Shown one piece after another: positions 1-64,000 of a stretch of 64,000 nt of DNA. The notes below the pieces were generated by a model. That model made no database searches. It was not told the DNA's origin and saw nothing but the letters and a program-made list of their open reading frames with translations. The DNA lies in assembly GCA_028289605.1 (NCBI GenBank), contig JANQON010000003.1, forward strand, positions 124,001 through 188,000, given 5' to 3'. Every line of letters starts with the position of its first letter. The stretch's first letter is position 1. A program made the translations under genes and the position numbers. This DNA is from Hyphococcus sp. (GTDB lineage: Bacteria; Pseudomonadota; Alphaproteobacteria; Caulobacterales; Parvularculaceae).

Positions 1-66
1 GCAACTATAGCGTGTTCGGGGCGCCCAATAAATGAGAATCCGTCCGGAAATTCGCCGCCGCCCAGG

Positions 67-92
67 CTTGAAACCCGGGCGGAAAGCCATAA
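67..92 (+). promoter_or_regulatory. Candidate RpoH (sigma-32) promoter of hsp20
   Basis: CTTGAAA at 67-73 and CCATAA at 87-92 are separated by 13 bases. This resembles the heat-shock promoter pattern CTTGAAA-N11-16-CCCATNT, and it lies about 100 bases before the Hsp20 start. Transcription would begin near 99 and leave a leader of about 95 bases, the right size for the thermosensor described next. The -10 part is a partial match, so the call is an inference from position and from the nature of the gene. Confidence 0.55.
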
Positions 93-98
93 GTCACC

Positions 99-192
99 CT
101 GTGCGGAGGCCCATTCGGGGTCCGCGCGCTCTCAGCGTCGTCCGACAGGAGACGCCCGGCGCTTCATCCTTGCTTCTTTTAGGAGGACATCT
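99..192 (+). promoter_or_regulatory. ROSE-type RNA thermometer in the hsp20 leader
   Basis: The leader ends with TTGCT (170-174), a short T-rich loop, then the Shine-Dalgarno AGGAGGA (181-187) six bases before ATG. ROSE elements of alphaproteobacterial small heat-shock genes mask the ribosome site with a U(U/C)GCU strand that pairs imperfectly with AGGA around a bulged or non-canonical G. The same pairing can be drawn here: T167-C169 and TTGCT against AGGAGGA. An upstream hairpin (GCGTC at 136-140 with GACGC at 151-155) fits the multi-stem ROSE layout. The exact 5' end is not known. Confidence 0.65.
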
Positions 193-654
193 ATGCGTAG
201 CTATGACCTTACCCCCCTTTATCGATCCACTGTCGGTTTCGACCGGATTTTCGATCTGCTCGACGGCGTCGGCAAAGCCGAGTCCGCCGGCTATCCGCCC
301 TATAACATCGAGCGTCTTGACGAAAACGACTACCGCATCACCCTCGCGGTCGCCGGCTTCGGCGAAGACGATATCGACATCGAGCTGAAGGAAAACGCGC
401 TGACCATCAAGGGCGCGCGCAGCGACGCCGACGAAGGCCGCGAGTTCCTGTATCAGGGCATCGCCGGGCGCTCGTTCGAGCGGCGCTTCCAGCTTGCAGA
501 ACATGTTGAAGTCGCCGGCGCGTCTCTCGTGAACGGCCTTCTCAACATCGAGTTGAAGCGGGTGATCCCCGAAGCGATGAAACCGCGCAAAATCGCCATT
601 AACGGCGCCGGCGCGGGAAACGTTAAAATCCTCAAAGACAAGAACGCCGCCTAG
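193..654 (+). CDS. Small heat-shock protein, Hsp20/IbpA family
   Basis: A 153-residue ATP-independent chaperone that holds unfolding proteins in the cytoplasm. The alpha-crystallin domain spans roughly residues 37-135. It contains the F-x-R-x-F-x-L strand (95-101) and the conserved N-G-L-L-x-I-E-L block (114-121), and is followed by a C-terminal I-A-I motif (134-136) of the I-x-I type used for oligomer assembly. Length is typical. The ATG is preceded by a strong AGGAGG six bases upstream. The gene stands alone, with a RpoH-like promoter and ROSE-like leader in front and a hairpin terminator about 75 bases behind, so heat control is likely at both transcription and translation. Confidence 0.93.
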   Translation: MRSYDLTPLYRSTVGFDRIFDLLDGVGKAESAGYPPYNIERLDENDYRITLAVAGFGEDDIDIELKENALTIKGARSDADEGREFLYQGIAGRSFERRFQLAEHVEVAGASLVNGLLNIELKRVIPEAMKPRKIAINGAGAGNVKILKDKNAA

Positions 655-727
655 CCACAGGCGCCGTTCCAGGCGAACCCGGCGCAACACTTGCCCCTCC
701 CGGTTGCGCCGGAAAGCCTGAATTCAA

Positions 728-768
728 AGGGCTGTGGTCATGCCCAATCGCCGCAGCCCTGTTTTTTT
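728..768 (+). terminator. Rho-independent terminator after hsp20
   Basis: A 10-bp stem (728-737 with 751-760, one G-T wobble, core AGGGCTG/CAGCCCT) with a 13-base loop is followed by seven T residues (762-768). This is a canonical intrinsic terminator and closes the single-gene hsp20 transcript. Confidence 0.85.
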
Positions 769-837
769 GCATCTGGAGTTGGTAGGCTGCGCCGGCTCTG
801 TTTGCTCGAGGGGAAGACGATCCCCGATCCGCACGCC

Positions 838-908
838 GCGGCGAAAGCCGGGGTCAACGGCGGCGTCAAACAAGGTTGAGATATCCCTGGGACCCGGCTT
901 TCGCCGGG
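838..908. repeat. Intergenic palindromic repeat, GAAAGCCGG family
   Basis: CGGCGAAAGCCGGGGTC (839-855) and its inverted partner GACCCGGCTTTCGCCGGGA (891-909) face each other about 35 bases apart. The core is the same tetraloop hairpin found in the larger elements at 1229, 5674, 27235 and 46567, but the outer CCGCTCAT ends are missing, so this looks like a degraded copy. Together with the terminator it fills most of the 310-base gap between hsp20 and the next gene. Confidence 0.7.
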
Positions 909-964
909 AAAAACGGGAACGGGAATATTGCGCCAAGCAACGGCGCGTGCGTTTGGGGAACAGT

Positions 965-1210
965 ATGCGTAAGGTTTTGACTATTCTTATTCTGTCGACC
1001 GCGGCGTTTGGGCTCGCCGCATGCGAGACGGCGCCGATCGAAACGGAATCCATTTCGATCCCCTACGATCCTTATGATTTCGACCCTGCCGACCTCCAGG
1101 CGGAAGCGGACGCGCATTGCGGGGGTTACGGCCTGCGCGCCGTTTACGAAGACGAGACAGTCGACCCGTCGTCGGTGCGGTGGCGTTATCGGCATTACCG
1201 CTGCGTTTAG
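965..1210 (+). CDS. Small lipoprotein of unknown function
   Basis: An 81-residue protein. It starts with a basic residue pair, a hydrophobic stretch and the lipobox L-A-A-C (Cys20), so it is probably anchored in the inner or outer membrane as a lipoprotein. The mature part is acidic, rich in Tyr, Asp and Pro, has one further Cys near the middle and ends in Cys-Val. The longer reading frame upstream lacks a signal sequence and runs through the repeat region. The ATG at 965 follows GGGGAA and gives a clean signal peptide, which decided the start. I do not recognise the family. Confidence 0.7.
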   Translation: MRKVLTILILSTAAFGLAACETAPIETESISIPYDPYDFDPADLQAEADAHCGGYGLRAVYEDETVDPSSVRWRYRHYRCV

Positions 1211-1228
1211 GGCGCATCGCGCAACCAT

Positions 1229-1350
1229 CCGCTCATCCCGGCGCCCGGATCCGGCCGTAGGCCGGTCCGAGAATAAACTTCGGCCGGGATCACGCACCTC
1301 ATACTCCAAAGCAAATTGCATGAGATCCCGGCTTTCGCCGGGATGAGCGG
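1229..1350. repeat. MITE-like intergenic element with 15-bp perfect inverted ends
   Basis: The ends CCGCTCATCCCGGCG (1229-1243) and CGCCGGGATGAGCGG (1336-1350) are exact reverse complements. The right end is part of a hairpin with stem CCCGGC/GCCGGG. The 122-bp element has no coding capacity and lies between the lipoprotein gene and the convergent phosphatase gene. Related copies are at 5674, 27235, 46567, 46675 and 53115. Confidence 0.8.
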
Positions 1351-1361
1351 AACAAATGCGT

Positions 1362-2150
1362 TTATCCGTTCACCAACGCCGTCGCCTTCTCATAGATCTC
1401 CGCGTTGGCCGCCAGGATCGATCCGCCGAACAGGAAGTTCCGGCCGCCGTCGATCTCGCTGACGAAGCCGCCCGCTTCGCGGACGAGGCACGCGCCAGCG
1501 GCGACGTCCCAGGCGTTGAGATCGCGTTCCCAATAAGCGTCGTATCGGCCGGCCGCCACGAAAGCGAGATCGAGGGCGGCCGAACCGAACCGGCGGATGC
1601 CCGCCGTGACTTCAAGCACGCGCCGGGCTTCGCTCAGCGCTTCATCGCGTCCGTCTCTGCCGGCGAAGGGCAGGCCGGTGGCGAACAGGCATTCGTTGAG
1701 ATCGCGCCGTCCGGAGACGCGCAGGCGCCGGTCGTTCATCCACGCGCCTTCGCCCTTCTCGGCCCAGAAGAGTTCGTCCGTCGCCGGATTATAGATGACG
1801 CCCGCGTAAGGCTGGCGGTCCCGCTCCAGCGCAATGGATATCGCGAAATGGGAAAGCCCGTGCAGGAAATTGGTCGTACCGTCCAGCGGGTCGACAATCC
1901 ATCGGTTTGAATTGTCCGCGCCCTCCATCTCGCCGCGCTCTTCCATCACGAAACCGTATTTGGGCCGGGCGGTGTTGAGACTTTCGAAAATCGTTTGCTC
2001 GGCGCTGAGGTCAGCCTTGGTGACGAAGTCGGCGACGCCCTTCTTGGAGACCTGTAAGGCCTCCAGCTCGCCGAAGTCCCGGGTCAGGCCGCGGGCCGCT
2101 TTGCGTGCGGCGGTGACCATCACATTGATGAGGGCGGACTGGTGAGCCAT
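1362..2150 (-). CDS. suhB: Inositol monophosphatase family protein
   Basis: A 262-residue Mg-dependent phosphatase of the IMPase/SuhB family, which hydrolyses inositol-1-phosphate or related sugar phosphates. The metal-site residues are present: Glu70 in V-M-E-E, the block W-I-V-D-P-L-D-G-T-T-N (84-94, with Asp87 and Asp90) and W-D-V-A-A-G (Asp215). Length and domain order are standard, with no signal peptide, so it is cytoplasmic. In proteobacteria SuhB also takes part in rRNA antitermination; whether this copy does cannot be read from sequence. It is transcribed alone, convergent with the lipoprotein gene and divergent from the acyl-CoA synthetase gene. Confidence 0.9.
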   Translation of the reverse strand: MAHQSALINVMVTAARKAARGLTRDFGELEALQVSKKGVADFVTKADLSAEQTIFESLNTARPKYGFVMEERGEMEGADNSNRWIVDPLDGTTNFLHGLSHFAISIALERDRQPYAGVIYNPATDELFWAEKGEGAWMNDRRLRVSGRRDLNECLFATGLPFAGRDGRDEALSEARRVLEVTAGIRRFGSAALDLAFVAAGRYDAYWERDLNAWDVAAGACLVREAGGFVSEIDGGRNFLFGGSILAANAEIYEKATALVNG

Positions 2151-2319
2151 GGGGTGCGCTTTCGAAATTTCGGCGGGACGATCTGGCTGTATAGGGGCGG
2201 GCGCGCGAATCGCAAGTCGCGCGCCGATTTTCGGCTCCGGGGCTGCCCTATGCGCTTCCGCCGACGGCTTTGCTCGGCTATCTTGGTGAAAAAATACTCA
2301 CGTTCAGGGATGACAATTG

Positions 2320-4056
2320 ATGGCTGACAACGCTCAGACTCCGTCCGCTTCGGACTTGCCGCCGCTCACACTGCCCACGCTGGTCGCCTCGGCGATGAAG
2401 CTCATCACCGGGGAGCCGCTCTTTAAGGTCGGCGAAGCGGAAATCCGCGGCAACACCTATCGGGTGTTCGAGAATACCCCGCAAAACCTCGCTGATTTCT
2501 TCGCGCAGACGACGGCGGAACAGGGCGACCGACCGTTCCTGACCTATGAGGGCGAAACGCTGACCTTCGCGGAGCTGCAATCCCAGGCGTGCCGCTTCGC
2601 CAACGCCGTCGCCAAGACTTACGGGGTCAAGCAGGGCGACCATGTGGCGATCGCCATGCGCAACTATCCTGAATGGTGCGTCGCCTATCTCGGCCTGATC
2701 GCCCTCGGCGCCGTGGTCGTACCGCTCAACGCGTGGTGGAAAGGCGACGAGCTCAAATACGGGCTGGAGGATTCCGCCGCGAAGCTCGTGATCTGCGACG
2801 GCCGACGGCTGGAATACATAGCGCCGTTCAAAGATGACTTGGGACTGACGCTGATCCTCGCCCGCGACGAAGCGGACGGCGCCGACGCTCGCGTCGACGC
2901 GCTAATCGCCGCCGAGCCCGACGACACGCGGCCCGCCGTCGACATTTCTCCTGATGACCGGTTCTGCATTGTCTACACGTCCGGATCGACCGGGCAGCCC
3001 AAGGGCGTCATGCTCACGCATCGCGGCGCGCTTTCGGCGCTCTATTCGTGGTTTTTTATCAGCGAAGTCATGCGCGACGTTCGCGGGCAGTCTCTCGCCG
3101 GCGACAATCCGGGGATTCTGCTCGCCGTGCCGTTGTTCCACGTTACCGGCAGCCACTCGATTTTTATGCTGTCCTTCCTGCTGGGGCGCCGGGTGGTGAT
3201 CATGCACCGCTGGAACGCGGAAGCCGCGGCGGCGTTGATCAAGGACCATGCCCTCACCAATTTTGTCGGCGTGCCAAGCCAGTCTTTCGAGCTGATGCGG
3301 GCCGCCGCCAATGACGGCCTGCCGAGCCTTATTGATGTCGGTTCAGGCGGCGCGAAGCGCCCGCCTGATCAGGTTGAGAAACTGTCGACGGCATTCGCCG
3401 CAGCCTCGCCGTCGTCTGGTTACGGACTGTCTGAAACGAACGCCATCGGTTGCGTGATCTCGCTCAATCTATACCAAGAGCGTCCCGATTCCACAGGCCG
3501 GCCGGTGCCGCCGCTCACGGACATCAAAATTGTGAGCGACGACGGCGCCGACGCGCCGAAAGGCGAGGTCGGTGAAATCTGGATCAGAAGCGCCGGCAAT
3601 TTCGAAGGCTATTGGAACCGCCCCGACGACACCGCCAAGGCGCTCACCGATGACGGCTGGTTCCGCACCGGCGATCTGGGCAAGATGGACGATCTCGACT
3701 TCGTCTATATTGTCGACCGCATCAAGGACATCATCATTCGCGGCGGCGAAAACATTTCCTGCCTCGAAGTTGAGGCGACGGCCTATGAGCATGAAAGCGT
3801 GTCTGAGGCCGCCGTATTTTCGGTGCCGGACGACGTGCTCGGCGAGCGGGTCGGCCTTGTCGTTTACGTCAAGGAGGGCGGCGTCCTGGAGCCCAGCGAC
3901 ATTCACGACTTTATGTCGGAGCGGCTCGCCGGTTTCAAAACGCCCGAGCGAATATGGATTTCGCCGGCGCCGCTGCCGCGCCTGGGCACGGAAAAATTCG
4001 ACAAAATCACGGTGAAACGGATCGCTCTGCAGAACCCGCCGGCGCTCGAGGTCTAA
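2320..4056 (+). CDS. Class I adenylate-forming acyl-CoA synthetase (AMP-binding)
   Basis: A 578-residue enzyme that activates a carboxylic acid with ATP and joins it to CoA. The P-loop-like motif Y-T-S-G-S-T-G-Q-P-K-G-V lies at about 219-230. The adenine/ATP region includes Y-G-L-S-E-T-N, and the hinge and C-terminal domain include D-R-I-K-D-I-I-I-R-G-G-E-N-I-S. A terminal G-T-E-K-F-D-K-I stretch holds the likely catalytic lysine. ATG at 2320 with AGGGA upstream is preferred over the TTG just before it. It heads a run of same-strand genes with two acyl-CoA dehydrogenases and a MaoC hydratase, so the substrate is probably a branched, cyclic or side-chain acid entering beta-oxidation; the exact acid cannot be told. 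Confidence 0.9.
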   Translation: MADNAQTPSASDLPPLTLPTLVASAMKLITGEPLFKVGEAEIRGNTYRVFENTPQNLADFFAQTTAEQGDRPFLTYEGETLTFAELQSQACRFANAVAKTYGVKQGDHVAIAMRNYPEWCVAYLGLIALGAVVVPLNAWWKGDELKYGLEDSAAKLVICDGRRLEYIAPFKDDLGLTLILARDEADGADARVDALIAAEPDDTRPAVDISPDDRFCIVYTSGSTGQPKGVMLTHRGALSALYSWFFISEVMRDVRGQSLAGDNPGILLAVPLFHVTGSHSIFMLSFLLGRRVVIMHRWNAEAAAALIKDHALTNFVGVPSQSFELMRAAANDGLPSLIDVGSGGAKRPPDQVEKLSTAFAAASPSSGYGLSETNAIGCVISLNLYQERPDSTGRPVPPLTDIKIVSDDGADAPKGEVGEIWIRSAGNFEGYWNRPDDTAKALTDDGWFRTGDLGKMDDLDFVYIVDRIKDIIIRGGENISCLEVEATAYEHESVSEAAVFSVPDDVLGERVGLVVYVKEGGVLEPSDIHDFMSERLAGFKTPERIWISPAPLPRLGTEKFDKITVKRIALQNPPALEV

Positions 4057-4125
4057 CGACTGCATGAAACGCTTGCGTCCCGCGCCCAAGGGGCCAAATA
4101 AGGTGTTCCGGTTTTAGGAGCGCCC

Positions 4126-4434
4126 ATGCTGGAGCTGCGGCCCAACTGCGAATATTGCGACAAGGATTTGCCGCCGCAGGCGACGGACGCGCGCATTTGC
4201 ACCTATGAGTGCACCTTTTGCGCGGACTGCGTCGACACCGTCCTGAGCAATGTCTGCCCGAATTGCGGCGGCGGTTTTGCGCCCCGGCCGATCAGGCCGA
4301 CGACAGCGCGACGACCAGGCCTTAGTCTCGCCCATCAGCCCGCGTCTGAAGTGCGCGTTCATACGAAATACGCCAAAGCCGATATCCTGGAATTCGCCGC
4401 CGCCGCGGCGTCAATTCCGCCCGAACAACGATAG
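4126..4434 (+). CDS. DUF1272 family cysteine-rich protein
   Basis: A 102-residue protein. Its N-terminal half carries eight cysteines (8, 11, 25, 29, 32, 35, 44, 47) as C-x2-C pairs, the DUF1272 pattern of two small zinc-binding knuckles, including the typical start L-E-L-R-P-N-C-E-x-C-D. The C-terminal half is low in cysteine and runs about 45 residues beyond the usual domain. ATG at 4126 follows TTTTAGGAG. It sits eight bases before the first acyl-CoA dehydrogenase gene, so it is probably co-transcribed with the acyl-CoA cluster. Its biochemical role is unknown. Confidence 0.85.
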   Translation: MLELRPNCEYCDKDLPPQATDARICTYECTFCADCVDTVLSNVCPNCGGGFAPRPIRPTTARRPGLSLAHQPASEVRVHTKYAKADILEFAAAAASIPPEQR

Positions 4435-4442
4435 GAGCTGTC

Positions 4443-5648
4443 ATGAGTGATTTAGACGCCTTCCGCGAAGAGGCCCGCGCCTGGCTTGAAGAAAACTGCC
4501 CGCAGGAGATGCGCGACGGCGCCAGCGGCGAAGCCAATGTCTGTTGGGGCGGCAAGCGATGGACGTTTACGTCCGACGCGCAAAAGACCTGGCTTGAGCG
4601 CATGGCGGCGAAGGGTTGGACCGTGCCGGCCTGGCCGAAGGAATATGGCGGCGCCGGCCTCTCCAAAGAGGAGGTGAAAGTCCTGAAGTCAGAGATGCGC
4701 CGGATCAAGGCGCGCTCTCCGCTAGAAAGCTTCGGCATCTGGATGCTCGGCCCGGCGCTGTTGAAGTTCGGGACCCACGAACAAAAAGCGCATTTCCTGC
4801 CTCCCATCGCGCGCGGCGAGATTCGTTGGGCGCAAGGCTATTCCGAACCCAATTCCGGCTCCGACCTCGCATCTTTGCAATGCAAATGCGAAGACAGGGG
4901 AGAGCACTGGCTCATCAATGGCCAAAAAATCTGGACGTCCTATGCCGATGAAGCGGACTGGATATTCGTCCTGGTGCGGACCGACCCGTCGGTGACAAAG
5001 CATAACGGCATCTCGTTCATTCTGGTCGACATGGATCAGGAGGGCGTCTCGACGAAGCCGATCAAGCTGATCTCCGGTAAGTCGCCGTTCTGTGAAACGT
5101 TCTTCGATGATGCAACGGCGCCTAAGGATTATGGACCGGGCGTTTCTGCCATTGTCGGCGAGATCAATCGCGGCTGGGATGTTGCGAAATATCTCTTGAC
5201 CCATGAACGCGAAATGATCGGCGGCGGAGGGGGCGGCGCCATGGGCGCGCGCAGCCCCGGCGAAATCGCCGCCGGCAAGATCGGCCTCGACGACGCCGGG
5301 CGTCTCGATGATCCAATCCTGCGCGGCAAGATCGCCCAGGCTGATATCGACGGTTGGGCGTTCCTGTTGACCATGGAGCGCATGAAGGACGAGGCGAAGG
5401 CCGGCCAAGGGGTCGGCGCCAAGTCGTCGATGCTGAAATACTACGGTACTGAACTGAACAAACGCCGGTTTGAGCTGATGATGGACGGCGGCGGTTCGGA
5501 CGAGCTGGAATGGGAAGGCGAGCGGACCAATGACGGCGAACTCGCCCGTCAATGGCTGCGCACCAAGGCCAACTCGATCGAAGGCGGCACGTCGGAAGTG
5601 ATGCTCAACATTATTGCGAAGCGGGTTTTGGAATTGCCGGGGGCGTGA
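4443..5648 (+). CDS. Acyl-CoA dehydrogenase, catalytic-base subunit type
   Basis: A 401-residue FAD enzyme for alpha,beta-dehydrogenation of acyl-CoA. The middle beta-domain motif Y-S-E-P-N-S-G-S-D-L-A-S is present, as is the C-terminal block S-I-E-G-G-T-S-E-V, whose Glu380 aligns by position with the catalytic base of medium-chain enzymes. The usual R-x-x-F-G and Q-x-x-G-G-x-G FAD-contact motifs are not visible in its C-terminal half. The second dehydrogenase at 5839 has exactly those motifs and lacks the E-G-T block. This split is known from heteromeric steroid side-chain dehydrogenases such as ChsE1-ChsE2, so a two-subunit enzyme is plausible. A glycine run (G-G-G-G-G-G at about 260) is unusual. 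Confidence 0.88.
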   Translation: MSDLDAFREEARAWLEENCPQEMRDGASGEANVCWGGKRWTFTSDAQKTWLERMAAKGWTVPAWPKEYGGAGLSKEEVKVLKSEMRRIKARSPLESFGIWMLGPALLKFGTHEQKAHFLPPIARGEIRWAQGYSEPNSGSDLASLQCKCEDRGEHWLINGQKIWTSYADEADWIFVLVRTDPSVTKHNGISFILVDMDQEGVSTKPIKLISGKSPFCETFFDDATAPKDYGPGVSAIVGEINRGWDVAKYLLTHEREMIGGGGGGAMGARSPGEIAAGKIGLDDAGRLDDPILRGKIAQADIDGWAFLLTMERMKDEAKAGQGVGAKSSMLKYYGTELNKRRFELMMDGGGSDELEWEGERTNDGELARQWLRTKANSIEGGTSEVMLNIIAKRVLELPGA

Positions 5649-5673
5649 GGGCGAGCCGGATCAAATACGCTAT

Positions 5674-5797
5674 CCGCTCATCCCGGCGCCCCTCGAGACG
5701 CCGCCTTGCGGCGGTTCCTCAGGATAAAGAGCCGGGATCTCCCTCGAGAAGCGAAGCGCTTGCCGCACGAGATTCCGGCTTTCGCCGGAATGAGCGG
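5674..5797. repeat. MITE-like element with a second repeat nested inside
   Basis: The outer ends CCGCTCATCCCGGCG (5674-5688) and CGCCGGAATGAGCGG (5783-5797) are inverted copies with one mismatch, the same family as at 1229. The interior carries CTCGAGACGCCGCCTTGCGG and TTCCTCAGGAT, which match the CTCCTCAGGATG type of repeat seen near 7468. The element separates the two acyl-CoA dehydrogenase genes and could form a long stem in the transcript between them. Confidence 0.78.
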
Positions 5798-5838
5798 TGA
5801 CAAAGAAACATAGTGAATACTGAAAGAGAGACTCATCG

Positions 5839-6978
5839 ATGCCTCTAGTCCTTACCGAAGAACAGGAAATGCTGCGCGAGTCCGCGCGCGGCTTTCTCGA
5901 TGAAAAAGCGCCCGTTTCCGCGCTCAGGAAGCTTCGCGACGAGAGTAACGCCGACGGTTTTGATCGCGGTCTGTGGAAAGAGATGGCGGAGATGGGCTGG
6001 GCCGGCATTCTTGTGGATGAAGCCCATGGCGGCGCGGATTTCGGTTTTGTCGGCGCAGGGCTCATCGCCGAAGAGATGGGCCGCACCCTGTCGGCCTCGC
6101 CCTTCCTGTCGACGTCGATCCTCGCTGCAACGGCGCTGAAGAAAATCGCCGGCGATGCGCAACAACAGGAGCACCTGCCCAAAATCGCCGCGGGGGAGGC
6201 CTTGTTCGCCCTTGCCGTTGATGAAGGCGCGAAACACCGTCCGGCGGCGACGGCGATGCAGGCGGAAAAGCACGGCAACGGGTTTAAACTGTCGGGATCG
6301 AAAACCTTCGTCGCCGACGGCGCGGTGGCGGACAAGATCATCGTCGCGGCCCGCAGCGCCGGGGCGCCGGGCGAAAAAGAGGGCCTGACGCTGTTTCTCG
6401 TCGACGCCGCCGCCGGCGGACTTGAGAAAGAACGCACAGTCATGGTCGACAGCCGGGGCTATGCGCGTCTTGATTTCAACGGCGTTGAAGCGACCGGCGA
6501 TGATGTTCTGGGCGAGGTCGACAATGGTTACGAGGCGCTTGAAGGCGTCTTGTCGGCGGGCCGCGCCGGTCTCGCCGCCGAGCTTTCGGGCGCCGCGCAA
6601 CAGGCCTTCGCGATGACGACCGATTACTTAAAAGAACGTAAGCAATTCGGGACCGAAATCGGTACCTTCCAGGCGTTGCAGCATCGCGCGGCGCATCTTT
6701 ACTCCGAGCTTGAGCTTGTGAAATCGGCGGTCCTCAAGGCGTTGCAGGATCTCGACGCCATGTATGGCGCGGCGGGACTGTCCTGTTCGCTCGCCAAGGC
6801 AAAGGCCGGCGAAGTGGCCAAGCTGGCGAGCCAGGAAGCCGTGCAGATGCATGGCGGGATTGGCATGACCGACGAGTATGATATTGGCTTTTACATGAAG
6901 CGCATTCGCGCGGCGCAGGAAATGTTCGGCGACGCCGCTTTTCACGCGGACCGTTTCGCCAAACTGCGCGGTTATTAA
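5839..6978 (+). CDS. Acyl-CoA dehydrogenase, FAD-contact subunit type
   Basis: A 379-residue acyl-CoA dehydrogenase family protein with all three domains. It contains R-K-Q-F-G (Arg267 to Gly271) and Q-M-H-G-G-I-G (336-342), the motifs that hold FAD across the subunit interface. It ends soon after at F-A-K-L-R-G-Y without the usual catalytic Y-E-G-T block. Its partner at 4443 has the glutamate block and lacks these FAD motifs. I infer a mixed alpha2beta2 enzyme. ATG at 5839 follows GAGAGACTC. It is 24 bases from the following MaoC gene, so these two are co-transcribed. Confidence 0.9.
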   Translation: MPLVLTEEQEMLRESARGFLDEKAPVSALRKLRDESNADGFDRGLWKEMAEMGWAGILVDEAHGGADFGFVGAGLIAEEMGRTLSASPFLSTSILAATALKKIAGDAQQQEHLPKIAAGEALFALAVDEGAKHRPAATAMQAEKHGNGFKLSGSKTFVADGAVADKIIVAARSAGAPGEKEGLTLFLVDAAAGGLEKERTVMVDSRGYARLDFNGVEATGDDVLGEVDNGYEALEGVLSAGRAGLAAELSGAAQQAFAMTTDYLKERKQFGTEIGTFQALQHRAAHLYSELELVKSAVLKALQDLDAMYGAAGLSCSLAKAKAGEVAKLASQEAVQMHGGIGMTDEYDIGFYMKRIRAAQEMFGDAAFHADRFAKLRGY

Positions 6979-7001
6979 TTCTAAACCGAGGAGCCACCCC
7001 C

Positions 7002-7457
7002 ATGCCGACTGTAAATCCGGAAGAGGTTACCGATCTTGTCGGCAAGGAGATCGGGGTTTCGGACTGGCTTGAAGTCAGCCAGGAACGCATCAATCAGTTT
7101 GCGGATGTTACTGAAGACCACCAGTTCATTCACGTCGATCCTGAAGCGGCGAAAATGACGCCGTTCGGAACGACAATCGCGCATGGCTTCTTGACCCTGT
7201 CGATGCTCTCCAAGCTCGCGAGCGGAAGTGTTCTCATCCTCGACGGCGTCAAAATGGGCGTCAATTACGGATTTGACAAAGTACGCATGGTCAATCCGGT
7301 GAAGTCCGGACAGAAAATCCGCGGTCGTTTTACGTTGATGTCGGCCGATCAGAAAATGCCGGGTCAATGGTCGTTCAAATACGCAGTGAAAGTCGAGGCT
7401 GAAGGCGAGACCAAGCCTGCGTTGGTCGCCGAATGGCTGACGATGCAATTCGTTTAG
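7002..7457 (+). CDS. MaoC family enoyl-CoA hydratase
   Basis: A 151-residue single hot-dog domain of the (R)-specific enoyl-CoA hydratase type. The hydratase pair lies in T-E-D-H-Q-F-I-H (Asp39 and His44), followed by P-F-G-T-T-I-A-H-G-F. Length is normal for the one-domain form. It follows the two acyl-CoA dehydrogenases and would hydrate their enoyl-CoA product, completing the first steps of the pathway started by the synthetase at 2320. ATG at 7002 is preceded by GAGGAGCC. No thiolase or hydroxyacyl-CoA dehydrogenase is nearby. Confidence 0.9.
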   Translation: MPTVNPEEVTDLVGKEIGVSDWLEVSQERINQFADVTEDHQFIHVDPEAAKMTPFGTTIAHGFLTLSMLSKLASGSVLILDGVKMGVNYGFDKVRMVNPVKSGQKIRGRFTLMSADQKMPGQWSFKYAVKVEAEGETKPALVAEWLTMQFV

Positions 7458-7467
7458 GGAAATCAAT

Positions 7468-7533
7468 CTTCATCCTGAGGAGAGATCTTTCCTTCGTCCT
7501 TCGTGACGGCCTTGCGGCCTCCTCAGGATGAAG
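7468..7533. repeat. Inverted repeat CTTCATCCTGAGGAG / CTCCTCAGGATGAAG
   Basis: Two perfect 15-bp arms (7468-7482 and 7519-7533) enclose 36 bases with two short shared blocks (AGATCTTTCCTTC and its inverted relatives just outside, up to 7556). The arm sequence, with CTCGAAGGATG beyond it, is a second intergenic repeat family distinct from the CCGCTCAT elements. In RNA it would form a stable stem between the MaoC gene and the next gene, possibly stabilising or ending the upstream transcript. Confidence 0.75.
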
Positions 7534-7577
7534 GAAAGATCTCGTCTCGAAGGATGGAGGGCTTCAGCGTTGTCGCA

Positions 7578-7949
7578 ATGCCCGTAGACTACGCGCCAAT
7601 CCACGATTTAATCTGCGACGTGCCCGCCGGCGCGGCGGCGAGCTACGGTATGATCGCGAGTCTCGTGCCCGGCGCCGGACCGCGGCAAGTCGCTCGCGCC
7701 CTGCGCGAGGCGCCGCGGGGCCTGAAACTCCCCTGGCACCGTATCGTCACTGCGTCCGGGGCGCCCGCCGATCACTCGGGCGCGGCGGAGCAACGCCGCC
7801 GCTTGAAAAAAGAAGGCGTCGCCTTCAGGAAGAACGGGGCGGTCGACTGGTCGACGTCGCGCTGGCGCGGTCCGTCGGCGGCGTGGATGGCGAAGACCGG
7901 CGCGGACCCGCTGGCCATCATGGAGATCGTCGCCGGCTGGGGTCGATAA
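7578..7949 (+). CDS. Alkyltransferase-like protein (ATL), MGMT family
   Basis: A 123-residue protein matching the DNA-binding domain of O6-alkylguanine-DNA alkyltransferase. The active-site motif reads P-W-H-R (52-55) in place of P-C-H-R, so the acceptor cysteine is replaced by tryptophan. This is the hallmark of ATL proteins, which bind O6-alkylguanine and hand the lesion to nucleotide excision repair without transferring the alkyl group. The helix-turn-helix with R-Q-V-A-R-A-L and the conserved Tyr23 are present. An upstream extension of the frame runs through the repeat, so ATG at 7578 was chosen. Confidence 0.85.
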   Translation: MPVDYAPIHDLICDVPAGAAASYGMIASLVPGAGPRQVARALREAPRGLKLPWHRIVTASGAPADHSGAAEQRRRLKKEGVAFRKNGAVDWSTSRWRGPSAAWMAKTGADPLAIMEIVAGWGR

Positions 7950-7963
7950 GGAGAACGCTTCGC

Positions 7964-8635
7964 ATGAACATTGTCTTTGTCCTGTTCCCGAACCTGACTC
8001 AGCTTGATTTCACCGGACCCCTGCAGGTGCTGTCGCGATTACCTGACGCCAAGGTTCATCTTGCGGCGGGCTCGCTAGATCCCGTTCCGACCGACGCCGT
8101 CCTGAAGCTCGTTCCGACTTGCGTCTTCGATGATTGTCCGCCAGCGGACGTCCTGTGCATCCCGGGCGGTTTCGGCGTTGACGGCGCCATTCGCGATCCG
8201 GCGCTGATGGCGTTTGTGCGCGAACAGGGCGCCCAGGCGAAATATGTAACGTCCGTGTGTACTGGCGCGTTTGTTCTGGGCGCAGCCGGGCTATTGCAAG
8301 GCAAACGCGCGACAACCCATTGGGCCTATCATGAGGGCCTCAAAAAAGTCGGCGCTATACCAGTGAAGGAGCGCGTCGTCCGCGACGGCAATATTCTCAC
8401 CGGCGGCGGCGTCACCGCGGGCGTTGACTTCGCCTTTACCCTTATGGCCGAAATTGCAGGCGCAGATCACGCCCGCGCGGTGCAACTCGGTCTTGAATAT
8501 GATCCCGCGCCGCCGTTCGACGCCGGCTCTCCGGACAAGGCCGAACCGGCGACCCTGGACGCGATCAAGAACTATTATGCGCCGCGCATTGATGCGTTCG
8601 CCGAAGTGCTGGACGCCGCGTTGGAACAGACCTGA
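7964..8635 (+). CDS. DJ-1/PfpI family protein, isonitrile-hydratase-like
   Basis: A 223-residue protein of the DJ-1/PfpI superfamily, closest in layout to Pseudomonas isonitrile hydratase InhA. It has the opening I-V-F-V-L-F-P-N-L-T-Q-L-D-F-T-G-P, an acidic Asp-Thr region, and the nucleophile elbow S-V-C-T-G-A-F with Cys99, followed by T-T-H-W-A. It lacks the AraC-type DNA-binding domain found in longer relatives. ATG at 7964 has AAGGAGAA upstream and starts 14 bases after the ATL gene. Substrate is uncertain; many family members are of unknown function. Confidence 0.85.
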   Translation: MNIVFVLFPNLTQLDFTGPLQVLSRLPDAKVHLAAGSLDPVPTDAVLKLVPTCVFDDCPPADVLCIPGGFGVDGAIRDPALMAFVREQGAQAKYVTSVCTGAFVLGAAGLLQGKRATTHWAYHEGLKKVGAIPVKERVVRDGNILTGGGVTAGVDFAFTLMAEIAGADHARAVQLGLEYDPAPPFDAGSPDKAEPATLDAIKNYYAPRIDAFAEVLDAALEQT

Positions 8636-8648
8636 AGGAGCCTTCGCC

Positions 8649-9197
8649 ATGAATTCTGTTTTGAAAATCGCCGCCGCTGTTTTTGTCGCGCTCGCCGCCT
8701 TGGCCGGGCCGGCGCACGCAGCCAAGCCGGAGAAAATCGAACGCCGGGTCAATGATGCGCTGTCGGATTTCAAGGACAACATCGGCGGCGCTGAGGCGGT
8801 GCTTGAGAAGGCCAAGGGCGTCCTTGTCTTTCCGTTGATCCGCAAGGGCGGTTTCGGGATCGGCGGGGAATACGGCCAAGGCGCGCTGCGCATTAACGGT
8901 CAAACCGAAGCCTACTATTCAACAGCGGCGGCGTCGATCGGCTTACAGATCGGCGGCCAGTCTCGCCGGCAGATTATCGTCTTTCTCGATCAGACTGCGC
9001 TCGACAAATTTCGTGCGAGCGAGGGCTGGGAGATCGGCGTCGACGCATCGGTGGCGGTGGTTACCGTCGGCGTCGGCGGCGCCATCGATACGACGCAGAT
9101 CAATCAACCGATTGTCGCCTTCGTCTTCGACAACAAGGGATTGATGTACAATCTGTCCCTTGAAGGCTCGAAGATTTCCCAGATCCACGACGACTGA
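8649..9197 (+). CDS. Exported SYLF/YSC84 domain protein
   Basis: A 182-residue protein with a signal peptide (cleavage near A-H-A-A-K, about residue 25) followed by a single SYLF domain of the Ysc84 type. It has the opening A-x-x-V-L-E-K-A-K-G-V-L-V-F-P, a central glycine-rich sheet (G-G-F-G-I-G-G-E-Y-G-Q-G) and the end G-L-M-Y-N-L-S-L-E-G-S-K-I. SYLF domains bind phosphoinositides in eukaryotes; the bacterial exported forms have no established role. ATG at 8649 follows AAGGAG and is 13 bases behind the DJ-1 gene, so co-transcription is likely. Confidence 0.88.
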   Translation: MNSVLKIAAAVFVALAALAGPAHAAKPEKIERRVNDALSDFKDNIGGAEAVLEKAKGVLVFPLIRKGGFGIGGEYGQGALRINGQTEAYYSTAAASIGLQIGGQSRRQIIVFLDQTALDKFRASEGWEIGVDASVAVVTVGVGGAIDTTQINQPIVAFVFDNKGLMYNLSLEGSKISQIHDD

Positions 9198-9209
9198 CGC
9201 AGACTAGTT

Positions 9210-10223
9210 CTACGGCAAGACCGCATCGATCGCCGCCAGCTGAGCGCGTTTCTCACCGCCGGAGAGAAACGCGCCTTCGAAACTGTTCCTGGCCAGGGTA
9301 CGGATATCCTCCGCATCAAGATTGAGCGCTGCAATGACCGCGGCGAAGTTGTCCATGACGTAGCCGCCGAAATAGGCGGGGTCGTCGGAATTGACGGTCG
9401 CTTTCAACCCCAGATCAAGCATGCGCTTTAAAGGGTGTGCGGTCATGTCGTCGACGACGCAAAGCTTCAGGTTGGACAGGGGACAGACCGTCAAGGTCAT
9501 TTGCTCCTCGCGCAGACGGGCGGTCAAGGCCTCATCCTCCAGAGACCGGTTGCCGTGGTCGAGCCTGTCGATCTTTAATAGATCAAGGGCTTCACGGACG
9601 TACTCCGGCGGGCCTTCTTCGCCGGCGTGGGCGACTAGTTTTAGTCCGCTTTCGCGGGCGGCTGCGAACACGCGTTCGAATTTCGACGGCGGATGACCGA
9701 CTTCAGAGGAATCAAGGCCGACGGCTTCGATTCTGTCGAGCCATGGTTCAGCCTGTCTCAAGGTTGTAAACGCGTCCTCTTCCGGCAAGTGCCGCAGAAA
9801 GCACATGATCAGCTTCGCGGTCATGCCGAACTGGGCCCGCGCCATCTGCAGCGCCGTCAGAATGCCGCTGATCGCCGTGTCAAACGGAACGCCGCGCTCG
9901 GTGTGGCCTTGCGGGTCAAAGAAGATTTCCGCATGGCGCACATTGTCCGCGCGCACGCGGTTGAGATACGCCATGGTGAGATCGAAAAAGTCTTCCTCAG
10001 TCTGAAGGACGCTCATTCCCTGATAATAGATATCGAGAAAATCCTGGAGATTGGAAAACGCATAGGCGTTACGCACCTCTTCCAGCGTCTTGAAGGGAAG
10101 ATCGACATTGTTGCGCCGGGCGAGGGCGAACATCATCTCCGGCTCCAGACTGCCTTCTATGTGAAGATGCAGCTCTGCTTTCGGAAGCTTATGCGCGAAG
10201 GCGACGAGGTCTTGTTTGGTCAT
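9210..10223 (-). CDS. Adenine deaminase (adenosine deaminase superfamily)
   Basis: A 337-residue zinc amidohydrolase. The metal site is seen in [10 protein letters not shown] (His19, His21), H-A-G-E-E-G, and [10 protein letters not shown]. Several segments match the adenine-specific branch (Aah1/PA0148 type) over true adenosine deaminases: [14 protein letters not shown] and [14 protein letters not shown]. It would convert adenine to hypoxanthine in purine salvage. It is convergent with the SYLF gene. If the specificity call is wrong it is still an adenosine deaminase family enzyme. Confidence 0.87.
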
Positions 10224-10248
10224 AGGGCCTTGTTAAACACGAGCTACG

Positions 10249-11976
10249 TCAAAACAGGAAGCCCTGTTTGAAGCCAAGACCGTCGGCGTCGGCGAAGCGC
10301 GCGGGTCCTTCCTTGCGGTCGATGTCGAACGCGGCTTGCTCATACGCGTTGTAGCTTTGCGCTTCGATCGTATCGACAGCGCGGAACACCGCGCGCGCGG
10401 CGTCGCGTTCAATCGTCAAGTCGATGAAGCCGTGGCTCGCGCCGGACAGATAGCGAATGTCTTCGTTTTCCCGGGTCGTGAGCAACGCATAGTCCGCGCC
10501 TTTGCCGCCGAGGAAGTCGTCGCGATAGGGCGAAGGCGAGGTCACCGACGCGGTCCCCAGTTCCACGCCCATGGCGGAACCATCCCGTGCGATAAGATCG
10601 TTCGCCCACCAGGTGTGGGTGTCGCCGGTGACGACGATCATGCCGTCGGCGCCGGCTTCGCGGGCGAGTGAATAAAACCGCTCTCTGGCTGCGGGATAGC
10701 CGTCCCAGGCGTCGAGATTGACCGGCAGGCCGAGTTTTGAAAACTCGACAAACGCGCGTGCCTGATCCCATTGCTCTTCAAGCGCGACGATGTCCTCCTC
10801 GGTGACATAAGGCGTTAAGTCGGCGGCGTTGACCCGGGCCATGATGATCTGGTTGGCCACCAGCCGCCAGGGCTGACCGGCGCCCACGGACTGGCGAAAG
10901 GCGCGGTCGAGATAATCGATCTGCGCCTGGCCCAGCATTTCGCGGCTCTCGTCCCACAGAATGGATTCCCGGAAACGGGCGACGTCTTCGGGCGTCTTCA
11001 GTGTCGGGACGATCTCGGAATATTCAAACTGGCGCGACCGGGCCATCAGCCGCGTCTCGATGGCGGTGAGGGTCAACAGATCGCCATAGGAAAAGGCGCG
11101 GAAAAAGGACTCCGGCGAGCGCGACGGTTCACGCACCGGCATCCATTCGTAATAAGCCTGCAACGCCGCCCGGCGGCGCGCATTCCAGTCGCCTTCGGTT
11201 TCCGGATCGTGGTTTTGGGCGCCGTCCTTCCACGAATTATTCGAGGTCTCATGGTCGTCCCAGATGGGAATCAATGGGTGGCGGGCGTGCATCGCCTGGC
11301 TCGCCGGATCGGCCCGGTATTGCGCGTAGCGTCGGCGATAATCGTCAAGAGCGATGATTTCGTGTGCGGGATCATGATTCCGGCCGAGCCTTGCGCCGAC
11401 CTCGCCGCCATACGAATCGGTTCCGTATTCATAAAGATAGTCGCCGAGATGGAGGATGGCGTCGAGATCGTCGAGGCGCGCAATCTGATCGTAGACATTG
11501 AAATATCCGAAGGGATAGTTCGAACACGACACAATGGCGAAACGCGCGCGGGCGACCGCGCCTGCGGGAAGGCTGCGCGTGCGGCCGACGGAGGAATAGG
11601 CGTCGCCGACCCGAAAACGATAGAAGAGGGTCGCGCCGGGATCGAGATCCGTCAATTCCACCTTGACGGTCCAGTCGCGCGCCGGGCCCGTCTGCGCTTC
11701 GCCCTTGCCGCGCATGTCGGTGAAGTCCTCATCCGCCGCAGTTTCCCAGACAACTGTGACGGGCATGGCGTTTGCGGCGTCGGCCGGCGACACCCGCGTC
11801 CAGATCACAACTGAGCGCGGGCCCGGATCGCCGGACGCGACCCCGTGCGCGAACATCCCGCCGGCGGCTTCGGTCACCGCCGTGAACGGCGTCATCTTCG
11901 GCGATGACGTACAAGATGCGGCGCCGGCGGCGAGGCCTGCGGTAAGCGCCGTGCGGCGCGTAATCGAATTGGTCAT
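10249..11976 (-). CDS. phoD: PhoD-type alkaline phosphatase/phosphodiesterase, Tat-exported
   Basis: A 575-residue metallophosphoesterase of the PhoD family. The start M-T-N-S-I-T-R-R-T-A-L carries a twin-arginine motif, followed by a hydrophobic stretch and a possible lipobox G-A-A-S-C, so it is exported folded and perhaps lipid-anchored. Family blocks include G-V-A-S-G-D-P, S-C-S-N-Y-P-F-G, H-L-G-D-Y-L-Y-E-Y, I-W-D-D-H-E-T and V-V-T-G-D-T-H-T-W-W. These supply the Fe/Ca ligands. ATG at 11976 has GGGAGGG upstream; an upstream extension lacks these signals. It releases phosphate from phosphodiesters outside the cytoplasm. No Pho box was identified. Confidence 0.92.
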   Translation of the reverse strand: MTNSITRRTALTAGLAAGAASCTSSPKMTPFTAVTEAAGGMFAHGVASGDPGPRSVVIWTRVSPADAANAMPVTVVWETAADEDFTDMRGKGEAQTGPARDWTVKVELTDLDPGATLFYRFRVGDAYSSVGRTRSLPAGAVARARFAIVSCSNYPFGYFNVYDQIARLDDLDAILHLGDYLYEYGTDSYGGEVGARLGRNHDPAHEIIALDDYRRRYAQYRADPASQAMHARHPLIPIWDDHETSNNSWKDGAQNHDPETEGDWNARRRAALQAYYEWMPVREPSRSPESFFRAFSYGDLLTLTAIETRLMARSRQFEYSEIVPTLKTPEDVARFRESILWDESREMLGQAQIDYLDRAFRQSVGAGQPWRLVANQIIMARVNAADLTPYVTEEDIVALEEQWDQARAFVEFSKLGLPVNLDAWDGYPAARERFYSLAREAGADGMIVVTGDTHTWWANDLIARDGSAMGVELGTASVTSPSPYRDDFLGGKGADYALLTTRENEDIRYLSGASHGFIDLTIERDAARAVFRAVDTIEAQSYNAYEQAAFDIDRKEGPARFADADGLGFKQGFLF

Positions 11977-12082
11977 GAATGCCCTCCCGAAACTGAACCC
12001 ATGCGGCTCGTCGTTAACATTGGCCCTAGCCGAATTTTTCTCTACTCTTATGACAGCAAACAACCGGGAGCCAAAATCCCTT

Positions 12083-13660
12083 CTACCGATCCTTTTCTCC
12101 CCCAAACGCTGTTGCGGCGAGAACCAGCACCGGGATTAATCCGAGACCGATCAGGATCAGCGCGGCTGGCGCCGCATCCGCCAAACGTTCGTCGGAGGCG
12201 AGCCGATAAATGCGCGTCGCCAGCGTTTCAAAATTGAATGGGCGCAACAACAACGTCGCGGGAAGCTCCTTGGCGATGTCGATGGCGACTATCGCCGCCC
12301 CGGCGATGACGGCGCTGCGTGTCTGGGGCCAGTGGACAGCGGCGATGATGCGCGTCCCGCTTGCGCCGAGATTCCGGGCTGCTGCGTCCATCTGGGGACT
12401 GACTTGCGCCAGTCCGCCGGCGACGGCGTTAAACGCGGCGGTCGTAAACCTTGCGGCGTAGGCGTAGAGGAGAATAGCCAGGCCCCCCGCCGCGCCGGCG
12501 CCGACGGCGTTCGACGCCCATGCGGCGAGCGACAAGATGCCGATCGCAATGACCGCGCCTGGGACAGCGTAGCCAAGTGTGGCGACGCGCAGAAAGGCCT
12601 GCGTGAGCGCATTGTCGGCTCGGCGCGCGCTGTAGGCGAGCGCGACGGCGATCGCAACGGCGAGCGCGGCGCCGGCGCCGGCGACAAGCGCGGTGTTCGC
12701 CGCCGATGCGCCGAGATTAAAGGCGGCGCCAGGCGAAAGCGTAAGATTGAGCTTCGCGATCAGGACGCCGGCCGGAATAATGAAGCCAAAAATAATCGGT
12801 AAACTGATGAATGCGACGACAATCATCGTTGCGACGGGCGAGAGCGTGATCAGGCGTCGACGGCGCGCGGCGGCGGGGGCTTCGGCGGCGCGGCCGCGCC
12901 TGCCGGCCTGTTCCAGGAAGACAAATACCAACGCCGCAAAAAACAGAATCGCCGCGATCTGCGTTGCTGCGGACAAATCGCCGAGCCCGTACCAGGTGCG
13001 AAAAATCCCGACGCTCAAGGTCGGCACGCCGAAATAGTCGGCGACGCCGTATTCGCCGGCGGTTTCCATCAGCGCGAGCGCCAGGCCGCCGGCGAACGCC
13101 GGACGGCCCGCGGCCAACAAAACACTCCACACGGTTTTGACAGGACCGGCGCCGAGCATGCGCGCCGCCTCAATAAGCAGACCGCTGCGCGATGAAAGCG
13201 ATGCGGCCATGGCGAGGTAAACATAAGGATAGGTCGCCAGGGTCAGGACAAACGCCGCGCCCGGCAAGGTGCGGATCTCGGGCAGGTTCGCGGCGCCGAC
13301 AAATCCGGCGACCGGACCGAACGGCCCCAGAAAGTCCCCATAGGCGTAAGCGGCGATATAGGCGGGAATGGCGAAGGGCAGCGCCAACAGAACGGCGAAT
13401 ATGCGCCGGCCGGGAAAATCGGCGAGACAAACAGCCGCCGCGGCGCCGGCGCCGATGACGCCCGCGCCGATGCCAACCATCAGACAGAGGAGCGCCGTTC
13501 CCGCCGCATAGCGCGCCGCCGGGCCTTCCGTTATCGCCGAAAGATCGCCGCCAGCGGCCGCCCAAAGCACCGCGGCGACCGGCGCCGCCATGACCGACGC
13601 GACGATCAGCGTCACTGCGGGCGCGGCGGGCCGCCGCATCGGAGGGGAACGCGTTGTCAT
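12083..13660 (-). CDS. fbpB: Iron(III) ABC transporter permease, FbpB type
   Basis: A roughly 525-residue, double-length permease with two halves of about six membrane helices each. Each half carries an EAA-like loop for the ATPase (E-A-A-R-M-L-G-A-G near the first half, D-A-A-A-R-N-L-G-A-S near the second). This fused architecture is typical of Fe3+ transporters of the FbpB/SfuB type. ATG at 13660 was chosen because it leaves room for a promoter and operator; an in-frame ATG at 13708 would extend it by 16 hydrophilic residues over a possible Fur-type site. It is divergent from the ATPase and binding-protein genes, unlike the usual A-B-C operon. Confidence 0.88.
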   Translation of the reverse strand: MTTRSPPMRRPAAPAVTLIVASVMAAPVAAVLWAAAGGDLSAITEGPAARYAAGTALLCLMVGIGAGVIGAGAAAAVCLADFPGRRIFAVLLALPFAIPAYIAAYAYGDFLGPFGPVAGFVGAANLPEIRTLPGAAFVLTLATYPYVYLAMAASLSSRSGLLIEAARMLGAGPVKTVWSVLLAAGRPAFAGGLALALMETAGEYGVADYFGVPTLSVGIFRTWYGLGDLSAATQIAAILFFAALVFVFLEQAGRRGRAAEAPAAARRRRLITLSPVATMIVVAFISLPIIFGFIIPAGVLIAKLNLTLSPGAAFNLGASAANTALVAGAGAALAVAIAVALAYSARRADNALTQAFLRVATLGYAVPGAVIAIGILSLAAWASNAVGAGAAGGLAILLYAYAARFTTAAFNAVAGGLAQVSPQMDAAARNLGASGTRIIAAVHWPQTRSAVIAGAAIVAIDIAKELPATLLLRPFNFETLATRIYRLASDERLADAAPAALILIGLGLIPVLVLAATAFGGEKDR

Positions 13661-13679
13661 CAGGAATACAGGTTCTTTT

Positions 13680-13694
13680 TGCAACTCATTCGCA
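13680..13694. promoter_or_regulatory. Weak Fur-like half-palindrome before fbpB
   Basis: TGCAACTCATTCGCA resembles the 7-1-7 iron box TGAGAAT-N-ATTCTCA mainly in its right half, ATTCGCA, which is identical to the right half of the clear box at 14846. The left half is poor. It sits 20 bases before the preferred fbpB start. Given only as a candidate. Confidence 0.25.
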
Positions 13695-13749
13695 GTAAAG
13701 CGTGACATCTACGAGAAAATCCGCCATTGCCCAACCGTAAACTGATGCG

Positions 13750-14790
13750 GTGAGCGACCGGCAACCGATGACCTTGATCCTGGAGGATATTTCCCACCGC
13801 TTCGGCGAGGTGGAGGCGGTGACGGGCGCCGACCTTTCCGCCGCCGCCGGCGAAATCGTGTGTCTCTTCGGTCCGTCAGGCTGCGGCAAGACCACGCTTC
13901 TGCGGATCGCGGCCGGGCTGGAGCCGCTGCAAAAGGGCCGGGTCTTAATCGATGGCGCCGTCGTCGCCGAAGCTGGCCGGGAGGTTGCGCCGGAGCACCG
14001 CCCAGTCGGCTTCGTGTTTCAGGACTACGTATTGTTTCCGCATATGTCGGCGGCCAAAAACGTCGCCTTCGGCGTCGCTGACCGCGGCCGCGAGGCGCGT
14101 GACATTGTCGCCGAAGAGCTCAAGGCGGTCGGTCTTGAAGGGTTCGAAAAGAGATACCCGCACGAATTGTCCGGCGGCCAGCAGCAACGGGTCGCGCTCG
14201 CCCGGGCGCTGGCGCGTCGTCCCAAGGCGCTGCTGCTGGATGAGCCCTTTGCCAGCATCGACGTCGTTCTGCGCCGCCGGTTGCGGGAAGAGCTGCGGCG
14301 CCTATTGAAGGCGCGCAATGTCGCTGTGGTGCTCGTTACCCATGATCCGGAGGAGGCGTTGGCCCTCGGTGATCGCGTCGCTTTAATGCGCAACGGCGCC
14401 GTCATTGAAACTGCTGCGCCCGAAACGCTCTATGCGTCGCCTCAAACCGCCGACGGCGCTGCGATTTTTCCCGACAGTCAGCGTATTCACGGTGCGGTGC
14501 GCGGCGGGGTGTTGAATACCGCATTCGGAGACTTTCCGGCGAATGGTTCGGCGAACGGGGCCGGCGTCGCCGTCCTCCGCGCCGGGGCTTTGTCCGCCGC
14601 CATTGATCCGAGCGGCCCGTTGCGGGTCGTCGATAGTCGTTTTGCGGGACCCGGCTACGCCGTTTATCTGGCGAGCGAGGCCGCTGGCGAAGACGAGTTG
14701 ATCCGTATCATGACGGATACGCCGCTGGAGATCGGCGCCCAGGCGCGCATCGAAACGGATCCCGCCGGCTTGTTCGTTTTTCCGGCCTGA
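13750..14790 (+). CDS. fbpC: Iron(III) ABC transporter ATP-binding protein, FbpC type
   Basis: A 346-residue importer ATPase. Walker A is G-P-S-G-C-G-K-T-T (41-49), the Q-loop F-Q-D-Y follows, then the signature L-S-G-G-Q-Q-Q-R, Walker B L-L-L-D-E-P and the H-loop V-T-H-D. About 100 extra C-terminal residues form a TOBE-like regulatory domain, as in FbpC. GTG at 13750 gives S-D-R-Q-P-M-T-L; ATG at 13768 is an alternative six residues in. It energises the permease at 12083 and works with the binding protein at 14880. The protein itself does not prove the substrate; the FbpA-like partner and Fur-type box point to ferric iron. Confidence 0.88.
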   Translation: MSDRQPMTLILEDISHRFGEVEAVTGADLSAAAGEIVCLFGPSGCGKTTLLRIAAGLEPLQKGRVLIDGAVVAEAGREVAPEHRPVGFVFQDYVLFPHMSAAKNVAFGVADRGREARDIVAEELKAVGLEGFEKRYPHELSGGQQQRVALARALARRPKALLLDEPFASIDVVLRRRLREELRRLLKARNVAVVLVTHDPEEALALGDRVALMRNGAVIETAAPETLYASPQTADGAAIFPDSQRIHGAVRGGVLNTAFGDFPANGSANGAGVAVLRAGALSAAIDPSGPLRVVDSRFAGPGYAVYLASEAAGEDELIRIMTDTPLEIGAQARIETDPAGLFVFPA

Positions 14791-14845
14791 GCGGATGGGG
14801 ATCGTCTCTTGGCATTGCGGCCCGATGCTGTTATGGAGCTGTAAA

Positions 14846-14860
14846 TGAGAATTATTCGCA
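14846..14860 (+). promoter_or_regulatory. Fur/Irr-type iron box before fbpA
   Basis: TGAGAATTATTCGCA fits the 7-1-7 inverted iron box TGAGAAT-N-ATTCTCA with a single mismatch. It lies 20 bases before the binding-protein start, within the 89-base gap after the ATPase gene, so it could repress a separate fbpA promoter when iron is plentiful. In alphaproteobacteria the reader could be Fur/Mur, Irr or a related protein. Confidence 0.65.
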
Positions 14861-14879
14861 AATCATTCAGGGGCCCTTC

Positions 14880-15941
14880 ATGCTGACGCGCACGCTTTCC
14901 ACCTCTCTGATTTCACTTGGTTTTCTCGCGGCGGCCGGCTGCGGTCAGGAGCACGCTGACACCGCCGCGGACGCCGTTCCTGAAGCCGGCGCCGGCGAGG
15001 TAAACGTCTATTCGGCGCGCCACTACGACGCCGATCTCGCGATATTCGAGGCGTTCACGGAAGAAACGGGGATCAACGTCAATTTGATCGAGGCCGGCGG
15101 TGATGCGCTGATCGAACGTCTGGCGAGCGAAGGGGAAGCTTCGCCTGCAGACCTTTTCATCACTGCTGACGCGGGCATCTTGTGGCGCGCTGACAATCGC
15201 GGCGTTCTCGCCGCCACTGACGACGACGCGCTTGAAGAGCGGGTGCCTGAGCAGTTCCGTCACCCTGAAGGAAAATGGTTCGGCCTCGCCAAGCGCGCGC
15301 GCATCATTATTTACAACAAGGAAGCCGGACTGCCGGAAGGCCTTGATACTTATGAAGACCTGGCGGACCCTGCCTATAGCGGTATGATCTGTATACGGTC
15401 TTCCTCCAATATTTATAACCAGTCGCTACTCGCCTCAATCATCGCCCATCGCGGCGAAGAGGCTGCGGAAGCCTGGGCCGGCGGGGTCGTCACCAATTTC
15501 GCCCGCAAGCCGCAAGGGAACGACACGTCGCAGATTGAGGCGGTTGCGGCGGGCTTATGCCGGATCGGCGTCGTCAACAGCTATTACGTCGCGCGCTTTG
15601 TCGACGACGAGATCGGCGGACAAATCGGCGTCCTGTTTCCCAACCAGGAAGGAGCGGACCTCGACGGCCGCGGCGCCCATGTGAATATTTCCGGCGCGGG
15701 CGTTGCGGCGCATGCGCCCAATCCGGACAATGCCCGCGCACTGCTCGCTTATCTCCTGCGCGACGAAACCCAGTCCGTGTTCGCCGAGAGCAACAACGAA
15801 TACCCGGTCGTCGACGGCGTTGAGACGTCAGGACCCGCGGCGTCCTTCGGCGCTTTCAAGGCGGACGCCCTCGCGGTCTCCGAATTCGGCGAAAACCAAC
15901 GGCTCGCCGTTGAGATTTTCGATCGGGTCGAATGGCCCTGA
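14880..15941 (+). CDS. fbpA: Iron(III) ABC transporter substrate-binding lipoprotein, FbpA type
   Basis: A 353-residue periplasmic binding protein with a lipoprotein signal (A-A-A-G-C, Cys21), so it is tethered rather than soluble. After the linker the fold begins V-N-V-Y-S-A-R-H-Y, as in ferric-binding proteins (first Tyr/His ligand region). The adjacent tyrosines in V-N-S-Y-Y-V-A-R-F match the Tyr-Tyr iron ligands of FbpA. Length is typical. The gene has its own iron box upstream and follows the ATPase gene. It would collect Fe3+ and deliver it to the permease encoded divergently at 12083. Confidence 0.9.
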   Translation: MLTRTLSTSLISLGFLAAAGCGQEHADTAADAVPEAGAGEVNVYSARHYDADLAIFEAFTEETGINVNLIEAGGDALIERLASEGEASPADLFITADAGILWRADNRGVLAATDDDALEERVPEQFRHPEGKWFGLAKRARIIIYNKEAGLPEGLDTYEDLADPAYSGMICIRSSSNIYNQSLLASIIAHRGEEAAEAWAGGVVTNFARKPQGNDTSQIEAVAAGLCRIGVVNSYYVARFVDDEIGGQIGVLFPNQEGADLDGRGAHVNISGAGVAAHAPNPDNARALLAYLLRDETQSVFAESNNEYPVVDGVETSGPAASFGAFKADALAVSEFGENQRLAVEIFDRVEWP

Positions 15942-15987
15942 TCGGCCCGCCGCCCGGTCCATTGGTTTTCCCCATGGATTTACAACG

Positions 15988-16007
15988 GATATAACAATGA
16001 TATAACA
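15988..16007. promoter_or_regulatory. Tandem GATATAACA motif before the Zur/Fur-family gene
   Basis: Two exact copies of GATATAACA (15988-15996 and 15999-16007) are separated by AT, 25 bases before the regulator start. Zur sites in several bacteria are AT-rich with ATAACAT half-sites, so autoregulation is possible, but here the copies are direct rather than inverted. Given as a candidate operator. Confidence 0.35.
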
Positions 16008-16032
16008 TATGCCCAATAAAGGGGCATTTGTT

Positions 16033-16464
16033 ATGGCGCGAGATGAAGTGGGCGCATCGGCCAGCGGAGAACGCGAGGCGCCGGCGGGACTATCCAAAAA
16101 CGAAATCCTAGTGTGGCGGACCCTGGCTGCTGGTGATGATCCGCTCAAAGCCTATGAGATACTCGATCAACTGAAAGATCAGGGCGTGCGCGCGCCGATG
16201 ACGGTGTACCGCGCGCTCGACGGTTTGGAGGCGAAAGGCCACATCCACAAAATCGACGGTATGAACGCGTTCGTGTTGTGCAATCATGAGGGCCCGCACG
16301 TCGTTCAAAGCTTTCTCGTTTGCGAAAAGTGTTCGACCGTCGAAGAGCTGGACGTGCTGGCGGTTGAGGCAGGGATCATGGCGGCCGTACGCGCCGCGAA
16401 TTTCGACATGTCGAACGCCCGGCTGGAGATCAAGGGCGATTGCCGGAATTGCGCGGTCAGCTAG
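16033..16464 (+). CDS. zur: Fur-family transcriptional regulator, Zur-like
   Basis: A 143-residue Fur-family repressor. The N-terminal winged helix covers about residues 20-90 (S-K-N-E-I-L-V-W-R-T-L, then P-M-T-V-Y-R-A-L-D-G-L). The C-terminal dimer domain keeps the structural zinc site as two C-x-x-C pairs (V-C-E-K-C and D-C-R-N-C). The sensing loop C-N-H-E-G-P-H and low similarity to the Fur H-H-D-H block favour a zinc regulator (Zur). ATG at 16033 has AAAGGGG nine bases upstream; the earlier ATG at 16009 lacks a ribosome site. It follows the iron transporter, so an iron role cannot be excluded. Confidence 0.8.
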   Translation: MARDEVGASASGEREAPAGLSKNEILVWRTLAAGDDPLKAYEILDQLKDQGVRAPMTVYRALDGLEAKGHIHKIDGMNAFVLCNHEGPHVVQSFLVCEKCSTVEELDVLAVEAGIMAAVRAANFDMSNARLEIKGDCRNCAVS

Positions 16465-16562
16465 GCCCTGCGCCGGCGCCTGAGCGAATCGTTGACTCGC
16501 CTGCGCCGCGCACTATTCTCTGCCTCGACGCGAACAGGCGACGCCTGCCTTGCGTCTTTCAT

Positions 16563-16765
16563 GCGGGAGAGATCGGACGCATTTGTCAGTCTAAATGGGC
16601 CCGGCGCCGAAGGAGCAACCGCCCCGGAAACTCTCAGGCAAAAGGACCGCATGAGCAGCTACAGGCTGGAAAGCGGGCGCTGATCGTCAGCGCCCCGCCG
16701 AAGGAGTAAGCGGGCGGCGCGGCGCCTTCCCCGTGAAATCTCTCAGGCGCCCATGACAGCCGGGG
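16563..16765 (+). ncRNA. Tandem glycine riboswitch (two aptamers)
   Basis: Two consecutive aptamers lie in front of the glycine cleavage genes. Aptamer 1 opens with GCGGGAGAG (P1 arm GCGG at 16563-16566, closing CCGC at 16647-16650) and has the conserved GCCGAAGGAGCAA and ACTCTCAGGCAAAAGGAC. Aptamer 2 opens near 16664 (GGCTGGAAAG, closing CAGCC at 16757-16761) and repeats GCCGAAGGAGTAAG and ATCTCTCAGGCGCC. These are the signature core sequences of the family. Glycine binding normally switches on gcv expression, letting the cell degrade excess glycine. Confidence 0.96.
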
Positions 16766-16767
16766 CA

Positions 16768-16787
16768 GCCGCGGTAAAAGCCGCGGC
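16768..16787 (+). promoter_or_regulatory. Hairpin between the riboswitch and gcvT (expression platform candidate)
   Basis: GCCGCGG (16768-16774) pairs with CCGCGGC (16781-16787) around a TAAAAG loop. It begins six bases after the P1 stem of aptamer 2 and ends seven bases before the GGGA ribosome site of gcvT. There is no T-tract, so control is more likely at translation than by termination. Confidence 0.5.
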
Positions 16788-16806
16788 CGTTATGGGACAT
16801 ATGCTT

Positions 16807-17958
16807 ATGGCTGACGCGCTTCGAACCACCCCTCTTCACGCCCTGCATCAACGGCTCGGCGCCAAAATGGCGCCCTTTGCCGGTTACGACATGCCGGTGC
16901 AGTACCGCCTCGGCGTTCTCAAAGAGCACCTGCACACGCGCGAGAAGGCGGGTCTGTTCGACGTGTCGCATATGGGGCAGGCGTTCTTGACGACCACAGA
17001 GGTTGAAAAGGGCGCGGACGGCGCCCACGAGAAAATCGCCGACGCTATCGAGACGCTTGTTCCCGGCGAGATCCGAAAGCTGAAACGCGGCGGCATGCGG
17101 TATTCGGTGCTGTTGAACGACGCCGGCGGGATCGTCGATGACCTGATGATCACCCGCGCCGCCATGGCTGAGGGCGACGGGGTGCTGTTCCTTGTGGTTA
17201 ACGCCGCATGCAAGGAAAACGACTACCGGCTAATCGAAGAGACGCTTGAGGGCCGCGCGCGGCTCGATCCGCTCGACGATCGCGCGCTTCTCGCGTTGCA
17301 GGGACCGGCCGCCGCCGGTGTGCTCAACGCCATGATCCCGGGGGTCGCCGATCAAAAATTTATGTCGATGCGGCCGCTCGAATGGGACGGCGCCTTCGTT
17401 CTCGTGTCGCGCTGCGGCTACACGGGCGAAGATGGTTTTGAAATCTCGATCGAAGCGAAGAACGCCGAACGATTCGCCGAGGCGCTGCTCGCCCATCCGG
17501 ACGTGGCGCCGATCGGGCTCGGCGCGCGCGACTCCCTAAGACTCGAGGCCGGGCTGTGTCTTTACGGCCATGACCTGACGCCGGAAACAACGCCGGTGGA
17601 AGGCAATATCGCGTTCGCTATCGGCAAGCGCCGCCGGACTGAGGGCGGTTTTCCGGGTGCGTCGATCATCCAACGCCAGCTTGGCGACGGCCCGCAGCGT
17701 TTGCGTGTCGGGCTGGAGCCTGAGGGGCGCGCGCCGGCGCGAGAAGGAACTGAAATTCTGTCTACGGACGGCGCGGCAATCGGGCGTGTCACGTCAGGCG
17801 GCTTTGGCCCGACATGTGAAGGGCCGGTCGCCATGGGTTATGTCGATGCGAGCCACGCCGCGACCGGCGGCGAGGTTCATCTGGTCGTGCGCGGCAAGAC
17901 GCTGCCGGCGCGCGTTGTCGACATGCCGTTCACGCCGCATCGCTATTTCAGGGGCTAG
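16807..17958 (+). CDS. gcvT: Glycine cleavage system aminomethyltransferase (T protein)
   Basis: A 383-residue folate-dependent enzyme that moves the methylene group from the lipoyl arm of H protein to tetrahydrofolate and releases ammonia. Family blocks include L-H[19 protein letters not shown] at the N-terminus, [18 protein letters not shown] and [13 protein letters not shown]. The start is ATG 16807 (GGGA nine bases before). Earlier in-frame ATGs at 16801 and 16753 exist, but the latter falls inside the riboswitch aptamer. First gene of the operon; gcvH follows after 11 bases. Confidence 0.96.
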
Positions 17959-17969
17959 GAGATCTGAAT

Positions 17970-18338
17970 ATGACGAAATACACCAATGACCACGAATTTG
18001 TCCGGGAGGACGGCGATGTCTATGTCGTCGGCATTTCCAAGCACGCCGCGGAACAGCTGGGTGATGTGGTATTTGTCGAACTTCCAGAAATTGGCAAATC
18101 CTTTTCCAAAGGCGACGACATGGCGGTTGTTGAATCCGTGAAAGCGGCGTCGGATGTCTATGCGCCGATTTCGGGCGAAATCGTCGCGGCGAATGCGGCC
18201 ATTGTCGACGAACCCGCGAAAGTGAACGAAGACCCGGAAGGGTCTGCATGGTTCGTCAAGATCAAGGCGTCGGATCCGGCCGAGCTCGACGCTTTGATGG
18301 ACGAGGCGGCGTATACGGCGTTTACGGTGGAATCATGA
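17970..18338 (+). CDS. gcvH: Glycine cleavage system H protein
   Basis: A 122-residue lipoyl carrier that shuttles the aminomethyl group between the P, T and L proteins. The lipoylation site is Lys58 in [12 protein letters not shown], the standard context. The length and the start ([10 protein letters not shown]) are typical. Its TGA stop overlaps the next gene's ATG by four bases (ATGA), so translation is probably coupled. Confidence 0.97.
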
Positions 18339-18523
18339 GCAACAACAAAGATTCCGGCGCTGCGGTGTTGCCGCTGGGCATTGCCTTGGGCGCCGCCATC
18401 GGAACGGCGTTTGGCTTTGCGATTGATAATCTCGGGGCCGGCATCGGCGTCGGGATTGCGATCGGAGCGGGTCTCGGCGTCGCCATGAGCCGCTCAAAGG
18501 ACGACAAGTCAGAAGACGAGTAA
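18335..18523 (+). CDS. Glycine-zipper small membrane protein inside the gcv operon
   Basis: A 62-residue protein with one or two hydrophobic segments (about residues 12-50) built from repeated G-x-x-x-G/A steps ([13 protein letters not shown] and [15 protein letters not shown]). It has hydrophilic ends and a charged C-terminus (S-K-D-D-K-S-E-D-E). The pattern is that of a glycine-zipper transmembrane peptide. Its ATG overlaps the gcvH stop and it is seven bases from gcvPA, so it is translated within the gcv message. No role in glycine cleavage is known for such a protein. Confidence 0.75.
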
Positions 18524-18530
18524 GGGATTT

Positions 18531-19874
18531 ATGCGTTACTTACCTCACAATGATGCGGACCGTCGTCACATGCTCGGCGTCATCGGCGCTCATAAGATTG
18601 ACGATCTCTTCGCCGACGTGCCGGCGGATGCGCTGAACGCGGATTTCGACTTGCCCGATCACATGGGTGAAATGGCGGTCGAACGCGCGCTTGGCGCAAT
18701 GGCCGCGAAAAACCGCGCCGCCGGCGCCGGACCGTTCTTTGTCGGCGGCGGCGCTTATAAGCACCATGTGCCCGCGACGGTTGATCATATCATTCAGCGG
18801 TCGGAGTTTTTGACCGCCTATACGCCCTATCAACCTGAGGTCGCGCAAGGCACGCTGCAATATCTCTTCGAGTTTCAGACCCAGGTCGCTGCGCTGACCG
18901 GTATGGATGTGGCCAATTGCTCGATGTATGACGGTTCTACGGGCTGCGGCGAAGCGGCCCTGATGGCCCGTCGCATCACCAAGCGCATCAAGGCGGTGGT
19001 CTCCGGCGGTCTCCATCCCCAATACGCGGCCGTGACGCGCACCAATCTTGAGCTCGTCGGCGGGCAGGTTGACTGCGCGCCCATCGATCCGGGCGCCAAG
19101 GAAGACCTGGCCGCGCAGATTGACGACGACACGGCCTGCGTTATCGTTCAGAACCCGGACGTTTTCGGCAATGTCCGCGACCTCGCGCCCATCGCCAAGG
19201 CGGCGCAGGCCAAAGGCGCGCTGTTGATTGCTGTCGTCACGGAAGCCGTCTCTTTCGGCGCCGTGAAAAGCCCCGGGGAAATGGGGGCCGACATTGTGGT
19301 CGCAGAGGGACAGTCCATCGGCAATCCGTTAGGGTTCGGCGGTCCTTATGTGGGCCTCTTTGCGACGCGCCAGAAATATGTGCGCCAGATGCCGGGACGG
19401 CTTTGCGGCGAAACCGTCGACGCGGAAGGCAAACGCGGTTTTGTGCTCACGCTGTCGACGCGCGAGCAGCACATTCGCCGCGATAAGGCGACATCGAATA
19501 TCTGCACCAACGCCGGATTGTGCTCGCTGGCCTTCACCATTCACATGACGCTGCTGGGCGAGGCGGGGCTGCGCCGGCTGGCGACGCTGAATCACCAGGC
19601 CGCCTGCAAAACCGCCGACGCGCTCAGCGCCGTCAACGGCGTTGCGGTCCTCAACCAACGCTACTTCAACGAATTTACACTGCGCTTGCCTAAAAAGGCG
19701 GACGATGTTGTCGCGGCCCTTGCGGAGGACGGCGTGCTCGCCGGTGTCCCAGGCGGACGCCTATGGCCTGATGATCCGCAGGCGGAGAACCTGTTGATCG
19801 TTGCCGCAACCGAATGCGTAAGCGATGAGGACATCCGCACCTTCACGTTGAAGCTGCGGGAGGCGCTGCAATGA
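18531..19874 (+). CDS. gcvPA: Glycine dehydrogenase (decarboxylating) subunit 1
   Basis: A 447-residue N-terminal half of the P protein, in the split two-subunit form. It shows M-R-Y-L-P-H at the start, then [15 protein letters not shown] and [10 protein letters not shown], the conserved substrate and cofactor-pocket segments. With GcvPB it decarboxylates glycine using pyridoxal phosphate and loads the aminomethyl group on GcvH. The start follows AGGGATTT; the stop overlaps the gcvPB start (ATGA at 19871). Confidence 0.96.
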
Positions 19875-21454
19875 GCATGAATAATCAGGGCCGTCCTACC
19901 CGCGCCGTCGGCGCCGCGACATCAGGCGCCGCATCGACATTCACCGGCAACAAGGCGCTGCAGATTGAGGAAGGGCTGATTTTCGAGATCGGCCATTTCG
20001 CGGAAACCGGCGTCGATTTGCCCGAACCGGAGGGCGTCGAAAGCCGTCTCGGCGACCTTGCCCGCAGCTCGGAAATCGGCCTGCCCGGACTCTCCGAGCC
20101 GGAAACGATGCGCCACTATGTGCGTCTCAGTCAGAAAAACTACGCCATCGACATGGGGCCGTTTCCGCTTGGCTCGTGCACGATGAAGCACAATCCGCGG
20201 CTCAATGAAAAAGTCGCGCGCCTGCCGGGATTTGCGGACCTGCATCCGCTCGCGCCGCAGGACAGCGTGCAAGGCGCGCTCGAAGTTATCGATACGCTGG
20301 CGCACTGGCTGAAGGAACTGACCGGCATGCCGGCGGTGGCGATGTCGCCGAAAGCGGGCGCTCATGGCGAGCTTTGCGGCATGATGGCGATCAAGGCGGC
20401 GATCGACGCGCGGGGCGAAGCGGGCGTCCGTACGCGCGTTCTCGCGCCGGAATCCGCTCACGGAACGAATCCGGCGACCGCGGTGCAATGCGGATTTTCA
20501 GTCGATGGAATTCCTGCGGACGATACGGGCCGGGTCGACCTTGCGGCACTGAAAGAAAAGCTGGGTCCTGACGTGGCCGGCATCATGGTCACGAATCCCA
20601 ATACCTGCGGGCTGTTCGAACGAGACATCAAAGCCATTGCCGATGCGGTGCATGAGGCGGGCGGTTATTTCTATTGCGACGGCGCCAATTTCAACGCTAT
20701 CGCCGGCAAGGTGAAGCCCGGCGATCTCGGCATCGACGCCATGCATATTAATCTGCACAAGACCTTTTCAACGCCCCATGGGGGCGGCGGGCCGGGTTCA
20801 GGACCGACGGTCCTGTCCGACGCTCTGGCGCCGTTTGCGCCGGCGCCGTTCGTCGTCAAGGACGATGCGCGTTACCACCTCGTGGAGTCCCGTGCTGCGG
20901 CCAAGGAAGAGGGCGAAGCCGCGTCGAGCATTGGCCGGCTAACCGCCTTTCACGGCCAGTTCGGTATGTTCACCCGCGCGCTCAGCTATATGATGAGCCA
21001 TGGCGTCGACGGCGTTGCGCAGGCGGCTGAGGACGCCGTCCTTAACGCCAACTATGTGCAGGCGCGCCTGAAAACGGAAATGACCGCGGCGTTTGACGGC
21101 TATTGCATGCATGAAGCGCTGTTCGACGATCGCTTTCTTAAAGAGACGGGCGTTGAAACCGTCGATTTCGCCAAGGCGATGATCGACGAAGGGTATCATC
21201 CGATGACGATGTACTTCCCGCTTGTAGTTCACGGCGCCATGCTGATCGAGCCGACGGAATCGGAATCCTTACGCGAGCTTGATCAGTTCTGCGATGCGCT
21301 GATCCATCTGGCGAAAAAAGCCAAGGCCGAGGGACCGGACGCGTTCAAGGCCGCGCCGATTCATGCGCCGCGGCGGCGCCTCGATGAAACGGCGGCGGCG
21401 AGAAAGCCCGTCCTGCGGTGGACGCCGGAACGCCCGCCCCAAGCGGCGGAATAA
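19871..21454 (+). CDS. gcvPB: Glycine dehydrogenase (decarboxylating) subunit 2
   Basis: A 527-residue catalytic half of the P protein. The pyridoxal-phosphate lysine is Lys297 in [19 protein letters not shown], the invariant block. Other markers are [10 protein letters not shown] and [10 protein letters not shown]. An N-terminal stretch of about 20 residues rich in Ala, Gly and Thr precedes the usual start of similarity. It is the last gene of the operon, and the convergent TetR gene begins 13 bases after its stop. No lpd (L protein) is present locally, as is usual. Confidence 0.96.
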
Positions 21455-21467
21455 AGCTGCGAGTTGA

Positions 21468-21998
21468 CTATCGGCGCGGCGTGCAAACGGTGATCGCGCG
21501 CTTCATGCCGTCGGTATAGTCCTGATGGGTCTCGGCCTTTTGCATGAGCCCCTTTGACGCGGCGAAGAGCGTGAAGGCGGCGTCGGCGGTCCATTTGGAT
21601 CGCCGCCCCAGCAGCTTCGTTACCGCCTCGGCGATCTCCGCTTCGGCGTTCAATGCGATTTCCCGAATCTCCCCGTCAGCGATTTCGACAATTTCGCTGC
21701 TGTGGGGTGAGGCGCGCAGCATATCCACATAGTGCCCGTGCCATGCGTCAAAGGCCGCGAGAATTCTGGCCGGCGGCGGCGCATCGTCGTCTGCAAGCGC
21801 GTTCAGCGCCGATTGGCGCGAGTGGAGAATGAGATTCTCCAAAAGAGCGCGGAAGAGGGCGTCCTTAGATGCGTATTTCTTGTAAAGCGCCTGGCGGGAA
21901 ACGCCCACGGCGGCGGCGACATCTTCCATCGACGTCTTGCGATATCCATAGCGCATAAAGACATCGATCGCCGCTAATAGCTTGTCGGTCGGGGTCAT
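21468..21998 (-). CDS. TetR family transcriptional regulator
   Basis: A 176-residue repressor. The N-terminal helix-turn-helix is clear: R-K-T-S-M-E-D-V-A-A-A-V-G-V-S-R-Q-A-L-Y-K-K-Y, residues about 21-43. The C-terminal ligand domain is not assignable. It is divergent from the SDR gene at 22092, and a palindrome lies just upstream of its start (22007-22034), so it probably represses itself and the SDR. It ends against gcvPB on the other strand. Confidence 0.88.
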   Translation of the reverse strand: MTPTDKLLAAIDVFMRYGYRKTSMEDVAAAVGVSRQALYKKYASKDALFRALLENLILHSRQSALNALADDDAPPPARILAAFDAWHGHYVDMLRASPHSSEIVEIADGEIREIALNAEAEIAEAVTKLLGRRSKWTADAAFTLFAASKGLMQKAETHQDYTDGMKRAITVCTPRR

Positions 21999-22006
21999 GA
22001 GACATT

Positions 22007-22034
22007 GTTGACAAAATATATCTAATATGTCAAC
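22007..22034. promoter_or_regulatory. TetR-type operator in a divergent promoter
   Basis: GTTGACA (22007-22013) and TGTCAAC (22028-22034) form perfect 7-bp arms around a 14-bp AT-rich centre. The arms double as TTGACA-like -35 hexamers in both directions. Position between the TetR start (21998) and the SDR gene fits a shared operator. Confidence 0.6.
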
Positions 22035-22091
22035 TATGTTCCTCGCTCGAGGCGGGCGGGCCTGCGGCGGAAAGGAAAAGGACCCTCCATC

Positions 22092-23039
22092 ATGATGAAA
22101 AAAATCAAAAACAGCGGTTTTCGAAACTGGAAGCCGGCCAAGCTGCCGGATCTCGCCGGAAAGACCTATCTCATCACCGGCGGCAATTCAGGCATTGGCT
22201 TGGACGCGGCGAAGATGCTGGCGGGCGCCGGCGCTGATATTCTCATCGCCGCGCGCAATCCGGAAAAGGGCGAACGCGCCGCAGCGGCTGTCGCAGCAGA
22301 AGGGGCGGGAAGCGCATCTCATGTGCTGCTTGATCTCGCTGACATGGCGTCCATCCGCGCGGCGGCCGATGACGTCAGCGGGCGCATCGAGAAGCTTGAC
22401 GGGCTGATCAATAACGCTGGCATTATGCAGACGCCGCCGCGGCAAACCGCCGACGGTTTTGAACTGCAGTTCGGCACCAATCATCTCGGTCATTTTTTGC
22501 TGACGGGATTGCTCTTTGGTCTGGTGGAAAAAGCGCAAGGGCGAATCGTTCAGGTTTCGAGCCTGGCGCACGCCTTCGGCAGAATTCACTTCAACGATCT
22601 GATGCTGTCGAAAAGATATGATCCGTCGCGCGCTTATGCGCAGAGCAAACTGGCGAACCTCATGTTTGCGCTTGAACTTGACCGCCGGTTGACCAAGGCC
22701 GGCAGCGCGGTGACGGCTTATGCGTGCCACCCCGGCTATTCCAACACCAATTTGCAAAGCACAGGGCCAACCGGCGGGCTGAAGGTACTCTACGCGTTCA
22801 CTAACGCCGTGATGGCGCAGTCGTCTTATAGCGGCGCTATCCCTACGGTATTGTGCGCAGCCGGCGACGAAGCGCTGGCCGGCGGCTACTACGGTCCTAC
22901 CGGCTTCGGCGGCGCCCGGGGGCCCGTCAGCGACGCGCCCGTGTCCGGTGCGGCGCGCAATGAGGCCGCCGGGGCAAGGTTGTGGTCGGAGAGCGAAAAA
23001 CTCGTCGGGTTTTCCTGGGACACGGTGTTGACGGGTTGA
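22092..23039 (+). CDS. Short-chain dehydrogenase/reductase
   Basis: A 315-residue NAD(P)-dependent oxidoreductase of the classical SDR fold, most like the retinol-dehydrogenase/WW-domain-oxidoreductase group. It has the cofactor motif T-G-G-N-S-G-I-G, N-N-A-G-I-M, the catalytic Ser in V-S-S-L-A-H and the Tyr-Lys pair in Y-A-Q-S-K. A basic N-terminal arm of about 25 residues precedes the fold. ATG at 22092 follows GGAAAGGAAAAGG. It is divergent from a TetR gene that likely controls it. Substrate unknown. Confidence 0.9.
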   Translation: MMKKIKNSGFRNWKPAKLPDLAGKTYLITGGNSGIGLDAAKMLAGAGADILIAARNPEKGERAAAAVAAEGAGSASHVLLDLADMASIRAAADDVSGRIEKLDGLINNAGIMQTPPRQTADGFELQFGTNHLGHFLLTGLLFGLVEKAQGRIVQVSSLAHAFGRIHFNDLMLSKRYDPSRAYAQSKLANLMFALELDRRLTKAGSAVTAYACHPGYSNTNLQSTGPTGGLKVLYAFTNAVMAQSSYSGAIPTVLCAAGDEALAGGYYGPTGFGGARGPVSDAPVSGAARNEAAGARLWSESEKLVGFSWDTVLTG

Positions 23040-23159
23040 TCCTGCGGGTCGTTGCAAAAGCGCGAAACGCCGCGATCTTCACATTTCCGTCTTCCCGTCT
23101 TCCGGGCGCTGTTTTTCCAGATTAATCTCGGCTCTTTGGACAGACCAAGGGCGGGCCCA

Positions 23160-24683
23160 ATGGACTTTTTTACGCAATTCACCATGGCGGGATTGAGTTT
23201 CCTGACCACGCTTTTCATTTTTGTGGTGGGCCTCGGCGCGCTGGCGGTGGTGTTTATGTATTTCGCCGACGCCAGCCAGTCGCGGGACGCGGTGCGCCAC
23301 AATTACCCGGTGATCGGTCGGTTTCGCGAGCTCTTCACGCGGTTGGGCGAGTTCTTTCGGCAATATTTCTTCGCCCTCGATCGTGAAGAGATGCCTTTCA
23401 ACCGCGCCGAGCGGGACTGGATCTACAAGTCCGCCAAGGGCGGCAACAACACGCAGCCATTCGGCTCGACCCGCAATCTGAACATTGTCGGCACGCCTAT
23501 CTTCGTAAACTGCCCGTTCCCGAGGTTGGACGAAGAAGCGAGCGATCCGCCAGCGGTTGAATTCGGTCCCTATACGGAAAACCCGTATCGCGCCTCGTCA
23601 ATCATCAATATCTCGGCCATGAGTTATGGCTCCCTGTCCAAGCCGGCGATCAAAGCGCTGTCGCGCGGCGCGGCCGAGGCGAAGTGCTATATGAATACCG
23701 GCGAGGGCGGGTTGTCGCCGTACCATCTCGACGGCGGCTGCGACATCGTATTTCAAATGGGCACGGCGAAATACGGCGTGCGGACCAAGGACGGCGCCCT
23801 CGATGACAAAAAACTCGCCGACCTCGCCGATCGGCCGGAAGTCAAAATGATCGAGATCAAGCTGGCGCAGGGGGCGAAGCCCGGCAAGGGCGGGATCCTT
23901 CCCGCCGCCAAGGTCACTCGCGAGGTCGCCAAGATTCGCGGCATTCCGGCGGGCAAGCCGTCGATCTCCCCTAATCGCCATCCGGAAATCGACAATGTCG
24001 GCGAGCTGCTCGATTTTATCGATCGCGTCCGCAGCGTTTCGAAATTGCCCACCGGTTTTAAAACAGTACTCGGCGCCTATGGCTGGCTCGATGAGCTTTG
24101 CGACGAGATCGAGCGACGCGGCGTGGAATCCGCGCCGGACTTCATTACGCTGGACGGGGGCGACGGCGGCACCGGCGCCTCGCCCATGTCCCTGATGGAC
24201 AATGTCGGCCTGCCGCTGAAACAGTCATTGCCGATGCTCTGCCATATCCTCGCCCGCCGTGGCTTGCGCGACCGGATCAAGGTGATCGCCTCGGGCAAGC
24301 TCGTCACCCCGGCGGAAGTCGCCTGGGCCTATTGCGCCGGCGCGGACATGGTCAACACAGCGCGCGGCTTTATGTTCTCCATCGGCTGTATTCAGGCGCT
24401 TCGTTGCCATACGAACAATTGCCCGACCGGGGTTACCACCCACAAGAAATCGCTGCAGGGCGGGCTCGACCCGAAAGTAAAGGCGCCGCGCGTCGCTCAT
24501 TATGTTGAGAAAATGCGCAAGGACGTGGCCATGATCGCCCATTCCTGCGGCGCCGCGCATGCGCGCAATCTGAAGCTGTTCCATGTGCGCATCCAACAGG
24601 AGGACGGCGGATCGATCCCGCTTGACGAGTTGCTCGATCGGCATCGTCCGATGACGCCGGCGGAGTATCGGGCGGCGGAGTGA
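23160..24683 (+). CDS. FMN-binding glutamate synthase-like protein, membrane-anchored
   Basis: A 507-residue protein. One N-terminal membrane helix (about residues 8-33) is followed by the FMN/TIM-barrel synthase domain of GltB: I-S-A-M-S-Y-G-S-L-S, G-E-G-G-L-S-P-Y-H, G-G-D-G-G-T-G-A-S-P, and the cluster-binding cysteines in C-I-Q-A-L-R-C-H-T-N-N-C-P-T-G. The amidotransferase domain of true glutamate synthase is absent, so it may oxidise another substrate. The ATG at 23160 is preceded by AGGGCGGG. The longer frame from 23052 adds a basic N-terminus that would precede the membrane helix and is less likely. Confidence 0.87.
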   Translation: MDFFTQFTMAGLSFLTTLFIFVVGLGALAVVFMYFADASQSRDAVRHNYPVIGRFRELFTRLGEFFRQYFFALDREEMPFNRAERDWIYKSAKGGNNTQPFGSTRNLNIVGTPIFVNCPFPRLDEEASDPPAVEFGPYTENPYRASSIINISAMSYGSLSKPAIKALSRGAAEAKCYMNTGEGGLSPYHLDGGCDIVFQMGTAKYGVRTKDGALDDKKLADLADRPEVKMIEIKLAQGAKPGKGGILPAAKVTREVAKIRGIPAGKPSISPNRHPEIDNVGELLDFIDRVRSVSKLPTGFKTVLGAYGWLDELCDEIERRGVESAPDFITLDGGDGGTGASPMSLMDNVGLPLKQSLPMLCHILARRGLRDRIKVIASGKLVTPAEVAWAYCAGADMVNTARGFMFSIGCIQALRCHTNNCPTGVTTHKKSLQGGLDPKVKAPRVAHYVEKMRKDVAMIAHSCGAAHARNLKLFHVRIQQEDGGSIPLDELLDRHRPMTPAEYRAAE

Positions 24684-24716
24684 TGCGCAAACCTTGCGTT
24701 CTTCGTGCGACGGACC

Positions 24717-25871
24717 TTATTCGGCGCCGTCCGACGCCGCGCCGAGAAGGTCTGCGTGGAATGCGCGAAGATCGTCGACGCCGCTCTGGTTGAGGGCGAC
24801 GCCCGCCATGGCGATCCCCAGTTCGGGGACGGCCAAAGCGTCAGAACCCCAGAACCCCCCATGGCCGAAGGTTTGGCGGCCCGCCGAATCGTTTGCGAAC
24901 AGGCCCATCCGGTAAGGACTGTCCGAAGGACGCCCGGGGGCGTCCATCATGAGCGCAAGGCTCTCCGGATCGTCAAAGACCTCGCCGCCGAAGAGCGCGG
25001 CGAAAAAACGGGCGACGTCTTCTACGCTTGCGATGACACCGCCGCCGCCATAGGCGTCCATGGTGCCGTTAATCGGATACGTGTCCATATCGCCGAGCCA
25101 TTGGTGCGCGCGGTCTGGGACTCCCGCCGGCGGCGCGCGCTCCTCGTCCCACCAGACGCCGGTCAGGCCGAGAGCCTCCAGCTTCGTCAGTCGGCTGACG
25201 GCCGCGCCCAGCGGCTCGCCGGTCGCGCCCTCGATGATCTCGCCGAGCAGCACAAAGCCCGTGTCCGAATAAAAGAAAGCCGCGCCCGGCGCGCCCACAG
25301 GGTCGGTCGCATCGACCATGATCTTGATCTGATCGCTGCGGCTCCAGACCCTCGCTGGATCGTTCATGACCATGCCCGCATAGGCGCCGTCCGTGAAGTG
25401 ATCGTTGAGGCCGCCCGCATGCATCAAGAGATAGCGAACGCTGATCGCGTCGGTATCGTAGCCGTCAGCCTGCAAGAGGCCGTTATGGTCGGCGCTGATG
25501 AGCCCGCTCACCGACGCGTCGATATCGATCAGTCCCTGTTCGCGTAAGCGCAGCACGGCGGCGGCGACGAATGTCTTGGTGATTGACGCCATGCGCACGG
25601 GCGTGTCAGGCGTCATCGCCCGCCCGGCCGGGTCGGCGGTTCCAGAGGCGGCGGAGACCATTGTTCCATCCGCCAGTATCAGCGCGACCGCGAATCCCGG
25701 AACATCAGCACGCGTTTCCTGCAGCGCATCGAGACGCGCTTGCAGCGTTTCCGCCGTCATCGATAAATCATCGTCTCCCGGCGCATCGCCGCCGCATCCG
25801 GCAAGTGCAACCGCAAGCGCGGCGGCGACGCCGCACCACTTTATCTTCTGGAAAAACCCGATCACGCCCAA
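24717..25871 (-). CDS. Serine hydrolase, beta-lactamase/esterase (class C-like) family lipoprotein
   Basis: A 384-residue exported protein with lipobox A-L-A-G-C (Cys26). The penicillin-binding fold shows the S-x-x-K nucleophile motif Ser96-I-T-Lys99 in V-R-M-A-S-I-T-K-T. A Y-S-D-T-G segment stands in the Y-x-N position, and a late H-G-G-F-W-G serves as the third motif. Such proteins (EstB, AmpH and D-aminopeptidase types) cleave esters, peptides or peptidoglycan fragments. A true beta-lactamase activity is not indicated. It is convergent with the GltB-like gene and divergent from a methyltransferase. Confidence 0.86.
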   Translation of the reverse strand: MGVIGFFQKIKWCGVAAALAVALAGCGGDAPGDDDLSMTAETLQARLDALQETRADVPGFAVALILADGTMVSAASGTADPAGRAMTPDTPVRMASITKTFVAAAVLRLREQGLIDIDASVSGLISADHNGLLQADGYDTDAISVRYLLMHAGGLNDHFTDGAYAGMVMNDPARVWSRSDQIKIMVDATDPVGAPGAAFFYSDTGFVLLGEIIEGATGEPLGAAVSRLTKLEALGLTGVWWDEERAPPAGVPDRAHQWLGDMDTYPINGTMDAYGGGGVIASVEDVARFFAALFGGEVFDDPESLALMMDAPGRPSDSPYRMGLFANDSAGRQTFGHGGFWGSDALAVPELGIAMAGVALNQSGVDDLRAFHADLLGAASDGAE

Positions 25872-25980
25872 ATCTCCCCGCTGGTGAATACGCTGGCCCG
25901 GTTCTTGAGCATGTTTTCCTCGCTACGCCAAGCTGAGCCCTGCAATTCCGCGCGTACGCGCCCGGTGCTAAGCTGCGCCC

Positions 25981-26718
25981 ATGCAAGCGATCTACGACAG
26001 GATCGGCGTCGGATACGCCAACCGCCGTAAACCAGACCCGAGGATCGCCCGCGCCGTGAACGATGCGTTGGGCGACGCGCGTTCGGTGCTGAATGTCGGC
26101 GCCGGCGCCGGCGGCTATGAGCCTAGGGACAAAAGCGTGACTGCGCTTGAGCCCTCCGCAGAGATGATCCGCCAACGCCCTCCGGGCGCGGCCCCGGTCT
26201 ATCAAGGGATTGCGGAAAAGCTGCCCTTCGCGGACCGCCAATTTGACGCGGCAATGGCGGTGCTGACTGTTCACCACTGGACGGATATTGAGGCGGGCCT
26301 GCGCGAAATGCGACGCGTTGCGAAAGACCGCATTGTCATCATGACATTCGATCCGGCCTCAGATTACTTCTGGCTGGCCGACTATATTCCGGACATCGCG
26401 GCGCTTGATCAGCCGATCATGCCGACGTTAAGCGCGTTCGAAAGCGCTTTCGGCGAAGTGAGCGTCAGCGCCGTTCCTGTGCCTCATGATTGTACGGATG
26501 GTTTTCTGGGCGCTTATTGGCGCCGGCCGCACGCCTATCTCGATCCCGACGTTCGCGCGGCGATTTCAACATTCGCCAAACTCGGCGACATATCGGCTGC
26601 GTTGGGGCGGCTCAAGAAAGATCTCCATTCCGGCGCCTGGATGGCGCGATACGGACGCCTGATGGAAGAGGCGGAACTGGACATCGGTTACCGCCTGGTT
26701 GTCGCCGGGCGCAGCTAA
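25981..26718 (+). CDS. Class I SAM-dependent methyltransferase
   Basis: A 245-residue cytoplasmic protein with the UbiE-like fold. SAM motif I is V-L-N-V-G-A-G-A-G-G-Y-E. An acidic residue follows strand 2 (A-L-E-P-S), and F-D-A-A-M-A-V-L-T-V-H-H-W comes later, as in malonyl- and ubiquinone-type methyltransferases. Substrate cannot be inferred. The flavodoxin-like gene starts 14 bases downstream, so the pair is probably one transcript. Confidence 0.85.
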   Translation: MQAIYDRIGVGYANRRKPDPRIARAVNDALGDARSVLNVGAGAGGYEPRDKSVTALEPSAEMIRQRPPGAAPVYQGIAEKLPFADRQFDAAMAVLTVHHWTDIEAGLREMRRVAKDRIVIMTFDPASDYFWLADYIPDIAALDQPIMPTLSAFESAFGEVSVSAVPVPHDCTDGFLGAYWRRPHAYLDPDVRAAISTFAKLGDISAALGRLKKDLHSGAWMARYGRLMEEAELDIGYRLVVAGRS

Positions 26719-26732
26719 ACAGCGGAGACACC

Positions 26733-27218
26733 ATGCCCAAACTCCTTATCGTATTTCATTCCAGAACAAATGGAACGCGCCAAATGGCGGAGGCCGCCGC
26801 GGCGGCGGCGCGGGAAGAAACAGAAACTGTTTTGAAAGAGGCGATTGACGCCGGGCCGGATGACCTGCTTGAGGCGGACGGGTATATCTTCGCCGCGCCG
26901 GAAAACCTCGCCGCCATCGCCGGCGTTATGAAGGATTTCTACGACCGGTGTTACTATCCGGTGCTGGGCCGCATCGAGGGGCGCCCCTACGCCCAAATGG
27001 TGTGCGCCGGCTCCGACGGTGAAAACGCCGCACGTCAGACGGCGCGCATCGCCACCGGCTGGCGACTGAAAGAAGCGCAGGCCCCGATCATGGTCTGCAC
27101 TCATGCGCAAACGCCAGAAGAAATCCTGGCGGAGAAAACGATTGGCGATGAAGATCTGGCGCGCTGCCGGGAGCTTGGAAAAGCCATGGCGGCGGGACTG
27201 GCGATGGGCGTGTTCTAG
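26733..27218 (+). CDS. Flavodoxin-like/NAD(P)H-dependent oxidoreductase family protein
   Basis: A 161-residue flavodoxin-fold protein. It begins with strand 1 and the FMN phosphate loop (L-L-I-V-F-H-S-R-T-N-G-T-R-Q-M-A) and then has the middle loop A-A-P-E-N-L-A-A-I-A-G-V-M-K-D-F-Y-D-R, as in WrbA/flavodoxin relatives. ATG at 26733 follows AGCGGAGAC; an upstream extension of the frame lies inside the methyltransferase gene. It may act as a small FMN carrier or quinone reductase. It is followed by an intergenic repeat element. Confidence 0.8.
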   Translation: MPKLLIVFHSRTNGTRQMAEAAAAAAREETETVLKEAIDAGPDDLLEADGYIFAAPENLAAIAGVMKDFYDRCYYPVLGRIEGRPYAQMVCAGSDGENAARQTARIATGWRLKEAQAPIMVCTHAQTPEEILAEKTIGDEDLARCRELGKAMAAGLAMGVF

Positions 27219-27234
27219 GGTTCACGCTCTCAAT

Positions 27235-27368
27235 CCGCCCTTCCCGGCGAAAGCCGGGATCCAGATACAGCCGCGTCCTAACCAGAGATTGGATTCGTGT
27301 TTTTGCGCGCATCTAACGGCGATCGTGCGGAGACGGTCCTGGATTCTGGCTTTCGCCGGAATGAGCGG
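27235..27368. repeat. MITE-like element, diverged ends
   Basis: The left end CCGCCCTTCCCGGCG continues into the hairpin CCCGGCGAAAGCCGGG. The right end CGCCGGAATGAGCGG follows TTCTGGCTTT. Three mismatches separate the ends, so this copy is older than those at 1229 or 46567. It lies in the gap between the flavodoxin-like gene and the convergent end of the F0 operon. Confidence 0.7.
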
Positions 27369-27399
27369 AGGGAATTTAGGGTTCCTAAGTCCCCAATAC

Positions 27400-27954
27400 C
27401 TAATTCAATTTCCCGCGCACCGACGCAATCGACTTTTCAATGAACGCATTCTGGGCGCCGGAATCCATGCGTTCACGGATAATATCGCGCGCCGCTTCGA
27501 TGGCGACGTCGGCGGCGCGGCCGCGAACCTCGGATAGCGCCTGAGCTTCGGCCCGGGCGATCTTCTCTTCAGCGGCTTTCGCCCGGCGCTCCATCTGGTC
27601 GTTCAGCTTGTCGCGCGCTTCGACCGCCATTTGCTTGGCGTCTTTTTTCGCCTGTTCGATGATCGCGGCGGCTTCCGCTTCCGCTTCGCGCTGACGGCGC
27701 TGATACTGCGCAAGCAGTTCCTGGGCTTCTTCGCGCATCTTGCGCGCTTCGTTGATCTCGTCCGCGATCCGGTTGGCGCGTTTGTCCAGCCCCGTCGTGA
27801 TCTGCGTGTGCAACCCAAATCGGATCAACATCCCGATCACGACGATAAAGGCGATCAGCACCCAGAATGAGGAATCCGCCAACAGGCCGCCCTTGGCGGA
27901 TTCGTACCCGGCTTCTTCAGCGGCGGCGGCGGCGAGGGCGGCGATTGAGATCAT
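27400..27954 (-). CDS. atpF: ATP synthase F0 subunit b
   Basis: A 184-residue stator subunit. It has a short periplasmic start, one membrane helix (about 29-50), then a long charged helix rich in E, A, K and R (about 55-165) that forms the peripheral stalk. It is the last gene of the F0 operon, nine bases behind the second b-type gene. The F1 genes are not in this window, in keeping with the alphaproteobacterial split into separate F0 and F1 operons. Confidence 0.94.
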   Translation of the reverse strand: MISIAALAAAAAEEAGYESAKGGLLADSSFWVLIAFIVVIGMLIRFGLHTQITTGLDKRANRIADEINEARKMREEAQELLAQYQRRQREAEAEAAAIIEQAKKDAKQMAVEARDKLNDQMERRAKAAEEKIARAEAQALSEVRGRAADVAIEAARDIIRERMDSGAQNAFIEKSIASVRGKLN

Positions 27955-27963
27955 CTCTCTGTC

Positions 27964-28527
27964 CTATCGGGCGATATTGGCGACGGCCCGCGCGACAGCA
28001 TCGTCGGTGGGGACTTCGTCAATCAGTTTTTCGACGATGGCTCTGGTGGCGTCGGTCGCCGCTTCGGCCACCTTGGCTGAGGCTTCCGCTTTCATATCGT
28101 TGATGCGGGCCTCAGCCTTTTCCAGCCGGCCGGCCAGTTTGGCGTCCGTCTCCGCCTGCATGTCGGCGATTTCAGAGTCGACCTCGGCGCGGGTGTCGGC
28201 CGCGATGGCCTGGGCCTTTGCTTTCGCCTCGGCGAGCGCCTGGTTGTAGGCGGTCTCGGCGTCTTCCGCCTGGCGCTTGAACTCCGAGGCCTGATCAAGA
28301 TCGTCGGCGATGCGGTCCCGGCGTTCTTCAATGGCGCCGCCGATCGCCGGCAGGAAGCGTCCCGCCATCAGCCAGTAAAGTCCGCCAAAGGTGAGCGTCA
28401 GCCAGAAAAGCTGGCTCGGCCATGTGGCGAAATCGAGTTGCGGCAAGCCGCCGGACGATTCTGCAGCGCCCTGGGCGGCTTCTCCGGCGGCCGCCGCAGC
28501 GGCAGAGACAAGTGCAAAGACGGACAA
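27964..28527 (-). CDS. atpG: ATP synthase F0 subunit b' (second b-type)
   Basis: A 187-residue diverged b-type stator subunit. It has an N-terminal Ala-rich segment that may be cleaved or flexible (about 1-25), then a membrane helix (W-L-T-L-T-F-G-G-L-Y-W-L-M, about 40-58) and a long coiled-coil tail. Having both b and b' is usual in photosynthetic bacteria and in alphaproteobacteria, where they form a heterodimer stalk. ATG follows AGGAGGG. Confidence 0.93.
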   Translation of the reverse strand: MSVFALVSAAAAAAGEAAQGAAESSGGLPQLDFATWPSQLFWLTLTFGGLYWLMAGRFLPAIGGAIEERRDRIADDLDQASEFKRQAEDAETAYNQALAEAKAKAQAIAADTRAEVDSEIADMQAETDAKLAGRLEKAEARINDMKAEASAKVAEAATDATRAIVEKLIDEVPTDDAVARAVANIAR

Positions 28528-28570
28528 GAGCGTCCCTCCTAAAAGATCAGCCTTCGAACGAAATCCTGGA

Positions 28571-28801
28571 CTAGAAGATTTCGAGGAGAATGAGCATCGC
28601 GATGACGAAGCCGAGAAGGCCCGTGAATTCGGTCAGTGCGAAGGCGAGCAGCATGGTGGGCTGGTTTGCGGCCGACGCGGACGGGTTGCGAAACGCGCCC
28701 GAGAGAAAGTTACCGAAGATCAGGCCGAGACCAATACCGGCGCCGGCGAGAGGGATCGAGGCGAGGCCCGCGCCAATCAGTTTCGCTGCATCTGCTTCCA
28801 T
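28571..28801 (-). CDS. atpE: ATP synthase F0 subunit c
   Basis: A 76-residue two-helix proteolipid that builds the rotor ring. Helix 1 is rich in glycine (A-G-A-G-I-G-L-G), the loop holds R-N-P, and helix 2 has the proton-carrying Glu58 in L-A-L-T-E-F-T-G-L. The carboxylate is Glu rather than Asp, as in other alphaproteobacteria. It lies between the a and b' genes. Confidence 0.96.
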   Translation of the reverse strand: MEADAAKLIGAGLASIPLAGAGIGLGLIFGNFLSGAFRNPSASAANQPTMLLAFALTEFTGLLGFVIAMLILLEIF

Positions 28802-28891
28802 TGTTTTAAACTCCTAAGTCGTTTTTCGTGTTGAGCCGGTTCATCCCGTTCTGCGCGGCTGGCCCGAGGAAGCCGCGCGGGAAACTGATTG

Positions 28892-29683
28892 CTAGTGGTC
28901 GGCGGCGTGCACCGCGTCGTTGAGGTAAATGCAGGTCAGGATCGCGAAGACGTAAGCCTGCAGGAACGCCACAAGAAATTCGAGCGCGGTCACCGCAGCG
29001 GCGCCGATAAAGGGCAGGATGCCGACGACCGCGAGAAAGCCGCCGGCGCCGATCAGCGAAACCACGAAGCCGGCGAAAAGCTTCAAAATGATGTGGCCGG
29101 CGAACATGTTGGCGAAAAGCCGGATGGCGAGCGACAGCGGGCGCGAGAGGAATGAGACGACCTCAATCGGCACCAGGAGGAAGTACATGTAAAACGGCTG
29201 TCCGGACGGCGCAAACAGCTTAAAGAAACCGAGGCCGTTTTTGTAAAAGCCGTAAACGATCACAATGGTGATGGTCACCATGGCGAGCGCCAGCGTAACG
29301 ACGAGATGGCTGGTCGTTGTGAAGGTGTGCGCGGCTTTCGGCAGGCCCGGCAATGATGGGATCATGCCGAAAAGATTGGCGACCAGGATCCACACAAACA
29401 ACGTAAACACGTAAGGAAAGAACTTGCGTCCTTCAGGCCCGACTGTGTCGCGCACGAGATCGGAAACAAATTCGTAGAGCACTTCCGCGGTGGATTGCAG
29501 CCGGCCGGGAATGATCGCCGCGCGCCGCGTGGCGGCGAAGAAGAAGGCGATGATGGCGCCGGTGCCGATCAGCATCCAGACGGCGGAATTCGTCAGCGAA
29601 ATGTCAATGGAGCCGAGGCTGAGATCGACGATCGGAATGATCTCGAACTGTTCCATCGGGCTGGCGACGCGAAACCCTTGCAT
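28892..29683 (-). CDS. atpB: ATP synthase F0 subunit a
   Basis: A 263-residue integral membrane subunit with about six helices that forms the proton half-channels next to the c ring. The essential arginine is in S-L-A-I-R-L-F-A-N-M-F-A-G-H, the signature of the penultimate-helix region. Length is normal. It is the second gene of the atpI-B-E-b'-b set. Confidence 0.96.
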   Translation of the reverse strand: MQGFRVASPMEQFEIIPIVDLSLGSIDISLTNSAVWMLIGTGAIIAFFFAATRRAAIIPGRLQSTAEVLYEFVSDLVRDTVGPEGRKFFPYVFTLFVWILVANLFGMIPSLPGLPKAAHTFTTTSHLVVTLALAMVTITIVIVYGFYKNGLGFFKLFAPSGQPFYMYFLLVPIEVVSFLSRPLSLAIRLFANMFAGHIILKLFAGFVVSLIGAGGFLAVVGILPFIGAAAVTALEFLVAFLQAYVFAILTCIYLNDAVHAADH

Positions 29684-29724
29684 GTTTATTCCGTCTCAAT
29701 CGGGCGGCTTCCTCGCCGCCGCTA

Positions 29725-30033
29725 TTATTTCATGGAACGCGTAAGATTACGCAGTCCCGCGGCAAATCCGATCCCGATTCCAACCAGGAGCAGCCACGGC
29801 GACGTTCCCAGCCAGCGATCGAGAAGCAAACCGAGCACGGTGCCGACGAAAAGGCCGGCGAGGAGATCTGATGACGCGCGCAGCGCGCGGCCCCATGCAG
29901 CGCCGCTTCCGCTTCCGGATTTCTCTTCTCCCGGATCGTGTTCGCCGCGCATGCGGTCGAGACGCTCGGTGAAGTCGTCCAGCGGAGGCGGCCCCTCCTT
30001 GCCGGCGTCCTCCTTATCTGAAGAAGTCGCCAT
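29725..30033 (-). CDS. atpI: ATP synthase accessory protein AtpI
   Basis: A 102-residue protein with a hydrophilic N-terminal half and two membrane helices at about 50-68 and 75-95, with G-x-x-x-G spacing between. AtpI helps assemble the c ring or import magnesium. ATG at 30033 gives M-A-T-S-S-D-K-E-D. An in-frame start at 30123 would add 30 basic residues with no clear ribosome site. It is the first gene of the F0 operon, 41 bases before atpB. Confidence 0.88.
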   Translation of the reverse strand: MATSSDKEDAGKEGPPPLDDFTERLDRMRGEHDPGEEKSGSGSGAAWGRALRASSDLLAGLFVGTVLGLLLDRWLGTSPWLLLVGIGIGFAAGLRNLTRSMK

Positions 30034-30429
30034 CACTATGCCCGAAAATGAACGCGAAGCGGACGCCCGCGCCCCTCGAAATCGCGGCGGACCATAGAGG
30101 CGCCGCAACGCAGCGTCAAGCAAGGGTTTTCCGGTCTAGAGGGCTGAAATCCAACGGGAAAATATGGCGCGGCGAGACGACGCGGGCGAATCGCACGGCA
30201 GGCGCCGCGCCGCCGGTTCGCGCCGGCGGCGTGAAATCAGTTCGCAGGCTGACGATTGACGCCGGCGGGCGGGGATGCTCAGCGGCCGCGCAATTACTGC
30301 TGCGCCATTAGTATTTTCTTAAGTTACTGTTATCTTTTGATAATTTGCCATACCGGCCGACTCCTCTTATCAGCAATCGCGGTTGGCGGAAGTCCTATTA
30401 ACAACGGGCGGACCGCCGGGGAGTGAGAT
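30034..30429. other. 396-base intergenic region, no gene seen
   Basis: This gap separates the divergent atpI and 30430 genes and should hold both promoters. There is a GC-rich hairpin (GCGCCGCCGG with CCGGCGGCG near 30205-30230) and an AT-rich stretch at 30305-30350 that could include a promoter for the gene at 30430. I see no convincing protein, RNA gene or repeat of the families found elsewhere in the window. Confidence 0.6.
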
Positions 30430-30741
30430 GTGAAGATAAAACAGCTGGAGGAGCGCCGTCATGCGCTGCTCATGGAAATGGAAGGCATCAAGGCGCGCCT
30501 CGATGAGGTCGACACCATCATCGCGATGCTGAAGGACAAGGGCCGCACGGACGTCGTGGGCACCCTCAATGCGCTTCTGGATGAGGCCGGCGAGGACGGG
30601 ATCTCCGTCGACGACGCGGTTGAACGCGGCGACCTGAACAAGGCCTCCGCCGCGGTTGCGCTGTCGCGCATGAAAACCGCCGGGACGGTCGTGCGCAAAG
30701 ACAGCCGGTATATAAAGGTGCCCCCGGCTTCCGAAGGCTAA
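30430..30741 (+). CDS. Small coiled-coil plus winged-helix-like protein
   Basis: A 103-residue protein. Residues about 1-40 are a charged amphipathic helix (K-Q-L-E-E-R-R-H-A-L-L-M-E-M-E) likely to form a coiled coil. Residues 45-100 look like a small winged helix ending S-R-Y-I-K-V-P. GTG start at 30430 follows GGGGAGTGAG; the ATG two bases earlier is stopped at once. I do not recognise the family. It may be a DNA-binding or structural protein. Its end is four tail-to-tail dozen bases from the Flp pilin gene, with an inverted repeat between. Confidence 0.65.
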   Translation: MKIKQLEERRHALLMEMEGIKARLDEVDTIIAMLKDKGRTDVVGTLNALLDEAGEDGISVDDAVERGDLNKASAAVALSRMKTAGTVVRKDSRYIKVPPASEG

Positions 30742-30788
30742 TTCGGGCGAAGGAAGCCGGGGAAGAGTAAGCAGGAGTCGCCCGAATT
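30740..30788. terminator. Inverted repeat between convergent genes, possible two-way terminator
   Basis: AATTCGGGCGA (30740-30750) and TCGCCCGAATT (30778-30788) are perfect 11-bp arms with a 27-base loop. They fill the gap between the stop codons of the 30430 gene and the Flp gene. No clear T-tract follows on either strand, so termination is a guess. Confidence 0.45.
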
Positions 30789-30977
30789 CTACGGGGAGGT
30801 GCCGCCTGTGCCGCCGTTGGCGCTGCTGAGCTCATCGCTGACCTCTGTGAAGGTCGAATTCAGCTCCGTCGCAACAACGCGGACTGCCGCGATGATCGCC
30901 ACCGCAATCAGGGCGGCGATCAGACCATATTCAATGGCCGTGGCGCCGCTTTCGTCTTGGATAAATTTACGCAACAT
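30789..30977 (-). CDS. Flp/Fap family type IVb pilin
   Basis: A 62-residue pilin precursor. The leader M-L-R-K-F-I-Q-D-E-S-G is followed by A-T-A-I-E-Y-G-L-I-A, the class IVb processing site (cut after Gly, Glu5 of the mature form, Tyr6). After the hydrophobic helix comes a short polar tail rich in Gly, Ser and Thr. ATG at 30977 follows GGAGA; an in-frame ATG at 30989 is possible. No cpa/tad assembly genes or prepilin peptidase are in the window, so this copy is isolated here. Confidence 0.9.
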   Translation of the reverse strand: MLRKFIQDESGATAIEYGLIAALIAVAIIAAVRVVATELNSTFTEVSDELSSANGGTGGTSP

Positions 30978-31096
30978 AATTGTCTCCATGAACCTCTTGC
31001 ACGGCCCGGACAATAATCCCGACATCCTAATCAGTAATTAACAGCAATGATGATAATGACAGATAATTATGTTATCACGATGTGGTCCGGATTGGC

Positions 31097-31477
31097 TTAA
31101 AACAACAGGTCCGCGGCGAAAAAGGCGAAAAATCCCCCAATGAGATAAACGCCGACGGCGACGACGAGGATTGTCGTGCCGCGGCGTCGCGCCCGCGCGC
31201 AGGCGCGAGCCGCCTCGGGATCGATGGGACACGGCGCGTTGCGGCTCAGCCATTTCGCCGCCGTTGCGGCGACCAATAAGACGCCGGCGCCGACGAACAG
31301 CGCGCCTTTGTGGGCGGTCAGCCAGATCAGGCCTGGCACATTGGCGGCGAGACCGGCCATCACCGCGCCGGCGCCCACGGTGACGAGCAACGCCGGCAAT
31401 GCGCAGCAAATGAGCGTCGTGCTGCTGGCGAAGAGGGCGATCATCGGCCCCAGGGTTTCACGAAGCATCATCCGCAT
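31097..31477 (-). CDS. MerT-like small membrane protein with a cysteine pair
   Basis: A 126-residue protein with about three membrane helices (residues 12-45, 50-75 and 98-122). It carries a vicinal Cys24-Cys25 pair in the first helix (T-L-I-C-C-A-L-P-A-L) and two more cysteines, Cys83 and Cys93, in the loop before the last helix. Mercuric transporter MerT has the same layout, with its pair at 24-25 and two loop cysteines, so metal passage through thiols is likely. ATG at 31477 has GGAGG seven bases upstream and overlaps the end of the previous gene. Last gene of the CsoR cassette. Confidence 0.72.
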   Translation of the reverse strand: MRMMLRETLGPMIALFASSTTLICCALPALLVTVGAGAVMAGLAANVPGLIWLTAHKGALFVGAGVLLVAATAAKWLSRNAPCPIDPEAARACARARRRGTTILVVAVGVYLIGGFFAFFAADLLF

Positions 31478-31949
31478 TATCGCCTCCGCGCAACGCGGCC
31501 TCGCCCCGCCGGATAGCGGCGGTGCGGTATCCGGCTTTTTTGACAAGCGTCGTAATCATCTCGTCGCCCAGCGTCGCCTCTGGTCTTAGAACGAGGCTCA
31601 GCGCCTTGGTGTCGAGATCCACATAGGTCGACGCCACTTCCGCGCGCTTGCTGAATGTCTTGTTCATCGCCTTGGCGCAGAAGTCGCAGACGACGCCCAG
31701 AATATCGATAACGATGGGCTCGCCGCCTGCGGCGAGCGCCGCATCGATTTCGGCGGTTCTTGTGAGTATGGCGGCCGATCGATCGGTTGGCGCATCATCC
31801 AGGGTATCGTCCTGATGGCGGTGACCTTCTTCATGGTCATGCGCGAGATGGTCATGGTTTTCATCATGATGCTGATGATCGTTGGGGCTGGCGACCGCCG
31901 GATACGCCAGCGCCGCAAAAGCAAATGCGAGAATGAGTGTTTTGGTCAT
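31458..31949 (-). CDS. Exported His-rich protein with a MerP-like heavy-metal domain
   Basis: A 163-residue protein with a signal peptide (cut near A-V-A-S, about residue 20). A histidine- and acid-rich linker follows (H-Q-H-H-D-E-N-H-D-H and H-D-H-E-E-G-H-R-H, about 25-45). A C-terminal HMA-like domain (about 80-145) has the metal loop G-V-V-C-D-F-C-A in place of the usual G-M-T-C-x-x-C. It would bind Cu, Hg or another soft metal in the periplasm and pass it to the MerT-like partner whose gene overlaps this one. ATG at 31949 follows GGAA. The metal is inferred from the CsoR context. Confidence 0.75.
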   Translation of the reverse strand: MTKTLILAFAFAALAYPAVASPNDHQHHDENHDHLAHDHEEGHRHQDDTLDDAPTDRSAAILTRTAEIDAALAAGGEPIVIDILGVVCDFCAKAMNKTFSKRAEVASTYVDLDTKALSLVLRPEATLGDEMITTLVKKAGYRTAAIRRGEAALRGGDNADDAS

Positions 31950-31964
31950 GGTCGTTGGTTCCAA

Positions 31965-32609
31965 TCAGAAACGATAAGTGAAATTTGCAAGCGGCTGGTC
32001 GTCGGTAACGCTCCAGCCAAGTTCCAAAAGCGCTGATCCTTTGAAAAACCGCACCAGCGGCGTCACGCCCACGGGATCGGGGTTGTCGGGACGATGGTCG
32101 ATTTCGACCATCAGCCAGGTGTGAAGATCGCCCGTATCGCCTTCGTAAGGGGCAAAGCCGAAGCGCGCGGCGTGAAAAGTGCTGGAATCGACCCCGCCCG
32201 CCTCAAACAGGCGGGCCCGATAGGACGCAAACCACCGCCGGGTTTCCCAGTCGGCGAGGACGCCGACAAAGGCGGCGGCCCGCGAGCCGGCGTCGTTTTC
32301 AGCGACGCCTGTGGCGACGCCGGCGCCGCCAAAGACATAGATGTTGGCCTGATAGTTTTCGCCGAACCATCGGTTAACGAGATAGGTCGCCTGCGGACCG
32401 TTGAACACAAAGTCCTGCCGCCGGTCCCATTCGCTGCGCCACCCGAGAGAAAACGTCGGCGTCAGCGTGTAATGAACCCAGGCGGAGGTCGACTGGCGAT
32501 CGGTTTCTTCAATGACCGTCCATCCGCCCTCATAGGATACCGGACGCGCCTCGGCGTTTCCGATTGTCCATATGGCAAGGGCGGCGATGACGGCGAGACT
32601 GCGCGTCAT
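31965..32609 (-). CDS. Exported beta-rich protein, probable outer-membrane barrel
   Basis: A 214-residue protein with a signal peptide (cut after N-A-E-A, about residue 21). The mature part alternates aromatic and polar residues in short strands (S-A-W-V-H-Y-T-L-T-P-T-F-S-L-G-W-R-S-E-W and similar) and ends in N-F-T-Y-R-F. The terminal Phe and final amphipathic strand are the outer-membrane barrel signal; about eight strands fit. It lies between the His-rich genes of the CsoR cassette, 15 bases from the HMA-domain gene. A metal pore or sensor role is only an inference. Confidence 0.65.
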   Translation of the reverse strand: MTRSLAVIAALAIWTIGNAEARPVSYEGGWTVIEETDRQSTSAWVHYTLTPTFSLGWRSEWDRRQDFVFNGPQATYLVNRWFGENYQANIYVFGGAGVATGVAENDAGSRAAAFVGVLADWETRRWFASYRARLFEAGGVDSSTFHAARFGFAPYEGDTGDLHTWLMVEIDHRPDNPDPVGVTPLVRFFKGSALLELGWSVTDDQPLANFTYRF

Positions 32610-32677
32610 AGCGTTGAGCCTTTTTGAATCTGCAAAAAAAGAAAAATGCGTGCGACGACGTTTGTCGCTTATGCCCG

Positions 32678-33061
32678 TTAAGCGCGGGGCGGGGGCGGGT
32701 CTATGCGATCCGCATACCCCATATTACGCGATATCGGAAACGCCATGACGGTATGCGGGGCGTCTTGATTTAAGGACGCCTGTGCGGGCAGCACGGAGGC
32801 CGCCGGCGCTGCGCATCCGTCGCAACCGGGCCCGCCTTTGCAGTCCTCGTCGCATCCGTGATGCTGCGGCGCGTCCGGCGCGTCCGGCGCGTCGTCGTTC
32901 ATCGGCCCATGCGGCATATGCGCGTGGTGAGACTCATCTGACCCCATATGATCGTGCGCCGAGGACATTGTCGCCGGCGCCCCGTCCATTGCGTGCGCGC
33001 ATACGGTCGGTGCGTTGAAAACGGTCGCCAAAGCGAGAATCAACGCCGCGAGCAGTTTCAT
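32678..33061 (-). CDS. Exported His/Met/Cys-rich metal-binding protein
   Basis: A 127-residue protein with a signal peptide (cut near V-C-A-H-A, about residue 23). The mature chain is rich in His and Met (H-D-H-M-G-S-D-E-S-H-H-A-H-M-P-H-G-P-M) and then has a cysteine cluster C-D-E-D-C-K-G-G-P-G-C-D-G-C (four Cys). Met/His runs and Cys clusters are typical of copper scavengers. Its ATG overlaps the csoR stop (33058-33061), so it is the second gene of the cassette. No known family was recognised. Confidence 0.68.
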   Translation of the reverse strand: MKLLAALILALATVFNAPTVCAHAMDGAPATMSSAHDHMGSDESHHAHMPHGPMNDDAPDAPDAPQHHGCDEDCKGGPGCDGCAAPAASVLPAQASLNQDAPHTVMAFPISRNMGYADRIDPPPPRA

Positions 33062-33333
33062 TTTTTGCGCCCGCCCAGAACCGCGACCAGTTCATCGACC
33101 TTTTCCCGTCTGGCGGCCATGTTGTCGCCGGCCAGGGCCGCCTCGACACAGGTCTCAAGATGATCGTCAAGCATCACCTGCTCCAGCCCTCCGAGCGCGG
33201 CTTTGATCGCCTGCACCTGGCGGACGACGTCGATGCAGTATCGGTCTTCGGACACCATGCGCGCGACGCCGCGCACCTGCCCCTCAATGCGGGCGAGGCG
33301 TCTGGCTGCAGCGGTTTTGGTGGCGTCTTTCAT
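33058..33333 (-). CDS. csoR: CsoR-type metal-sensing repressor
   Basis: A 91-residue all-helical repressor of the CsoR/RcnR (DUF156) family. The copper fingerprint is complete: Cys33 in R-Y-C-I-D-V, His58 and Cys62 in D-D-H-L-E-T-C-V. RcnR and FrmR proteins differ at these places, which favours Cu(I) sensing. ATG at 33333 was chosen as M-K-D-A-T-K. The operator at 33340-33356 directly abuts it, and an in-frame extension would read through the operator. It leads the operon csoR, His-rich protein, barrel, HMA protein, MerT-like protein and would release it when metal rises. Confidence 0.9.
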   Translation of the reverse strand: MKDATKTAAARRLARIEGQVRGVARMVSEDRYCIDVVRQVQAIKAALGGLEQVMLDDHLETCVEAALAGDNMAARREKVDELVAVLGGRKK

Positions 33334-33339
33334 GTCTAA

Positions 33340-33369
33340 ATACCCTAGGGGGGTATTGTTTTCTGTCAA
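33340..33369 (-). promoter_or_regulatory. CsoR operator overlapping the csoR promoter
   Basis: ATACCC-TAGGG-GGGTAT (33340-33356) is a perfect 6-5-6 palindrome of the G/C-tract form typical of CsoR operators (TACCC...GGGTA). On the minus strand a TTGACA -35 lies at 33369-33364 and, after 16 bases, TAGGGT as -10 (33347-33342) sits inside the operator. The predicted start point is within two bases of the csoR ATG, so the message would be nearly leaderless. Confidence 0.75.
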
Positions 33370-33472
33370 GAGCAACGCCCGGCGCGACAAGTGTTACGAG
33401 TTTCTTAACGCGCCGTTTTCCGCTTGGCGCCTAGACTCTTCATTCGAGATCCGCGCTGAAGGAGACGCGCCG

Positions 33473-33961
33473 ATGTTTGGATTGCTGAAGGGCCGCGGAA
33501 ACGCGCCGTTTGTCCAGACGGTGGACACTTTCATCAACGCGCCGGCTGAAACGGTATACCGGCTTCTCGATTTTGCATCGCCCGAACATCGCCTGCGCCA
33601 GCGCGGCTTCAAGGTCGTCGAAATCGCGTCGGGCTCTGGACGGTACAAGTCGGAAGACCCCGGCATGCCGGGGCTAGTGTTTTTTCACGAGGTGGCCGCA
33701 AGCGAGCCCTACGCGTTTTATGCCTTTGTCTCCGAAGTTGAGGGCGACTTTTTCGGCGAACTCGTCGAGGGGCGCAGCGAGTATCGCATCGCGCCGGAAG
33801 GCGCCGGCGCCTGCCGCGTAGAATTGACCGAAACGTCGCTTTTTACGCCGGGCCTTTCTCGTCAGGCGCGCAAGCAGGAAACGGCGATGATGACCATCGC
33901 CGTCAATGACGACATTGCGCGCCTGAAAATGGAAGCGGAAGGCGGGTTTGACGCGTCATAA
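33473..33961 (+). CDS. SRPBCC/polyketide-cyclase-like ligand-binding protein
   Basis: A 162-residue protein with the helix-grip fold pattern: V-D-T-F-I-N-A-P-A-E-T-V-Y-R-L-L-D-F at the start, a long mixed sheet, and a C-terminal helix (Q-A-R-K-Q-E-T-A-M-M-T-I-A-V-N-D-D-I-A-R-L-K). Such proteins bind hydrophobic ligands in a cavity; the ligand is unknown. ATG at 33473 follows AAGGAG by eight bases. It is divergent from csoR and convergent with smc and shares no obvious operon. Confidence 0.75.
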   Translation: MFGLLKGRGNAPFVQTVDTFINAPAETVYRLLDFASPEHRLRQRGFKVVEIASGSGRYKSEDPGMPGLVFFHEVAASEPYAFYAFVSEVEGDFFGELVEGRSEYRIAPEGAGACRVELTETSLFTPGLSRQARKQETAMMTIAVNDDIARLKMEAEGGFDAS

Positions 33962-33986
33962 AGCTGCGTCTGCGCTTTCGGTGCGC

Positions 33987-36900
33987 CTATTCCGCTGCAG
34001 CGAGCTGTTCGGCCTTCGACAGGTCAACTGAAACGAGTTGCGAGACGCCGCGTTCGATCATGGTCACGCCGAACAACCGGTTCATGCGTGACATGGTGAG
34101 CGCGTGGTGCGTGATGATAATAAACCGGGTGTCGGTTTCAGCCGCCATTTCGTGCAACAGCCGGCAAAAGCGCTCGACATTGGCGTCGTCAAGCGGCGCG
34201 TCCACCTCGTCGAGAACGCAGACCGGCGCCGGGTTCGCCATGAACACCGCAAAGATCAGCGCCGTGGCGGTGAGCGCCTGTTCGCCCCCTGACATCAGCG
34301 ACATGGAGGCGAGCTTCTTACCCGGCGGCGAGACCATGATTTCGAGGCCCGCGTCGAGCGGATCGTCGGAGTCAATAAGGCGCAGTTCCGCCTGGCCGCC
34401 GTTGAAGAGACGCTTGAAGAGGCTGCCGAAATTGTTGTTGACCGTGTCAAACGCATCAAGCAGGCGTTGACGCGCTTCGCGGTTGAGCCCGCCGATCGCA
34501 GAGCGCAGCTTGCGGATGGCCGAATCGCAGTCCTCGCGCTCCACGGCGAGTTCGTCGAGACGTTCGCCGACCTCTTTGAGCTCTTCATCTGCACGCAGAT
34601 TAACGCCGCCGAGATTTTCCCTTTCGCGCTTGTAGCGCTCAAGCTTTCGCTCCACGGCGTCGCGATCAGGAAGGTCTTTGTCTTCCTTGTGCTCGGCGAT
34701 GGCCAGGAGGTCGGCCGGCGCGGCTTCGCAGGTTTCCTGCGCCAGGTGTACGGCCTCTTCCACGCGTTCGGCGGCGGCTTCGGCCTGCGCTTCCAGCCGG
34801 GCCCGGGCTTCGCGCGCTTCTGCGGCGGCAGCGTCGGCTGCTTTCGCTGCTTTGTCGGCTTCTTGCGATTGCTCAACGCCGGCGGCGAGCGCGTCGGCGG
34901 CGGCGTCGCGTGCGGCTTCCGCCGCATGCACCTGGTCGAGCAGCGCTTTGCGTTTTTCTTCAATGGCTGCGGGCGCGCCGGCGGCGGCTTCGCGGCTTGC
35001 GGATGTTTCGGCGAGGCGCCCTTCAAGCTCCTCGATCCGCGCCCTGGCCGTGTCGCCACGCTCTGCCCACAGATGATGTTCGCGGCCCACTTCGGCGAGG
35101 CGTTCAGCTCTTGCCTTCGCCTCACGGGCGAGGTCTGCGTGGGCGCCTCTGGCGTCGGCTGCGGCGGTGCGGGCCGCGGCGACCGTTTCGCGCAACGACG
35201 CGATGGCGCCGGCGATCAGTTCCGGATCAGGCAGCGCCGACTGGTCTGCGCGCAGACCTTCCAGCGTGCGCTGCGTCTCTGTTTCGTCGTCGCCAAGCCG
35301 ATGAAGGTTCTCGTCAATGGCGGCCAGCCGCGCCGTCGCGCGTTCATGCTCGCGCTCCAGCGCGGATAGACCGGCGCGCGCTGATTCAAGGCCGCGCCGC
35401 GCTTCGCCGGCGAGCGCGCGGGCATCGCGTTCAGTCTGCTGCGCCGCGTGCAGTTTGTGCGTCGCCGCCGAGTGCGCCGCTTCGGTTTCCGCCGCCGCAA
35501 GGGCCGCCGCTTCCAGTTCTTCTTCGAGAACGACCAGCCGGTTGCGTTGCTCCAGGCGAATGGCCGCGGCGCTTTTTGCGTCCGCGCCGGCGACGAACCC
35601 GTCCCAGCGGACAAGGGCGCCGTCGCGGGTGACCAAGCGTTGACCCGGCTTCAGCCGCCGGCGCGCATCGTCCGCCGCATCGGCGTCAATGACCCCAATA
35701 GCGGCCAGGCGCCGATTCAGCGCTGCGGGCGCGCGCACGAACCGCGAAAGGGGCGTCGCTTCGACCGGCAATTCATCCGTGCACGGCGTTTCTCCGGCGG
35801 ACGACCAATGGGCTGGGGCGGCTTCGTCGGCGGCGGCGTTCAAATCATCGCCCAGCGCCGCGGCGAGGGCGATTTCATAACCCGCCTCGACCTCAACGTC
35901 CTCGAGCAGGGGGCGCCAGTCCTCCGCCTCATTGGCGGCGAGCACTTTTTTCAGCGCCTCGCGTTCGGCGTCCACTTCGGTCAGGCTCTGTTCGGCCTCG
36001 CGCATAGGTCCGCGCAGGGCGTTTTCTGAACGCTCCGCCGTTTCCCGCTCTTCTTCAGCGCGATGGAAGGCGGCTTCCGCCCGGGATGCGGCCTCGTCGG
36101 CGACGGTGAATTTGGCGCTCGCCGCTTCCAGCGCGTCGGCCTGTTCGCGGCTCGGCGCGATAAAGTCGCGCTCTTCGCGAAACGCCTTGGTTTGCTCACT
36201 GATCTTTTCGATACGGCGCTCGGCGCTGGCGATATTGTCGGCGAGGGTGCGCCGGCGCGCGTCATAGTCGGCCGCTTCGGCGCTTTTTTCATCGAACGCG
36301 GATTCGGCTGTCTGCAGTTTTTGCGCCGTTTCCGCCATAACCGCTTTGGCGGCGATGAGGCGTTCGCTTTCGGATGTTTCCTGGTCCTTCAGCGACGTTT
36401 CTTCCTGGGACAGGGTTTCGGTCGCGGATTGCGCATCGCCGAGCAACTCTTTTTCGCGGGCGATATCGGCGCCGAGGCGATCGATCTCCGCCGTCAGGCG
36501 TTCAAGCTCGGCCTGCGCGCGCCTGGCTTCGTCGTCGAGACCTTCCCGGGCGACGGTGAGGCGATGCAGCGCGGCGGCGGCTTCGGCTTCCGTTTGGCGT
36601 AGCGGGTCGAGGGCGCTGTGGGCTTCCGTCTGGGCGGCGGTCGCCGCCGCCGCGCCGCGCGCCGTCTCTTCGATCAGCCCGGCGATTTCAGACAATCCGT
36701 CGGCGGCTTTTTCCTGCGCCAGCGTCGCTTCGCGCCAGCGCAAGTAAGCGAGCATAGCTTCGGTGCGCCTGATGTCGCCTGAAACGTTGCGATAGCGCGT
36801 CGCCTGCCGCGCCTGACGGGCGAGGGCGGCCTTCTGGGTTTCGAGCTCGCTGATAACGTCGTCGAGGCGCTCCAGGTTTTGCTCCGCCGCGCGCAGACGC

Positions 36901-37454
36901 AACTCCGCCTCATGGCGACGCGAATGCAGGCCGGTGACGCCGGCCGCTTCTTCCAGCAGGCGACGCCGGTTTTGCGGCTTGGCGTTGATCAATTCGGAGA
37001 TCTGGCCCTGTCGCACCAGCGCCGGGGAGTTCGCGCCCGTCGAGGCGTCGGCGAACAGAAGCTGGACATCCTTGGCCCGCACGTCTTTCTGATTGATGCG
37101 GTAGACTGACTGGGTACCCTCTTCCTTGCGGATGATCCGGCGGGAAATCTCCAGGGTGTCCGCGTCATTGTATTCCGCCGGGGCGCTGCGGTCGGAATTG
37201 TCGAGGGTGAGAATGACCTCCGCCCAGTTGCGGGCGGGGCGCATCGTCGTGCCGGAGAAGATGACCGCGTCCATGCCGTCCCCGCGCAGCGCCTTGGCGG
37301 AGGTTGCGCCCATGACCCAGCGCAGCGCCTCAAGCAGGTTGGATTTGCCGCAGCCGTTGGGGCCGACAATGCCGGTCAGGCCGTCGCGAATCTCAAAATC
37401 GGTCGGCTCAACAAAGGATTTAAATCCGACAAGACGGACATTGGTAAATTTCAC
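33987..37454 (-). CDS. smc: Chromosome segregation ATPase SMC
   Basis: An approximately 1155-residue SMC protein that organises and segregates the chromosome with ScpA/ScpB. Walker A is G-P-N-G-C-G-K-S-N (31-39). Two long coiled coils flank a central hinge at about 480-640. The signature L-M-S-G-G-E-Q-A-L-T-A and Walker B V-C-V-L-D-E-V-D-A-P-L come at the C-terminus. GTG at 37454 gives the usual alphaproteobacterial opening (V-K-F-T-N-V-R-L-V-G-F-K-S-F); a TTG start 13 codons earlier is less likely. It is followed upstream by the DsbA, DciA-like and mutY genes, a conserved neighbourhood. Confidence 0.95.
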   Translation of the reverse strand: MKFTNVRLVGFKSFVEPTDFEIRDGLTGIVGPNGCGKSNLLEALRWVMGATSAKALRGDGMDAVIFSGTTMRPARNWAEVILTLDNSDRSAPAEYNDADTLEISRRIIRKEEGTQSVYRINQKDVRAKDVQLLFADASTGANSPALVRQGQISELINAKPQNRRRLLEEAAGVTGLHSRRHEAELRLRAAEQNLERLDDVISELETQKAALARQARQATRYRNVSGDIRRTEAMLAYLRWREATLAQEKAADGLSEIAGLIEETARGAAAATAAQTEAHSALDPLRQTEAEAAAALHRLTVAREGLDDEARRAQAELERLTAEIDRLGADIAREKELLGDAQSATETLSQEETSLKDQETSESERLIAAKAVMAETAQKLQTAESAFDEKSAEAADYDARRRTLADNIASAERRIEKISEQTKAFREERDFIAPSREQADALEAASAKFTVADEAASRAEAAFHRAEEERETAERSENALRGPMREAEQSLTEVDAEREALKKVLAANEAEDWRPLLEDVEVEAGYEIALAAALGDDLNAAADEAAPAHWSSAGETPCTDELPVEATPLSRFVRAPAALNRRLAAIGVIDADAADDARRRLKPGQRLVTRDGALVRWDGFVAGADAKSAAAIRLEQRNRLVVLEEELEAAALAAAETEAAHSAATHKLHAAQQTERDARALAGEARRGLESARAGLSALEREHERATARLAAIDENLHRLGDDETETQRTLEGLRADQSALPDPELIAGAIASLRETVAAARTAAADARGAHADLAREAKARAERLAEVGREHHLWAERGDTARARIEELEGRLAETSASREAAAGAPAAIEEKRKALLDQVHAAEAARDAAADALAAGVEQSQEADKAAKAADAAAAEAREARARLEAQAEAAAERVEEAVHLAQETCEAAPADLLAIAEHKEDKDLPDRDAVERKLERYKRERENLGGVNLRADEELKEVGERLDELAVEREDCDSAIRKLRSAIGGLNREARQRLLDAFDTVNNNFGSLFKRLFNGGQAELRLIDSDDPLDAGLEIMVSPPGKKLASMSLMSGGEQALTATALIFAVFMANPAPVCVLDEVDAPLDDANVERFCRLLHEMAAETDTRFIIITHHALTMSRMNRLFGVTMIERGVSQLVSVDLSKAEQLAAAE

Positions 37455-37570
37455 AGTCTGATCCCGACCTTCAACGGGCGCCGCCGCGCCCAACGTCTAT
37501 CCCCATGACAGACCGTCAATGATCGCCGATTCTGGCGGCAGGCCAAGGGTTTCGGTCCTGTTGGGGAAAC

Positions 37571-38266
37571 TTATCTCGACGCCTCCAGCGCGTCGTCGAG
37601 GGCTTTTGACACGTCTTCGGCGGAGAAGACGCGGTGATAGGCGCCGGCGATGATGAAACCGGGCGTACCTTCGATCCGGTAGTCGTTGAGCGCCGCATCA
37701 ATGTTGGCGTCGATATGGGATTTGAGATCCGCGCGCTGAATGCAGGCGTCGAACGCCGCCTCATCGAGACCGGCTTCAGCCGCGATCTTCAACAATTCGC
37801 CTTTGGCGTCCGAACCGAACGCCCATGTTTTCTGGCGGTCGAACAGCGCGCCCATGACCGAGAAATAGGTTTCGCTGCCGCCGGCGTCCGCCGCGCATCG
37901 CGCCAGCATTGAGCCTGCGTAGGAGCGCGCGATTAGCGCCGGATGGTCGGGAATGATCGGTATTTCGCGCAGCACGAACCGCACCTTGCCGGTGTCGATG
38001 TACTGCGCCTTGATTTCGGGAAAGACCTCTTCGTGCCAAAGGGCGCAGTGATTACAGGTCACCGACGCATATTCGATGACCGTCACCGGCGCATCGGGAT
38101 CGCCGAGGACCATTTCCGCCAATGCGCCCGTTTCGGTCGCCGCCGCCGCTTCGGCCTCGGCCGGCGAAGGGGGCGCCGTTTCCGCCGTCGCGCCGCCGGC
38201 GACGACGTAAGTCGCGGCGGCGGCCGCCAGCGCGGCGACAGACGTTATTTTCAACATGCCCGCCAT
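37571..38266 (-). CDS. DsbA-family thiol-disulfide protein, C-N-H-C active site
   Basis: A 231-residue exported thioredoxin-fold protein of the DsbA/BdbD-like group. After a signal segment and an Ala/Glu-rich linker comes G-D-P-D-A-P-V-T-V-I-E-Y-A-S-V-T-C-N-H-C (active-site Cys71 and Cys74). The helical insert follows, then the cis-proline loop E-G-T-P-G-F-I-I. The C-N-H-C centre differs from the C-P-H-C of DsbA. ATG at 38266 has GAGGAG upstream. It is a paralogue of the gene just before it and lies between that gene and smc. Confidence 0.88.
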   Translation of the reverse strand: MAGMLKITSVAALAAAAATYVVAGGATAETAPPSPAEAEAAAATETGALAEMVLGDPDAPVTVIEYASVTCNHCALWHEEVFPEIKAQYIDTGKVRFVLREIPIIPDHPALIARSYAGSMLARCAADAGGSETYFSVMGALFDRQKTWAFGSDAKGELLKIAAEAGLDEAAFDACIQRADLKSHIDANIDAALNDYRIEGTPGFIIAGAYHRVFSAEDVSKALDDALEASR

Positions 38267-38300
38267 ATCAGGCTCCTCGCGACCCGGCGCTCCGGCGCGA

Positions 38301-39008
38301 TCAGCTTTCGGCCTTTTCCAGCGCCGCATCGAGGGCCTTGGCCATATCCTCAGCGTTGGAGAAATGACGCAAGCTGCCGTTGACGATGAAGCTCGGGGTC
38401 GATTTCACATCATATTTATCTTTGCCGTAGGTGATGTTTTCGTTGATGAGATCGATCAATTCCTGCCTTCCGACGCATTCGTTGAAGGCGGCTTCGTCGA
38501 GGCCGACCTGAGAGGCGATTTTCAACAGCTCGTCCCGGGTGTCCCCGTAGATCCATTTGCGCTGCGTTTTGAAGAGCGAATCAACCACCAGGAAATAGGC
38601 GTCCTGGCCGCCTTTGTCGGCGGCGCAGCGCGCCAGCATCGAACCGGCGACGGAGAGTTCGGCTGGCGCCGTCGGGAATTCGCGGAACACGAACCGCACT
38701 TTGCCGGTGTCGATGTAGTCTTCCTTGATCGACGGATAGACTTGTTCGTGAAACGCCGCGCAACCGGGGCAGGTGACGGAAGCGTATTCAATCACCGTAA
38801 CGGGCGCGTCTTCGACGCCGCGGACCATTTCGGCGAGCGCGCCGGTCTTTGACGCGTCGATCGTGTCCGGCGCGTTGATGTCGACAACGCTGTCGCCGCC
38901 TCCGGCGGCGGCGTCGGTTTCAGCGGTGTCGCCGCAGGCGGCGAGCGCAAGAGCGAGGAGCGCCGTCAACGACGGCAGCGACAGGGCGCGGAGCGGGAAT
39001 GCGGGCAT
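38301..39008 (-). CDS. DsbA-family thiol-disulfide lipoprotein, C-P-G-C active site
   Basis: A 235-residue DsbA-like protein. The leader ends in the lipobox L-A-A-C (Cys25), so this copy is a lipoprotein while its neighbour appears not to be. It shares T-G-A-L-A-E-M-V-x-G with the neighbour, then has V-T-V-I-E-Y-A-S-V-T-C-P-G-C (Cys80 and Cys83) and K-S-T-P-S-F-I-V for the cis-proline. ATG at 39008 follows GGTCCCCC on the coding strand; the upstream frame adds a short basic stretch and is possible. It is 34 bases from the second copy, so both are co-transcribed. Confidence 0.87.
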   Translation of the reverse strand: MPAFPLRALSLPSLTALLALALAACGDTAETDAAAGGGDSVVDINAPDTIDASKTGALAEMVRGVEDAPVTVIEYASVTCPGCAAFHEQVYPSIKEDYIDTGKVRFVFREFPTAPAELSVAGSMLARCAADKGGQDAYFLVVDSLFKTQRKWIYGDTRDELLKIASQVGLDEAAFNECVGRQELIDLINENITYGKDKYDVKSTPSFIVNGSLRHFSNAEDMAKALDAALEKAES

Positions 39009-39115
39009 GGGGGACCTTACGTAAAAACTGGAGCGCACCATAGGCGCGGAACACGGCGAATTCGAGACGGAAAATCGCCCATGCCGCCCGGTGAGGCAAG
39101 CCCCTGTTTTTGCGT

Positions 39116-39556
39116 CTAATCGCCTGGTTTGCGCGCTTGAACGGCGGCCCGGAAGGACGACAACGCGGCGCTGAGGGGGCTGTTGTCCGCCGGCGCGGCG
39201 GTTTCACGCCTGGTTGGCGGCCCGGCCTTCTGGCGCAGGGCGATCCGCGCCACCACGCCCGGTCCCAGATAGCGGTTGACCGCGCGAATGAGGTCGTCCG
39301 CCCGCATTTGCATTTCCGCCGCCGCCGCGCCGTCTCTCACGACCAGTTCGAGCGTGCGCCCGGTGCGGTCGCCGAGCAGGCGGCCCGGCCGCGCGAGCGC
39401 GGCAATCTCCCCGCCGGCGATGGAGGGCCAGTTTTCCGCCAGTCCCGGATCTGCAAAGCGGGTCGTTCTGGCGAGACGGGAAAACACCTCCGCCGCGGCG
39501 CGCGCCGCTTTGGGCGGGGCGGCCCGCACCGGCCTTGTCTGTTGAAAGATCGTCAT
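39116..39556 (-). CDS. DUF721/DciA-like protein
   Basis: A 146-residue protein of the DUF721 family. It has the typical region W-P-S-I-A-G-G-E-I-A-A-L-A-R-P-G-R-L (about 43-60), followed by L-E-L-V-V-R-D-G-A-A-A-A-E-M-Q-M. Family members include DciA, the replicative-helicase loader of most bacteria, so a role in replication or a related nucleic-acid function is plausible. It is divergent from mutY by 59 bases and precedes the DsbA genes, as in other alphaproteobacteria. Confidence 0.82.
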   Translation of the reverse strand: MTIFQQTRPVRAAPPKAARAAAEVFSRLARTTRFADPGLAENWPSIAGGEIAALARPGRLLGDRTGRTLELVVRDGAAAAEMQMRADDLIRAVNRYLGPGVVARIALRQKAGPPTRRETAAPADNSPLSAALSSFRAAVQARKPGD

Positions 39557-39615
39557 GGCTTCTGATCAACCGCGTCTTTTTCGCCCTTTGCGCCGATGGC
39601 GCGCGCGACCATAAC

Positions 39616-40716
39616 ATGGACGCCATGGCATTTGACGCAAGCGAGGAAAAAAAACTGAACGCCGTCGCGCCGGCGATTCTACGTTGGTATGACGAAAACG
39701 CCCGGGACCTGCCCTGGCGCACGCCGCCGCGCTCGGGCGCGAAGGACAGGCGTCGCCGCGAGGCGCGGCCCGATCCGTATCGCGTGTGGCTTTCCGAAAT
39801 CATGCTGCAGCAAACCACCGTTGCGACCGTCGCGCCGCGATATCAGCGATTTCTGGACCGCTGGCCGACGGTCGAGGCGATGGCGACGGCGCCCGTCGAT
39901 GATATTCTCGGCGAATGGGCGGGGCTTGGCTATTACGCCCGCGCCAGAAACCTGCACAAATGCGCTGTCGCGGTGGCGGCGTTGGGCGATTTTCCGGATA
40001 CGGAGGAAGCGCTCAAGGCGTTGCCGGGGATCGGCGACTATACGGCTGCAGCCATCGCCGCGATCGCCTTTGACCGGCGCGCGGTTGTCGTCGACGGCAA
40101 CATCGAGCGTGTCGTTGCGCGCCTCTTTTTGATCGAAGCGCCGCTGCCGGCGGCGAAACCGGAAATAAAAGAACAAGCAAACGCGATATGGCCGCAAGAA
40201 CGTTCCGGGGATTTCGCCCAGGGTCTGATGGATTTGGGCGCCATGGTCTGTCGTCCGAAATCGCCTACATGCCTGTTGTGTCCCGTGCGCGAGACATGCG
40301 CGGCGCATGGCGCGGGGCGCGTCGAAACGTTGCCGAGAAAAGCGCCGAAAAAAACTAAACCGAACCGGCGCGGTATCGCCTTCGCGCTGACCAATGCGAG
40401 AGGCGAATTTCTGTTTGAGCGCCGCCCCGATAAAGGACTGTTGGGCGGGATGCTGGGCTTGCCGGGATCGCCCTGGTCGGAAAGAGCGCCGGTCAAAAGC
40501 GACATCGCCGCCCATGCCCCGGCGGAGGCCGACTGGCGGATGGCCGGCGAGGCGCGCCATGTATTCACACATTTTCAGTTGTCGTTGCATGTCTATACGG
40601 CCCGCGCGCCCAAAGGCTTTCGCCGCAAGGACAATCAAATCTGGATCAAGCCTGACGCGGCGCAACTTCCAACGGTGATGAAGAAAGCGGTGGGCGCCGC
40701 GCTTACAACGCCCTGA
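39616..40716 (+). CDS. mutY: A/G-specific adenine DNA glycosylase MutY
   Basis: A 366-residue base-excision glycosylase that removes adenine opposite 8-oxoguanine. It has catalytic Glu61 in W-L-S-E-I-M-L-Q-Q-T, the helix-hairpin-helix L-P-G-I-G-D-Y-T-A-A-A-I, and Asp160 in V-V-V-D-G-N. The 4Fe-4S cluster cysteines 212, 219, 222 and 228 fit C-x6-C-x2-C-x5-C. The C-terminal MutT-like domain recognises 8-oxoG. A basic insertion (about residues 38-53, K-D-R-R-R-R-E-A-R) between D-L-P-W-R and the catalytic helix is longer than in E. coli. The ATG at 39616 is favoured; upstream in-frame sequence is not protein-like. Confidence 0.94.
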   Translation: MDAMAFDASEEKKLNAVAPAILRWYDENARDLPWRTPPRSGAKDRRRREARPDPYRVWLSEIMLQQTTVATVAPRYQRFLDRWPTVEAMATAPVDDILGEWAGLGYYARARNLHKCAVAVAALGDFPDTEEALKALPGIGDYTAAAIAAIAFDRRAVVVDGNIERVVARLFLIEAPLPAAKPEIKEQANAIWPQERSGDFAQGLMDLGAMVCRPKSPTCLLCPVRETCAAHGAGRVETLPRKAPKKTKPNRRGIAFALTNARGEFLFERRPDKGLLGGMLGLPGSPWSERAPVKSDIAAHAPAEADWRMAGEARHVFTHFQLSLHVYTARAPKGFRRKDNQIWIKPDAAQLPTVMKKAVGAALTTP

Positions 40717-41275
40717 GCGCGTCGGCGGCGGACGAGAAGAAATTCAAGAGCGCAAATTCCAGCGGCAGAAACGCAAATTGCGCAAGCAGCATATACATCA
40801 TTTGGGCGATGATGGGAAAAATCACAAAGCGCCATCGCTTCGGAAGCGCGTTCCATAGTATGGGCGCAATCATCAGCATTATGATGAATTCAATCGGGCG
40901 CGGGCTCGCCGCCATACGCAAGATGAAAAGGGAATGGATCCCGCCAGCCCAGTCGCCGTTGCGCGTTTGGCGTTCAAGCGCGACCTCATAAGCAGTCGTA
41001 TCCTGCGCCGCAAGACCGATCACGAAAAAGAGCGCCGCTGTCAGCGCAATCGAAATCAGCGCCCATTTCAAGGAAAAGGCGCCGAGACCGCGTTTGAGAT
41101 GAGCGAAAGGGCCGTGTTTTTCCGTCTGGAGACGGACGAGTTTCGGCGCGCCTGTCGTCACATCGGTTTTGAACGCGACATTGGGCGTCGCAACGCGAAA
41201 CGCCGGCAAAGCACGCTTGAGCCTTCGCCAGAAATCCTGCGCCCGAAACCCCGTAGCCAAATTGCACCCCATCAT
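40703..41275 (-). CDS. Hypothetical membrane protein
   Basis: A 190-residue protein. Residues about 1-75 are hydrophilic and basic (A-Q-D-F-W-R-R-L-K-R-A-L and so on). Three hydrophobic segments follow, at about 75-97, 118-145 and 150-178. It begins M-M-G-C-N; the longer upstream frame is not convincing. It is convergent with mutY, with a 14-base overlap of the ends, and divergent from the DUF2799 gene. I do not recognise the family. Confidence 0.6.
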   Translation of the reverse strand: MMGCNLATGFRAQDFWRRLKRALPAFRVATPNVAFKTDVTTGAPKLVRLQTEKHGPFAHLKRGLGAFSLKWALISIALTAALFFVIGLAAQDTTAYEVALERQTRNGDWAGGIHSLFILRMAASPRPIEFIIMLMIAPILWNALPKRWRFVIFPIIAQMMYMLLAQFAFLPLEFALLNFFSSAADALRAL

Positions 41276-41447
41276 GATGATGCGCCCAACTTTGGCCGCA
41301 TATCTTTCAGTAACGCGACCGGCAGCGTTAAAATTGTATCGAAGACTCTGAATTTTGCTTACTCGAAGGCGCGTCTGCGCAGGGCTGTCAGACAACGAAC
41401 CATTAAGAGGCGTGCAATAGAATTCCGGCCAACGCGGGAGGGTTCTT

Positions 41448-42113
41448 ATGCGTGCGGCGACACTTGCAATGATTGGTTTACTGGCGGCCGGCGGATGCGC
41501 CGGCGGCATGTCAAAAGACGAATGTCTTTATGCGGACTGGCGGGCGATCGGATATGAAGACGGCGCACGGGGCGCGCCGGCGAGCGCGGTCTCTTCGCGT
41601 CGTCAGGCCTGCGCCAAGAAGGCGGGCGTCACCGCGAATATGGACGAGTATCTGGTCGGCCGGGATGCGGGCCTGCGCGAATATTGTCAGCCTGCTAAGG
41701 GATTTTCCGTCGGCGCCGGCGGCGGGCGTTATCACGGCGTGTGCAACGGGCCGGAAGAAGGCGCCTTTGTCGCCGCTTATCAGAGCGGCAACCAGCTTTA
41801 CGTGCTGGAACGCGCAGTATCGTCTGCAGCGAACCGGCTCGCCTACGCTGAAAAACACCTGGCGGAGTTGCGTCACGACATCGACCACGCCGAATTGGCG
41901 CTCGTTTCGCCGAAAACGCCCCATGTGGAGCGGGTTGATATTCTCGTTGAGTTGAAAAATCTGCGTGATGAACATGAGCGGGTGGCGGCGTCACTGGGCG
42001 GCCTTGCCGCGGACCAAGAGCGCGCCGAAGACGACCTTGCGGCCTATCGCGACTATCTCGCCGTCGAGGGGCCCTATCCCGGCGCCGTGCCGGTGACGTC
42101 GGTCCGGTATTAG
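41448..42113 (+). CDS. DUF2799 family lipoprotein
   Basis: A 221-residue lipoprotein. The leader ends in A-A-G-G-C (Cys17). The DUF2799 pattern follows: E-C-x-x-A-D-W-R-A-I-G-Y-E-D-G-A-R-G, then Y-L-V-G-R-D-A-G-L-R-E-Y-C and a C-N-G-P-E-E-G-A-F stretch. The last third (about 115-195) is a charged helical region likely to be coiled. ATG at 41448 has GGGAGGG nearby. Function of the family is unknown; it is found mostly in proteobacterial envelopes. Confidence 0.8.
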   Translation: MRAATLAMIGLLAAGGCAGGMSKDECLYADWRAIGYEDGARGAPASAVSSRRQACAKKAGVTANMDEYLVGRDAGLREYCQPAKGFSVGAGGGRYHGVCNGPEEGAFVAAYQSGNQLYVLERAVSSAANRLAYAEKHLAELRHDIDHAELALVSPKTPHVERVDILVELKNLRDEHERVAASLGGLAADQERAEDDLAAYRDYLAVEGPYPGAVPVTSVRY

Positions 42114-42129
42114 GGTGAGCTCCGCGCGT

Positions 42130-42147
42130 TTCGCCGGGATGAGCGGG
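42130..42147. repeat. Single end of a CCGCTCAT-type element
   Basis: TTTCGCCGGGATGAGCGG matches the right end of the elements at 1229 and 46567, but no left end is present upstream, where the DUF2799 gene stops 17 bases before. This is a solitary or truncated end. Confidence 0.6.
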
Positions 42148-42155
42148 GAATACAA

Positions 42156-43679
42156 CTAGTTTAACCCCCGCTGCGCCAGTTCCGCGAACTCGCACAACAG
42201 CGGGCGCGTGTCGCGCGGATCGATCATGTCTTCCACCAGAAACTGCTCCGCGGTGCGAAAGGGCGAGGTGACCTTGGCGAGGCGCGCCTTGATTTCCTTA
42301 AGCGCCGCCGCCGGGTCGGCGGCGTTTTCCAGCTCCGATTTGTAGGCGACCTCGACGCCCCCTTCCATCGGCAGGGAGCCCCAGTCGCCGGAGGGCCAGG
42401 CGAAACGATACTGAAACCGCGTATGGTCTGACATTGCCGCGCCCGCAACGCCGTAAGCCTTCCGTATAATGACTGTCGCCCAGGGCACGCTCGCCTCGTA
42501 AACGGCGTTCATGGCCTCGACGCCGCGGCGGATGGTGGCGGCGCGTTCGGCGTCAAGCCCGATCATGAACCCAGGATTGTCGACAAAGTGCACAACGGGC
42601 AGGCGGAACTGTTCGGCGAGCGCGACGAATCGTTTGGCTTTCTCCGCCGTGTCCGCCGTCCAGGAGCCGCCGAGAAACGTCGGGTCGCTCGCCAGCACCG
42701 CGACCGGCCAGCCGTCGAGCCGCGCGAAGGCGGTGATCACGGCCCGGCCCCAGCGCCGGCCCATCTCGAAGACGGAGCCCTTGTCGGCGACCATCTCCAG
42801 GATCTTGCGCATGGAGTAAGCCTCGCGCGGATTGTCCGGCACGGCGGCGAGGAGGCCTGACTCCCGACGGCCCGGACGGTCCTGGGGCGACATCCGTTCC
42901 GCCGGCGCGCCGACAAAGGGCGGCAGATAAGACAGAAACGCGCGGGCCATGGCGAAGGCTGCGTCTTCGCTTTCCGCTTCGTCGTCGACGACGCCGTTGG
43001 CGGCGTGAATGTCGGCGCCGCCCAATTGCTCCTTATCGAGATGTTCTCCGGTCCCGAGACCGGAAACGACCGCCGGGCCAGCCGTAAAGATCTGCGCGAG
43101 CCCGCGCACCATGACCGAATAGTGGCTGGCGGCCATGCGCGCTGCGCCTAGCCCCGCCGTCGGACCAAGAGCGAGCGCGACGACGGGAACGGATTTGAGG
43201 TTCTGTACGACGTGCTCCCATCCGGGCACGAACGGGACATAGGTAAAGCCCATGTCTTCCAGCATCTTCACCGATCCGCCGCCGCCGGTGCCGTCGATCA
43301 TGCGGATGATCGGCAGCTTTAGTTCATGGGCCATTTGCTCGGCCTGTGCGAATTTACGATGGATCGCCGCGTCCGCCGCGCCGCCGCGCACGGTGAAATC
43401 GTCGGCGCTGGCGACCACAGGCGCTCCATTGATCCGCCCACGGCCGAATATGAAATTCGACGGCGAGAAGTCTTCTAATTCGCCGGCGTCGTCATAGCGC
43501 GCCTTGCCGGCGATCTTGCCGATCTCGCGAAAGGAGTTCTTGTCGAGCAACCGGCGCAGGCGCTCGCGGGCGTCGAGCTTGCCCCGCCCATGCTGGCGCG
43601 CGACCTTGTCCGTTCCGCCCATCTTTTCAGCGAGCGCGGCGCGGCGTTTGAGTTCGTCGAGATGTTTGTCCCAGGGCAT
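42156..43679 (-). CDS. Acyl-CoA carboxylase carboxyltransferase (beta) subunit
   Basis: A 507-residue carboxyltransferase of the crotonase-like acyl-CoA carboxylase family. It accepts CO2 from a biotin carrier and moves it to an acyl-CoA. The two halves of the family are present, with acyl-CoA site blocks such as G-T-G-G-G-G-S-V and G-L-G-A-A-R-M in the first half and F-V-D-N-P-G-F-M-I-G in the second. The biotin carboxylase/carrier subunit is not in this window, so the substrate (propionyl-, methylcrotonyl- or another CoA) cannot be fixed. It has no co-transcribed partner. Confidence 0.85.
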   Translation of the reverse strand: MPWDKHLDELKRRAALAEKMGGTDKVARQHGRGKLDARERLRRLLDKNSFREIGKIAGKARYDDAGELEDFSPSNFIFGRGRINGAPVVASADDFTVRGGAADAAIHRKFAQAEQMAHELKLPIIRMIDGTGGGGSVKMLEDMGFTYVPFVPGWEHVVQNLKSVPVVALALGPTAGLGAARMAASHYSVMVRGLAQIFTAGPAVVSGLGTGEHLDKEQLGGADIHAANGVVDDEAESEDAAFAMARAFLSYLPPFVGAPAERMSPQDRPGRRESGLLAAVPDNPREAYSMRKILEMVADKGSVFEMGRRWGRAVITAFARLDGWPVAVLASDPTFLGGSWTADTAEKAKRFVALAEQFRLPVVHFVDNPGFMIGLDAERAATIRRGVEAMNAVYEASVPWATVIIRKAYGVAGAAMSDHTRFQYRFAWPSGDWGSLPMEGGVEVAYKSELENAADPAAALKEIKARLAKVTSPFRTAEQFLVEDMIDPRDTRPLLCEFAELAQRGLN

Positions 43680-43728
43680 GGGGGGAACTTAGTTGGAAGG
43701 GCGCGCGGGTAAAGCCCAATCCGCAGCC

Positions 43729-43853
43729 CGTCATCCCGTGCGCGGCGCAGCGATTTATCGTTGCGCGGCAGACACGGGATCGCTCTCGTTTGCCGTCAAA
43801 GGTCCCGTGTCTGCAAAGCAGCGCTGGCTCGCCGCATTGCGCACGGGATGACG
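43729..43853. repeat. Inverted-repeat element with CGTCATCCCGTGCGC ends
   Basis: The ends CGTCATCCCGTGCGC (43729-43743) and GCGCACGGGATGACG (43839-43853) are perfect 15-bp inverted copies. Inside lies a second perfect pair, GCAGACACGGGA (43768-43779) and TCCCGTGTCTGC (43803-43814), giving a nested cruciform. It fills most of the 182-base gap between the carboxyltransferase and ccrM genes and is a third repeat family, separate from the CCGCTCAT and CATCCTGAGGAG types. Confidence 0.78.
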
Positions 43854-43861
43854 CGCAATCT

Positions 43862-45094
<1,233 letters not shown>

Positions 45095-45266
45095 TAAAGT
45101 TTAACCGGCTCTGGGAAACCGCTTGCGAACGCCTTCACACAACATATTGCGCATTGGCAGTCGCGCCTCAGACGATGTTGCGATGATGATCCGCACTCAT
45201 TCGTGAATTGCGCTCTCCGCTCACGCGCTAATATCCGATAGCGAAAAGCAGCGACGAGGAGAGACA

Positions 45267-45890
45267 ATGATGCGGCATTTCGGAGACATCATGTTCACCG
45301 ACGGCGTAAAAGCGGAACAGTCGGCGCGCGGCTCGCGCGATGCTTACGCGAAAATGACCGCTCAGTCGACGCCGGAAGGTCTAACGGAAAGAGAACGGGA
45401 CTTCATCACCGCGCGCGACAGTTTCTACATCGCCAGCGTCAATGAGGAAGGCTGGCCCTATGTGCAGCATCGCGGCGGGCCGAAAGGGTTTCTCACCGTC
45501 CTCGACGAGACCACCATCGGCATGGCCGACTATCGGGGCAACAAGCAGTATGTGTCGACGGGCAACTTTAAGAATGACGATCGCGCGTCGCTGTTCCTGA
45601 TGGACTATCCGAACCGGGCGCGGCTGAAAATTCTCGCCCGGGCCGCTGTTGTCGACGCCGACGCCGACCCGGATCTCGCTGCGCGGCTTGCGGTCGACGG
45701 CGGCGGGCGGATCGAGCGGTTGTTCACCTTCGCCGTCGAAGCCTTCGACTGGAACTGTCCGCAATTCATCACGCCCCGTTTCACGGAAGAAGAAATCGCC
45801 GCGGTGATGGAGCCGAAGGTCCGAGAGATGGAACGCCTGGCGGCGGAAAACGAGACTCTGAAAGCGCGCCTCGCCGCCCAGGGCGCCTAA
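45267..45890 (+). CDS. Pyridoxamine-5'-phosphate-oxidase-family protein
   Basis: A 207-residue split-barrel flavin-fold protein of the PNPOx-like family. It shows F-Y-I-A-S-V-N-E-E-G-W-P-Y-V-Q-H-R-G-G-P-K-G and D-Y-R-G-N-K-Q-Y-V-S-T-G-N, the usual FMN-binding regions. The end is a charged helix (E-R-L-A-A-E-N-E-T-L-K-A-R-L). Such proteins bind FMN, F420 or haem and reduce varied substrates. ATG at 45267 is preceded by GAGGAGAG. It is convergent with rnhB, with two bases between the stops. Confidence 0.82.
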   Translation: MMRHFGDIMFTDGVKAEQSARGSRDAYAKMTAQSTPEGLTERERDFITARDSFYIASVNEEGWPYVQHRGGPKGFLTVLDETTIGMADYRGNKQYVSTGNFKNDDRASLFLMDYPNRARLKILARAAVVDADADPDLAARLAVDGGGRIERLFTFAVEAFDWNCPQFITPRFTEEEIAAVMEPKVREMERLAAENETLKARLAAQGA

Positions 45891-45892
45891 GG

Positions 45893-46513
45893 TCAGGCGG
45901 CCGACGCCTTGTCGGGTTTGAGCGCTGCAGCCACCGGCGCAAAGCTCGTACGGTGATGCGGCGTCGGGCCATGGGTCGCGAGGGCGGCCATATGCGCCGC
46001 CGACCCGTAGCCTTTGTTGCTGGCCCAACCATATTGCGGAAACGCCTTGTCGAGATCGCGCATGACCGCGTCACGCGTCGTCTTGGCGATGATGGACGCA
46101 GCGGCGATGGACAGCGATTTCGCGTCGCCCTTCACCACAGTCTCCGCGCGGCAGTCGAGTTTGGGTTTCTGATTGCCGTCAATAATGCACGCATCCGGCG
46201 CGGCGGGCAGCGCCGCAACCGCGCGGCTCATGGCGAGCAGCGTCGCCTGCAAAATGTTGATGCGGTCGATCTCCTCAACCGTCGCGATCCCGACGCCGAC
46301 CATAGCGGCCGCCCTGATTTCGGGCGCCAGGGCGTCGCGCCGTTTCTCTGTCAGGGTTTTGGAATCAGCGAGTCCTTCCGGGACATTCGCCGGATCAAGG
46401 ATGACGGCGGCCGCGACCACCGGACCGGCGAGAGGCCCGCGCCCGGCTTCGTCGACGCCGGCGATGCGGCCTGGGATGGCGTTTTCGATGTGGAGGGTTG
46501 GTGGTGTTTTCAT
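45893..46513 (-). CDS. rnhB: Ribonuclease HII
   Basis: A 206-residue RNase that removes ribonucleotides and RNA primers from DNA hybrids. The catalytic centre has Asp21-Glu22 in [14 protein letters not shown], the D-G-N of I-I-D-G-N-Q-K and the [17 protein letters not shown] block. ATG at 46513 is preferred; a start at 46564 would add residues not matching the family. It is separated from ccrM by the PNPOx-family gene, whereas the two are often adjacent in alphaproteobacteria. Confidence 0.93.
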
Positions 46514-46566
46514 GCTGTCTTCATTAAACGAGTCGTGAAAAGAAAAAATCGCGTTCCCATTCATCT

Positions 46567-46651
46567 CCGCTCATCCCGGCGAAAGCCGGGATCTCGGTCG
46601 GCATGCTCCGAGCTAGCCGTAGGAGGTCCCGGCTTTCGCCGGGATGAGCGA
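46567..46651. repeat. MITE-like element, short intact copy
   Basis: The left end CCGCTCATCCCGGCG (46567-46581) continues into a GAAA-tetraloop hairpin (CCCGGC-GAAA-GCCGGG). The right end CCCGGCTTTCGCCGGG plus ATGAGCG closes at 46650. At 85 bp this is the shortest copy and shows that the two hairpin ends alone may be the functional unit. Confidence 0.8.
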
Positions 46652-46674
46652 GGGATTTTGGTCGTGCGCATATC

Positions 46675-46775
46675 CCGCTCTTCCCGGCCCGACCGCCGAG
46701 CGGTCAAATTGTCGTCAGCGCGCCTTTGCGCGCGGGGTCAGACGGGGCCCCAACCCCGTCTGACGGGATGAGCGG
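46675..46775. repeat. MITE-like element carrying a perfect 11-bp hairpin
   Basis: The ends CCGCTCTTCCC (46675-46685) and GGGATGAGCGG (46765-46775) are inverted with one mismatch. Inside, GTCAGACGGGG (46737-46747) and CCCCGTCTGAC (46754-46764) form a perfect 11-bp stem with a six-base loop. It lies directly next to the element at 46567 in the same gap, a tandem of two insertions. Confidence 0.75.
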
Positions 46776-46797
46776 TTGTTTGATGTCGAACAAAACC

Positions 46798-47961
46798 TCA
46801 CTCAAACAGCTCCATCTGGCCTGAAACCGTCTGCGGCACGCGGAACTGAGATAGATCGAGGCTCGGGCGGTCGGCGTCGAAACCGAGCCGGGCTCTCGCC
46901 GCCGCGAAGCGCTGGCCGATGAGGAGCGCGTAGGCCGACTTCACCTCGCCGCCGCGAGACCAGTGCGGATCATAGTCGCGCCCGCCATTCATATCGCGAA
47001 TATGGCGCATAATCCGCTTGGCCCGGTTGGGCGCATAGGTTTCAAGCCATTCCTGGAACAGGGGCGAGACTTCCAGCGGCAGGCGCAATATGGTGTATGC
47101 GGAGAAAGTCGCGCCGGCGTCGGCGGCGTCTTCCAGAATCGCTTCCATCTCGTCGTCGTTAAGGCCGGGGATCATCGGGCCGGTCATGACGCCGACATCG
47201 ACGCCGGCGCCCGCCAGTTTTTTGATCGCGTCGAAGCGTTTTGCCGGCGCCGAGGCCCGCGGCTCCATCGACCTGGCGAGCGCGCCGTCCCGGGTCGTAA
47301 TCGAGATCATGGCGCGGGTGAGGTTCTGTTCCGCCATGGGCGCTAAGATGTCGAGATCACGGGTGACGAGATGGGCCTTGGTCAGGATGGTCACCGGATG
47401 GCGAAAGCGCGCAAAGGTCTCCAAGATCCCGCGCATGATCCGGAACTTGCGCTCGACCGGCTGATAAGGGTCGGTGTTCGTGCCCATGGCGACAACCCGC
47501 GGGCGGTAATTCTTATCCGACAGCTCTTTTTCCAGAAGATGCTGGGCCGACGGTTTGGCGAACAGTTTCGATTCAAAATCAAGCCCGGGCGATAAGCCCA
47601 TATAGGCGTGGGTCGGCCGCGCGAAACAATAGATGCATCCATGCTCGCAGCCCCGATAGGGATTGATCGATCGGTCAAATCCCACATAGGGCGACTTGTT
47701 ATAGGTGATGATCTTTTTCGGGTGCTCGATCGTGACATCGGTTTTAAGCGGCGGCGGACCGTTCCGGTCTTCGTTTTCGGCGCCGTTGAACGCGCCGGCG
47801 TCAACCGTTGACCCGGACCAGCCGTCGTCTATGGGCTCGCGTTGCTCTTTTTCGTAGCGGCCCGAAGCGTTGGAGCCCGCGCCGCGCCCCTTTCCCGGTT
47901 GAGGCGGTCTGCAGCCTCCCGGGCGCGGAGGCTGATGGGAAAGACGTGCGACGCGGGCCAT
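46798..47961 (-). CDS. PA0069-family radical SAM protein
   Basis: A 387-residue radical SAM enzyme. The cluster motif is C-x3-C-x2-C, Cys105, Cys109 and Cys112 in Y-R-G-C-E-H-G-C-I-Y-C. It follows a long N-terminal arm (1-90) typical of the PA0069 group, related to spore photoproduct lyase. N-T-D-P-Y-Q-P-V-E and T-K-A-H-L-V-T-R-D also match the group. The reaction is unknown. It is divergent from the glycosyltransferase pair and on the same strand as rnhB. Confidence 0.87.
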   Translation of the reverse strand: MARVARLSHQPPRPGGCRPPQPGKGRGAGSNASGRYEKEQREPIDDGWSGSTVDAGAFNGAENEDRNGPPPLKTDVTIEHPKKIITYNKSPYVGFDRSINPYRGCEHGCIYCFARPTHAYMGLSPGLDFESKLFAKPSAQHLLEKELSDKNYRPRVVAMGTNTDPYQPVERKFRIMRGILETFARFRHPVTILTKAHLVTRDLDILAPMAEQNLTRAMISITTRDGALARSMEPRASAPAKRFDAIKKLAGAGVDVGVMTGPMIPGLNDDEMEAILEDAADAGATFSAYTILRLPLEVSPLFQEWLETYAPNRAKRIMRHIRDMNGGRDYDPHWSRGGEVKSAYALLIGQRFAAARARLGFDADRPSLDLSQFRVPQTVSGQMELFE

Positions 47962-48063
47962 GAATGAAGACTATCGGGCCATGAGAACAAATCAAGAACA
48001 AATTTTCCAAAAATGCAGACTCCCTGCATTCATGAATTGATTGAAAGCGCGGGGCCCGATCAA

Positions 48064-48783
48064 ATGACGCCAATGGACCAAGGACCAACCGCCTGGATTT
48101 CCGTCGTGATTCCGGCCCTCAACGCCGAGGCGCGCATTGGGGCCTGTCTCGACGCCCTGGTCGCGCCGACCGTAGCAGGCGCCGTCAAAGAGGTGATTGT
48201 CGTCGACGGGGGATCGACGGATCGCACGCGGGACATCGCCGATGCATTCGGCGCGCGGGTAATGTCGGCGCCGCCGGGACGCGGCGGTCAACTCCGCGCC
48301 GGCGCCGCGGCGGCGAAAGGCGCGTGGCTCCTTTTTCTTCACGCGGACACAGTGCTCGACGTGGGTTGGGCGGACGAGGCGCGCGCCTTCGCCGAAGAGG
48401 ACAATCACAAGGCCGGCGCCTTTCGCCTTGCATTTGACGCTGAGGGGTGGGCCCCGTCATGTGTCGCGGCCGCCGCCAATTGGCGCGCGCGATTTTTCAA
48501 CTTGCCCTATGGGGATCAGGGATTGCTGTTGTCGCGGAAGACCTATGATGCGGCGGGCGGTTACCAGGACATGCCGCTTTTCGAAGACGTCGACATCATC
48601 AAGCGCTTGCAGCAACGTTACGGCGCGCGCAGCGTGACGCTCCTGCGCCGCCGCGCAATAACATCGCCTGAACGCTACGAGCGCGACGGGTATGCGCGCC
48701 GGGTCTTGGGGAATTTCGTCCTGATGATCCGATTTCTATTCGGCGCCAGTCCGGAAAAACTGGCGGCGGCCTACGGCGAATGA
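48064..48783 (+). CDS. Family-2 glycosyltransferase, TIGR04283 type
   Basis: A 239-residue GT-A glycosyltransferase. It opens with I-S-V-V-I-P-A-L-N-A-E, has V-D-G-G-S-T-D-R-T and the L-F-L-H-A-D-T box that stands in for D-x-D. It then has Y-G-D-Q-G-L-L-L-S-R and E-D-V-D-I-I-K-R, all hallmarks of the TIGR04283 group, which is named for arsenosugar-related glycosyl transfer. ATG at 48064 is followed by M-D-Q-G-P as an alternative. Its stop overlaps the next gene's start (ATGA at 48780). Confidence 0.87.
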   Translation: MTPMDQGPTAWISVVIPALNAEARIGACLDALVAPTVAGAVKEVIVVDGGSTDRTRDIADAFGARVMSAPPGRGGQLRAGAAAAKGAWLLFLHADTVLDVGWADEARAFAEEDNHKAGAFRLAFDAEGWAPSCVAAAANWRARFFNLPYGDQGLLLSRKTYDAAGGYQDMPLFEDVDIIKRLQQRYGARSVTLLRRRAITSPERYERDGYARRVLGNFVLMIRFLFGASPEKLAAAYGE

Positions 48784-49385
48784 TGCGCGGAACGGTTGTC
48801 ATTTTCGCCAAGGCGCCGCGGGCGGGCGCGGTCAAAACCCGGCTCGGCGCCCATATCGGCATGGGCCGGGCCGCGGCGTTGTTCCGTATCATGACGGAAA
48901 GAACAATTGCAGAAGCGTCGCGCGGGGCCTGGCGGACCGTCATCGCCGTCGATCCCGCGTCCGCGCTTTCCGGATGGGAGCATCTCTTTCCGCCTCATAT
49001 TGAGCGGGTCTTGCAAGGGCGCGGCGATCTCGGCCAGCGTATGACGCGGGCCCTGGAAAATATTCTGGAAGGCCCGGTCATTATCATAGGCGCCGACGCG
49101 CCGGGACTGCGCGCGGGGCATTTGCGTCGCGGGTTTGCAACATTGCAGGGCGCCGACGCGGTATTCGGACCGGCGGCAGACGGCGGTTACTGGTTGATCG
49201 GTCTGGCGCGGCGCCGGGCTGCGCCCTGTCTCTTTCGTAATGTGCGGTGGTCGAGCGAACATGCGCTCGCTGATACAATCGCGAGCCTGCCGTTGGCGCA
49301 CAAGATTGCAATGCTCGATACGCTCGCCGACATTGATGAGCCGGGCGACCTTGAATATTTCGGCAACCGCGCGACCGCGCGTTGA
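48780..49385 (+). CDS. TIGR04282/DUF2064 nucleotide-sugar transferase-like protein
   Basis: A 201-residue GT-A-like protein of the DUF2064 family. It has F-A-K-A-P-R-A-G-A-V-K-T-R-L-G (nucleotide-binding opening), G-A-D-A-P-G-L-R-A-G-H-L and F-G-P-A-A-D-G-G-Y-W-L-I-G-L. It is almost always paired with a TIGR04283 protein, as here with a four-base overlap, so the two act together. Despite the arsenosugar name, no arsenic gene is nearby, so the actual product is uncertain. Confidence 0.87.
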   Translation: MMRGTVVIFAKAPRAGAVKTRLGAHIGMGRAAALFRIMTERTIAEASRGAWRTVIAVDPASALSGWEHLFPPHIERVLQGRGDLGQRMTRALENILEGPVIIIGADAPGLRAGHLRRGFATLQGADAVFGPAADGGYWLIGLARRRAAPCLFRNVRWSSEHALADTIASLPLAHKIAMLDTLADIDEPGDLEYFGNRATAR

Positions 49386-49397
49386 GGAGGACGACAC

Positions 49398-50552
49398 ATG
49401 TTCAGATGGATTCTCGGCGCCGCCGCCGCGCTGGTCGTCATCGCGGCGGTGGTCGTTTTCGGGGTTTTGCCGGTCATGGTTGACGCCGATCTCAACCGCG
49501 TGCTCGAGCATGAGCCTTACGAAATCAGCGATGCGGCGCAGGCCCTTCACGACGAAATCCCCGTCGCCGATCTTCACGCCGATACGCTCTTGTGGATGCG
49601 CGATCCCGTCAAACGCCAGTCCCGCGGCCAGACCGACCTGCCGAGGTTGATTGAAGGCGGCGTGCGCCTTCAGGTCTTTACCGCGGTGACCAAAAGTCCG
49701 AGCGGTCTCAACTACGAAACCAACGACCCTGGCTCGGACGACATCACCAGCCTCGCCATTGTCCAGCGCTGGCCGCCGGCGACATGGGGCTCGCTTTACG
49801 AGCGCGCCATGTATCAAGCGGAACGACTCGCCGATATTGATTCGCGCTATGGCGATGGATTTCGGATGATCAGGACCCGAGACGATCTCATGCGCACGCT
49901 TGAAGACGACGCCCTCGCCGGCGTTTTCGGGATCGAAGGCGGACATCCGCTCGAAGGCGAGATCGACAATCTTGACGGGCTTTACGACGCTGGACTGCGC
50001 GTGATCGGCCTGCAGCATTTTTTCGACAACGCGCTCGGGGGATCATTGCACGGATTAAGCGGCGCCGGCCTTTCTGAATTCGGCCGCGCGGTGGTGGTCC
50101 GAGCGAACGAACAAGAAATGATCATCGACGTCGCGCACTCATCGGAAGCAACTGTGCGCGATGTTCTGGCGCTTTCAATCCGTCCCGTAATTCTGTCGCA
50201 TACGGGGCTGAAAGGCCATTGCGACAGTCCGCGCAATGTCAGCGATGCGCTAATGAAAGAAATCGCAGAAGCCGGCGGGCTCATCGGCGTCGGTTTCTGG
50301 GACGGCGCGGTTTGCACGCCGAATGTTGAAACCATCGCCGACGCGATCATCTATGCGGTTGATCTTCTGGGAACGGAGCATGTAGCGCTCGGTTCCGATT
50401 TTGACGGCTCGGTGACAACCCCGCTTGACGCCTCGCAGCTCGCCGCCCTCACGCAGGCGCTGATGGATGCGGGGCTTGAAGACGACGCTATTCGCGCCGT
50501 CATGGGCGAAAACGCCGTGCGCTTTTTTCTGGAGAATTTGCCGGCGGAGTAA
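49398..50552 (+). CDS. Membrane dipeptidase (peptidase M19 family)
   Basis: A 384-residue zinc dipeptidase of the renal-dipeptidase family. An N-terminal membrane anchor (about 5-25) is followed by the metal motif V-A-D-L-H-A-D-T, then G-I-E-G-G-H-P, I-D-V-A-H-S-S-E-A-T and L-S-H-T-G, and late G-S-D-F-D-G-S, which supply the zinc ligands. The protein is probably periplasmic and tethered. ATG at 49398 follows GAGGAGGAC. It starts 12 bases after the TIGR04282 gene, so the three may be one transcript. Confidence 0.9.
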   Translation: MFRWILGAAAALVVIAAVVVFGVLPVMVDADLNRVLEHEPYEISDAAQALHDEIPVADLHADTLLWMRDPVKRQSRGQTDLPRLIEGGVRLQVFTAVTKSPSGLNYETNDPGSDDITSLAIVQRWPPATWGSLYERAMYQAERLADIDSRYGDGFRMIRTRDDLMRTLEDDALAGVFGIEGGHPLEGEIDNLDGLYDAGLRVIGLQHFFDNALGGSLHGLSGAGLSEFGRAVVVRANEQEMIIDVAHSSEATVRDVLALSIRPVILSHTGLKGHCDSPRNVSDALMKEIAEAGGLIGVGFWDGAVCTPNVETIADAIIYAVDLLGTEHVALGSDFDGSVTTPLDASQLAALTQALMDAGLEDDAIRAVMGENAVRFFLENLPAE

Positions 50553-50579
50553 ACACTCGGCCGGCGCCGTTTCTTGCGA

Positions 50580-50720
50580 TTAGAAAAAGATCGCCAGCGG
50601 GACAGCGATGACGATGGCGACGACCGCGACCATGAAAATGAAGGTCGCCGATGTATTCACCGCTTCGAATTGCGATTCATGATCGCGAAGTTGATGGTTG
50701 CTCTCCGACACATGAGCCAT
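50580..50720 (-). CDS. Small single-span membrane protein
   Basis: A 46-residue protein: hydrophilic N-terminus with several His (M-A-H-V-S-E-S-N-H-Q-L-R-D-H), then one hydrophobic helix (A-T-F-I-F-M-V-A-V-V-A-I-V-I-A) ending in L-A-I-F-F. AAGGAGAG lies ten bases before the ATG, so translation is likely. Size and topology resemble the alphaproteobacterial aa3-oxidase subunit IV (COX4_pro_2), but the conserved motif is not clear and no oxidase gene is nearby. It is convergent with the dipeptidase gene. Confidence 0.55.
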   Translation of the reverse strand: MAHVSESNHQLRDHESQFEAVNTSATFIFMVAVVAIVIAVPLAIFF

Positions 50721-50988
50721 GGGTCTCTCTCCTTTTTGGCCCTGTTGTTGATCGGCGATGCGCCGTTGTTCTGCGGGCCAAAACCGTTACTTGTCACAAA
50801 ACTGTCATGATAATGGCGCACCCCGTGCGCAAAGTCAAGAGAAAAGCGCAAAAATTGCGCAAACATTCATCTGGAGCCGCGCCGACGGCGCTCTTTGCGC
50901 CGCAACCGCCCTGGGAAAACAGCGCCTTCGCGTCGCCGCGGACGCACGGTATTTACCGCTTGCAGCTGAGCCGCAACGGACGCCCGCC

Positions 50989-51384
50989 ATGACGCGCGCA
51001 TTGCTTTTCATTCTGGCCGCCATGGCGCTCGCTCCGGCGGCCGCCGAAGACGGGGTTCCGTACAGACTCGATATTGAAATCGCGCGGCAGGGCGGAGACA
51101 TGCGTCATGTTTCCAGTTTTGAAACGTCCGTACTCATCGTTAACGGGCCATTTGTTTTGAGCCGGGAGTCGGACGGCAAGGCGCCGGTCCTGAGAGGGGC
51201 GTTTGCGATCGATCCATCGAACAACGAAATCGCCGCTGTACTCGTCGTTTGCGCGCCCGACAAAGATCCGTGCACGGCGATCGCCGAGCCTGCAATGACG
51301 TTTCGCGCCGGCGAGCCGGCGGCTATAGACATCGACAACGGCAAACAGTCGATTTCAATCTCTTTTCAGCCGCTCGAAGGCTGA
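50989..51384 (+). CDS. Exported hypothetical protein
   Basis: A 131-residue protein with a signal peptide (cut after P-A-A-A, about residue 19). The mature part is a beta-rich sequence with a Cys pair (V-C-A-P-D-K-D-P-C). No family was recognised. ATG at 50989 was chosen because it gives the signal peptide; the frame upstream is not protein-like. It lies between the small membrane gene and the SDR gene. Confidence 0.6.
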   Translation: MTRALLFILAAMALAPAAAEDGVPYRLDIEIARQGGDMRHVSSFETSVLIVNGPFVLSRESDGKAPVLRGAFAIDPSNNEIAAVLVVCAPDKDPCTAIAEPAMTFRAGEPAAIDIDNGKQSISISFQPLEG

Positions 51385-51465
51385 GGCGGCCGCAAGAACC
51401 GGGTCGTCTTTCCGGACATGACGTTTCATATGCCGATGCCGCAGCATCGGGAATTTGGAAACGTC

Positions 51466-52230
51466 ATGAAACGGCTTGAAGGAAAGGTCGCGATCATCGC
51501 CGGCGCCAGCAGCGGCATCGGCGCCGCAGCGGCGCGGCTTTTTGCACGGGAAGGCGCAAACGTCGTGCTCGGGGCCCGGCGCGCGGCGGCGCTTGGCCGT
51601 CTCGTTGACGAGATTGAAGCCGACGGCGGGCGGGCGACTGCTTTCGCTGGAGATCTAACCGACGAGACGTGCGTCCAACATCTTGTTGCGCTCGCTAGTG
51701 AAACGTTCGGCGGACTTGATGTTGCGTTCAACAATATCGGCGCGCTGGGGGCGCTGGGCGCCGCCGCGGACCTTTCTCTTGAAGCGTGGCGGGAAACCAT
51801 CGAGGTCAATCTGACATCGGCGTTCGTGCTCGCTAAGCATCAGTTGCCGCTGATGGAGCGGCGCGCCGGCGCATCGCTTATCTTCACATCGTCATTTGTC
51901 GGCTACACGCTCGGCATGCCCGGGATGGCGGCGTATGCGGCGAGCAAGGCGGGCCTGATCGGCCTCGCGAAATCGCTGGCGGCGGAATACGGACCGCGCG
52001 GCCTGCGCGTCAACGCACTCTTGCCGGGCGGAACCGACACCGACATGGCGACGCATTTCGCTGCGACGCCGGACGCGTTGGCTCATGTGCGCTCTATCCA
52101 CGCGCTGCAACGCATTGCCAATCCTGATGAGATTGCGCGCGCCGCGCTGTTTCTCGCATCGGACGATGCAAGCTTTGTGACGGGCGCAGCTTTGCTGGCT
52201 GACGGCGGCGTGTCGATTTTTCGCGGTTAA
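51466..52230 (+). CDS. Short-chain dehydrogenase/reductase
   Basis: A 254-residue classical SDR. It has the cofactor loop G-A-S-S-G-I-G (about 12-18), an N-N-I-G segment in place of N-N-A-G, the catalytic Ser in F-T-S-S-F and Tyr-Lys in Y-A-A-S-K. The end V-T-G-A-A-L-L-A-D-G-G-V-S is typical. ATG at 51466 (M-K-R-L-E-G-K-V) follows GGAA. Substrate is unknown. Its stop overlaps that of the convergent yaaA gene by four bases. Confidence 0.9.
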   Translation: MKRLEGKVAIIAGASSGIGAAAARLFAREGANVVLGARRAAALGRLVDEIEADGGRATAFAGDLTDETCVQHLVALASETFGGLDVAFNNIGALGALGAAADLSLEAWRETIEVNLTSAFVLAKHQLPLMERRAGASLIFTSSFVGYTLGMPGMAAYAASKAGLIGLAKSLAAEYGPRGLRVNALLPGGTDTDMATHFAATPDALAHVRSIHALQRIANPDEIARAALFLASDDASFVTGAALLADGGVSIFRG

Positions 52231-53054
52231 GCGCGGGCTTTCGCCTTGGCTTTTTTGGCCTTTTTCGCCGGGGTTTTCGGTTTCGGCTGGGGCCGGGTGA
52301 AGATCCATTCGTCCCCGGCCGACAGGTCGGCGTTGAACTTGTAGTCGTCGACAACGAGGGCCTTTAAATCGTCTGCCGATTGAATGCGGTTTTGAATCGC
52401 CGCGCGGGCCATGGCGCCGCGGGCGCGTTTGGCGAAAAACTGGAGCTGGCGAAACTTTCCGTCCTTCTCGTCCCGAAAAAGGGGCGTGACAATGCGCGCG
52501 CCCAGCGCATCGGTGTCGACCGCGCCGAAATATTCGTGGGAGGCGAGATTGACGACAGTCTTGTCGTCATGGTCCTTCATGGACTTCTTGATCTCTTTCG
52601 CGATTTTGTCGCCCCAGAATTCATAGAGGTTTTTCCCGCGCGGGTTTTTCAGCGTCGATCCCATCTCAAGCCGATAAGGTTCGATAGCGTCTAACGGCCG
52701 CAAAAGGCCGTAAAGACCCGACAGAATGCGCAAGTGCTTCTGCGCGAAGCTGAGTTCGTCGCCGTCAAGAGTCTTGGCGTCCAAACCCCAATAGACGTCG
52801 CCGTTAAAGGCGAGTGCGGCCTGTTTTGCGCCTAGCGCCTTCGGGTCGGCCTTGAAGGCCTGAAAGCGCTCGAAATTCACCTCCGCGAGATTGTCGGAAA
52901 TGCGCATCATCGACTTCAGCTTGGCTTTGGTGAGTTTGCGCGTCGTTTCCGACAACTCCTTCGTGTCGGCGAGGAGCGCGGGTTTTGTCGGCTTCGGCGC
53001 GCCGGAAACGGGATCGAAATTGAGGTTCTTGGCTGGGGAGAGAAGGATCAGCAT
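52227..53054 (-). CDS. yaaA: Peroxide stress protein YaaA family (DUF328)
   Basis: A 275-residue protein that in E. coli lowers free iron and protects DNA under peroxide stress. It has the family start M-L-I-L-L-S-P-A-K, then K-M-M-R-I-S-D, R-F-Q-A-F and G-L-Y-G-L-L-R-P-L-D. The C-terminus carries a basic Lys/Pro/Ala tail (K-P-K-T-P-A-K-K-A-K-K-A-K) of about 20 residues that E. coli lacks and could bind nucleic acid. It is convergent with the SDR gene. Confidence 0.92.
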   Translation of the reverse strand: MLILLSPAKNLNFDPVSGAPKPTKPALLADTKELSETTRKLTKAKLKSMMRISDNLAEVNFERFQAFKADPKALGAKQAALAFNGDVYWGLDAKTLDGDELSFAQKHLRILSGLYGLLRPLDAIEPYRLEMGSTLKNPRGKNLYEFWGDKIAKEIKKSMKDHDDKTVVNLASHEYFGAVDTDALGARIVTPLFRDEKDGKFRQLQFFAKRARGAMARAAIQNRIQSADDLKALVVDDYKFNADLSAGDEWIFTRPQPKPKTPAKKAKKAKAKARA

Positions 53055-53114
53055 CGTGGTGTTATTCCTATAGGAATTCTATTGAGTTACTATGTCCGTA
53101 TAATGACCAAAGAT

Positions 53115-53215
53115 CCGCTCATCCCCGCGAAAGCGGGGATCCATACCGGCATGGTGGGGCGCGCTTTGCACGACCGCTTTTGTTGCTGGATTCCCGCTTG
53201 CGCGGGAATGAGCGG
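53115..53215. repeat. MITE-like element, CCGCTCAT family
   Basis: The ends CCGCTCATCCCCGCG (53115-53129) and CGCGGGAATGAGCGG (53201-53215) are inverted with one mismatch. The left hairpin has stem CCCCGC/GCGGGG with a GAAA loop, showing that compensatory changes keep the stem while the sequence drifts. It lies between yaaA and the FAD oxidase gene. Confidence 0.78.
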
Positions 53216-53254
53216 GATTTGAGAAGGAAGGTCGGCAAGTCGCACCCATCGCAT

Positions 53255-54688
53255 TCACAACATCTTACCGGGGTTCATAATTCCTTTTGGATCGAGCGCC
53301 TTTTTCACCGCGCGCATCATGTCGAGTTCGACCGTGTTTTTGCGTTTCGCCAAGGTGTCGCGGCGATGGCGCCCGACGCCGTGTTCGGCGGAGACGGAGC
53401 CGTCAAAGCGGTCGATCACGTCATAGACCGCCTGTTCGATATCGGCGCGGCGGTTGTCGAGAATATCTTTGGGCGCGCCGTCCGGTCCGACGACATCGTA
53501 ATGCACATTGCCGTCGCCAATGTGGCCGAACGCGACGATGCGCGCGTCAGGCGCGATCCGCATGACTTCCGCGCCCGCCTCCTGGAGAAAAGCGGGGATG
53601 TCGCTGGTGGCGACGGATACGTCGTGGCGCGCGCCGAGCCCTTCCTGGTTTATCGCCTCGGACATGGCGTGGCGCATCTTCCACAACATGGCGGACTGCG
53701 CGTCGCTTTCGGGGATGACGGCGTCGGTGATCAGGCCCTTTTCGAGTGCGCCCGCTAACATTTCCTCGATGGTCTCGCGCAGGGCGCCGGTTTCGCCGGA
53801 AGCAAATTGCATTAGGACATAGACCGGATGCGGATTTTCAAACGGGTCGCGGACGCCCGGAATGTGTTTCGTGGTCAGTTCCACGCAAATGCGGGTCATC
53901 AACTCAAAACTGATCGCGCCGCCGCCCGTCGCCGCTTGCGCGTGAGCGAGGAGCGCGACGGCGTCTTCGGCGCGCGCCATGCCGGCGCATGCGGTGAGCG
54001 TCTCCGCAGGCCTCGGAAAGAGTTTCAGCACCGCGGCGGTGACGATCCCCAGCGTGCCTTCGCCGCCGATCAACAGCTGCTTGAGGTCATAGCCCGTATT
54101 GTTCTTGCGCAGGCGCTTCAGGCCATTCCAAATACGCCCGTCCGGCGTCACCGCTTCGAGGCCGAGCACAAGGTCGCGGCAATTGCCGTATCTGAGGACA
54201 TTGACGCCGCCGGCGTTGGTCGAAATGACGCCGCCGATCTGACAGCTCCCTTCCGCGCCGATCGACAGCGGAAACAGGCGGTCCGCGTCGGCCGCGATCT
54301 CCTGCGCTTCGGCGAGGGTGAGCCCCGCCTCGAGAGTCATCGTGTTGTTGAGCGGCGAGACGTCGCGCACCCGGCGCATGCGCCGCAGCGATATCAGGAT
54401 TTCATCGCCGAACGGGATCTGGCCGCCGACCAGACCGGTGTTGCCTCCCTGCGGCGTGACGGCGACATTGTGTTCGGCGCAAATCTTCACCACCGCAGCG
54501 ACCTCTTCGGTTGAAGCCGGCGTGACAATCATCGCGGCTTCGCCGGGCCAGCGGCCGCGCCATTCGGAAAGAAAGGGCGCAGCGTCCGCTTCCGCGACGA
54601 TCCCCTTTTCGCCGACCGCTTTGGCGACGGCGTCAAGAACGGCGGGTTTCGGGGCCGGTCTCAGCGTCTTTCTGGACGTGCTGCTCAT
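53255..54688 (-). CDS. FAD-linked oxidase, GlcD/D-2-hydroxyacid dehydrogenase type
   Basis: A 477-residue flavoprotein. The N-terminal FAD-binding domain has P-Q-G-G-N-T-G-L-V-G-G-Q (about 81-92) and G-G-V-I-S-T-N-A-G-G. The C-terminal FAD-oxidase domain includes G-H-I-G-D-G-N-V-H-Y-D and H-G-V-G-R-H-R-R. It oxidises a D-2-hydroxy acid such as D-lactate, D-2-hydroxyglutarate or glycolate. No neighbour narrows this. ATG at 54688 is preferred. It is divergent from the methyltransferase at 54806. Confidence 0.88.
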   Translation of the reverse strand: MSSTSRKTLRPAPKPAVLDAVAKAVGEKGIVAEADAAPFLSEWRGRWPGEAAMIVTPASTEEVAAVVKICAEHNVAVTPQGGNTGLVGGQIPFGDEILISLRRMRRVRDVSPLNNTMTLEAGLTLAEAQEIAADADRLFPLSIGAEGSCQIGGVISTNAGGVNVLRYGNCRDLVLGLEAVTPDGRIWNGLKRLRKNNTGYDLKQLLIGGEGTLGIVTAAVLKLFPRPAETLTACAGMARAEDAVALLAHAQAATGGGAISFELMTRICVELTTKHIPGVRDPFENPHPVYVLMQFASGETGALRETIEEMLAGALEKGLITDAVIPESDAQSAMLWKMRHAMSEAINQEGLGARHDVSVATSDIPAFLQEAGAEVMRIAPDARIVAFGHIGDGNVHYDVVGPDGAPKDILDNRRADIEQAVYDVIDRFDGSVSAEHGVGRHRRDTLAKRKNTVELDMMRAVKKALDPKGIMNPGKML

Positions 54689-54805
54689 GGTGTTGGTCTA
54701 AGCAGCCGGGCCTTGCGGTTCAAGGGCTCGCCGCGGTCGAAGGAAGCCTTTTCCCGGCGCCCGGGAACCTGCTAAAGAACGGGGCCGAGGAACGGAAGTC
54801 GGAAC

Positions 54806-55603
54806 ATGATAATGCGGTGGAACTCATTATCGCTGAGAACGCTTGTCGCGGCGTGTCTTTTGCTGGCCGCCGTCGCGTGCGGCGCGCCAAGCGCAGAGGC
54901 GCCGGCCGCAGAGGCCGACGATCCCATCGCCGCGGCGCTCGCGGCGAAGGACCGCCCGGACGGGGACAAGCAAGACGATGCCCTGAGAAAGCCGGGCGAC
55001 GTGCTCGCCTTCACCGGCGTTGCGCCAGGCATGACGATTTTCGAAATGGAGGCGGGACAGGGATACTACACTGAAATCCTGTCGCGCGTCGTCGGGCCCG
55101 AGGGCGTGGTCTATATGCAAAACCCCGCCGCCTTCGACGCCTTTGCCGGCGAAGCGGTGGCGGCGCGTTTGAAGGACGACCGACTCCCCAATGTGCGCCA
55201 CATCAAATGCAATTTCGACAAGCTGAAAGCGGAGGACGCTTCGGTCGATATTGTCACCTGGTTCCTGGGGCCTCATGAACTTTATTTCACGCCCGCTGGC
55301 GTCGATTCGCTGGGCGACGCTGAAGGCGCCTACGCCGAAGCGTTCCGGGTTTTAAAACCAGGGGGCTATTTCGTCGTTCTCGATCATGCGGCGCCGCCGG
55401 GCACGCCCGAAACGAGCGGCGGGATTACGCATCGCATCGATCCGGCGATTGTCAGGGATCTCGCCGCCGGCGCGGGCTTCGAGCTTGTCGATGAAAGCGA
55501 CATTTTGCGCAATCCGAACGATAATTTTGCCCTGGGCGTATTTGATCCTTCCGTACGCAGACAAACTGACCGGTTCCTCCTTAAGTACAAGAAGCCGGGT
55601 TGA
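54806..55603 (+). CDS. Exported methyltransferase-like protein (COG4798 type)
   Basis: A 265-residue protein with a signal or lipoprotein leader (A-A-V-A-C, Cys25) followed by a Rossmann methyltransferase-like domain. The SAM-site loop reads I-F-E-M-E-A-G-Q-G-Y-Y-T-E, with V-D-I-V-T-W-F-L-G-P-H-E-L-Y and V-L-K-P-G-G-Y-F-V-V-L-D-H later. A periplasmic location is odd for a SAM enzyme, and this family's activity has not been clear. It is convergent with the DUF1963 gene. ATG at 54812 is an alternative. Confidence 0.82.
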   Translation: MIMRWNSLSLRTLVAACLLLAAVACGAPSAEAPAAEADDPIAAALAAKDRPDGDKQDDALRKPGDVLAFTGVAPGMTIFEMEAGQGYYTEILSRVVGPEGVVYMQNPAAFDAFAGEAVAARLKDDRLPNVRHIKCNFDKLKAEDASVDIVTWFLGPHELYFTPAGVDSLGDAEGAYAEAFRVLKPGGYFVVLDHAAPPGTPETSGGITHRIDPAIVRDLAAGAGFELVDESDILRNPNDNFALGVFDPSVRRQTDRFLLKYKKPG

Positions 55604-55617
55604 CGGCGCGCGCGCAG

Positions 55618-56541
55618 TCAGCAGCAATCCCAGGAATAGAGAGTTCGATCGAAACGCAGCGCCTTCAGGTCCTCAGCTGTGATGAAGAACGAACACTCGC
55701 CGGAATCGCCGAACATAATGAAGTCGTCGCAACCGACCTGCAGCAGCGTACGGGAATAGCGCAGCAGCGCCTCATGAGCGCGGGGGTCTTGTTGCGTAAA
55801 GCTGGGGTGACCGCCGAGGCGATGCGCCTCGTAATCGAAAGACTCAAACAGGTCTTCGAGCTGTTCTTCGCCGCCGGGCCGTTCCCATATGTCCTGCAAG
55901 GTTTCGTCAAGCGGCCACACGTCCCAGCCTGGCCGCATCGGGCCGGATCGTCCCGGCGCGAGACGTCGCCCCTCAAGCCAGACGTCTTCGGAGAGAAATG
56001 GCGAGCGTTGCTTGTTCGGATCGTGCGGCGGCCTCAAAAACGCGGTCAGGTCGTTTGTATCCTGATGAAACAGCACCAGATGGTCTGAGCGCAATTGATC
56101 GTCGAAGTCGAGGCCAAACGCTTTGTCGGCGCCGATGAAAAACTGCACCACGCCGGCGGCGGGAAACTCCGGAACCGCGGCGAATTCGCTCAAATTGATC
56201 TGCGCCAGGTGGATCAACGGGGCGCCGCCGCGGCCGACGGGCCAGGCAGCGCCGTCCGGCGCCGCGATCCCGCCGCCGAGCCGGCTTTCCAGCGCGCCGG
56301 CCGGCGCTTTGTCTTGGGCGACAAACCCCTGATAGGGCAGCGCCGCCTGATCCAGCGTACGGGAAACAGTCTGCATGTCAGCGATCGTGACCGGACGCTC
56401 TAGCGCCGGATTGTCTGCCACTGTTTGGGTTTGCGCTTGCTTCGCCCGCCTGTTGCGCAAGGCTGTCGCGATGATGAAAACGACGCCGAGAACGATGAGC
56501 GTATATGCGAAGGCGGGGATCTCACTGAAGAAGCTCGTCAT
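55618..56541 (-). CDS. DUF1963 (YwqG-like) protein, membrane-anchored
   Basis: A 307-residue protein. One N-terminal membrane helix (about 10-28) is followed by a basic linker and the DUF1963 domain: S-R-L-G-G-G-I, H-L-A-Q-I-N-L-S-E-F, V-V-Q-F-F-I-G, G-G-H-P-S-F-T-Q-Q-D-P-R and L-L-Q-V-G-C-D-D, ending C-C. Cellular role is unknown. It is convergent with the methyltransferase-like gene. Confidence 0.84.
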   Translation of the reverse strand: MTSFFSEIPAFAYTLIVLGVVFIIATALRNRRAKQAQTQTVADNPALERPVTIADMQTVSRTLDQAALPYQGFVAQDKAPAGALESRLGGGIAAPDGAAWPVGRGGAPLIHLAQINLSEFAAVPEFPAAGVVQFFIGADKAFGLDFDDQLRSDHLVLFHQDTNDLTAFLRPPHDPNKQRSPFLSEDVWLEGRRLAPGRSGPMRPGWDVWPLDETLQDIWERPGGEEQLEDLFESFDYEAHRLGGHPSFTQQDPRAHEALLRYSRTLLQVGCDDFIMFGDSGECSFFITAEDLKALRFDRTLYSWDCC

Positions 56542-56882
56542 GGATCAGTATGCCTATGGTTTGCGGCGCGGTTGATTTGATCCGATTTTCCCTTAACGCG
56601 ACGTTTCACGACCTAAGTCCCGCAGGTCCGCCGCCGGGCCTTCAGCCCCTTATCCGCCGTTCGCCGCTCCTGAACAAGTCCACTATCTTTCGTTGGATTA
56701 TGACAGAGACTCAATTTGATAGGATGGCGGTCACACACTCGAAAACCGCTTTTTCTCGCCAAAGACGAATGCTGGGGAGAGAAATAACCCGCATCGTCTT
56801 GAGGGCCGTTTGGTTGGTCGAAACTGACGGCCTTTCTGGTCTATGGTAAGCGTTTGGGAATAGGAATCCTCCGGGGGAGCCG
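56542..56882. other. 341-base intergenic region before the TIR gene
   Basis: No gene is supported; short open frames on either strand lack ribosome sites and protein-like composition. The region presumably holds the divergent promoters of the DUF1963 and TIR genes. It is lower in GC than the rest of the window. No palindrome or repeat of the families seen elsewhere was found. Confidence 0.6.
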
Positions 56883-59300
56883 TTGGCCGACATTTTCATC
56901 TCCTACGCGCGGGCGGACCGCGATCGTATTGAGAAGCTCGCCACAGCGCTCGAAGCGCAGGGCCATTCGGTGTGGTGGGATCGCCATATTGACGCCGGGG
57001 AAGCGTTCGCCAGGACCATCGAGCATGAATTGAGCGCGGCGAAAACGGTGGTGGTCGCCTGGTCGCAACATTCGCACTTTTCCGAATGGGTCAAGGACGA
57101 GGCTGCCTTCGCCCGCAAGCACAACAAGCTGTTTCCGGTGCAACTGGACGATCAGGAACCGCCATTGGGGTTTCGTCAGATTCAGGTCGTCGATTTATCG
57201 TCCTGGCGCGGCGACGCGCGTGCTGAACCGTTTCTGCATCTGGTGCGTTCTTTACGTCGCAAGATCGCCGGCGACGATTCAGGCCTTGCGACTGCAGCGA
57301 TTGCGGCCCCCGCAACGCCGCGAACCGGACTGTCAGATCACGTCCGGCGACACCGGCTCGCGATTGGGTTTTCAGCCGTCGCTTTGTGTCTCGTCCTGGC
57401 CTTTGCTGTGCTGAGAAACGCGGGCGGCGAGGGACGATCGCATGAACCGAGCATCGCCGTCTTGCCCTTCACCATCATGTCGACGGACGCCGAGGACGGA
57501 TTCTTCGCCGACGGCTTATCGGAAGAGATCATCAACGATCTCTCAAAGATCGGCGCCTTGCAGGTCGTCGGGCGGACCTATTCGCTTTCGCAAGCCGAGC
57601 GGGGCGGAAGCATCGCCGATGTGTCCAGAGCGCTGGGCGTCGCCCATATTCTGGAGGGCAGCGTCCGCCGCGACGGCGACCGTCTTCGCATCACCATGCA
57701 GTTGGTGAACGCGGAAAACGGCGTGCATCTGTGGTCGGAGATATACGACCACACGTTTGAGAACATCTTCGCCATTCAGGAAGATATCGCCCGCAATGTC
57801 GCCGACGCCCTTCGCGTGGAGATACTGGGATCGGAGAACGAGGTGCTGCAGACGCACGCGTCAATGGACCCTGAAACGGAACGCCTTTTCCTGATCGCGC
57901 AAGCGCGCTACCGGGCGCATGGCCTGGTCGACCTCGCTGAAGCGGCCCGTCTTTACATGTCGGTCATGGAACGACAGCCGACCCACGGCCCGGCCGCCGC
58001 CGGGTATGTCCGTACGCTGCGCGAACAGCATGTGCGCTACGCCCATGCGTCATGGGGGCACTACATCGAGACCGGCCGCCCGCTTCTTGAAAAAGTGCTC
58101 GCGGTAGCGCCTGACAATCCGTCTGTCCGGTCAGCCTATGCGCAACTTCTGGCCGACGAAGTGCGCGATCGCGCTGGACTGCGCGAGATCTTGAGGCTGC
58201 CTATTCTGCTCACCCTGCACGGCCTTGATCCGGCGGCCCTCGTCGAAGCGGAGCGCGAGGCGCTTGCCGCCTATGATCTCGATCCGAAATCCATTGAAGC
58301 GATCGAAACGCTGGCGTTCATCAAGCTGATGCGCCGTCTGTCGCCGATTGAGGATATTCTCGGCCTTTACCAGAAAGCGATTGCGATTGACCCGCTGGCG
58401 CGCAACGCAGCCATGGGAATCGGCGATACATATTTCGTCTACGGACATTTTGAAGAAGCGTATGAGGCTTATGCGGCGGTCGCCGGGGCGCATCCCGACT
58501 ATGCGCCGGCGCAGCTCGTATTGGGGTTTCTTGCGCCGCAAAAGGAACTGGGCCTGCCGCATTTTGAGCGGGCGCGGCGCCATGGCGGCAGCGTCTTCGA
58601 CTACAATTCAGAGGCGTCCGTGTGGTTTGAATGGGGCGAGGCGGAAAAGGCCGTCGACATCATCAGCGACTATGAAGGCCCCCATTACACGACGCTTATC
58701 GCCAAGACCCAGGCGCTTTACTATCAGGGAAACTACGCCGAGATGGCGGACGCCTATCGGGAAATGGTGGACGCGTCCCAGGACAAGTTCGTCGCTATGT
58801 TCGCCATCGCCGCGCTCGCCAATGACGGACGGCTGGACGCGGCGCGCGATCTTATCGCCGAACATTTTCCCGGATTGATCGATCAAAGCCCGGCGCCGGT
58901 CGACGCGTCCACCATCCGGGTGCTTCCCTACGCCGCCGCAGTGTTGTCAGCCGCGAACGAACGCGACGCCGCCGAACAGCTTTGCGAAAACGGCGTTCAA
59001 TATATCAAACAGCAAAATCTCTTTTTGCGGGGTTATTACTGGCCGACCCGTTTTCTATGTTTCGCCGTTCTGGGCGATGAGGCCGGCGCCGTCCGGGAGA
59101 TCAAAGGCGCCATCGATCGCGGCCACCAGTTCTACGTCGTCTGGCTTCCGACGCCGATTTCGGCGCCGTTTTATGATGCGACCATTCTGGGGCCGTTGCT
59201 GAACAACACAGACTACCAAGCCCAGGTGGATCGCATTCGGAAGATCAACGCCCAATCGTATGAACGATATCGCGCGGCGCAAAACGCCAGCGGAGAATAA
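56883..59300 (+). CDS. TIR domain - TM - TolB-like - TPR protein
   Basis: An 805-residue protein. Residues 1-125 form a TIR domain (D-I-F-I-S-Y-A-R-A-D-R, then V-W-W-D-R-H-I-D-A-G-E). The segment S-E-W-V-K-D-E (67-73) places Glu73 where NAD-cleaving TIR domains have the catalytic glutamate. A membrane helix lies at about 159-177. Residues 188-315 match the TolB/FlgO-like N-terminal domain of CadC- and adenylate-cyclase-type proteins (S-I-A-V-L-P-F, F-F-A-D-G-L-S-E-E-I). The rest is helical TPR-like repeats. The start is TTG at 56883 behind GGGGGAG with short spacing. The TIR half faces the cytoplasm and the TolB/TPR half the periplasm. Confidence 0.82.
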   Translation: MADIFISYARADRDRIEKLATALEAQGHSVWWDRHIDAGEAFARTIEHELSAAKTVVVAWSQHSHFSEWVKDEAAFARKHNKLFPVQLDDQEPPLGFRQIQVVDLSSWRGDARAEPFLHLVRSLRRKIAGDDSGLATAAIAAPATPRTGLSDHVRRHRLAIGFSAVALCLVLAFAVLRNAGGEGRSHEPSIAVLPFTIMSTDAEDGFFADGLSEEIINDLSKIGALQVVGRTYSLSQAERGGSIADVSRALGVAHILEGSVRRDGDRLRITMQLVNAENGVHLWSEIYDHTFENIFAIQEDIARNVADALRVEILGSENEVLQTHASMDPETERLFLIAQARYRAHGLVDLAEAARLYMSVMERQPTHGPAAAGYVRTLREQHVRYAHASWGHYIETGRPLLEKVLAVAPDNPSVRSAYAQLLADEVRDRAGLREILRLPILLTLHGLDPAALVEAEREALAAYDLDPKSIEAIETLAFIKLMRRLSPIEDILGLYQKAIAIDPLARNAAMGIGDTYFVYGHFEEAYEAYAAVAGAHPDYAPAQLVLGFLAPQKELGLPHFERARRHGGSVFDYNSEASVWFEWGEAEKAVDIISDYEGPHYTTLIAKTQALYYQGNYAEMADAYREMVDASQDKFVAMFAIAALANDGRLDAARDLIAEHFPGLIDQSPAPVDASTIRVLPYAAAVLSAANERDAAEQLCENGVQYIKQQNLFLRGYYWPTRFLCFAVLGDEAGAVREIKGAIDRGHQFYVVWLPTPISAPFYDATILGPLLNNTDYQAQVDRIRKINAQSYERYRAAQNASGE

Positions 59301-59351
59301 GGAAGACGGCGGCGGCGCGTCCGCACAGTCGTTTGAGGATCCGGCGTCCCG

Positions 59352-60206
59352 TTAGTCCGCCGCCGGCTCTTCCTGCAACAGCCGCAAGGGATGCATTCCC
59401 TCCACCATGCCCATAAAGGGCGGATAGACGGAGTAGCCGACCAGCGCCTGCAATTCCGGCGACAGCATGCGCACGGTGTCTTTCGACAGTTCAAGCAGAT
59501 AGTTTTCCTGCTGTCGCATATAGGCTTCGCAGTATTGATGGGTGACGGCGAAGCGCGGGTCTGAAGACCCATTCTCGCCGCCGCCGTGCCAGGTGGTGCC
59601 GAGAAAGAAAATAACGGATCCCGCCGGCATGACTGCCGGAACGGCTTCCGAGCGCGCTGCCATTCGGTCCTCGCCCCAGCGATGGCTGCCTGGCGCGACA
59701 ACGGTTGCGCCATTTTCCTCAGTAAACGCATCAATTGCCCAGACCGTCGCCGCGCCGAGGGGCTGGCGCGGCCTGGGAATTCGGTAAAACGCATCGTCCG
59801 TGTGCAGGGCCTGCGCCTCCTCGCCCGGCAGAATATTGATGATCTGGCTTTGAGAGAGCAGAAAACCGGGGCGGAAGAGACGGTCCATCAATCCCAAAAT
59901 GCGCGGATGATCGGCGAGCCGGTCGGTTGCGCGGGTTTTCGACAGAACATTATAGACCCGCTGGGTCTTATAGCCCTCAAAGCTGTTGCGCCCGGTCCTA
60001 TTGAGCAGCGCCAGCCCTTCTTTTTTGATGGCGGCGCAGGATTCCGGAGCGATCAAACGCTCAATGATGACGTAGCCGTCGCGCATCAGCGTTTCAAAAT
60101 CCGCGTCGATCTGGGCCGTGCGCCGCTCGGGGCTTGGCTTCAAAAGCGGATGCGTTTTCGCATGGTCGCCGTCATTGTAGGCTCTGTGGTCAAAAGAGTC
60201 CGACAT
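59352..60206 (-). CDS. Phytanoyl-CoA dioxygenase (PhyH) family protein
   Basis: A 284-residue Fe(II)/2-oxoglutarate oxygenase. The first iron ligands are in L-H-T-D-D-A-F (His-x-Asp), and the distal His and the 2-oxoglutarate Arg are expected around W-H-G-G-G-E-N-G and D-P-R-F-A-V-T-H. ATG at 60206 follows AGGAGAA by eight bases; the upstream frame overlaps the TetR stop region. It starts 31 bases after the TetR gene on the same strand, so the repressor and the enzyme form an operon. The substrate is unknown. Confidence 0.85.
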   Translation of the reverse strand: MSDSFDHRAYNDGDHAKTHPLLKPSPERRTAQIDADFETLMRDGYVIIERLIAPESCAAIKKEGLALLNRTGRNSFEGYKTQRVYNVLSKTRATDRLADHPRILGLMDRLFRPGFLLSQSQIINILPGEEAQALHTDDAFYRIPRPRQPLGAATVWAIDAFTEENGATVVAPGSHRWGEDRMAARSEAVPAVMPAGSVIFFLGTTWHGGGENGSSDPRFAVTHQYCEAYMRQQENYLLELSKDTVRMLSPELQALVGYSVYPPFMGMVEGMHPLRLLQEEPAAD

Positions 60207-60237
60207 GGCATGGTTCTCCTGATCGCGTTGGACAAGG

Positions 60238-60813
60238 TCAGTCAAGCTGTAGGGCGCCGCTGCTCAAGCGCCAGAGTTGATCCAGCAAGTGTTCCCGGGA
60301 CGGACGATTTTCCGATAGCACGGCGCGGTCGACGGCGAGACGCAATCCGCCCATCAGCATGGCGACCGTCGGCCCGGGCGCCAGATCGGGGTTCACCACG
60401 CCCTGTTTCTGGCCCTGCGCGATATTCTTCGCGCCGGCTTCAAGCAACGCGTCCATATGGGCGTGTTCGATATCCAGCACCTCGGGCGCGCGCGCCAGGC
60501 GGCCCGCAATCAAGGGCGCCAGCGGGTGGTCGTAAAAGTAATCAATGAGCGCCGCCGTTCGCGCCTTTTCCCGCTCTTTCCACGCCAGGCGCACAGGGAT
60601 TTCATCGCCCAGGGCGATCTGTCGGATCGGTTCGTAAAACCGGTCCACCACCGCCGCCATGAGCCCGGTCTTCGATCCGAAATAGTGATAGGCAAGCCCC
60701 ACCGACACCTTCGCGCGCTTCGCCACGGCGCCCATCTCCATGTGGCCGCTATTGGCGATCAGTTCTTTTTCTGCGGCGTCCGTCAGCCGTTGCGGCGTTG
60801 CAGCTCTGGTCAT
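60238..60813 (-). CDS. TetR family regulator, AcrR/BetI-like
   Basis: A 191-residue repressor. The helix-turn-helix reads M-E-M-G-A-V-A-K-R-A-K-V-S-V-G-L-A-Y-H-Y-F (about 25-45). The C-terminal domain shows the BetI-like aromatic and basic stretch. The upstream frame would begin inside the operator palindrome, so ATG at 60813 is used; it has no Shine-Dalgarno, which suggests a short or absent leader. It is the first gene of the TetR-PhyH operon and lies over a 17-1-17 palindrome. Confidence 0.86.
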   Translation of the reverse strand: MTRAATPQRLTDAAEKELIANSGHMEMGAVAKRAKVSVGLAYHYFGSKTGLMAAVVDRFYEPIRQIALGDEIPVRLAWKEREKARTAALIDYFYDHPLAPLIAGRLARAPEVLDIEHAHMDALLEAGAKNIAQGQKQGVVNPDLAPGPTVAMLMGGLRLAVDRAVLSENRPSREHLLDQLWRLSSGALQLD

Positions 60814-60821
60814 GTGGATCA

Positions 60822-60856
60822 CAAGATTGAATTGAATTGAATTCAATTCAATCTTG
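60822..60856. promoter_or_regulatory. Perfect 17-1-17 palindromic operator of the TetR-PhyH operon
   Basis: Two 17-bp arms (60822-60838 and 60840-60856, outer part CAAGATTGAATTGAATT) are exact inverted copies around G60839, nine bases before the TetR start. It is a strong candidate for TetR autoregulation. The TTGACA (minus strand) at 60875-60870 with TTGAAT 18 bases on could be the promoter, so repressor binding would cover the -10 and start site. Confidence 0.75.
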
Positions 60857-60895
60857 ATATACGCCGGTCTGTCAAGGCCGCCCGGGAGCCGCTGC

Positions 60896-60977
60896 GCTTT
60901 GAGCCGGCGGGCGCGCTGGGTCGCGCCGGGCTTTGGGCCGGCGGGCGAGCTTGGTCATGTTGGGGCTTTGGGCCGCG
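60896..60977 (+). repeat. Degenerate tandem repeat, unit about 34 bases
   Basis: GCTTTGAGCCGGCGGGCG (60896-60913), GCTTTGGGCCGGCGGGCG (60930-60947) and a shorter GCTTTGGGCCGCG (60965-60977) occur at 34- and 35-base spacing. The intervals between them also resemble one another. It lies between the TetR operator and the GNAT gene. No function is known to me. Confidence 0.5.
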
Positions 60978-61027
60978 AGCCAATGATCGGCTAAACCGGG
61001 GCTGTCGCAGCCGGAAGGAGCCAATGC

Positions 61028-61447
61028 ATGAGCGCGTCAGACCCTTACGAAGTGACGGCCGGCGTTCCGGACGTGTCGACCTATCTGCGGCTCCGCAGAA
61101 TCGGGGGGCTCAGCCCGTTCACCGAAGAGGCCGCCGAGAAAGGCCTCGCCGGATCCGTCTTCGGGGTGACGGCGGTCCATGACGGGGAGACGATTGGCAT
61201 GGGACGGGTCATCGGCGACGGCGGCTGTTTTTTTCAGATCGTCGATATCGTTGTCGATCCGGCGCATCAGGGCAAAGGGCTCGGCAAGCGGATCATGGAC
61301 GCGCTGATGCGCCGCCTCAAAGAGGCTGCGCCGACATCCGCATATGTCAGCCTCATCGCCGACGTCCCCGCAAACCGCCTCTACGCGCAGTTCGGGTTTC
61401 GCGAAACGGCGCCGCGCTCTATCGGTATGGCGCAACACATCGCGTGA
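61028..61447 (+). CDS. GNAT family N-acetyltransferase
   Basis: A 139-residue protein with the acetyl-CoA motif A region V-D-I-V-V-D-P-A-H-Q-G-K-G-L-G-K-R-I-M-D (Q-x-x-G-x-G/A form) and the later N-R-L-Y-A-Q-F-G-F. The substrate is unknown. ATG at 61028 follows GGAAGGAG. It is divergent from the TetR gene and convergent with the S9 peptidase gene. Confidence 0.88.
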   Translation: MSASDPYEVTAGVPDVSTYLRLRRIGGLSPFTEEAAEKGLAGSVFGVTAVHDGETIGMGRVIGDGGCFFQIVDIVVDPAHQGKGLGKRIMDALMRRLKEAAPTSAYVSLIADVPANRLYAQFGFRETAPRSIGMAQHIA

Positions 61448-61478
61448 GCGTTGGCGGCGCAGTTTCAGTTGTCGTCGC

Positions 61479-63446
61479 TTATTCCTCAAACAGCGACTTT
61501 AAAAACAACGCCACGGCTTCGCTCATCGCATCGCGGTTTGTTTTTTTGCGGAAGCCGTGACCTTCGTCCTTGGCCCCCATATACCAAGCCTCGCCGCCAT
61601 TGGCGCGCACCGCGGCCAGGATCTGTTCGGCTTCCGAGGCCGGCACGCGCGGATCGTTCAAGCCCTGGATGATGAACAGAGGCTTCGTGATTTCATCGGC
61701 GCGGTTGAGCGGTGAGATCTCCTCCAGATGCGCGCGCATTTCCGGGTCGCGTTCGTCGCCGTATTCGGCGCGCCGAAGGTCGCGGCGATAGTCCGCGGTG
61801 TTTTCAAGAAATGTTACAAAGTTGGAGATGCCGACAATATTGACGCCGCCCGCCAGCCTGTCGCCGAAGTGCACCATTGACGCCAGCACCATGTAGCCGC
61901 CGTAAGAACCGCCATAGACAACGATTTTTTCAGCGTCGAGATCAGGCTGGGTCTCAATCCAGTCAATCAGCGCGCCAATGTCCTTGACGGAATCCTCGCG
62001 CTTGAAGCCGTTGTCGAGTTGCAGATAGCTTTTTCCAAAGCCCGCGGATCCGCGCACATTGGGCCGAATGATTGCCGCGCCAAGCTTGTTCGCCCAGTAT
62101 TGATGAGTCGAAGAGAAGAACGGTCGGGCCTGGCCTTCCGGACCGCCGTGGATGGAGATGATGACGGGATACGGTCCGTCCGTTTGCGGACGGTAAATAA
62201 AGGCGGGGATCCGCCGGGCCTCTCCGTCGACCTCGTCAAAGGTCGGATAATCAAAAAACTCAGGCTCGACGAATGTTTCGGTGTTCAGTCCGCCCACCTC
62301 GCTTTGGGTCCAGCGCTGCAGGGCGTCGCGTCCTCCGCCAAGCGACCAGGAGTAGACGTCTCCGGGCGAGTCGCTGGCGTTCAGGCTGAAACCGAGCGTT
62401 TGGCCGTTGGGGCTATAGTCGAGGCTGTAAATCACCCCTGGCGGCAGGTCCGGCGCCGCGAGATCGCGGTCGTTGCGCGTGCGCCGGATGTGAAGCGTCG
62501 ATCGGGCCGCATCATTGACGGTGAAAGCGTAGGTGCGGCCATCGGGAGCAATCGCAACTTCTTCAACATCCCATGCGATATCGCGCGTCAGGTTTGTCTT
62601 CTCGCCGCTTTCAAAGTCGTAGCGGTAGAGATTGAGAAACTCACCTTCCTCATCGCCGGTGAAGTAAACGGATTTTCCGTCTGCGGAGAAAGCGGCGCCG
62701 CCATAGGCGATCTTCTGGTCGGACGGATTGATCTGGACGGTGTCGCCCGTCTCCGCGTCAAGCAGGAAGATTTCAGATTCGTTGATGGAGACATAGTGGT
62801 ACAGAAGGATGGTCTCGCCGTCGGGCGACCAGTCAATCGGCCCCCACCAGCCGTCGCCGGTGAAAACCGTGCGGCGGTCTTCCGGCGCGGCGGCGGACGC
62901 AACCACAACGCCCTTGGTTCCCCCGTCCATGGTTTTCTGCCATGCGACGCGTGTTCCGTCTTTCGACCAGACCGGCGCCGTCTTGCGGCCCTCGCCGTCG
63001 GAAATGCGCCGCGCTTCGCCGTCTTCCACGTCGTAGACATAGATTTGGAAATTCTCGTCGCCGCCTCTGTCGCGGATAAACAGGAACTGTCCCGCATCGC
63101 TCGGCGACGGGGTGACGGATCTGACCGGTTCGTCAAAAAACGTGATCTGCCGGCGCGCCCCGCCCGGTTCCGCGATGAAATGCACCTGCGCGGTTTCCGC
63201 AAACCGAGTGGTGACAAAGGCGCCTGCATTGCTCGCGTCAAATCCGGAAAGCGCGGCTGAACGGGTGTTTTGGTAGCGGACGAGTTCGCCCCTGAGCTGT
63301 TCCGGCGTTTCGGGAACCGCCTCCAAAACCAGGTTGCCTTTCTCTATGCGCTCCGGCGCGCCCATAGCGGCGCTGACGCTAAAGGCGGCGGCGGTGAGGA
63401 TGGCGACCGACTTTGCGGCAAAGACCCGCAACTCAGCTCTGTGCAT
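61479..63446 (-). CDS. Exported S9 family peptidase (prolyl oligopeptidase type)
   Basis: A 655-residue serine peptidase. A signal peptide (about 1-28) is followed by an N-terminal beta-propeller-like region of W/G/D-rich blades (about 30-400). A C-terminal alpha/beta hydrolase domain has the nucleophile G-G-S-Y-G-G-Y-M (about 495-502), the Asp near N-D-P-R-V-P and the His in E-G-H-G-F. It cleaves peptides outside the cytoplasm. ATG at 63446 has AAAGGAG upstream. Confidence 0.9.
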   Translation of the reverse strand: MHRAELRVFAAKSVAILTAAAFSVSAAMGAPERIEKGNLVLEAVPETPEQLRGELVRYQNTRSAALSGFDASNAGAFVTTRFAETAQVHFIAEPGGARRQITFFDEPVRSVTPSPSDAGQFLFIRDRGGDENFQIYVYDVEDGEARRISDGEGRKTAPVWSKDGTRVAWQKTMDGGTKGVVVASAAAPEDRRTVFTGDGWWGPIDWSPDGETILLYHYVSINESEIFLLDAETGDTVQINPSDQKIAYGGAAFSADGKSVYFTGDEEGEFLNLYRYDFESGEKTNLTRDIAWDVEEVAIAPDGRTYAFTVNDAARSTLHIRRTRNDRDLAAPDLPPGVIYSLDYSPNGQTLGFSLNASDSPGDVYSWSLGGGRDALQRWTQSEVGGLNTETFVEPEFFDYPTFDEVDGEARRIPAFIYRPQTDGPYPVIISIHGGPEGQARPFFSSTHQYWANKLGAAIIRPNVRGSAGFGKSYLQLDNGFKREDSVKDIGALIDWIETQPDLDAEKIVVYGGSYGGYMVLASMVHFGDRLAGGVNIVGISNFVTFLENTADYRRDLRRAEYGDERDPEMRAHLEEISPLNRADEITKPLFIIQGLNDPRVPASEAEQILAAVRANGGEAWYMGAKDEGHGFRKKTNRDAMSEAVALFLKSLFEE

Positions 63447-63573
63447 CGACTGTCTCCTTTGGGATGCGGCTCAAATTCGAAAAAACGCCCGTGTTGTAGC
63501 ATGCAGTCCGGCGCAAATCCCGAATTTTCGCCGACGCAAGCGAACAGCCGTCATCAGCGAAGCGGGCCGCCGG

Positions 63574-63981
63574 CTATTCCTGCGCCTGCCGCAGCTCGTC
63601 GAGGTAGGGTTCGGGAAACCCATAGTCGGCGGCGACTGTCAGCAGCGCTCTTGCGTAGTCCTTGTTGGTTCCAGCGGTCTTGTCCGCGGGCAAAATGTAA
63701 CACGTCGCCTCAACGTGTTCGCCGTTCATGAGGTCAACGATCACCGGTTCCGGCGCGTAATCCGCAACGCTTTTTTCTGAATAGAGAATCGCCGCTTCGC
63801 GATCGGTAATGTCCATGACGACGCCGTAGACGCGGCTATCGGACTGCGGGACGATCGTCGCCCGATCGCCGATGCGCAGACGGCGCCCGTCGACAAAGCC
63901 CGGCTTGGCCCATGAAGGTTCAACGCCTTGTTCGGCGAGTAGGCGCGCATCCATAAAGAGGCCGTAGAAGAAAACGTTCAC
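63574..63981 (-). CDS. AIG2-like/gamma-glutamylcyclotransferase-fold protein
   Basis: A 135-residue protein with the opening F-F-Y-G-L-F-M-D (the Y-G-x-x-x glutamyl-binding loop) and the body of the GGCT/AIG2 fold. Such proteins may act as gamma-glutamylamine cyclotransferases; activity is not proven. The GTG at 63981 with AGGAA eight bases before is the preferred start over the TTG two codons earlier. The gene lies at the window edge but appears complete. Confidence 0.75.
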   Translation of the reverse strand: MNVFFYGLFMDARLLAEQGVEPSWAKPGFVDGRRLRIGDRATIVPQSDSRVYGVVMDITDREAAILYSEKSVADYAPEPVIVDLMNGEHVEATCYILPADKTAGTNKDYARALLTVAADYGFPEPYLDELRQAQE

Positions 63982-64000
63982 GATCAAGGTTCCTGCGTCA

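Follow-up and report, generated by a model that had tools for sequence, protein, structure and literature searches.

The 64-kb window, the whole stretch of DNA that was analysed, carries on its minus strand, between 33333 and 31097, five genes downstream of a single exact CsoR-type operator (Table 1). The gene junctions are, in order, a 4-base overlap, a 68-base gap, a 15-base gap and a 20-base overlap. The preliminary description of five same-strand genes behind one operator, read as one unit from three junctions that overlap or span 15 bases or less, is thus borne out. Plasmid carriage was set aside, since tblastn with the barrel, HMA-like and MerT-like proteins gave no match among 72,556 plasmid records.

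Table 1. Features of the operon, in the order of transcription
Feature	Position	Strand	Evidence
CsoR operator ATACCC-N5-GGGTAT	33340..33356	-	Pattern scan of the 64-kb window
csoR, CsoR/RcnR-family repressor	33058..33333	-	PF02583 at 92.9 bits (cut-off 22.8); closest solved structures are CsoR; C33-H58-C62
Exported leader, H/M/C-rich, 127 aa, CutF/CruR/CopL-like	32678..33061	-	Sub-threshold CopL_fam match; leader pattern; Cys-Pro spacing
Leader-to-barrel gap, 68 bases	32610..32677	-	Weak hairpin at 32668-32652 with a T run, resembling a terminator; T run able to pair with the AAAAGG Shine-Dalgarno
Outer-membrane beta-barrel, 12-stranded, new family (predicted)	31965..32609	-	Signal peptide, then ARPVSY; last residue F; predicted structure
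Exported His-rich HMA-like protein (MerP/CopZ-like carrier)	31458..31949	-	Motif GVVCDFCAKAMNKTF; PF00403 below cut-off; alignment; motif in relatives
MerT-like inner-membrane protein	31097..31477	-	CC in TM1; CPxDPxxAxxC in a loop of positive charge that precedes the last TM

C33, H58 and C62 are the only Cys and His residues of the CsoR protein and make up the copper fingerprint that had been ascribed to it. The operator is the sole site in the window with one mismatch or fewer. In the organism's own genome, where one CsoR gene was found, the one further exact match was rejected as it falls within a tRNA-Ser gene. Three other sites carry one mismatch; these are at chance level, because a control scan with the pattern reversed found 4 sites, against 5 for the operator pattern. 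The repressor shares with M. tuberculosis CsoR (PDB 2hh7) the Cys-His-Cys fingerprint and the GC-rich dyad operator, but differs from such copper repressors in that the single genuine exact site found genome-wide is that of its own operon. A TTGACA hexamer, located by eye at 33369-33364, and the csoR ATG 6 bases past the operator make it likely that the transcript has a short 5' end or is leaderless; a promoter scan called no promoter at this operator region. In all 21 other regions examined, the first gene has the operator at its start; 17 of these copies are exact, three have one mismatch and one has two. At L071 the site appears after the start, the csoR start there having been set too far upstream, and an operator-like site at L057 was discarded as it sits within the barrel coding sequence. 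Several CsoR relatives, for example those of L055, L059, L065, L066 and L135, bear an additional N-terminal HPCH motif, so their metal could differ.

The leader has a Cys cluster that ends in CDGC, followed by 38 residues and then by a C-terminal PPPPRA; the spacing from CDGC to the prolines is 38 in all seven members of the clade. Its score against CopL_fam (NF033807) was 26.7 bits, below the 40-bit cut-off, and no Pfam match was found at E 0.05 or better. The leader pattern was seen before 18 of the 34 barrel genes compared and before none of 286 control genes. In this set of 34, one contig is counted twice (L022, L070), L067 and L055, for which no start could be located, are missing, and the start taken for L068 is wrong; all of these are leaderless in the tabulated loci. 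The L065 row, with a 228-base gap and no Cys spacing, was removed from the loose leader filter. The filters for CutF-type leaders, as set out in excerpts of PMC9973294, are a length under 150 aa, a signal peptide, a metal motif, PP in the last 15 residues and a same-strand gene within 1000 nt downstream. Each of these features was found here, the signal peptide by eye. The leader resembles the CutF/CruR/CopL (DUF2946-like) leaders, so far as these are covered in excerpts of PMC9973294 and PMC9426467, in being exported, under 150 aa, endowed with a cysteine motif and C-terminal prolines and placed close upstream of metal genes. It differs in having no Pfam match, in heading a barrel-HMA-MerT unit and in that a stem shielding the Shine-Dalgarno sequence is unsupported. 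Such a CutF-type stem-loop has no clear overall support over 18 leader loci, where the complementarity to the Shine-Dalgarno gave a combined p of 0.24. The T run of the window locus gave p 0.25, not above chance, and the seven loci of its clade gave p 0.03, carried by L018 and L019, the only loci with nominal significance. A terminator scan returned 6 terminator-like sites against 3.4 +/- 2.1, so that the hairpin listed in Table 1 is not above chance. Folding z-scores over the 18 loci ran from -3.0 to +0.7, with four below -1.9 (L051, L052, L053, L058). The His/Met/Cys-rich exported protein noted earlier is present as a gene, and probably acts as a nascent-chain copper sensor of the CutF/CruR kind rather than as a metal carrier or relay part. 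Its regulatory sign is uncertain, because CruR, which heads a copper-repressed TonB-receptor operon (excerpts of PMC9426467), acts with a sign opposite to that of CutF.

The third protein was modelled as a 12-stranded barrel with a mean pLDDT of 85. Foldseek returned 12 hits at E<=0.001 with TM-scores of at most 0.51; eleven are titled outer-membrane barrels or barrel domains and the title of the other, 5g26, is silent on its barrel nature. The protein has no significant Pfam or NCBIfam match, and 4 of 13 relatives weakly match the beta-barrel porin-2 model PF07642 (best E 0.0085). A signal peptide, the barrel fold and a C-terminal F mark it as an outer-membrane protein, in line with its earlier naming as a barrel candidate. 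Across 14 diverse members no Cys, His or Met is invariant.

The HMA-like protein contains a CDFC motif, and its best PDB hits are the HMA domains of copper ATPases. Its PF00403 score was 17.9 bits vs a cut-off of 24.8 (E 0.004); the HMA assignment made before thus appears to stand on the motif and its conservation, and not on the Pfam score. The MerT-like protein has the cysteines C24, C25, C83 and C93, the predicted layout of a membrane pair plus two loop residues. The pair is conserved in 42 of 42 relatives and each loop cysteine in 41 of 42. An hhalign comparison of the family with Pfam-MerT members gave a profile match of 90% (E 1.6e-6). The window protein matches neither the Pfam MerT model PF02411 nor, significantly, any NCBIfam model; 4 of 15 family members match PF02411 weakly (best E 3.7e-5). 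The structure model was poor (pLDDT 65) and a fold search with it found no match. By remote profile homology the protein is a distant MerT homologue. As with MerP-MerT of the mer operon, the gene after that of the periplasmic HMA-type protein encodes a small membrane protein that has a CC pair in TM1 and two cysteines in a loop. The system here differs in lacking a Pfam MerT match and in having the loop CPxDPxxAxxC, its own outer-membrane barrel and copper-type sensors.

The barrel, the CDFC HMA protein and the four-cysteine MerT-like membrane protein form a triad of fixed order, seen in 12 of 12 loci in genome contigs; in class and phylum samples, 18 of 20 barrel loci have it. Among 44 barrel loci from two classes, the HMA gene is present in 43 and the MerT-like gene in 42; a contig end accounts for one exception, and one locus is without MerT. 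Conservation elsewhere had been named in advance as a test of the five-gene set, and it is this triad that is conserved. The 44 loci leave out L067, which matches the barrel only weakly and in part and has neither HMA nor MerT. The triad count also leaves out L071, where csoR and the start of a leader adjoin MerT but the barrel and HMA are gone, and L072 (a lone MerT). Upstream of the triad stands a leader alone (17 loci), CsoR alone (17), a leader plus CsoR (3), CueR (1), another MerR-family sensor (1), a multicopper oxidase and CusF (1), an operator only (2), nothing recognised (1) or a contig end (1). The CueR (L056) scored 149.8 bits against a cut-off of 147.4. The MerR-family sensor (L064) scored below cut-off with both the zinc-sensor model (127.5 of 143) and, behind it, CueR (118.2 of 147.4). 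At the distant copy L069 the triad follows a multicopper oxidase (PF07732, PF07731) and CusF (PF11604), all above cut-off. By parsimony the sensor label changes 10 times over 40 labelled tips, on one tree and with leader plus CsoR treated as a separate label. On these comparisons CsoR is one among several interchangeable sensors and lies outside the core of the system. The cassette described as CsoR-controlled thus keeps its operator and loses CsoR as its core, since sensors swap along the triad tree. The suggestion of a distinct metal-handling system, a MerT/MerP-like relay with its own outer-membrane protein, apparently holds; searches of an open-access literature library listed no description of the combination.

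The metal had been left open between Cu(I), Hg(II) and another soft ion. It is very probably copper, because most triad-adjacent sensors are copper-type and swap along the triad tree; neighbours point the same way. The favoured reading, given roughly two chances in three, is that copper induces the operon and that its core acts as a three-compartment trans-envelope copper relay. CsoR, with the fingerprint and operator seen here, would occupy the operator and let go of it on binding cytosolic Cu(I). Translation of the leader would be a second copper-dependent check on the downstream genes, its Cys cluster meeting copper and its C-terminal prolines slowing the ribosome, as suggested by the motif, by its spacing and by what has been published on CutF and CruR. 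The barrel would stand in the outer membrane, and the periplasmic HMA-like protein, which has a His-rich stretch, would bind Cu(I) via CDFC. The MerT-like protein would hand on Cu(I) by cysteine exchange between the membrane CC pair and the cytosolic-side CPxDP...C loop. Together the triad would ease copper stress by shifting copper between cytosol, periplasm and outside, like a CopB/CopC/CopD set assembled from mer-type parts. CsoR and CueR are sensors of well-known sign, copper-inducing, and many carriers have no Cu-ATPase to receive imported copper; hence removal of copper is tentatively favoured over import, the sequence by itself being compatible with both.

Copper import, the main rival reading, is unlikely. 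The barrel or a TonB-dependent receptor would admit copper, the HMA and MerT-like proteins would carry it inward for cuproenzymes, as MerT and MerP move metal inward in the mer system, and a CruR-like leader would shut the operon at sufficiency, CruR itself heading a copper-repressed operon. TonB-dependent receptors near the triad in L060, L133, L137 and L139, with a neighbour of matching length and nearly identical start at L061, fit such a route, as does a PepSY_TM-like gene after L135 (28.2 bits, just below the cut-off of 28.8), copper TonB receptors often adjoining PepSY_TM proteins (excerpts of PMC12914433). However, a receptor was recognised only at L060 and L061 in one listing of triad contexts, and control by CsoR and CueR, like the operon that contains a multicopper oxidase and CusF, suggests that excess copper induces the genes. 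Sequestration, in which the three proteins only buffer copper at membranes, is very improbable; it would suit the His-rich stretch and the lack of an energy-coupling subunit among the five genes, but two features suggest passage, not storage: the loop cysteines are conserved (41/42) on the side with positive charge, which is probably cytosolic, and the barrel has no fixed copper ligands. A mercury or mixed soft-metal system, in which a CsoR-like sensor governs an uptake pair of the mer type, would explain a distant MerT homologue with a MerP-like partner but was set aside as having little chance, sensors and named neighbours being mostly copper-type and the Pfam MerT model matching nothing in the organism's genome at E 0.001.

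A Cu-ATPase match was absent from 10 of 25 triad genomes examined vs 7 of 31 triad-less genomes, the 25 leaving out ten carriers found later. Because those ten genomes have no detectable Cu-ATPase, the relay proposed here need not feed one; G194, among them, is also without a MerT gene. The claim that the triad replaces Cu-ATPases was rejected, as the match is also absent from those 7 triad-less genomes and genome size confounds this comparison. A CopA-type oxidase scored above cut-off in 3 of the 25 triad genomes vs 11 of the 31 others. It is conceivable, though doubtful, that small-genome bacteria of two classes can use the triad in place of Cu-ATPases and CusCBA. The triad would then be an ATP-free relay, sufficient in itself to carry copper across the envelope through an outer-membrane channel, an HMA shuttle in the periplasm and a MerT-type cysteine relay in the inner membrane, and CsoR, CueR and nascent-chain leaders would be exchangeable sensors for it.

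The component roles and gene order of CopABCD and PcoABCD served for comparison. As in CopB-CopC-CopD, an outer-membrane barrel, a periplasmic carrier and an inner-membrane protein stand in that order under copper-type control, and in L069 a multicopper oxidase stands first as in copABCD. The differences are a barrel without a Pfam match, an HMA-like protein in place of CopC and a three-TM MerT-like protein in place of CopD; none of the five proteins has a CopB, CopC or CopD hit in Pfam or NCBIfam. The triad looks like an undescribed route for copper handling across the cell envelope. If so, MerT-type proteins would go beyond mercury carriage and serve a copper system at the inner membrane, an unnamed family of outer-membrane barrels would be linked to copper, and bacteria without Cu-ATPases would have a candidate means of copper handling. 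The loci would in addition make a natural test set for the function of copper leaders, CsoR, CueR and leader having replaced one another repeatedly before one effector triad.

The five-gene set is a real, conserved copper operon that is apparently undescribed so far. The minus-strand genes lie behind one operator and encode, in order, CsoR, a leader, an outer-membrane barrel, a His-rich HMA-like protein and a MerT-like membrane protein. The first two genes overlap by 4 bases, gaps of 68 and then 15 bases follow, and the last two genes overlap by 20 bases. On one side the operon is flanked by a Flp pilin gene (PF04964) and on the other by a Polyketide_cyc2-like gene (match below the cut-off), both of which look unrelated to it. 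Elsewhere the window carries a glycine riboswitch aptamer. No description of this gene combination was found in the open-access literature, covered mostly as titles and abstract openings.

The last three genes form a triad of fixed order. Scanning genome contigs with the HMA protein identified 12 loci, each of which has the barrel, HMA and MerT-like genes in this order, and a MerT-like match was obtained in 15 of 60 relatives. The barrel profile matched 19/385 genomes of a class sample and 4/398 of a phylum sample, two of these four being shared with the class sample. With a broader profile, 11/321 genomes of a second class matched, one of them (G471) already known. The joint set of 44 loci, from which the weak match L067 was excluded beforehand, has the barrel in 44, the HMA protein in 43 and the MerT-like protein in 42; one locus, L137, stops at a contig end. 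The HMA motif across relatives is CDFC, with few variants. Among the variant loci in the table, L071 is an apparent natural deletion and the gene at L072 is possibly decaying. Barrel-less HMA(CPFC)/MerT-like pairs make up a second family (L075-L080), which occurs in same-genus and same-family relatives and is included in the 15 MerT-like matches above. When neighbours at 35 loci were clustered with triad, csoR and leader set aside, the largest family covered 9 loci, its frames antisense to the triad in those loci inspected, and the rest covered at most 4.

Coordinates of features in the window and in related loci (L) of other genomes (G)
Feature	Position	Strand	Description
Five-gene operon, window	33333-31097	-	
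Leader, window	32678-33061	-	exported, His/Met/Cys-rich
Glycine riboswitch aptamer, window	16554-16659	+	RF00504, 69 bits
L055	5699-7259		triad variant without MerT; order HMA(CEPC)-barrel-HMA(CDFC)-csoR, csoR directly after second HMA
L071 (G015)	6085-6996		csoR, operator and leader start run into MerT; barrel and HMA lost
L072 (G013)	6062-6439		lone MerT-like gene, first loop cysteine replaced; outside the 44-locus set
L133	5973-6395		MAPEG-family gene between HMA and MerT-like genes

The barrel has no match in Pfam, and 4 of 13 relatives match beta-barrel porin-2 weakly. Its structure model has 12 strands (pLDDT 85). Foldseek returned 12 matches at E <=0.001; one title is uninformative, and the other 11 name outer-membrane barrels or barrel domains. 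The best was KdgM, and since TM-scores reach at most 0.51 the model shows the general barrel fold but no close relative. Among 14 diverse members compared, every Cys, His and Met position varies, so the protein would fit better as a channel than as a copper binder.

The Pfam MerT model did not reach the MerT-like protein of the window; profile comparison with Pfam-MerT members, at 90% probability, lined up the CC pair and the loop cysteines with theirs. The CC pair is present in 42/42 loci and each loop cysteine in 41/42, the remaining copy being cut by a contig end. The structure model was too poor for use. Positive charges are concentrated in the loop with C83 and C93, which by the positive-inside rule is predicted to be cytosolic. 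The corresponding cysteine loop of MerT is cytosolic. Together, the triad likely forms a copper-induced path, in which the barrel would be the outer step, the HMA protein a shuttle between barrel and MerT-like protein, and the latter a cysteine relay.

A Cu-ATPase or CopA oxidase need not be the recipient of the relayed copper, because among 25 triad genomes examined 10 gave no Cu-ATPase match and 3 have a CopA oxidase over the cut-off. The missing Cu-ATPase is permissive evidence only, as triad-less genomes often lack it too (7/31). Copper import by the triad, a rival reading, is kept alive by TonB-dependent receptors near L060, L133, L137 and L139 and by a PepSY_TM-like neighbour at L135, slightly under its cut-off; copper TonB receptors commonly adjoin PepSY_TM proteins, according to an excerpt of PMC12914433.

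The operon's CsoR has residues C33, H58 and C62, and its best-matching solved structures are copper sensors. CsoR appears to regulate mainly this operon, since ATACCC-N5-GGGTAT occurs once in the 64-kb window, the one further exact copy in its 4.29-Mb genome lies inside a tRNA-Ser gene, the three one-mismatch copies are at chance level by a control pattern, and one csoR gene was found. The operator recurs in 21 other start regions (17 exact, 3 with one mismatch, 1 with two), namely those of 19 other loci with adjacent csoR, of the deletion locus L071 and of L139, where no csoR was found. At nine loci (L065, L066, L132, L133, L135-L139) a CsoR-type site overlaps the barrel start codon and the protein starts MGI, making short or leaderless messages likely there. 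A consensus promoter scan called no promoter at the window's csoR.

The leader, read as a CutF/CruR/CopL-like nascent-chain copper sensor, passes published filters for CutF-like proteins (excerpt of PMC9973294), with visual assessment of its signal peptide. A script looked for a Cys motif, then 36-46 residues, PP among the last 15 residues and a stop 10-100 bases ahead of the gene, and found this pattern upstream of 18/34 barrel genes versus 0/286 of the remaining genes called at these loci; two additional leaders were found later, at L130 and L131. The spacing is 38 in 7/7 members of the window's clade and the intervening sequence is variable; CruR is reported to have 45 residues between its motifs (excerpt of PMC9426467). 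CutF depends on a stem-loop (excerpt of PMC9973294), and folding and Shine-Dalgarno complementarity gave no overall support for one at leader loci.

Across the 44 loci the sensor is a leader alone in 17, leader plus CsoR in 3 and CsoR alone in 17; the others have CueR (1, TIGR02044 above cut-off), another MerR-family regulator (1), operator only (2), none found (1) or a contig end (1). At L069 a multicopper oxidase and CusF precede the triad (1/44), mirroring copABCD, whose gene order starts with the oxidase. On one FastTree tree of joined triad proteins, with "leader plus CsoR" as a separate label, parsimony required 10 changes of label across the 40 labelled tips versus a mean of 17.7 for shuffled labels. 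Exchangeable, mostly copper-type sensors before one effector are the strongest argument that copper is very probably the metal. The other MerR-family regulator has a zinc model as its best match, below cut-off, and some CsoR relatives carry an additional N-terminal HPCH motif that makes their metal less certain. These two observations lowered the probability of the main explanation, the copper-induced path, from 0.68 to 0.66, and the rivals of mercury and of sequestration gained marginally.

Copper-controlled trans-envelope handling is a known wider category, and the operon is a variant within it. Should the relay turn out to act as an exporter by itself, the operon would go beyond such a variant.
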